Shown: positions 1-20,862 of the stretch, piece by piece
How positions within the stretch are numbered: position 1 is the stretch's first letter
Layout: the number at the start of each line of letters is the position of its first letter
Origin: a virus
Strand: one strand, 5' to 3'
DNA length: 20,862 nt
IMG/VR virus record: IMGVR_UViG_3300049825_000196
Location: 1-20,862 of that record
Notes under the pieces: generated by a model
Told to the model about the DNA's origin: nothing
Seen by the model: only the letters and a program-made list of their open reading frames with translations
Databases searched by the model: none
Position numbers and translations under genes: made by a program

Positions 1-799
1 ATCGAATGCCAAACAGTGCCTTGATCAGGCTGACCGTCCAGTGTTCGGCGGGTATGGGAGCTGCAACCGCCACAGTTGGCCAAGGGGTGACGATCTTCGG
101 CTCAGGTGTTGGGCGAGGTGCGACGGGCGCAACGGCCACGGGCGGTGAAATTTCCTGAGAAGACGGGGTGCTGGCAGGAACTGGAGTGTCCTTTATGCGC
201 TGCCAGCGATCAAATGAGGCCTTAAGCTTACCCGCATAATAATCAACTTGGCCGTCACCGTTAAAGCCACGTGCAAAGCCCGGCCAGTCGCGGCGGCGCA
301 ACTTATCACCAAGACCAGCGTTCTTGATGAATTCAATCATGCCAGCCAATTGCTCGCGCTCTGAGTCCAGAAACAGGCTCACCATGTCGTTAACCGTGGC
401 ATAACCCGCAAGCTTGTAATTGAACCCCATGATCTGGCCGAGGCCCCACGACGCCGATCTCAGGGCGGCAAGAGCATTAATCTTGATCGCCGCGATCAAG
501 CGCGGGTAACTGTCCCTTGGGTATGCGCCGGGCTTCCATTTCGCATATGCAAGCCCCTGCGCAACAGCGGCGTCACGCTCCTTGCCGGGACCAAGCTCAC
601 GGAAAAAGACATGGGGTTCGAAAAGCATCTTTGGTCGGCCATTGACATCAAATCCGGTTCCCGCTGACTCCACATCAAGGATAGCGTGAACCTCATCTTC
701 GCCGACGCCGATCTTGCGCCCGACAAGAGGGAGATCAATATCGACAAGACGCTTGCCTTTACCAACAAAGCCACAGTCAATGAGCTGTTTTGGGGTCAT
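1..799 (-). CDS. N-acetylmuramidase endolysin (DUF3380/PF11860-type), C-terminus cut by window edge
   Basis: Peptidoglycan-cleaving lysis enzyme. The frame starts at ATG 799-797 and stays open to base 2, giving 266 residues without a stop, so the 3' end is missing. Residues 10-185 look like the N-acetylmuramidase family: a GFVGKGKRLVD start, the probable catalytic glutamate E44 in HAILDVESAGTGFD, then SASWGLGQIMGFN, FIKNAGL, RRRDWPGFARGFNG and YAGKLKASFDRW. These match the order and spacing I know for phage endolysins with this domain. After about residue 200 comes a Pro/Ala/Val-rich linker, then EHWTVSLIKALFGIR at the edge, possibly the start of a C-terminal hydrophobic or wall-binding part. 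There is no signal peptide, so export probably needs a holin or the unseen C-terminus. AAGGAG lies 8 bases before the ATG, and the start overlaps the preceding gene's stop as ATGA. Family assignment is firm; the C-terminal architecture is unknown. Confidence 0.9.
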   Translation of the reverse strand, partial: MTPKQLIDCGFVGKGKRLVDIDLPLVGRKIGVGEDEVHAILDVESAGTGFDVNGRPKMLFEPHVFFRELGPGKERDAAVAQGLAYAKWKPGAYPRDSYPRLIAAIKINALAALRSASWGLGQIMGFNYKLAGYATVNDMVSLFLDSEREQLAGMIEFIKNAGLGDKLRRRDWPGFARGFNGDGQVDYYAGKLKASFDRWQRIKDTPVPASTPSSQEISPPVAVAPVAPRPTPEPKIVTPWPTVAVAAPIPAEHWTVSLIKALFGIR

Positions 800-1107
800 G
801 TCGGGTCTCCTTGAATGGCGGGTTTGTCAGTGGTCCAGCTTTCTCCAGCCGAAACGAAACACGAGATACCTATGGTTTTTGAAAGGAGTACCGTGAAGGT
901 GCCATGATCAGATATGAATAGTCGCACCAGCTCGCCATTCTTGGTCACACCAAATGCGCTTGTAATCTCATGATATTTTTTAGCAAGAACGTCTTCGGCC
1001 TGCTTGGTGTCGATGCACGGCAGTTGCGCCATGACAATCATGTCGGCGCGAGCCGGAATAGCAAATAAAAGAAACGCGACAAGCGCGGCAGTAATGCGGG
1101 TGATCAT
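796..1107 (-). CDS. Small secreted protein of the lysis cassette, function unknown
   Basis: 103 residues. Residues 1-21 form a clear Sec signal peptide: Met-Ile-Thr-Arg, a hydrophobic core (AALVAFLLFAIP) and a likely signal-peptidase I site at ARA/D. The mature part of about 82 residues has two cysteines (C31, C83) that could form a disulfide in the periplasm. The NGELVRLFISDHGTFTVLL and SCFVSAGESW stretches resemble, from memory, a family of small exported proteins frequent in alphaproteobacterial genomes and phages; no function is known to me. It overlaps both neighbours by ATGA (1107-1104 and 799-796), so it is translated together with the coiled-coil/TM protein before it and the endolysin after it. 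It lacks the coiled coil or lipobox expected of a spanin pair. The SD is weak (AGGG about 9 bases upstream), consistent with coupling. Confidence 0.75.
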   Translation of the reverse strand: MITRITAALVAFLLFAIPARADMIVMAQLPCIDTKQAEDVLAKKYHEITSAFGVTKNGELVRLFISDHGTFTVLLSKTIGISCFVSAGESWTTDKPAIQGDPT

Positions 1108-1565
1108 TTGTGTGGCCCTGTAAATCCGGTTGCTGTCATGAATTCCTTGGCGGCTACGGCGGCGACCGTCAGTCCCGTTAAAATGCCGACAATCCAGTTG
1201 CCCTTGTTTGATGGCGGCGGCGGGGCCTGGGAAATTGCATCAATCCTGGACAGCAGCTCGGCATGGCGCGTGCCGCACAGGGGCGACGGCGGCAGGTCGT
1301 GCAGGTTGTCGATGACGTGGTTGATCTTGCCTTCCAGTCGATCAAAGATTTTATCGCGGTCCTCGGCGCTTTTTTCAATCAGCTTTTGCTGGGCTTCAAA
1401 GCCCGCCTCAAGCCTGCCCAGCATATGATCGGTGTTGCGTTGCGCCTCTCGTGCCATTACTGTTGCCCTCTCCAAGCCCATCCTCGCGGTTGACCTACCG
1501 TTGGTGATGCCGTTGTCCTCAAGCCAGTTCTTGTCCTCATTAAAGCGATCCCGAAGCTGAAACAT
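1104..1565 (-). CDS. Coiled-coil protein with C-terminal membrane anchor; candidate holin or lysis accessory protein
   Basis: 153 residues. Residues 29-95 are strongly helical and charged, with heptad-like spacing (GLERATVMAREAQ, LEAGFEAQQKLIEKS, RDKIFDRLEGKINHVIDNL). A Pro-rich segment (APPPPSNK) precedes one transmembrane segment, NWIVGILTGLTVAAVAA (about 123-139), and a short tail. This coiled-coil plus C-terminal TM layout resembles XhlA-type phage lysis accessory proteins, and the position directly before a secreted protein and the endolysin supports a lysis role. The ATG at 1565-1563 has no clear SD and lies 26 bases inside the tailspike gene, so it may be translated by coupling; an internal ATG at 1481-1479 (residue 29) is an alternative start. 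The stop overlaps the next start as ATGA. The gene is solid; the holin role is an inference from topology and context. Confidence 0.7.
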   Translation of the reverse strand: MFQLRDRFNEDKNWLEDNGITNGRSTARMGLERATVMAREAQRNTDHMLGRLEAGFEAQQKLIEKSAEDRDKIFDRLEGKINHVIDNLHDLPPSPLCGTRHAELLSRIDAISQAPPPPSNKGNWIVGILTGLTVAAVAAKEFMTATGFTGPHK

Positions 1566-3777
1566 ACCAGACAGACCCGTGCCACGTCACATCAGCCCAC
1601 TGTCCCGTTGTCAGTGCTCTTGTTCCCCCAGCTCCGCCCACAGTAAGCGTGAACGCTCCGCCACCGATACGCGTAACCCGATATGTCAGGCCAGCATGAT
1701 CTGCCGTCATGTTTACAGTTGGAAACGTTACAATTCTATTTGCCGTCAAAGTGCCAGCATGAAGAATTTTTGTTGCTGTCACAAATGGGTCAATCGTGAA
1801 ATCTACGTCTGTAGATATTCCAACATATGCCCTCTCGCGCGGCAAACTTGCAGAAATTTTCGAAACACCATCAACCGTCGTGTAGATTGTAACGGCTTTA
1901 GTTTCGTCAAAAATCTCGCTTCCTGCTTTCAAATTGCAGGATGGCGCGGTCCACGTTTTGTATCGCCCCTTGATGAGCGGTGTAAGAAAGCTACTTGCTG
2001 TTGATGCAATTTCGAAGGGGCTGATGAACGAAACCCCATCACCCTGAATATCAATGGTATTGTCTACAAAATGTGGAGTAGGTGAAACGCCGGATACGCC
2101 AAAGCAAGTAAACGCGTATGTTGTGCGGGTGACCGGGAATGTGTCTACAATACGGTTTCCGGCTATACTTGTCATGCCTTTGGACGATTTGAAGTCAAGG
2201 AAAAATGGTTTTTTGTACGCCGAGATAATCCCGGCGATTTTGCCCTGTCCGCAGTTTACCAACAGGTTATCATTAATTTCCAAAACGTTGACGAACGCCG
2301 AAAGCCCAATGCCTGCAATTGGGGCGTTGTATACTTCATTGTCATTGATGATAAAATTTTCGCACTCCATTAATGGATTGATTGTATGCCTCAAGCCAAT
2401 TCCAGATGAACTTGAAGACCCTATATTTCCCGGATCAGCATTTTCAATCTCAAACGTAATTTTGTTTCTGCGAATGGTGAGATCCTTGATAGGCATATCA
2501 TTGCTGAGGTCGATCCCGATTCCCATGGCAGCATTCGCCCCAACAGCCGCTGCGTATGTAGCTTGCCTGATGTTGATGATGTTGTCTGAAACTGAGGTAT
2601 TTTTAATGCCGTAGCCTGTGATGTGGGCCAAATATTTAGCCGACCAAATGTTAACACCGGACAGCTTAACATCCAAAGTATTGTGAGTTATCATGCTGAG
2701 GTCGGTGTCCTCAACCGTTATTCCAGTGACGTTCATTCCAACCAGATACCCACTGATTTTATTACCCATCACATGTTGCCGGGTGCAATGCGACTCAATG
2801 GCTGTTGTGGCCTTTGCCGTCCAATCGGCTTGAAAGAAATTGTCTGTGATTATCGCATCTTCACCAGAAACATAAACCACAGACTGGTCGTAACTTATAT
2901 TTCCGGGGTTTTGCCCCATCTTTAGAAACTTGTTTCGAGAGATGACTGGGCGAATTGCCAAAGCGCCGCCAACGCCAACATAGAAATCATTTACAGCCTG
3001 GCTATTCTTGACGATGTTGTTTGTCAGTCTGATGTCAGCGCCACCGCCAATGAAGCTTGCGCGGTAGCTTGCAAGCATTCCAGAAGCATCAACAGCTCCA
3101 ATATTGTTGTTGGCTTGATTGTGGTCGAAAGTACAACCATCAATCACAAAACCTTCTGAATCTCCGCCACCAAAAATAGTACGGTAGGTTCCCGCACCAT
3201 TGGCAATCTTAAATGAGGCATCCAAAACTTTTTGCCCCGCGAGAACGGGGATGATAGTTGCACCAACACCAGCGGGCGAGGGCTTTATCGCATAAACACG
3301 CCCCGGCCTGCCGCGCAAAACACGCCCTGCAACAGAATGAGCCCGAACAAGCATTTGCGTATCATCGCCAGCCGTGTCAGTTGGTAAATAGAAATCATCA
3401 TAATATAGATCAGCCGACGAGTACTTCTTCTCCCAATACTTTGTCGGATCGGGAGTTGATGTAATGTAACGCGAAAAATCATTGGCCGTATTGGCTGCTG
3501 CAATATCCGCCTGAATGGTGGCCGTTTGCACGGAGATGGTTTTCTTCTCCCATTGGGAGCCATTATAGACTGCTAACGGAAAGCTTATAGGCGACGCCTT
3601 CAATGCCGCTGCTGTTTCGAATGCCGGAAGTGCCTTGTTTATTTTTGGCAAAAGTTGATCAAATGCAGCCTTGATTTCTCCAAGTGGCAAAACTTGCTGA
3701 GATTGAGCGTCTGAACTTGCCCCGTTTGCCGCTGCATATCCTATGTTATAATTGAATACATCGCCTGCTATTGTCAT
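1540..3777 (-). CDS. Tailspike, right-handed parallel beta-helix
   Basis: 745-residue receptor-binding protein, probably a homotrimer that binds or cleaves host surface polysaccharide. Residues 1-110 are a presumed virion-attachment region that looks unlike the rest. From about 200 to 580 there are repeated beta-helix rungs with the asparagine-ladder pattern of pectate-lyase-like proteins: N254, N282, N313, N339, N366, N399, N438, N480, N504, N541 and N573, each followed within two residues by a hydrophobic. Examples are TDNFF, SDNII, INDNEV and INDNLL. The last about 95 residues (RIVTFP, TYRVTRIGGGAFTLTV, WADVTWHGSVWYVSASGSL) look like the small beta C-terminal cap found on many phage spikes. 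The start has a good SD (AGGA, 8 bases upstream). A specific depolymerase reaction cannot be read from the sequence. Confidence 0.88.
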   Translation of the reverse strand: MTIAGDVFNYNIGYAAANGASSDAQSQQVLPLGEIKAAFDQLLPKINKALPAFETAAALKASPISFPLAVYNGSQWEKKTISVQTATIQADIAAANTANDFSRYITSTPDPTKYWEKKYSSADLYYDDFYLPTDTAGDDTQMLVRAHSVAGRVLRGRPGRVYAIKPSPAGVGATIIPVLAGQKVLDASFKIANGAGTYRTIFGGGDSEGFVIDGCTFDHNQANNNIGAVDASGMLASYRASFIGGGADIRLTNNIVKNSQAVNDFYVGVGGALAIRPVISRNKFLKMGQNPGNISYDQSVVYVSGEDAIITDNFFQADWTAKATTAIESHCTRQHVMGNKISGYLVGMNVTGITVEDTDLSMITHNTLDVKLSGVNIWSAKYLAHITGYGIKNTSVSDNIINIRQATYAAAVGANAAMGIGIDLSNDMPIKDLTIRRNKITFEIENADPGNIGSSSSSGIGLRHTINPLMECENFIINDNEVYNAPIAGIGLSAFVNVLEINDNLLVNCGQGKIAGIISAYKKPFFLDFKSSKGMTSIAGNRIVDTFPVTRTTYAFTCFGVSGVSPTPHFVDNTIDIQGDGVSFISPFEIASTASSFLTPLIKGRYKTWTAPSCNLKAGSEIFDETKAVTIYTTVDGVSKISASLPRERAYVGISTDVDFTIDPFVTATKILHAGTLTANRIVTFPTVNMTADHAGLTYRVTRIGGGAFTLTVGGAGGTRALTTGQWADVTWHGSVWYVSASGSL

Positions 3778-3799
3778 GTCTTATTCCTGTTATAAATTA

Positions 3800-4594
3800 T
3801 TATGGGAAAACACGGAACACAACGTCCCACCTTGAATTCGTGAATGAACCGTCACCAAGAGTATTTTTCTGAACAACGGACAGGCTGCTCCCAAGACGAG
3901 GGGAAAGGCCAACGCTTGTTGCATTGAACCAAACCGATGAATTTACGCTCACGTTCGCAATAATCGCATAATCGCCAGCCGCATACTCATTGTCAGCAAG
4001 GTTGCATTTTAGATACCAATCAACGCGCGAAGGAACAGCAGGAAGGCCATGGGGGACAACTTTAGCTGTGCTAACCGCAAACGGACCAGCGTTAAATTCA
4101 ACAAAATTCCCCTTGATGCCAGTTAATGCCGATCCGTCTGCGACTGGAAGTTTGTTTGCTGCGCCTGCATATTGAACAACGTTACCAATCGCCGCACCTG
4201 TATTTAGAACAGATGCGGTTCCAAGCGCCATTGCCGTTCTTGCCTCCGCTTGCGTGGAGGCAGCGACAATACTAAGCCCTGTCGCGCCACCAGTGGTTGT
4301 TGCAAGATTTGAAAGACCAAGATTTGATCTAGCCGTTGAAACGCTTAATAAATCAGAAAGATTAGACGCCCTGAGCAAACACGAAGAAAAACTGACGGAG
4401 GCCAAAACATCCGCCTTGGCTAAACTCCATGAAGCAAAACCAGTTCCACCTAGCGATTGCGGCCACGCCTGATTGAGCGTTGCCGTTATATCCGAAACCC
4501 AATTGTTATAGGGCGCTGGTAAAATTGGCTGGCCCTGAATGCCGTTGGTGTTGGCGGGGGCTGAGTATAAAAATGTGCCGGAATCTCTTGGCAT
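3800..4594 (-). CDS. Tail fibre protein
   Basis: 264 residues starting at ATG 4594-4592. This start is preferred over an upstream in-frame TTG at 4615 because AAGGA lies 7 bases before the ATG and because MPRDSGTF matches the MPRDSSG-type N-terminus common in phage tail fibres. The N-terminal part (to about residue 60, with NNWVSDITATLNQAW) is the presumed virion-binding region. It is followed by a fibre-type repeat region (ASNLSDLLSVSTARSNLGLS, AEARTAMALGTAS) typical of trimeric fibre shafts. The last about 95 residues (FNAGPFAVSTAKVVPHGLPAVP to the end) form a beta-rich C-terminal domain, probably the receptor-binding head. It precedes the tailspike by 22 bases, so the virion may carry two adhesins, or this protein may be an adaptor or branch. 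Confidence 0.82.
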   Translation of the reverse strand: MPRDSGTFLYSAPANTNGIQGQPILPAPYNNWVSDITATLNQAWPQSLGGTGFASWSLAKADVLASVSFSSCLLRASNLSDLLSVSTARSNLGLSNLATTTGGATGLSIVAASTQAEARTAMALGTASVLNTGAAIGNVVQYAGAANKLPVADGSALTGIKGNFVEFNAGPFAVSTAKVVPHGLPAVPSRVDWYLKCNLADNEYAAGDYAIIANVSVNSSVWFNATSVGLSPRLGSSLSVVQKNTLGDGSFTNSRWDVVFRVFP

Positions 4595-4732
4595 GATTAT
4601 TCCTTGTTTTGACAATGACGGGAGAGACGCCTAAAAAGGCGGAATGAATATTTTCAGAGAACGAGAATTAACAACTTCAGAATGGGTTGGTCTAGTTTGT
4701 GTTGCGCTAGCTATTGCTTGGGCGCGAGAATA
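4595..4732. other. Largest intergenic gap, with a small palindrome
   Basis: This 138-base gap between the ejection-type gene and the tail fibre is the only sizeable interruption in the minus-strand cassette. It holds the fibre SD (AAGGA) and a perfect 5-bp palindrome, CGCCT-AAAA-AGGCG, at 4628-4641. No T-run follows on the minus strand, so this is not a convincing intrinsic terminator; it could be an RNA processing or stability hairpin. A TTGTTA...TATTCA pair on the minus strand with an 18-base spacer is a poor promoter match and I do not call it. A small plus-strand ORF covers most of the gap (separate entry). Confidence 0.5.
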
Positions 4733-4751
4733 TCACGGCTGGCTATTCTGA
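4644..4751 (+). CDS. Possible small membrane protein on the opposite strand
   Basis: A 35-codon ORF, ATG 4644 to TGA 4751, reading against all other genes. The translation begins MNIFRERELTTSEW, followed by a hydrophobic stretch GLVCVALAIAW and a charged-aromatic tail ending GWLF. The charged-hydrophobic-charged layout is that of a one-segment membrane peptide. GGCGG lies just before the ATG, closer than a typical SD. Its last 19 bases overlap the 3' end of the ejection-type gene. It fills the only large gap, which is why I list it, but no plus-strand promoter is visible and an ORF this short can arise by chance. Confidence 0.25.
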   Translation: MNIFRERELTTSEWVGLVCVALAIAWAREYHGWLF

Positions 4752-6292
4752 GTGGATAGGCCGCCCATCATTAACATTCTGGCAATCAGCGCCTTATTGG
4801 CCTCAATCGCCTTTTGTGTTTTGTTCTTCGGGAATACCGCTGCTGTGTTTCCACCGCCTGCAATCAACTTCTCGATCTTTGCGGCCTTGCTCTTTTGAAT
4901 TGCGCCGCCAAGCATCTTGGACAGTGCGCCACCCGCCATGATGGACGTTGCAGTGATGGGCTCAGCCAACATACCCGCCGCACCTATAGCCGCGACACCA
5001 CCATGCTTAAATGGACTTAGCTTTCCAAGTACGCGCAACGTATCTCGCCCGCCCTGATTGAATATCACATCCTCAACCATCGCTTTTTCGTCAGGCGTAA
5101 AGCCACGACTCTTTTTTGGATTGTTTAGAATTTTCGATAGCTCTTGCTTGACGGTGTTCTCGAGGTTACCTCCAGAACCTGTTCTCGCAGCGCGATTTTC
5201 CGCCAAAGACAAAGCGTTGCGAACAGTTTCAATTTTCTTTTGTTGCGAGTAAAGCTTGTCAGCCTCTTTGCGCAGCGTTGCAGCTTTTGTTGCATCCCCG
5301 ACCAAGACATGATCTGGGTTTGGGTTCATCTGAAAATCGTCAATCTTGGTTTTCACAATGTTCAAAAGTGCGTTGCTGCTATTTTTGCCGGGGGCGAACT
5401 GCTCCCCCGCTACGGACCGAATAGATTGCAGGCCTTCCGCCGTTACGGGAAGGCCTGAGCCTACATCCTTGCGAAGCTCTGAAATAGCAACATTTGCGCC
5501 GGGCTGGGCAACAGGGCGAAATGTGCGATTTGCAAATTCTTTTTCTATGGTGCTTAGGAGCTGTTGCGCACCTTCTGGTTTGTAAATGACATTTTCACCT
5601 TTAGCCGCATCGTATTTTTGCGAAGCAAGAGCCTTTATTTCATCGTAAGTCGGGACTTTTGTTTTTTTGCTGAATAGACCTGCGAATTTTGAAGCCGCAT
5701 TGCCAATCAGTTGACCCGCCGCTCCGCCAGCCGCCCCAAATGCAGCGCCCGTCGCAACGTCATTATCGTGACCGTAGGCATCAAGAGCGCCAAGCGCAGC
5801 GCCGTCGGCTGTCAACCCGAGATATTTCCCCAGCTTTGGAATGTTTTGAGCCGTTGCACCAAGTTTTTGTAGCTTTGCCATTGGGGCAAGCGAACCAATG
5901 ACGCTTGCCGGGATACTTGCCGATCCCGCCCTGGCATGTGCATCGCTTACTTGGCCGCGATTTTTGGAAAGCTCTTGATTGTAATCAGTCCCTTTGATCT
6001 TTGATTCAGCATAAGCGGCTGCTTTGGGAAGAAACCCAAATGTTGCACTGTCTCCGATTACTGTTGCAATGTCATCGGCGGCAACCAATGGTTTTTTCCA
6101 TTCTGGCAAACGCTCAAATTGTCCAGCCTTGCCAACAGCTACATCAGGAATTCCGGCCATAGGGTTAAATTTTCCTAGCGGCGGTGGAACAGTTTGAGTT
6201 TTCATCATTGCCGCAATGCGCGTTGCGCCAGCCTCATCGCCCGCATTATGGGCATTGCGCAATGCCTTCATGAGTGTTGCTTGATCTGCCAT
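4733..6292 (-). CDS. Probable ejection (internal virion) protein
   Basis: 519 residues, no recognised enzymatic domain. The N-terminus (TLMKALRNAHNAGDEAGATRIAAMMK) is the short alpha-helical repeat often found at the start of phage internal or ejection proteins. Residues about 125-205 and 425-470 are rich in Ala/Gly with moderately hydrophobic helices (AALGALDAYG, AAFGAAGGAAGQLIGNAA, GGVAAIGAAGMLAEPITATSIMAGGAL), suited to entering a membrane during DNA ejection. The middle is charged and helical. It lies after the lysozyme protein and before the fibre, the position of the last ejection protein in P22-like gene orders (gp16 analogue by position, not by demonstrated homology). The start ATG lies 1 base after the previous stop (TAA 6296-6294); the SD is weak (CGGCGG), suggesting coupling. 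The ejection role is an inference from composition and synteny. Confidence 0.7.
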   Translation of the reverse strand: MADQATLMKALRNAHNAGDEAGATRIAAMMKTQTVPPPLGKFNPMAGIPDVAVGKAGQFERLPEWKKPLVAADDIATVIGDSATFGFLPKAAAYAESKIKGTDYNQELSKNRGQVSDAHARAGSASIPASVIGSLAPMAKLQKLGATAQNIPKLGKYLGLTADGAALGALDAYGHDNDVATGAAFGAAGGAAGQLIGNAASKFAGLFSKKTKVPTYDEIKALASQKYDAAKGENVIYKPEGAQQLLSTIEKEFANRTFRPVAQPGANVAISELRKDVGSGLPVTAEGLQSIRSVAGEQFAPGKNSSNALLNIVKTKIDDFQMNPNPDHVLVGDATKAATLRKEADKLYSQQKKIETVRNALSLAENRAARTGSGGNLENTVKQELSKILNNPKKSRGFTPDEKAMVEDVIFNQGGRDTLRVLGKLSPFKHGGVAAIGAAGMLAEPITATSIMAGGALSKMLGGAIQKSKAAKIEKLIAGGGNTAAVFPKNKTQKAIEANKALIARMLMMGGLSTQNSQP

Positions 6293-6293
6293 T

Positions 6294-8207
6294 TTAACCG
6301 CCGTATTTTTTCAAAAGTTCTTCGTCTGACATTTCAGGCGCGGACGGTTGCGGCCCACCAAATTTTAGGCGAGACTCAGCCCTTGCTTTTCCCTTTAAGA
6401 CGACGGCTTTGTAATCATTTAAGGCCTGCATAAATGCCTCAGTTGATGTAGCAGTGTTCATGCGATTAATTGCCTTTGTCGCAGTGTCACCTTCTGCATT
6501 AGAAAGCGAGCCAAGACCGCGCATTTGCTGGATTGCTGTGGCAAAGGCCCCGGACTTGGATTGGTCAACCAAATTCTGGAAATCATAACCACCCGTTCCG
6601 GGAATCATGTTGCCGTATGATGATGCCCCGGTGCCGCGCTCAAGATAAGGGCTTGTTTCGATTTGGTCCAAAATATTAAGTGCGCTATCAGCCGCCGCAA
6701 TATCGCCGGGGGCCGCGACCTGAGCGGCACCAGAAGCGCCACCTATAGCGTCTTCTTTTGCTTTTCCAGCAACGTCAATTCTGACTGGTTGCGCAACGCC
6801 ATCTTGGGGCAGGGCCCCCCCCCGCTTGTCAACAGGAACAAAGCCTGTTCCTGTATTGAGGTAGTCAAGACCGGGGGCAAGAGCATTCACGCCTTCTGGC
6901 AACGGCGCAAGCGTCAGGCCACCGCTTTTATTCGTCTGCATGGCAACAAGATTTCCGGTTTTGTCTTTGCCATAAACGACTTGCAGGCCGTGTTCATTTT
7001 TGTCTGTCAAATCCTGCGGGGGATCATAAACAACTTGCCCTGTCTTGCGGTTCACCAAGCGATTGCCAACTGAAACAACATCGCCTTGCGCCATATTGTC
7101 AATTTGTGCCTGCTTGTACGTTTGGTCAAGCACTTCACCTTTTTGCTTCATCTGATAAGCAGGGTCTTGCTTTTGCATTTCTTGCTGAATGGTCATTAGC
7201 GCCATTTGCTTCATTTCAGGCGTTGCCCATGCATTGCTATAGACCTTCATAGCCTCATTGAACTGAGCACTAGGGTCTGACTGAGTGGGTAGTTCTGGCT
7301 GTTGCTGCATAGGCGCTTGTGGTGAGGCCTGCGCCTGCTGTTCCATTGGCTGTTGATAGGCTGCTGGTTGCGGCAGGGCAGTCTGGAACGCCTGTTGCGG
7401 ATCGCTGGACGCAACTTGCTGTCCCGCTCCTGCAATCTGATTAGCGTATTTGATGCGACTGTCCATGTGGGGTATGCCGGGACGCAAGTAATTTTGCGAA
7501 ACAATCTGTGCGGCTTTGGCAGGATCATTGATCCCCTTGAGTTTAGCCAAAACACCGCCTTCTGAACCTTGAAGCTCGTTTTTGAGAAACCCATAATTTG
7601 CTTCTGGCGATGACGGATTAAGGCCATTCTGCGCCGCCCACGATTCAAATTGACGGCGGCGAGGCCCGGTCCACTGCGCCCAGCCGAAACCACCACGCGA
7701 ACCCGCCACAGTTGGATTGATTTCTTGCAAGGTTTTGAAATTTCCACTTTCATGAGCAAGATTCCCAGCAAAACCAGCGGCGGCAGCAGGGGAAAGCCCA
7801 AAATCCTTTTGCAGCCGTTGCGCAACCATCTGCCCGGTTTGGCCGTCGCCAAACCCCTGCATTGCAGCGCCCGTAGGCTTTGCTACAGGGCCGTTCTGTG
7901 TTTGTGGGGCAGATATGCCGCCCGGAACGCCGGGTGCGCTAGGCGATGCCGTCTGCGGCGCTGACTGGCCAATCGTTTTAAGGAACGAATCAAAGACTGA
8001 TTGGCCGGATGCGTTTCCTGCTGTTTCAGCCTGCCCCGCCTTGTGCCGTCCATAACCAATAGCCAGCCCCTTCAGCACGTCACCAATCCCCGCGCCAACA
8101 TTTTGCGCGCGACCCATACCGCCCGCCATCTGGTCGAGCATGGCGCGACGCTGCGCCACCTGATCCGGTGTCATTGTGCGAGGATCGAAAAAACCAAGTG
8201 CGGTCAT
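6294..8207 (-). CDS. Virion-associated lysozyme / ejection protein
   Basis: 637 residues, two functional parts. Residues about 120-260 match the phage tail lysozyme domain (PF18013-type): GFAGNLAHESGNF with probable catalytic glutamate E153, then GGFGWAQWTGPRRRQFESWA, NYGFLKNEL and AAQIVSQNYLRPG. It would open the peptidoglycan locally during DNA entry. Residues about 261-330 form a Gln/Pro/Ala linker. The C-terminal about 140 residues (ADSALNILDQIETSP, GYDFQNLVDQSKSGAFATAI, MRGLGSLSNAEGDTATKAIN, KGKARAESRL) follow a helical pattern widespread in podoviral ejection proteins. The SD AGGAG lies 9 bases before the ATG, inside the end of the preceding gene. A run of nine G on the coding strand (complement of 6815-6823) encodes part of KRGGALP. 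The muralytic domain is firm; the C-terminal assignment is by resemblance. Confidence 0.85.
   Translation of the reverse strand: MTALGFFDPRTMTPDQVAQRRAMLDQMAGGMGRAQNVGAGIGDVLKGLAIGYGRHKAGQAETAGNASGQSVFDSFLKTIGQSAPQTASPSAPGVPGGISAPQTQNGPVAKPTGAAMQGFGDGQTGQMVAQRLQKDFGLSPAAAAGFAGNLAHESGNFKTLQEINPTVAGSRGGFGWAQWTGPRRRQFESWAAQNGLNPSSPEANYGFLKNELQGSEGGVLAKLKGINDPAKAAQIVSQNYLRPGIPHMDSRIKYANQIAGAGQQVASSDPQQAFQTALPQPAAYQQPMEQQAQASPQAPMQQQPELPTQSDPSAQFNEAMKVYSNAWATPEMKQMALMTIQQEMQKQDPAYQMKQKGEVLDQTYKQAQIDNMAQGDVVSVGNRLVNRKTGQVVYDPPQDLTDKNEHGLQVVYGKDKTGNLVAMQTNKSGGLTLAPLPEGVNALAPGLDYLNTGTGFVPVDKRGGALPQDGVAQPVRIDVAGKAKEDAIGGASGAAQVAAPGDIAAADSALNILDQIETSPYLERGTGASSYGNMIPGTGGYDFQNLVDQSKSGAFATAIQQMRGLGSLSNAEGDTATKAINRMNTATSTEAFMQALNDYKAVVLKGKARAESRLKFGGPQPSAPEMSDEELLKKYGG
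6815..6823. repeat. Nine-base homopolymer within the lysozyme gene
   Basis: Nine consecutive C on the plus strand, read as nine G in the coding strand (Arg-Gly-Gly-Ala codons). The frame is intact across it here. I noticed no comparable G/C run elsewhere in the window. Confidence 0.9.
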
Positions 8208-8210
8208 TCT

Positions 8211-9197
8211 TTAAGCTCCTAGGGAGAATGCTTTTGTGTAATTGACGCGGAATAGGCCGTCCGAACCCTTGGCAACAGCATCAGGCATGGTTTTCATTAG
8301 CTCTTGCGCCATGACGCCTAATGTTTTTGGCGTTCCCTTATCTTGACCCTTGTAGCGATACTCATAGACATTCTGGCCTTTGACTGTGCCCACTTTTTCA
8401 ATGTCTTTCTTTGCGCGACGATCAGATAATGCAAATGCGCTACCAAGGCCAGAAAACAACCCGCCGTACATGGATTGGTTGGCTTGATACCTATTCATCC
8501 GCTGATTGTCGTAGTTTGCGCGAATGCCAGCATAATCAACCGTTCCGACGTTGCCCACATTTGCGCCATTGAAATTAGGTGTTTGCAATTGTGTGCCAGA
8601 TGAAATCGCCAACGGTTCGTTAAATCGTTGATTGCGTGTCGCGAGTGATTGCTGGAAGCCTTGGCCTTGCGCGTTCATAAGGGCCTGTAAACGTGCACTG
8701 CCCTGACCCGCTGATTGCGACTTCATTTCACGGTCATAAGCCGCGCTGCCTTGTTTTATGCCTTGCGCCGCCATGCGCGAGCGCAACGCCTCATCGGCCT
8801 GCATATTACCTTCTGAGTTCAGCGTGTCATAATTCTTTGCAAACCATTGTTCATGGTCGCCTGTGTTATATTGGAATGGAGATGCACCAAGTTTATTCAG
8901 TTCCTGTGTTTGTGAATTGCCGTACTTGGCAAGGTTCAAATCACTGGATTGGTTTTGGTCGAAAATAGCCTGCTGCCCCGGCGCAAGTGTTTCCGTGGTG
9001 TTGTTGCGCGCAACGCTTTCCATCTTTCCCGTCAATGGATTCATTACAGGAACATACTCAAGGCTTGATGACTTGACGCCGTAAGGGTTGGTAACGGTGC
9101 CAGAATTTGCAATCGTATTCGCATTTGCAGCAAGCGTGTTTTGCCCTGCTTGTGCGCCTGCTGTTGCTATCGGATCGCTTGGTTTTGGTGCCTTCAT
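8211..9197 (-). CDS. Ejection-module protein with C-terminal S74 intramolecular chaperone domain
   Basis: 328 residues. Residues 1-250 are polar, low-complexity helical sequence rich in Asn, Gln, Ala and Gly (TVTNPYGV, LAPGQQAIFDQNQ, ADEALRSRMAAQGIKQGSAA). They lack fibre repeats, and I recognise them only as a type common in podoviral head/ejection modules. Residues about 256-328 are a peptidase S74 / endosialidase chaperone-like domain: LSDRRAKKDIEKVG, VYEYRYKG, LGVMAQEL, PDAV and FRVNYTKAF. S258 and K263 have the Ser/Lys +5 spacing of the known self-cleavage dyad (S911/K916 in endosialidase), so the tail may be removed after trimer folding. It follows the GNAT gene with an ATGA overlap (9197-9194); GAGG lies about 8 bases upstream. 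By position it could be a gp7-like ejection protein or a tail component. Confidence 0.8.
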   Translation of the reverse strand: MKAPKPSDPIATAGAQAGQNTLAANANTIANSGTVTNPYGVKSSSLEYVPVMNPLTGKMESVARNNTTETLAPGQQAIFDQNQSSDLNLAKYGNSQTQELNKLGASPFQYNTGDHEQWFAKNYDTLNSEGNMQADEALRSRMAAQGIKQGSAAYDREMKSQSAGQGSARLQALMNAQGQGFQQSLATRNQRFNEPLAISSGTQLQTPNFNGANVGNVGTVDYAGIRANYDNQRMNRYQANQSMYGGLFSGLGSAFALSDRRAKKDIEKVGTVKGQNVYEYRYKGQDKGTPKTLGVMAQELMKTMPDAVAKGSDGLFRVNYTKAFSLGA

Positions 9198-9643
9198 CGT
9201 TCAAACCTCGAATGCTTCCACGCTTCTCGCGTCATATGGAATAACGATTCATCCCGCCCGCTACCGCGCATGTTGGGCAGCGTGACTTTCTGAAATCCTA
9301 GTTTTGATAAAATTCTATCCGTTGTTTTGTCCGCTGCATCACATCGCGCAAACATCATTTGGCAGTCGTTCAGAACAAATCCAATAAGGGCAATCTCGGT
9401 AATAACTTTTCGCGTCAACCATCGCGGGCTAATCGCGGCAATGCTCATTTCAATCGTTCTGCGTTCTTTTATGTAATCGTGAAAAACAACCACGCCTAAA
9501 ATTTCAGCCCCCAAAACAACGCCAAGCGTCATACATGGACCAAAATCAATTTCTTTTTCCAGAATCCGGCTCGCGAAATCACACAAAATGCTGTTCACCT
9601 CACAGTTATTTTTGTCACCGTAAATAAACCTAAGAGACAACAA
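9194..9643 (-). CDS. GNAT-type N-acetyltransferase embedded in the tail/ejection module
   Basis: 149 residues, about the minimal GNAT length. Visible elements: the central strand AEILGVVVFHDY (46-57), a second strand EMSIAAISP (65-73), the acetyl-CoA-binding helix region (WLTRKVITEIALIGFVL) without the usual Gly-rich Q/RxxGxG/A loop, then MFARCDAADKTTDRILSKLGFQKV, whose closing KLGF is typical of GNAT C-terminal regions. Substrate unknown. It starts with TTG at 9643-9641, 14 bases inside the preceding gene, with AAGGG about 8 bases upstream, and ends in an ATGA overlap with the next gene, so it is translated as part of the module. GNAT-like proteins at this site occur in other podoviruses, as I recall; the role, such as modifying a virion protein, is unproved. 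Confidence 0.7.
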   Translation of the reverse strand: MLSLRFIYGDKNNCEVNSILCDFASRILEKEIDFGPCMTLGVVLGAEILGVVVFHDYIKERRTIEMSIAAISPRWLTRKVITEIALIGFVLNDCQMMFARCDAADKTTDRILSKLGFQKVTLPNMRGSGRDESLFHMTREAWKHSRFER

Positions 9644-11300
9644 CAGCGGCCCTTTCGTAAGTTACGGTTACGTCAGTGAATTCTACATCAGGCGTTGCAA
9701 CATTGTTGAATGTGGCCTGAAGCATGATTGCGCCAACACGACCGCGACGGCCTAGAGATACCCATTTTTCATAGGTCACTCGCTTTTCGCCTTCCGCTCC
9801 CCAAGTGGCAATGCCCCATAACGCCGTGCCCCATGCGCCTTCCGCTCCATCTTCTGGTGGCGGCGCAGGCGGTGCAGCCCATGTCAATTGATTGTTGGCT
9901 GAAATGGTGATCCTTGCATTGAAAGAAGTTGAATGCTCAAACACGCCCGCTGCTTGCAGGAATTGCTTTTCACCATCATAGCCATAACGAGAAGGCCAAT
10001 AAGCAAGGCGGCATTCATATGAGGTGCCGTCATCATTGCCACCCTCATCACCATAGTGAATTGTGCCACTTGATGTGCCAAAGATAAACTTGCCATTAAA
10101 AACAACCATTGAACGGCAATCCCATCCCGTAACACGGCACCACCGCCCGGTCTGCAAGTTAACCACAAGGCATTGCGGAACTTCGCTTGTCTCCTCAATT
10201 GTATACGAGCTGCCCCAAGGGGTCTGCCCCCATATAAAAGTGCTGCCCCAAATTGATGTGCCTGTGCGCGTCTGCGTGTTTGACGGCACCGAAACAATTC
10301 CGATGTTACGTTCATCCCATTTGACAAATGACCACGGCTTGTCCGCCTTAGATGAGGTCAGCTTTTTCCAGTACGGTTCAATAAATCGTGTGATGGCTGA
10401 AAGACTAAGTGCTGCCGGGTCTTTTTGTGTAACCTCAGACATTGGCACAATGCCGCTAATCGCGAGCGAAAGAATGTCGCCGCCAATTTTAAGGAACGAA
10501 TCTTTTCCAAGTAGCTTGGGGATATTGTAAACGCCAAAAAGCTGCCATGTGCCGCCAGGATAATCACCGCCATAAACCGCCACTTCCCCTTGATCTGATC
10601 TGAACACAACTCGATCACTTGACCCACTACCGGAATCCTGCGACCAAGTGGAAATATCAAGCAACTTTCCGCCGCGCTTAAATATGCCCTCAAGTGAAAA
10701 ATCCAAAGCCACACCGCCAATTGCATCAACCGGCAAGTACCAAGCTCGTTTGCTGTTCTTTTCAACCATCCAAATACGACTGGCGTGAACTGCTGCCTGC
10801 GTTATGCTGGCGCTTGAAACGCCAGTAATAGCAGGTAGGTTAGTTGCCCAAACTGCGCCGTTGTAAACCTTATGAAGGTCATCTCCATTAAAGGCTAAAA
10901 GAAAATCACCAGCTGTAATGGAAAAATTGATTGAGGAATAGAAATTGCTGGTTTGGCCCGAAAAAACGGGAGAAATTAGCGCAACAGGGCTGGCCGGATT
11001 AGTCACGTCATAAACAGCACCTGCCATTGCAGCAAAAAGCTTATTGGTACTTGTGCCTGTGTAATTCAGAAAGCTTTCAACTGGAAACAAGCCAATAGAC
11101 GCTATCTTGCGTGAACCTCCACGAGCGCGAACGCCGCGTGTCGTTGGAATCCAGTTTTCAAGAACTTCCGCGCAGCCGGGGTTTTCTTCTGCAATCGACT
11201 TGTCAGCACACCAGCCACCAATAGGAGCGGTCTGAACACGCTCAAGATGTCTCTTTGAAAGAGACTGCGGCCTTGCTGAATCTTCAGTCGCAGTTCTCAT
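9630..11300 (-). CDS. Head-completion/DNA-stabilisation protein, P22 gp10-like by position
   Basis: 556 residues. The N-terminus (TAPIGGWCADKSIAEENPGCAEVLENWIPTTRGV) is characteristic of a widespread podoviral family that I know as a structural protein following the gp4-type adaptor. The body is rich in short beta strands with Gly/Trp/Asp turns (LLAFNGDDLHKVYNG, IWMVEKNSKRAWYLP, VVFRSDQGEVAVYGG), suggesting propeller-like blades. Two Trp-Gly triads stand out: W351, W357, W362 and W490, W495, W500. The C-terminal strands (GAIMLQATFNN, FTDVTVTYERA) end the protein. Synteny after gp4 suggests it plugs or extends the portal-tail channel like P22 gp10. The start ATG directly abuts the previous stop (11303-11301) and has only a weak SD, implying coupling. 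Confidence 0.7.
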   Translation of the reverse strand: MRTATEDSARPQSLSKRHLERVQTAPIGGWCADKSIAEENPGCAEVLENWIPTTRGVRARGGSRKIASIGLFPVESFLNYTGTSTNKLFAAMAGAVYDVTNPASPVALISPVFSGQTSNFYSSINFSITAGDFLLAFNGDDLHKVYNGAVWATNLPAITGVSSASITQAAVHASRIWMVEKNSKRAWYLPVDAIGGVALDFSLEGIFKRGGKLLDISTWSQDSGSGSSDRVVFRSDQGEVAVYGGDYPGGTWQLFGVYNIPKLLGKDSFLKIGGDILSLAISGIVPMSEVTQKDPAALSLSAITRFIEPYWKKLTSSKADKPWSFVKWDERNIGIVSVPSNTQTRTGTSIWGSTFIWGQTPWGSSYTIEETSEVPQCLVVNLQTGRWCRVTGWDCRSMVVFNGKFIFGTSSGTIHYGDEGGNDDGTSYECRLAYWPSRYGYDGEKQFLQAAGVFEHSTSFNARITISANNQLTWAAPPAPPPEDGAEGAWGTALWGIATWGAEGEKRVTYEKWVSLGRRGRVGAIMLQATFNNVATPDVEFTDVTVTYERAAVVVS

Positions 11301-12002
11301 TTAGCGCAACTCAAATGGGTAAGCAATTTCTGTAGAAACATGATGGGAGCGTCCAAACGAAAGTTTCTTTGGTCCGCCGTCCCTCATAATCAGGCGTTCC
11401 TTGCGACGCTCGTATGTAGCCATGTCCTCTGCGTAAGACTGACGGTGCTCGTGCCTCCACATCCACTGAATGCCATACTCAAGCAATGTTTCATCAAGAA
11501 CGAAAGTTTCATCATCTTTTGTGAATTTGGGTTGATTGGTGCCGAGAGAAGACGGCTTTACGCAAAGGTTTGTCTGGTAATAATAATATGCGTGAACACC
11601 GACAGGCAACGCGGGTTTGATATTTATTTTATCACCAAGCAAAATCCATGAATAGGTTATTCGCCCCAGTTGACGGACTTCAATATTCAGCCATGTCTGC
11701 AAGTCCCTGATTTGCACCATGGGTCCAACCAGAATAGGCGTTACAATTTGCGCCTTGCCGTCATTGTCTTCCGTGAATCGGTCAAAGCCAGCGGGCATAT
11801 CCCACTCAGTCTTAACGCCATCACCTGTAATCGTTTCAAGCCTTGTAAGGGCTCGCCAATCGTGGCCAGACAGAATATCGTCTTTTGCGCGATTGGCGAG
11901 TGTTGCAAGCTCAAAGTGCTCTTGATCCTGTGAAGAAAATACAGCCGTCGGCCTTTTTAAGCCAATCAGTGTCAAGTTTTGGATGACAGAAAGAACACTC
12001 AT
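11301..12002 (-). CDS. Head-tail adaptor, P22 gp4-like tail accessory factor
   Basis: 233 residues. The N-terminus (VLSVIQNLTLIGLKRPTAVFSS, then FELATLANRAKDDILSGHDWRALTR) is the four-helix adaptor pattern of the gp4-type family that binds under the portal ring after DNA packaging. The middle contains beta strands (EWDMPAGFDRF, SWILLGDKINIKPALP, AYYYYQT), followed by a C-terminal helix (ETLLEYGIQWMWRHEHRQSYAEDMATYERRKERLIMRD) also usual in the family. Length is within the family range. SD AGGTG lies 6 bases before the ATG. It directly precedes the gp10-like gene, as in P22. Confidence 0.8.
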   Translation of the reverse strand: MSVLSVIQNLTLIGLKRPTAVFSSQDQEHFELATLANRAKDDILSGHDWRALTRLETITGDGVKTEWDMPAGFDRFTEDNDGKAQIVTPILVGPMVQIRDLQTWLNIEVRQLGRITYSWILLGDKINIKPALPVGVHAYYYYQTNLCVKPSSLGTNQPKFTKDDETFVLDETLLEYGIQWMWRHEHRQSYAEDMATYERRKERLIMRDGGPKKLSFGRSHHVSTEIAYPFELR

Positions 12003-12010
12003 TTAATCAC

Positions 12011-12622
12011 CTATGCGGCTTTGTCTTTAGCAGGGACTGAAAGCGTTTTAGATGTCGCGCCCTCAGATTGAGCCTTGAGGCGAGTCAATTCCGCTTCAAG
12101 CGCAGACATTTGCGTTTTCATTTCAGCGTTTTCTTCGATAAGGCGTGTTTCTGTTGCGTTGCCCGAGGCGCGATCAAGATACGCCTTGGCAATGTCGCGC
12201 AGCTTGCTGCCTTCCATGCCGAGTTTTTTCATGTTGGTATCAGAAAGTGACGCAAGCGCCTCAACCGTATGAATGTTGATGGCTTTCAAGTCTGCGCGTT
12301 TTGCGCTCTCGATTGCCGTCAATTCACCAAGTGGCGTACCGTCTTCAAGATTTACTTTGGTGCGTTCGTAAACCTCCCAATGGCGCGGAAAGCGCTGTTT
12401 ATAGTTCACGTAGCCGTGACCAGCGACCATTTTTGATGGATCGTCAGCAAAAGCATTGATGATTGTTTTGGTATCGCCGGGGAAGCGAATTTCCACCATG
12501 TCTACCGTGTCGTGCACAGGGCGACCCGCAAGCTTGCTTTTGTTCTCATTGCGAACATCGCTTGAATAGAACTTGATGCGGAGGTGGCTTGTATCTTCTT
12601 GATAATCGAGAATGTCTGACAT
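12011..12622 (-). CDS. Head-module protein with helix-hairpin-helix-like region, function unknown
   Basis: 203 residues from ATG 12622-12620. I chose this over an in-frame TTG at 12649 because an almost identical leader precedes the scaffold ATG. The N-terminal domain (LRIKFYSSDVRNENKSKLAGRPVHD, MVEIRFPGD) and the following YKQRFPRHWEVYERTK and DGTPLGEL match a phage family usually found between the capsid and gp4-type genes. Residues about 108-150 (KRADLKAINIHTVEALASLS, MKKLGMEGSKLRDIAKAYLD) look like a helix-hairpin-helix / SAM-like fold as seen in DNA-binding proteins. Residues 158-186 are a short coiled coil. DNA binding or a role in capsid maturation would fit, but neither is shown. It lies downstream of a terminator-like hairpin, so it may be expressed less than the capsid gene. 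Confidence 0.7.
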   Translation of the reverse strand: MSDILDYQEDTSHLRIKFYSSDVRNENKSKLAGRPVHDTVDMVEIRFPGDTKTIINAFADDPSKMVAGHGYVNYKQRFPRHWEVYERTKVNLEDGTPLGELTAIESAKRADLKAINIHTVEALASLSDTNMKKLGMEGSKLRDIAKAYLDRASGNATETRLIEENAEMKTQMSALEAELTRLKAQSEGATSKTLSVPAKDKAA

Positions 12623-12647
12623 TGTTTTTTTCCGTCTGAGGGAGTGC
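12620..12647 (-). repeat. Duplicated leader, copy 1 (before the helix-hairpin-helix-like gene)
   Basis: On the minus strand it reads GCACTCCCTCAGACGG, then seven A, then CA and the ATG. Copy 2 at 15092-15118 is identical except for one fewer A. Similarity continues into the coding start: both genes begin ATG-x-GAC-ATT. It carries no canonical SD (CGGA is the best match). It may be a duplicated translation-initiation region or a promoter element. Confidence 0.85.
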
Positions 12648-12652
12648 AAGAA

Positions 12653-12676
12653 GGGCGGGAGATTATTCCCCCGCCC
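12653..12676 (-). terminator. GC-rich hairpin after the capsid genes, possible partial terminator
   Basis: A perfect 7-bp stem GGGCGGG/CCCGCCC (12653-12659 with 12670-12676) with a 10-base loop. Transcribed leftwards, the stem is followed by TTCTTGC, a poor U-tract, so termination is likely leaky at best. It lies 9 bases after the stop of the 95-residue gene and before the next leader, comparable in position to the T7 terminator after the major capsid gene. It could instead stabilise the upstream capsid mRNA 3' end. Confidence 0.5.
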
Positions 12677-12685
12677 GGTTAATCG

Positions 12686-12973
12686 TTAGATTACAGTCTT
12701 CCGCATCCATGCATAATCATTGAGAGCCAATGCAAATGCAGGGGAAGTCCATGCGCCAGCGCCTGTCGCAACCGTCATATAGGTTGCGCCTGCTGTTTCC
12801 GTGAGGATAACAACAGTGCTTGCCGGAACAGCCGCCGAAGCCTTTGCGAAAACGTAATCATGACCATCACGACCACGAAGACGCGTTCCAAGGGCAAACG
12901 GAGGGCGGTTAAGCTGGCCATCATCACGCCATTTCTGGGATGGATCAAAGCCAATTGTATTTTCATAAGCCAT
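12686..12973 (-). CDS. Small protein after the capsid gene, candidate head decoration protein
   Basis: 95 residues. The N-terminus (MAYENTIGFDPSQKW) and NRPPFALGTRLRGRDGHDYVFAKA resemble small beta-sheet proteins encoded next to podoviral capsid genes. The rest (STVVILTETAGATYMTVATG, AFALALNDYAWM) is beta-rich, with alternating hydrophobic and small residues. No enzymatic motif. It has a strong SD (TAGGAG, 9 bases upstream) and follows the major capsid gene by 15 bases, so high expression is likely. A capsid decoration or stabilising role is inferred from size, position and composition. Confidence 0.6.
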   Translation of the reverse strand: MAYENTIGFDPSQKWRDDGQLNRPPFALGTRLRGRDGHDYVFAKASAAVPASTVVILTETAGATYMTVATGAGAWTSPAFALALNDYAWMRKTVI

Positions 12974-12988
12974 TTTTCATCACTCCTA

Positions 12989-14005
12989 TTAAGCGGCTGG
13001 GTTGGAGTCACGAATTTTAGCGGTATGCAATGGATTCTTGAGGATAAGATTCCCCATGAAGCCCACATGCTGCACAACGCCGTCTTGGTTGACGGGCATT
13101 TGTGTTTTGCCAATTTTCGAGAAATTACGTTCAGGATGATAGCGGAAGCCAAGGGCTGACGTATCAATGACGTATGTCACGTTGGACGGCATGGCGGAAC
13201 CAATACCACCTTCCAAAACGACATCCATCGTCTTGCCTGCACCGTAGAATTTGAGCGACGTAAAACCGCCCTTGCCTACGCCGTTTTCATCATTGATACG
13301 CTGAATCGTGGTGAGCGAATCAGTGTACGCCTGATAATGCTCAGCGGCCATGCAAAACACGTTCGGCCCTTTATTGCCGCGCGACATTTGAATGACAACT
13401 TGCTGCATGACCTTCTGAGAAGACGCCGCATTGAACTGCGTAATCGTAGCGCCAAAGTCAGTTTGTACGTCAAAGGTCCGTGTGCGCCATTGTGTGGCAA
13501 CAGCACGGTCAATGCCGCCATAAGTGCCAGTCGCAGGGTTTGTCGGGATTGCCAACTGCAAGCCACCAATCTGCTTTGCAGCGGTGCCGTCAGAGTGCAG
13601 GTCTTCAACAAAACGGTCTACCAATTCATCTTCAGCGGCGCTCATGTGCGCCTTGAAAATATCCTTGAGTTGGCTTGGCCCGCTGTTCTTCAAAATATCT
13701 TCATTTGAAAGAACAATTGAAACCGCCGCCATCTTTGGTTCGAATTCCGCATCCGTGAACAAGTCTGCTGTTTTTGGGTTAAGGAATTCAAGGCCGCTGT
13801 AGCGGGTGTAAGTGCCGGACTCACCATAAAGCAAACGCTCACGGATTGTCGGGCCAGAGAAGGTCGTGAACATATCACGCTGCTTCATCATAAACAGGAT
13901 TGCATTGGAGTTCGTTACGAGATCGACATAGCCGCTCGAACGGTCCTCCAAAGCCAATGAGAACGCTTCTTGCAATCGCTCACTATAGCCGGGGGTAATA
14001 GGCAT
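12989..14005 (-). CDS. Major capsid protein (HK97-fold type)
   Basis: 338 residues. The sequence pattern is that of a podoviral coat family: an N-terminal helix (YSERLQEAFSLALEDRSSGY), RERLLYGESGTYTRYSGLEFLNP, FEPKMAAVSIVLSNEDILKNSG, then EDELVDRFVEDLHSDGTAAKQIGGLQLAI and a GTYGGIDRA loop. The C-terminal part (ALGFRYHPERNF, DGVVQHVGFMGNLILKNPLHTAKI) ends the fold. The gene follows the scaffold gene, the usual order. No protease motif is seen. SD AGGA lies 9 bases before the ATG, within a 5-bp AU-rich hairpin (ATCCT/AGGAT, 14014-14027) that could modestly limit initiation. Family assignment rests on recognised motifs and position. Confidence 0.85.
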   Translation of the reverse strand: MPITPGYSERLQEAFSLALEDRSSGYVDLVTNSNAILFMMKQRDMFTTFSGPTIRERLLYGESGTYTRYSGLEFLNPKTADLFTDAEFEPKMAAVSIVLSNEDILKNSGPSQLKDIFKAHMSAAEDELVDRFVEDLHSDGTAAKQIGGLQLAIPTNPATGTYGGIDRAVATQWRTRTFDVQTDFGATITQFNAASSQKVMQQVVIQMSRGNKGPNVFCMAAEHYQAYTDSLTTIQRINDENGVGKGGFTSLKFYGAGKTMDVVLEGGIGSAMPSNVTYVIDTSALGFRYHPERNFSKIGKTQMPVNQDGVVQHVGFMGNLILKNPLHTAKIRDSNPAA

Positions 14006-14013
14006 TTTGATTT

Positions 14014-14027
14014 ATCCTAATAAGGAT
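14014..14027 (-). promoter_or_regulatory. Hairpin covering the capsid gene Shine-Dalgarno
   Basis: ATCCT and AGGAT form a 5-bp stem with a 4-base loop; on the minus-strand RNA the AGGA of the capsid SD is in the 3' arm. The stem is short and AU-rich, so any masking is weak. Confidence 0.35.
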
Positions 14028-14032
14028 TAAGT

Positions 14033-15094
14033 TTAACCGATGCCAAGCTGAGCAAACGAACGCTCGACGGCTTCGGCGGCTGATGACGCGGGCTTACGGA
14101 ATGCGGGGTTTGAGCCCGACACGGGAGCGCCAGTCGTCGAAAGTGAACCTTTTTGGGTTTGAGCCTTTAGGTCCGGTTTTGGTTGGAGTGCGGCTTGTGC
14201 TTGCACAGTAGCGGGTTTGATCCGTTCTGCCATGGCATAAGCCTCGTCCAAGTCATCTACCATGCCAGCCCTTGCAAGCTGGCCCATGGAATCTCTGAGT
14301 TCATTAAAGCGCGGCTTGTCTGATGCCCACGCCGTAATTTGCTGTTCTATTTCTGCATCCTGTCGTGATTGGATTGACGTTGACACGCCGGAAAGCTGTT
14401 GCGTAAGCTGTTGCACCTGCTGTTGCAATTGCAGGATGGTTGATTCCTGCTGCGATGGCGCTTGTTGTTGTTGGCCTGTGATTTCCGCAATGAACTGCTG
14501 CGGTGTTTTCCCGAGAAATTCACAAATCTTCGTGAACCCCTGCACTGGATTTTGCTCTAGTGCAGTTTCCATTGTCACATAGTTGTTTAGCGCGGTCTCG
14601 ATTGTTGTTCCGTATTGGCTTGCCATGTCCTCAAAAGGCTTCAATGGCGCGTAACGGTCCTTATATTCGTTTAGGCCCTTCTCCATTTCAGAGAAGGCGC
14701 GATTGACTTCTCCCTTGACGGCTTCCGGCACAGCAGCCCATGCTGCCTTAGCGTCCGGCGAGAACCGGGCGGGCACATCAACAATGGGCGTGACTGGCTG
14801 TGCTTCTGCAATTGGTGCAGTAGTAACTGGCTCGACCTTTGCAACTGGTGCCGCATCTTCACTCTTAGGCGAGAAACGTCCGCGCTCATCACGACTTGAA
14901 AGTGCACTTGGAACTTTCTCAGTGTCATTGCCGAACACTTTGTCAATTGCGTTGTCGATTGAGGAATCAAGTGAATTTGAAGTATTTTCCATTGCATCGT
15001 GCCGCGCCGTCTCTTGACTAGCGGGTGCTGCTGATGGTGTTTCAATAATAGAGGATTGTTCCGCCGGGGCGGCTGTCGTTGAAATGTCAGTCAT
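14033..15094 (-). CDS. Capsid scaffolding protein
   Basis: 353 residues, strongly hydrophilic, and acidic in its N-terminal third. An unstructured Ser/Thr/Ala/Pro-rich N-terminus (1-105) contains SSRDERGRFSPK, a motif often seen in podoviral scaffolds. Then come helical segments (ARFSPDAKAAWAAVPEAVKG, GLNEYKDRYAPLKPFEDMAS, VQGFTKICEFLGK), a Gln-rich helix (about 208-235), and a typical AYAMAERIKP region. The basic C-terminus (FRKPASSAAEAVERSFAQLGIG) is the likely coat-binding end. It sits immediately before the major capsid gene. It acts in the procapsid and leaves the mature head. The start uses the duplicated leader instead of a standard SD. Confidence is high from composition and synteny. 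Confidence 0.85.
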   Translation of the reverse strand: MTDISTTAAPAEQSSIIETPSAAPASQETARHDAMENTSNSLDSSIDNAIDKVFGNDTEKVPSALSSRDERGRFSPKSEDAAPVAKVEPVTTAPIAEAQPVTPIVDVPARFSPDAKAAWAAVPEAVKGEVNRAFSEMEKGLNEYKDRYAPLKPFEDMASQYGTTIETALNNYVTMETALEQNPVQGFTKICEFLGKTPQQFIAEITGQQQQAPSQQESTILQLQQQVQQLTQQLSGVSTSIQSRQDAEIEQQITAWASDKPRFNELRDSMGQLARAGMVDDLDEAYAMAERIKPATVQAQAALQPKPDLKAQTQKGSLSTTGAPVSGSNPAFRKPASSAAEAVERSFAQLGIG

Positions 15095-15118
15095 TGTTTT
15101 TTCCGTCTGAGGGAGTGC
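15092..15118 (-). repeat. Duplicated leader, copy 2 (before the scaffold gene)
   Basis: Minus-strand GCACTCCCTCAGACGG, then six A, CA and the ATG, near-identical to 12620-12647. The two copies bracket exactly the scaffold, capsid and 95-residue genes, the hairpin after them, and the gaps between. Confidence 0.85.
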
Positions 15119-15123
15119 GTTAA

Positions 15124-15459
15124 TTATGTTCCAAAGCCAGCTCTGGAAAAGGCTTTATCCACCGTGTCGCTGATTGCCTTACGATCAACTTTGGGCCGTT
15201 TAAACGGCTTGGGATTTGTTACCGACGGATCATTGCCAACCTCAACAACGCCCGCTTGCTTGTATTGTTTGCGCAATGCAGATTTTGAATCATACATTTG
15301 CCCGTCCGTCATGGAACGCACCGCGCCCATGGTGTCAAATATAATTCCCGGCGACGGCAATTCAGACCGTGTGAATGTTTTTGGAGTGTAACAATTGGAA
15401 GGCCAAGGCATATCTAAATCGTGCCAGCCATCGCATATCTTGCAAAGTCTTTTTGTCAT
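15124..15459 (-). CDS. Small phage protein with putative zinc-binding Cys/His cluster
   Basis: 111 residues. The N-terminus has C6-x2-C9-x3-H13-x9-C23 (within CKICDGWHDLDMPWPSNC), four possible zinc ligands. Then come a stretch GIIFDTMGAVRSMTDGQMYDSKSALRKQYKQAGVVEVGND, in pieces similar to a conserved phage family that sits between portal and scaffold genes, and a basic tail (KPFKRPKVDRKAI). Function unknown to me; a role in head assembly or nucleic-acid contact would fit. The start overlaps the previous stop as TAATG (15461-15457) with no SD, so translation must be coupled. Confidence 0.7.
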   Translation of the reverse strand: MTKRLCKICDGWHDLDMPWPSNCYTPKTFTRSELPSPGIIFDTMGAVRSMTDGQMYDSKSALRKQYKQAGVVEVGNDPSVTNPKPFKRPKVDRKAISDTVDKAFSRAGFGT

Positions 15460-16523
15460 TAAGCCATCATCATAAATGCTAAGAGTTCTTCTTCTTCGTC
15501 ATCCGCGCGTTTAATTTGCGCCGCAACTTTATCAACTAATTTCTTGATTTCAGTCACGCTTGCTGAAATCCCCTCAATGTCAATTTCAGAACGAACAGAC
15601 TTAATAACCTTTTTAATTTCAGTGACCGTGGGGATTTTACCCGGTGCAGTTACACGCTCAAATGCGGCCTCAATCAGTTCTTCTAATTTGCGTCGATCTT
15701 CGTCCTGTCGCTTGTCTCGCTTGCGTCCTATGCCGTCATATTCAGCGGATTGTTGTGGCGCTGTGATAACGCCCTGCGCCGCGCCGGGAAGGAAAGAATA
15801 GATATAAGAAACCGTCGCACCCGACGCTACAGCAGCAACCCCGCCGGAAGCAGCACCGGGCAGAAACGAATAAATTTCAGATACGGAGGCACCAAGCGCA
15901 GTTGCATTGGATTGCCCTGCGGCAACACCCGCAAGAAAACTATAGTTTTCAGAAACAACAATGCCAGATGCCGTAGCGTTTATTTGACCTGATGCAGTGC
16001 CCTGTAAAAACGAATAAATTTCATTTACAGTGGACCCGGGGGCGGTGGCGGAAACTTCGCCAGTCGCGGCACCCGGGAGAAATGAATAAGCCTCGCTTAT
16101 AAGCGATCCTGACGCAACCCCATTAATGGCACCAGCACTCGCAGCACCGGGCAGAAACGAATAGAACTCCCCGACTGTAGCCCCTGCGGCGGTGGCGGAA
16201 ACTTCGCCAATGCCAACGCCGCCTAAAAATGCGTAAATCTCCGAAACAACAATGCCAGATGCCGTAGCGTTAAGAACCGCCTCACCTAAATCAACCCAAG
16301 CATCCGAACCATCAACAGTTGAATACGCCGTTAGCCACTGTAGTCCATAACTATCGGCTAGCTCAATCGTGAATTGCTCATTGCCGAGCGCAATGCTTAC
16401 ATTATTTGGTGGGGTGGCGTCAAACTCAGAAAGCGCACTAAAGCGGTTTTTAATGATAGTTGCGGCATAATCCGCTTCGTCATCAAACCAGACCGGAACA
16501 TTATCAAGAAAGTAAAAAGCCAT
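15459..16523 (-). CDS. Repeat-containing virion-type protein with seven 24-residue units
   Basis: 354 residues in three parts. Residues 1-80 are a unique N-terminus (FYFLDNVPVWFDDEADYAAT). Residues 82-250 are seven tandem units of 24 residues (one of 25), consensus G-x-V-S-A-T-A-x-G-x-x-V-S-E-I-Y-S-F-L-P-G-A-A-x; the YSFLPGAA core is almost invariant. Residues 260-345 are a charged helical region (RKRDKRQDEDRRKLEELIEAAF, given in part) with two related VTEIKK segments (299-305, 322-328), ending in an acidic stretch (DDEEEE). The repeat part looks like an extended beta-rich shaft or spiral. The location before the scaffold suggests a head-associated or tail fibre-like structural protein. The SD region (GGTGGG) is in an inverted repeat. 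The function is unknown; Ala/Gly beta repeats of this kind occur in phage structural proteins. Confidence 0.75.
   Translation of the reverse strand: MAFYFLDNVPVWFDDEADYAATIIKNRFSALSEFDATPPNNVSIALGNEQFTIELADSYGLQWLTAYSTVDGSDAWVDLGEAVLNATASGIVVSEIYAFLGGVGIGEVSATAAGATVGEFYSFLPGAASAGAINGVASGSLISEAYSFLPGAATGEVSATAPGSTVNEIYSFLQGTASGQINATASGIVVSENYSFLAGVAAGQSNATALGASVSEIYSFLPGAASGGVAAVASGATVSYIYSFLPGAAQGVITAPQQSAEYDGIGRKRDKRQDEDRRKLEELIEAAFERVTAPGKIPTVTEIKKVIKSVRSEIDIEGISASVTEIKKLVDKVAAQIKRADDEEEELLAFMMMA
15774..16280 (-). repeat. Seven tandem 72-75 bp coding repeats
   Basis: In-frame repeat units encode residues 82-105, 106-130, 131-154, 155-178, 179-202, 203-226 and 227-250. Some distant units are nearly identical at the DNA level: units 1 and 5 share GAAACAACAATGCCAGATGC plus a further 9 bases, and units 2 and 4 share a 21-base block, whereas adjacent units differ. 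This points to recombination or shuffling among units. Confidence 0.9.
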
Positions 16524-16524
16524 T

Positions 16525-16552
16525 TAGCCCACCGTTGGGCTAGGTTTAGCCC
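16525..16552 (-). promoter_or_regulatory. Alternative hairpins over the ribosome binding site of the repeat-protein gene
   Basis: Three matching arms, TAGCCC (16525-16530), GGGCTA (16537-16542) and TAGCCC (16547-16552), allow two mutually exclusive 6-bp hairpins. On the minus-strand RNA the hairpin nearer the start includes GGGCTA just upstream of the ATG at 16523, part of the likely SD (GGTGGG). The other would free it. The stop of the preceding gene (TAA 16548-16546) lies in the outer arm, so a terminating ribosome would disrupt the distal hairpin. Confidence 0.5.
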
Positions 16553-16989
16553 ACTTCCTCAAATTCAATTTCAGGCGTGACAATACCTGTGCCGTTTTCG
16601 CAGCGGAGTGAAATTTGACCGCCCGGAGGAACATCGATCTCATTGCCCATGCCGGGCACAGCTACGAATGGGATATAAGCGCCATTTGAGTTTACGCCAA
16701 TACGATGGACGATAGCGCCCGGTGTTGGTTGCGTCACCCAACCCGTAGCAACCGTTACGCCAGAAGCCGGGGAAAGTGAGGCTTTGGGCACCGCCGCGCC
16801 TGCTGTTGGCGTTACGCCCCCCGTTGATCGCATGAACGTGATCCGGTTGGTGGCCGAGGCCGTGCCTTCACCGTAAAGCTTGACAGCCCAAATTTTCGAG
16901 GCGCGGGTAGAGGGAATAGTGATTGTAAGAAGATCGCTTCCTACCACCATAGCCACACCAATTTTCGAAGTCGTATATCTTGCACCCAT
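16546..16989 (-). CDS. Beta-rich virion-type protein, function unknown
   Basis: 147 residues with strong beta propensity (LLTITIPSTRASKIWAVKLYG, NRITFMRSTGG, GYIPFV-like strands, GGQISLRCENG) and Gly/Pro turns. The pattern of a small-molecule-free beta sandwich, with a GIVTPEIEFEEVG end, resembles small structural proteins encoded between portal and scaffold in other podoviruses. No catalytic motif, signal peptide or TM segment. It has a good SD (AAGGA, 9 bases upstream). A head-surface or minor capsid role is possible, not shown. The 3' end is part of the inverted-repeat region that precedes the repeat-protein gene. Confidence 0.6.
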   Translation of the reverse strand: MGARYTTSKIGVAMVVGSDLLTITIPSTRASKIWAVKLYGEGTASATNRITFMRSTGGVTPTAGAAVPKASLSPASGVTVATGWVTQPTPGAIVHRIGVNSNGAYIPFVAVPGMGNEIDVPPGGQISLRCENGTGIVTPEIEFEEVG

Positions 16990-17001
16990 GATCTTATTTC
17001 C

Positions 17002-17424
17002 TTATGGATTTGATTTGCGAACAATTGAAGCATTGAGCGTGAAAGTTCCAGCAACAGTCACAACGTCAGCGCCAAAATCATCAACAGCCACCAATTCATC
17101 AGCCGTTGCAGCGCCTCCGCGCGATTTATAATAGATAGCCTTGCGAGCTGTAATGGTAGAAGCAGGCCAAGTCACCTGCGCAAATGTAATGTCAACACGG
17201 TCGTTTGCCGTGTCCACTGCTGATACAGTAGCCGCAACAGCAATTCCGCCAGCCGTGTAACCCGTGCCGACAACTTCATTTGTCACATCACTACGTTTGG
17301 CGTGAGTGTCTTTATTTTCAACATAGGTTGACGTGACCAGCATAACTTTGAAAGCATCTGTATCATAGTCGATTGAACCAATCGCCTCGTCGCGCAATGC
17401 TGAATTGTAGATTAAACTGGCCAT
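17002..17424 (-). CDS. Conserved phage structural-type protein, function unknown
   Basis: 140 residues. IYNSALRDEAIGSIDYDTDAFKVMLV, then EVVGTGYTAGG, DRVDITFAQVTWPASTITARKAIYY, and a final VAVDDFGADVVTVAGTFTL. This order of motifs is familiar from a family of small phage virion proteins (all-beta, with conserved GYTAGG and W-S-T-x-T-A-R-x-A). I cannot assign a precise role. It starts in a TAATG overlap with the portal stop (17426-17422); AGGTG lies 6 bases upstream inside the portal gene, so it is translationally coupled to the portal. Confidence 0.65.
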   Translation of the reverse strand: MASLIYNSALRDEAIGSIDYDTDAFKVMLVTSTYVENKDTHAKRSDVTNEVVGTGYTAGGIAVAATVSAVDTANDRVDITFAQVTWPASTITARKAIYYKSRGGAATADELVAVDDFGADVVTVAGTFTLNASIVRKSNP

Positions 17425-19793
17425 TATTTCACCTGTGCTTCTGAGACAAATTCAAATCCATCACGGCCACGCATTTTACGCGGTGCAGATATTGCCTTTG
17501 CGATTGATTCCTGCCCCTGCTGAATCGCAGCGGACTGTGTAGATATTTCACTTAACATTTGAGCCATCATTGTGAGAGCCTGATTAAAGGCATCACGATC
17601 TTCTTTAAACGAATAATCCGCTGGAATTCCAGCGCTAACCATGGCCTCTTTTTGTTTTTGCGAGTGCGTTTGTGTATCAAAATCCATTTTACGCTGATGG
17701 TCTGTGGCGGCGCGTTCTGATTCCATTTGCGCTACCTTGGCCTGATGCTCACGCTCGCCCTGAACGTGCTCATGCGCCTGTGCATTAGCTTCCATGGTGC
17801 GCCTATGGTCCTCTGCCTTAATCGCGGCCTCCTCGCGCTTCTGTTGCACGGTGATTTCCGCAATCTTAACCTTAGCGTCAATGTCAGCTTTCTTGAGCTG
17901 CAATTCGGCTTCGGTTTTCTTTTGAAGCGCATCGGCTTCAGCCTTAGCCTTCACTTCTTCAGGACTTGGCCCTTTTGGCTGTTGCGCGATTTGCGTAATC
18001 TGCGTTCCAAAATCCTCAATAGCGCCCTGCAATGGTCTCCCCGCGCGGAAAGCATCAGCAACGAACTTGATAGCCTCGGCCACAAACGGGCCGCTTGCAG
18101 GCATCTGCTGCACCAATGGCGCGGACTGCTGAATAAAGCCACCCAATGCCGTCATGAATTCAGTGCGGCGAGCCTTTTCGGCATCCTCATTTGGCTGAAT
18201 TGTCGAATCGGTTTCAATGTCAAGAATGAACGGGCGCAAGCGTTGGTCGCGCATCATTTCAACCAGCTTTTCAATCGTCACCGTTTGTTCAAGCTGCTGC
18301 ACTTGTTGCATAACCTGCTGTTTAGCCTGTTCAATGGCTTGCGGGTCTTGTTGTGCCGCCATTTGCGCATCAGGGCTTTGCGCCATTTGCGCGGCCTGTT
18401 GCACTATTTGTTGAATCTGCCCTTGAACCTCTTCTTGCGAAGGAATCTGCATTTGAGACATGCTTAGCAATGTTTTAGACTGGAAGTTCTCGGCCATGAT
18501 TTCACCGCCTATGCGGGCCAAATCACGCGCGAACCTCACCAGCTCGCCTTGCTTGTCTCGAATGCGGATAGAACCGTACTGTGATTTAAGCTCTTGTGCC
18601 CCCAATGTCTCGTTTGGATCAGACGAGCCGCGCATGATGTCAGACATGCCAGTTATTTGATAAACGTCATCGATCAACTGTTTGCGAAGCGACACCAGCG
18701 CAACAATGGTTTCGGCAACCTCACGAATGGGGAGCCATATCAGCGCATCCTTAAGGCCAGCGCCACCCAATGCCGCGAAGTTTGAAACCGGGATGACGAG
18801 TGAGTCGTCCTTGCTCCGAATGGCTCTTTCAACAGCGGTGCCAATATCTTCTGAGCCAGCAGCATAGAAGCCCTTGAGCTTAAGGCCGTCTGCAAGGTTT
18901 GAAATGCGCGACGTGAGGATATTGATTTCCTCAAGCTGGTCTTTGTATTGAACATAATCAGGAATGGGCAGCGTCGTGCGGCGCTGCAACGTGCCAAATG
19001 CGGGCTTTGGAAACGGAAAAAAACCATCAAGCTTTATTGGCGGGTCTTGCTCATCAAGCGTCGTTTCGCAGCCGGGACTAACCCAAATGACCTTTTTCTT
19101 GCCCTTGTGCCAAATTTCCCAAACACGAGCTTTTTTTTCGCCCTTGTATTCCGAGCCCTTATCCTTGCCTTGATCGAACTGAACACTGCTTATAAGCGTA
19201 TGGGGGAATCGCTTTTTGAATTTCTCAATCGACAACCAACTACCGCGAGCGCCCCAGTCAACCTCGCGCCAATTACGGGCCGGATCATGCAGGAAGTCCA
19301 TGCGGTCAACATGGTCAAAACAAAGCCGTTCCGTGAAGTCCGCCTCAGTCTCGCCCGCCGCCTCATAGCGCACCCAAGCAGTGCCACGACCTGACACCGC
19401 CAAATCGTCACGCACGTTAACCATAACCGAGTTTACGTCATCACGATCAAATGACACTACAAGGCACCGCTCAAGCAAGTCAGACGCAATGCGGTTGATT
19501 TCACGCCTATCCTTGAAACGCGGTACGACTACAGGGATAGGTGGACGGGCGTAAATCGAAGGCTTTAAAACCTCCAAATTAGCCCAAAACATTTTGAATT
19601 CCCGGTCAACCGAACCTTCTGCCAAGGCTTTCAATTCGCCTAGCTGTTTGTCAAGATTGTCCATCTTCTGTTGGTAAACACTGAAATACTTCTCAGCGTC
19701 AGAAATCAAATCAAGCCAAGGCTTCGCCATGCCGGGCTCAGCTTGGGTGGCGCTGGAGTCGCCTCCCATGCCCGTTGTCATTGGTGAAACCAT
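17424..19793 (-). CDS. Portal protein (P22 type, long C-terminal helical extension)
   Basis: 789 residues, close in size to P22 gp1 (725). It forms the dodecameric ring at the packaging vertex. The core spans about 30-440, with motifs usual in this family: an N-terminal helical start (AEKYFSVYQQKMDNLDKQL), MFWANLEVLKPSIYARPP, DDLAVSGRGTAWVRYE, DFLHDPARNWREVDWGARG, GFFPFPKPAFG, then the long-helix region QLIDDVYQITGMSDIMRGSS and ETLGAQELKSQYGSIRI. Residues 450-500 are Gln-rich, and 605-715 form a long, highly charged, probably coiled region (barrel-like). The end (PRKMRGRDGFEFVSE) is basic then acidic. The SD is modest (CGGAAT). The start is 6 bases after the preceding stop. The family call is firm. 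Confidence 0.9.
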   Translation of the reverse strand: MVSPMTTGMGGDSSATQAEPGMAKPWLDLISDAEKYFSVYQQKMDNLDKQLGELKALAEGSVDREFKMFWANLEVLKPSIYARPPIPVVVPRFKDRREINRIASDLLERCLVVSFDRDDVNSVMVNVRDDLAVSGRGTAWVRYEAAGETEADFTERLCFDHVDRMDFLHDPARNWREVDWGARGSWLSIEKFKKRFPHTLISSVQFDQGKDKGSEYKGEKKARVWEIWHKGKKKVIWVSPGCETTLDEQDPPIKLDGFFPFPKPAFGTLQRRTTLPIPDYVQYKDQLEEINILTSRISNLADGLKLKGFYAAGSEDIGTAVERAIRSKDDSLVIPVSNFAALGGAGLKDALIWLPIREVAETIVALVSLRKQLIDDVYQITGMSDIMRGSSDPNETLGAQELKSQYGSIRIRDKQGELVRFARDLARIGGEIMAENFQSKTLLSMSQMQIPSQEEVQGQIQQIVQQAAQMAQSPDAQMAAQQDPQAIEQAKQQVMQQVQQLEQTVTIEKLVEMMRDQRLRPFILDIETDSTIQPNEDAEKARRTEFMTALGGFIQQSAPLVQQMPASGPFVAEAIKFVADAFRAGRPLQGAIEDFGTQITQIAQQPKGPSPEEVKAKAEADALQKKTEAELQLKKADIDAKVKIAEITVQQKREEAAIKAEDHRRTMEANAQAHEHVQGEREHQAKVAQMESERAATDHQRKMDFDTQTHSQKQKEAMVSAGIPADYSFKEDRDAFNQALTMMAQMLSEISTQSAAIQQGQESIAKAISAPRKMRGRDGFEFVSEAQVK

Positions 19794-19799
19794 GTCTAA

Positions 19800-20036
19800 T
19801 TATTCCGATACAGTTTTCAACACGGCGCGAACGGCTTCCAAGCTTGCCGTCTTTGGATTGGCGAGCTTGGCTTCCCTACCTTGCGCCGTTACATGTAGGC
19901 CATCATCATGCACGGCAAACACAACGCCGTTTAGCGCCTTGGAAATCTCAATCATGGCATTCTGCAATGATGGTACATAAGGTACAACGCCCGAACCAAA
20001 TGCTTTTTCTGGTTCTTTCTGAAGTGGTTTTTTCAT
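19800..20036 (-). CDS. Small hypothetical protein between terminase and portal
   Basis: 78 residues: a Lys-rich N-terminus (MKKPLQKEPEKAFGSG), a probable helix (SLQNAMIEISKALNG), a strand-turn-strand (VVFAVHDDGLHVTAQG) and a C-terminal helix (TASLEAVRAVLKTVSE). No motif recognised. It has an excellent SD (AAGGA, 7 bases upstream) within a 16-bp sequence repeated before the adjacent gene. It ends 6 bases before the portal start. Role unknown; the regular secondary structure and tight packing argue it is real. Confidence 0.6.
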   Translation of the reverse strand: MKKPLQKEPEKAFGSGVVPYVPSLQNAMIEISKALNGVVFAVHDDGLHVTAQGREAKLANPKTASLEAVRAVLKTVSE

Positions 20037-20048
20037 AATCTAATCCTT
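20033..20048 (-). repeat. 16-bp direct repeat, copy 1 (leader of the 78-residue gene)
   Basis: TCATAATCTAATCCTT on the plus strand, identical to 20322-20337. It contains the SD and ATG of the gene ending at 20036. Confidence 0.85.
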
Positions 20049-20325
20049 ATGCCGCTAGTTGTGATGGTGAGTACCAATCATCATTAAATCTCGACAACCA
20101 CCCTTGGGCGTAACGCTCGGACTCAAGACCAAGGTAAATATCAAGCCTGTCTTTTTCAGCCCTAACAAATCGTTTGCGGTATGCCTCGGAAAGAACAATA
20201 AACCGTTGGCTTTCGTCCAATCGTTTCTCTGCAATTGCGTTGCCAATGTCATCAACATCATTTGTGATCGACATAACCTTTCGGAGAGTGCCGTCAGCAT
20301 CAAGAATTTTCATTGGAACGATCAT
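20047..20325 (-). CDS. Small hypothetical protein after the terminase
   Basis: 92 residues, mixed charge: IVPMKILDADGTLRKVMSI at the N-terminus, then a helical charged region (RLDESQRFIVLSEAYRKRFVRAEKDR) and an aromatic end (GWLSRFNDDWYSPSQLAA). No known motif. The ATG overlaps the terminase stop as ATGA (20325-20322), and AAGGA lies 7 bases upstream, inside the terminase 3' end. The gene is bounded by a perfect 16-bp direct repeat, so it could be a duplicated or inserted unit. Function unknown. Confidence 0.6.
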   Translation of the reverse strand: MIVPMKILDADGTLRKVMSITNDVDDIGNAIAEKRLDESQRFIVLSEAYRKRFVRAEKDRLDIYLGLESERYAQGWLSRFNDDWYSPSQLAA

Positions 20326-20337
20326 AATCTAATCCTT
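20322..20337 (-). repeat. 16-bp direct repeat, copy 2 (leader of the 92-residue gene, inside the terminase 3' end)
   Basis: Identical to 20033-20048. Here it encodes the last residues of the terminase (ending TRIRL) and serves as SD plus ATG for the next gene. Confidence 0.85.
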
Positions 20338-20862
20338 GTTGAATCTCGCGGTGCAGGTGCGCCGGGAAGCATGACTTGTCCGGGCTGGACTTTGGGTGTA
20401 GTGTCTTCAATCTTATCCGGTATGTTGCGCCACGCTTGCGAAAGGTAACGAAACGCATCACTCAAATGTGTTGACCAGTCACGAAACTCATTAGCTGAAA
20501 ACATCTTGCGATCGTCATCCCATTCCCGCCTGTACATTTCCAAGGCTGCAATCCCCTTCTCCTCAGTGCGAGGGTGAAACACTGCAATCTTGAGCGTCTT
20601 ACGGGCAGCTTCAATGCCATCATGTTTTGATGACAACGGAACCAATTCAGGCTTAAGGCCAAATGCCACCATGCTTTCAATCCGGGTGCGACCTCCACCC
20701 CACTCTAAAACCTTAGCGTCATGAGGCACGTAATCTACACCATCAATCCAGCCATGTTCCTCTTTTTTGTCACGGCACACTTGCGCGTAGAACTCAACGC
20801 CAGCCGAATGATTTGTATAGCAGTCAAGAATAATAGGGATGCCCATATGCACCTGAAACCAC
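20322..20862 (-). CDS. Terminase large subunit, C-terminal nuclease domain (5' end outside window)
   Basis: About 179 residues are visible; the frame is open through the right edge, so the GTG/ATG codons at 20852 and 20846 are internal. The visible part begins WFQVHMGIPIILDCYTNHSAG, a strand-helix typical of TerL RuvC-like nucleases. It continues with VDYVPHDAKVLEWGGGRTRI (probable catalytic Asp in PHDA), VPLSSKHDGIEAARKTLKIA, LEMYRREWDDDRKMFS, and DWSTHLSDAFRYLSQAW, whose Asp in LSDAFRY is the other expected metal ligand. It cuts concatemeric DNA during headful or site-specific packaging. The ATPase domain is beyond the edge. The C-terminal tail is Pro-rich. This is the first gene of the visible cassette. 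Confidence 0.9.
   Translation of the reverse strand, partial: WFQVHMGIPIILDCYTNHSAGVEFYAQVCRDKKEEHGWIDGVDYVPHDAKVLEWGGGRTRIESMVAFGLKPELVPLSSKHDGIEAARKTLKIAVFHPRTEEKGIAALEMYRREWDDDRKMFSANEFRDWSTHLSDAFRYLSQAWRNIPDKIEDTTPKVQPGQVMLPGAPAPRDSTRIRL

Follow-up and report, generated by a model that had tools for sequence, protein, structure and literature searches.

A tandem-repeat protein in the portal-scaffold slot of an Mx8-related podophage: seven in-frame units, shared DNA blocks and a recurrent C-terminal domain

We found that a head-module protein encoded in the window (the whole DNA stretch analysed here, a complete IMG/VR record of 20,862 bases) belongs to an unnamed recurrent family, in which a fixed C-terminal end stands behind differing repeat arrays in a defined gene slot. 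We observed an array of seven units, exact DNA blocks that are shared by these units, C-terminal homology over about 30 proteins of the same slot, and arrays and unit numbers that differ among them. We consider it somewhat probable that the protein is an accessory virion surface protein (a fibre or an adhesin) of an Mx8-related podophage, made of a C-terminal dock and an evolvable beta shaft.

The repeat array and its shared DNA blocks

The coordinates of the protein, its array and the surrounding genes are given in Table 1. Six of the seven units have 24 aa and unit 2 has 25. The core YSFLPGAA is exact in units 2, 3, 6 and 7, and is found as YAFLGGVG in unit 1, YSFLQGTA in unit 4 and YSFLAGVA in unit 5. 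The preliminary description, which had given all units 24 residues and this common core, was thus right for six units in length and for four in the core; it had placed the array at 15774-16280, shifted by 3 bases from the correct 15771-16277. In a self-alignment the 24-aa periodicity of the protein lies 17.8 SD above that of the shuffled sequence, and the seven-unit in-frame array over residues 83-251 of this head-module protein is real. This periodicity, together with the shuffling and resampling tests on the shared blocks, rejects a chance origin of the array and blocks. We also rejected a misassembly or collapsed repeat, because the units differ by 32-51% in DNA and an array is present in the same gene order on the independent contig L002, the closest relative.

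Table 1. Coordinates of the repeat protein, its parts and the neighbouring genes in the window
Feature	Position	Strand	Remarks
Repeat protein	15459-16523	minus	354 aa; N-terminal segment, seven repeats and C-terminal helical domain; from ORF and translation
N-terminal segment, residues 1-82	16278-16523	minus	MAFYFL..NVPVWFDDEADYAA..; common to L002 only
Repeat array, residues 83-251	15771-16277	minus	seven in-frame units; period 24
Unit 1	16277-16206	minus	
Unit 2	16205-16131	minus	75 bp
Unit 3	16130-16059	minus	
Unit 4	16058-15987	minus	
Unit 5	15986-15915	minus	
Unit 6	15914-15843	minus	
Unit 7	15842-15771	minus	
29-bp exact block, unit 1	16243-16271	minus	copy in unit 5 at 15952-15980; distance 291 bp
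22-bp exact block, border of units 1/2	16188-16209	minus	copy at border of units 3/4, 16041-16062; distance 147 bp
23-bp exact block, unit 2	16141-16163	minus	copy in unit 6 at 15850-15872; distance 291 bp
C-terminal helical domain, residues 252-354	15462-15770	minus	family-defining; from leave-out profile and alignment
Acidic-hydrophobic tail, end of C-terminal domain	15462-15503	minus	DDEEEELLAFMMMA
Portal protein (phrog_12082)	17424-19793	minus	upstream limit of slot
Slot gene phrog_644	17002-17424	minus	no assigned function
Slot gene, 147 aa	16546-16989	minus	82% identical in L002
Small conserved protein, 111 aa (phrog_21669)	15124-15459	minus	downstream limit of slot
Scaffold-like protein (phrog_25516)	14033-15094	minus	head and packaging
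Major capsid protein (phrog_9953)	12989-14005	minus	bait for collecting relatives

The DNA identity is 0.68 for the unit pairs 1-5 and 2-4, against 0.51-0.58 for neighbours. The same codon is used at 11 of 17 identical amino acids between units 1 and 5 and at 10 of 17 between units 2 and 4, compared to 79 of 253 in the other pairs pooled. The earlier claim that non-adjacent units are more alike than neighbours holds for these two pairs and for the shared blocks. As a general rule for whole units we rejected it, since the mean identities over all pairs do not differ (0.542 for adjacent and 0.549 for non-adjacent units) and the best whole-unit identity falls within the codon-column-shuffled range (P=0.19; P=0.013 for the second best).

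The three exact blocks of 29, 23 and 22 bp are spaced by four, four and two units, respectively, and their distances are all multiples of 3. Three runs of at least 20 bp were reached in 0 of 5000 codon-column shuffles, with a null mean of 0.02 such runs, and the 29-bp run was reached under within-column codon shuffling with P 0.0002. With synonymous-codon resampling the longest repeat was at most 22 bp in 200 trials. The sharing of blocks by non-adjacent units is thus beyond chance, which supports the recombination between units that had been suggested, in the sense that parts of units have been duplicated or converted at spacings of two and four units, and not as a rule for units in general. 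An alternative hypothesis, which we regard as rather unlikely, is that the array is old and stable, the blocks 1/5, 2/6 and 1-2/3-4 being left by one past duplication with no ongoing exchange or copy-number change. The whole-unit identities are only weakly beyond column shuffling, in agreement with such an array, whereas the occurrence of exact blocks at two different unit distances argues against it.

The arrays of relatives bear on the same question. Between the window and L002 the capsid is 78% identical, the neighbour gene 82%, the C-terminal domain 38%, and the N-terminal segment 48% over 81 residues (E 8.7e-26). Their arrays have no detectable homology (E 0.11), with periods of 24 and 21 aa, respectively, and this change of period between ends that are still alignable speaks against an old, stable array. 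So do the unit numbers in two pairs with the same repeat type, which are 11 and 9 at a capsid identity of 89%, and 7 and 6 at 86%; the stable array is favoured by the closest subgroup (capsid identity at least 97%), where all four phages have six units. Copy-number variation, proposed in the preliminary description as a possibility, is therefore seen among same-type relatives but not in this subgroup. A constant number and order in all relatives, which had been named as evidence against the proposal, was not found at moderate distance, while the number is constant at short distance. No other contig with the window's own repeat was found among the viral, isolate-phage and genome contigs searched, and the copy-number change rests on other repeat types. 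L059 and L128 have the repeat type and the C-terminus in common and differ in their N-terminal parts. In general, the C-terminal end is retained in the relatives and the repeats before it are very unlike, as if one shaft could be exchanged for another. The unlike arrays before the common dock may have been swapped or may have diverged in place beyond recognition.

L002 has further features. Its large terminase gene (L002:42-2309) carries an intein (PF14890, E 2.7e-12), and the part that codes for the intein also contains, read in a different frame, an endonuclease VII ORF (L002:836-1303; PF02945, E 2.2e-20). The capsid gene of L002 is separated from the following structural gene by a stand-alone HNH endonuclease ORF (L002:10027-10563; PF13392); the ORF list of the window has no HNH-type ORF at the corresponding place.

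The gene slot and its protein family

The gene order on the minus strand of the window is terminase end, portal, phrog_644, 147-aa protein, repeat protein, 111-aa protein, scaffold-like protein and major capsid, in agreement with the order given earlier. After the major capsid gene come the genes for tail and other structural proteins, then one that resembles a tail-fibre gene, and one for a long protein whose beta-helix matches are weak. The virion structural protein at 8211-9197 has a terminal Peptidase_S74 chaperone domain (PF13884), and another long protein, next to it (6294-8207), carries a Phage_lysozyme2 domain (PF18013). The relatives of the capsid protein include those of Rhizobium phage RHph_I3_18, Bradyrhizobium phage ppBjS10J-1, Myxococcus phage Mx8 and Ruegeria phage 45A6, and the others are mainly in Rhizobiales genomes. 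Earlier work has dealt with the Mx8/45A6 lineage of podophages and with how it is spread among Rhizobiales (PMC10386132).

We surveyed about 130 loci around the capsid relatives, several of them overlapping. In most of the complete loci the genes for the small protein, scaffold and capsid come after the portal gene, and the gap between portal and small protein has zero to several extra genes per locus. These include genes for Laminin_G_3 proteins (L015, L024) and one in L109 whose product contains collagen and NosD domains and has matches to tail-fibre PHROGs. The position before the scaffold gene had been called unusual for a fibre-like shaft. We find that the gap is a recurrent cargo slot in this capsid lineage, and the position is not odd because the slot also holds surface-type proteins in relatives. 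The Laminin_G_3 and collagen/beta-helix cargo likewise makes the suggested head fibre or surface-binding protein plausible as a role that we infer.

The fibre-like gene (3800-4615) and the beta-helix gene (1540-3777) of the window are both far from the repeat gene, so the repeat protein would be an additional appendage. The location of these canonical genes at the far end of the window also counts against a tail or neck appendage, which would be attached through its C-terminal domain to the portal, connector or tail hub even though its gene lies in the head module. Such an appendage would fit with the repeat gene being two genes after the portal gene and with the slot proteins of relatives that match families named tail protein or tail fibre; the PHROGs family names, however, are no test of location, and we think a tail or neck appendage unlikely.

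About 30 distinct slot proteins of Mx8-related podophages, mostly of Rhizobiales, have a common C-terminal domain of about 100 residues. Members occur, for example, in prophages of Afipia massiliensis DSM 17498 (L059) and Aestuariivirga sp. (L053). The domain begins with a helix (core DL..II..AF), which is followed by a second helical part, an acidic stretch and 4-6 mostly hydrophobic end residues. When the window protein and L002 were left out of the profile, it still found the window protein at E 5.7e-10, or 1.4e-8 with the tail removed. In a specificity control over 4,644 ORFs the best non-family ORF had 0.2 (0.0084 without the tail) and the best reversed ORF 0.11. The C-terminal profile has one match in ten and none in six of 16 genomes or records. 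The window protein has the C-terminal domain with its tail, the slot position and an array within the 20-24 aa period of the family, where the array is optional. Of the 20 members whose variable region is long, 17 have a clear tandem periodicity of 20-24 aa (z 4.7 to 23.5), and ten members have a short or absent variable region and no array.

We distinguished about eight kinds of repeats by eye, on sequence likeness: YSFLPGAA (window), NASLTDAASTL (L002), ADAGSFAITGTAA (L031), SVTEADDTLSATG (the group of L035, L057 and L096), LSATDGADAA (L059, L128), LTANDVEAxTEVSSP (L055, L092), AATGAATGTGTAAG (L097) and SxEAFG (L072). Apparently independent arrays of similar period recur ahead of the same domain, suggesting a benefit from a shaft with this geometry. 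This recurrence, and a slot rich in surface-type proteins, argue against an accessory factor that acts in head assembly or inside the cell, with the repeats as a passive spacer and the array variation as drift. We consider such a factor improbable; the short members without an array, and the position of the repeat gene close to the scaffold-like gene, would be compatible with it.

Searches beyond the slot gave little. No Pfam, PHROGs or NCBIfam model describes the C-terminal domain or matches the whole repeat protein, PDB sequence searches with it returned nothing credible, and tblastn at E up to 1 found no homologues in isolate phages. The YSFLPGAA codon pattern matched two viral contigs, L140 and L141, and gave no further carrier of the window repeat; both matches were judged to be chance, as the loci are unrelated and the pattern is not within a repeat. 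The two-sequence profile A1 found no relative in the genome contigs. Against 398 genomes of the order of L050, the window protein had two weak repeat-region matches (E about 4e-4), and the C-terminal profile had at least one strong match (already known) and three weak ones among the first 11 candidates per genome, which is no measure of rarity.

Two observations concern the neighbourhood of such genes. The gene that often precedes the family gene has a recurrent C-terminal motif RQALRLVAAATAGK...DRIVATVDSQGNRTAI (L019:32-1320, L024:1953-3235, L038:1303-2875, L044:1893-3385, L111:2330-3387), and the two genes may form a functional pair. In another head module, that of Curvibacter phage P26059A (L142), a gene at 4776-5960 encodes L057-like repeats and is flanked by the terminase/structural genes on one side and by those for protease, decoration and major structural proteins on the other. 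Positions like that between portal and scaffold may hold repeat proteins more widely, as in L142.

Predicted fold and proposed role

The AlphaFold2 model of the full protein, computed from nine family sequences of which eight are C-terminal pieces, shows most units as a pair of strands and is helical from residue 263 onwards, with a low mean pLDDT of 56.5 and about 56-71 in the repeat blocks. For a four-unit fragment, modelled with an alignment of the units to one another, the pattern of strands was similar and the mean pLDDT was 48.6. Foldseek returned no match at E below 0.001, and the leading PDB matches were pectate lyases, not significant. For a beta-helix or solenoid, with stacked coils of about 20-25 residues, we thus have low-confidence strands and these non-significant matches. 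The collagen triple-helix model has no match in the protein and the sequence has no G-x-y run. The shaft may fold as a beta-solenoid, or perhaps as an intertwined trimer of the triple beta-spiral kind that occurs in viral fibres.

In the accessory surface protein that we favour, the C-terminal helical domain with its acidic-then-hydrophobic tail would dock the protein on the virion, at the head, vertex or neck. The seven repeats would form the shaft, and either the N-terminal segment would be held off the particle or the shaft itself would contact the host surface. What we infer concerns the virion location, oligomeric state, shaft fold and ligand. The dock would be kept by selection. The shaft would be remodelled in frame as units are duplicated or convert one another, and in the longer term it might give way to unlike arrays of similar period. 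The ten members without an array count against this reading, since they show that the C-terminal domain can do its work, whatever that is, without the shaft.

We speculate, more tentatively than for the surface role itself, that the family represents an undescribed appendage class, in which one C-terminal dock takes many unlike beta-repeat shafts with a common period of 20-24 aa. The length would be tuned by in-frame recombination and the type by swapping, providing a fast-evolving surface contact apart from the tail spikes. To our knowledge, little has been described of appendages beyond the tail spikes in Rhizobiales podophages. If the proposal is true, accessory host contact could be followed in genomes by simple means, through a slot that pairs one fixed anchor with interchangeable shafts.

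Comparison with known systems

The head fibre gp8.5 of phi29 has an N-terminal beta-barrel base and a C-terminal helix-turn-helix supercoil shaft (PMC6542822). Both it and the window protein are encoded in podophage head modules and combine a single attachment domain with a fibrous part made of repeats, which in gp8.5 protrudes from the particle. The polarity is opposite, since the conserved end of the window protein is C-terminal and helical and its repeats are predicted to be beta, in a low-confidence model. The window protein does not show the phi29-type arrangement and has no family or PDB sequence match.

The BACON arrays of crAss-like phages have internal duplication and non-adjacent units that group together, and horizontal exchange of units has been proposed for them (PMC6949934). 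They resemble the window array as phage tandem arrays with alike non-adjacent units. However, BACON is a defined Pfam domain in tail-associated proteins, whereas the window unit has 24 aa, no Pfam match and a place in the portal-scaffold slot; a search of Pfam-A at E up to 1 gave no BACON match in the window protein.

Agrobacterium phage 7-7-1 has flexible head fibres that contact the host flagella, the fibre protein not being identified in that study (PMC12796354). It probably shares the host order and has head fibres, but it is a myophage with a contractile tail, and the likeness is one of function only. Tail fibres with a conserved attachment end and variable distal parts have also been described (PMC10386132), and the window family is similar to them in combining a conserved attachment domain with a mosaic variable part. 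The polarity is reversed, as tail fibres keep the N-terminus and the window family keeps the C-terminus.
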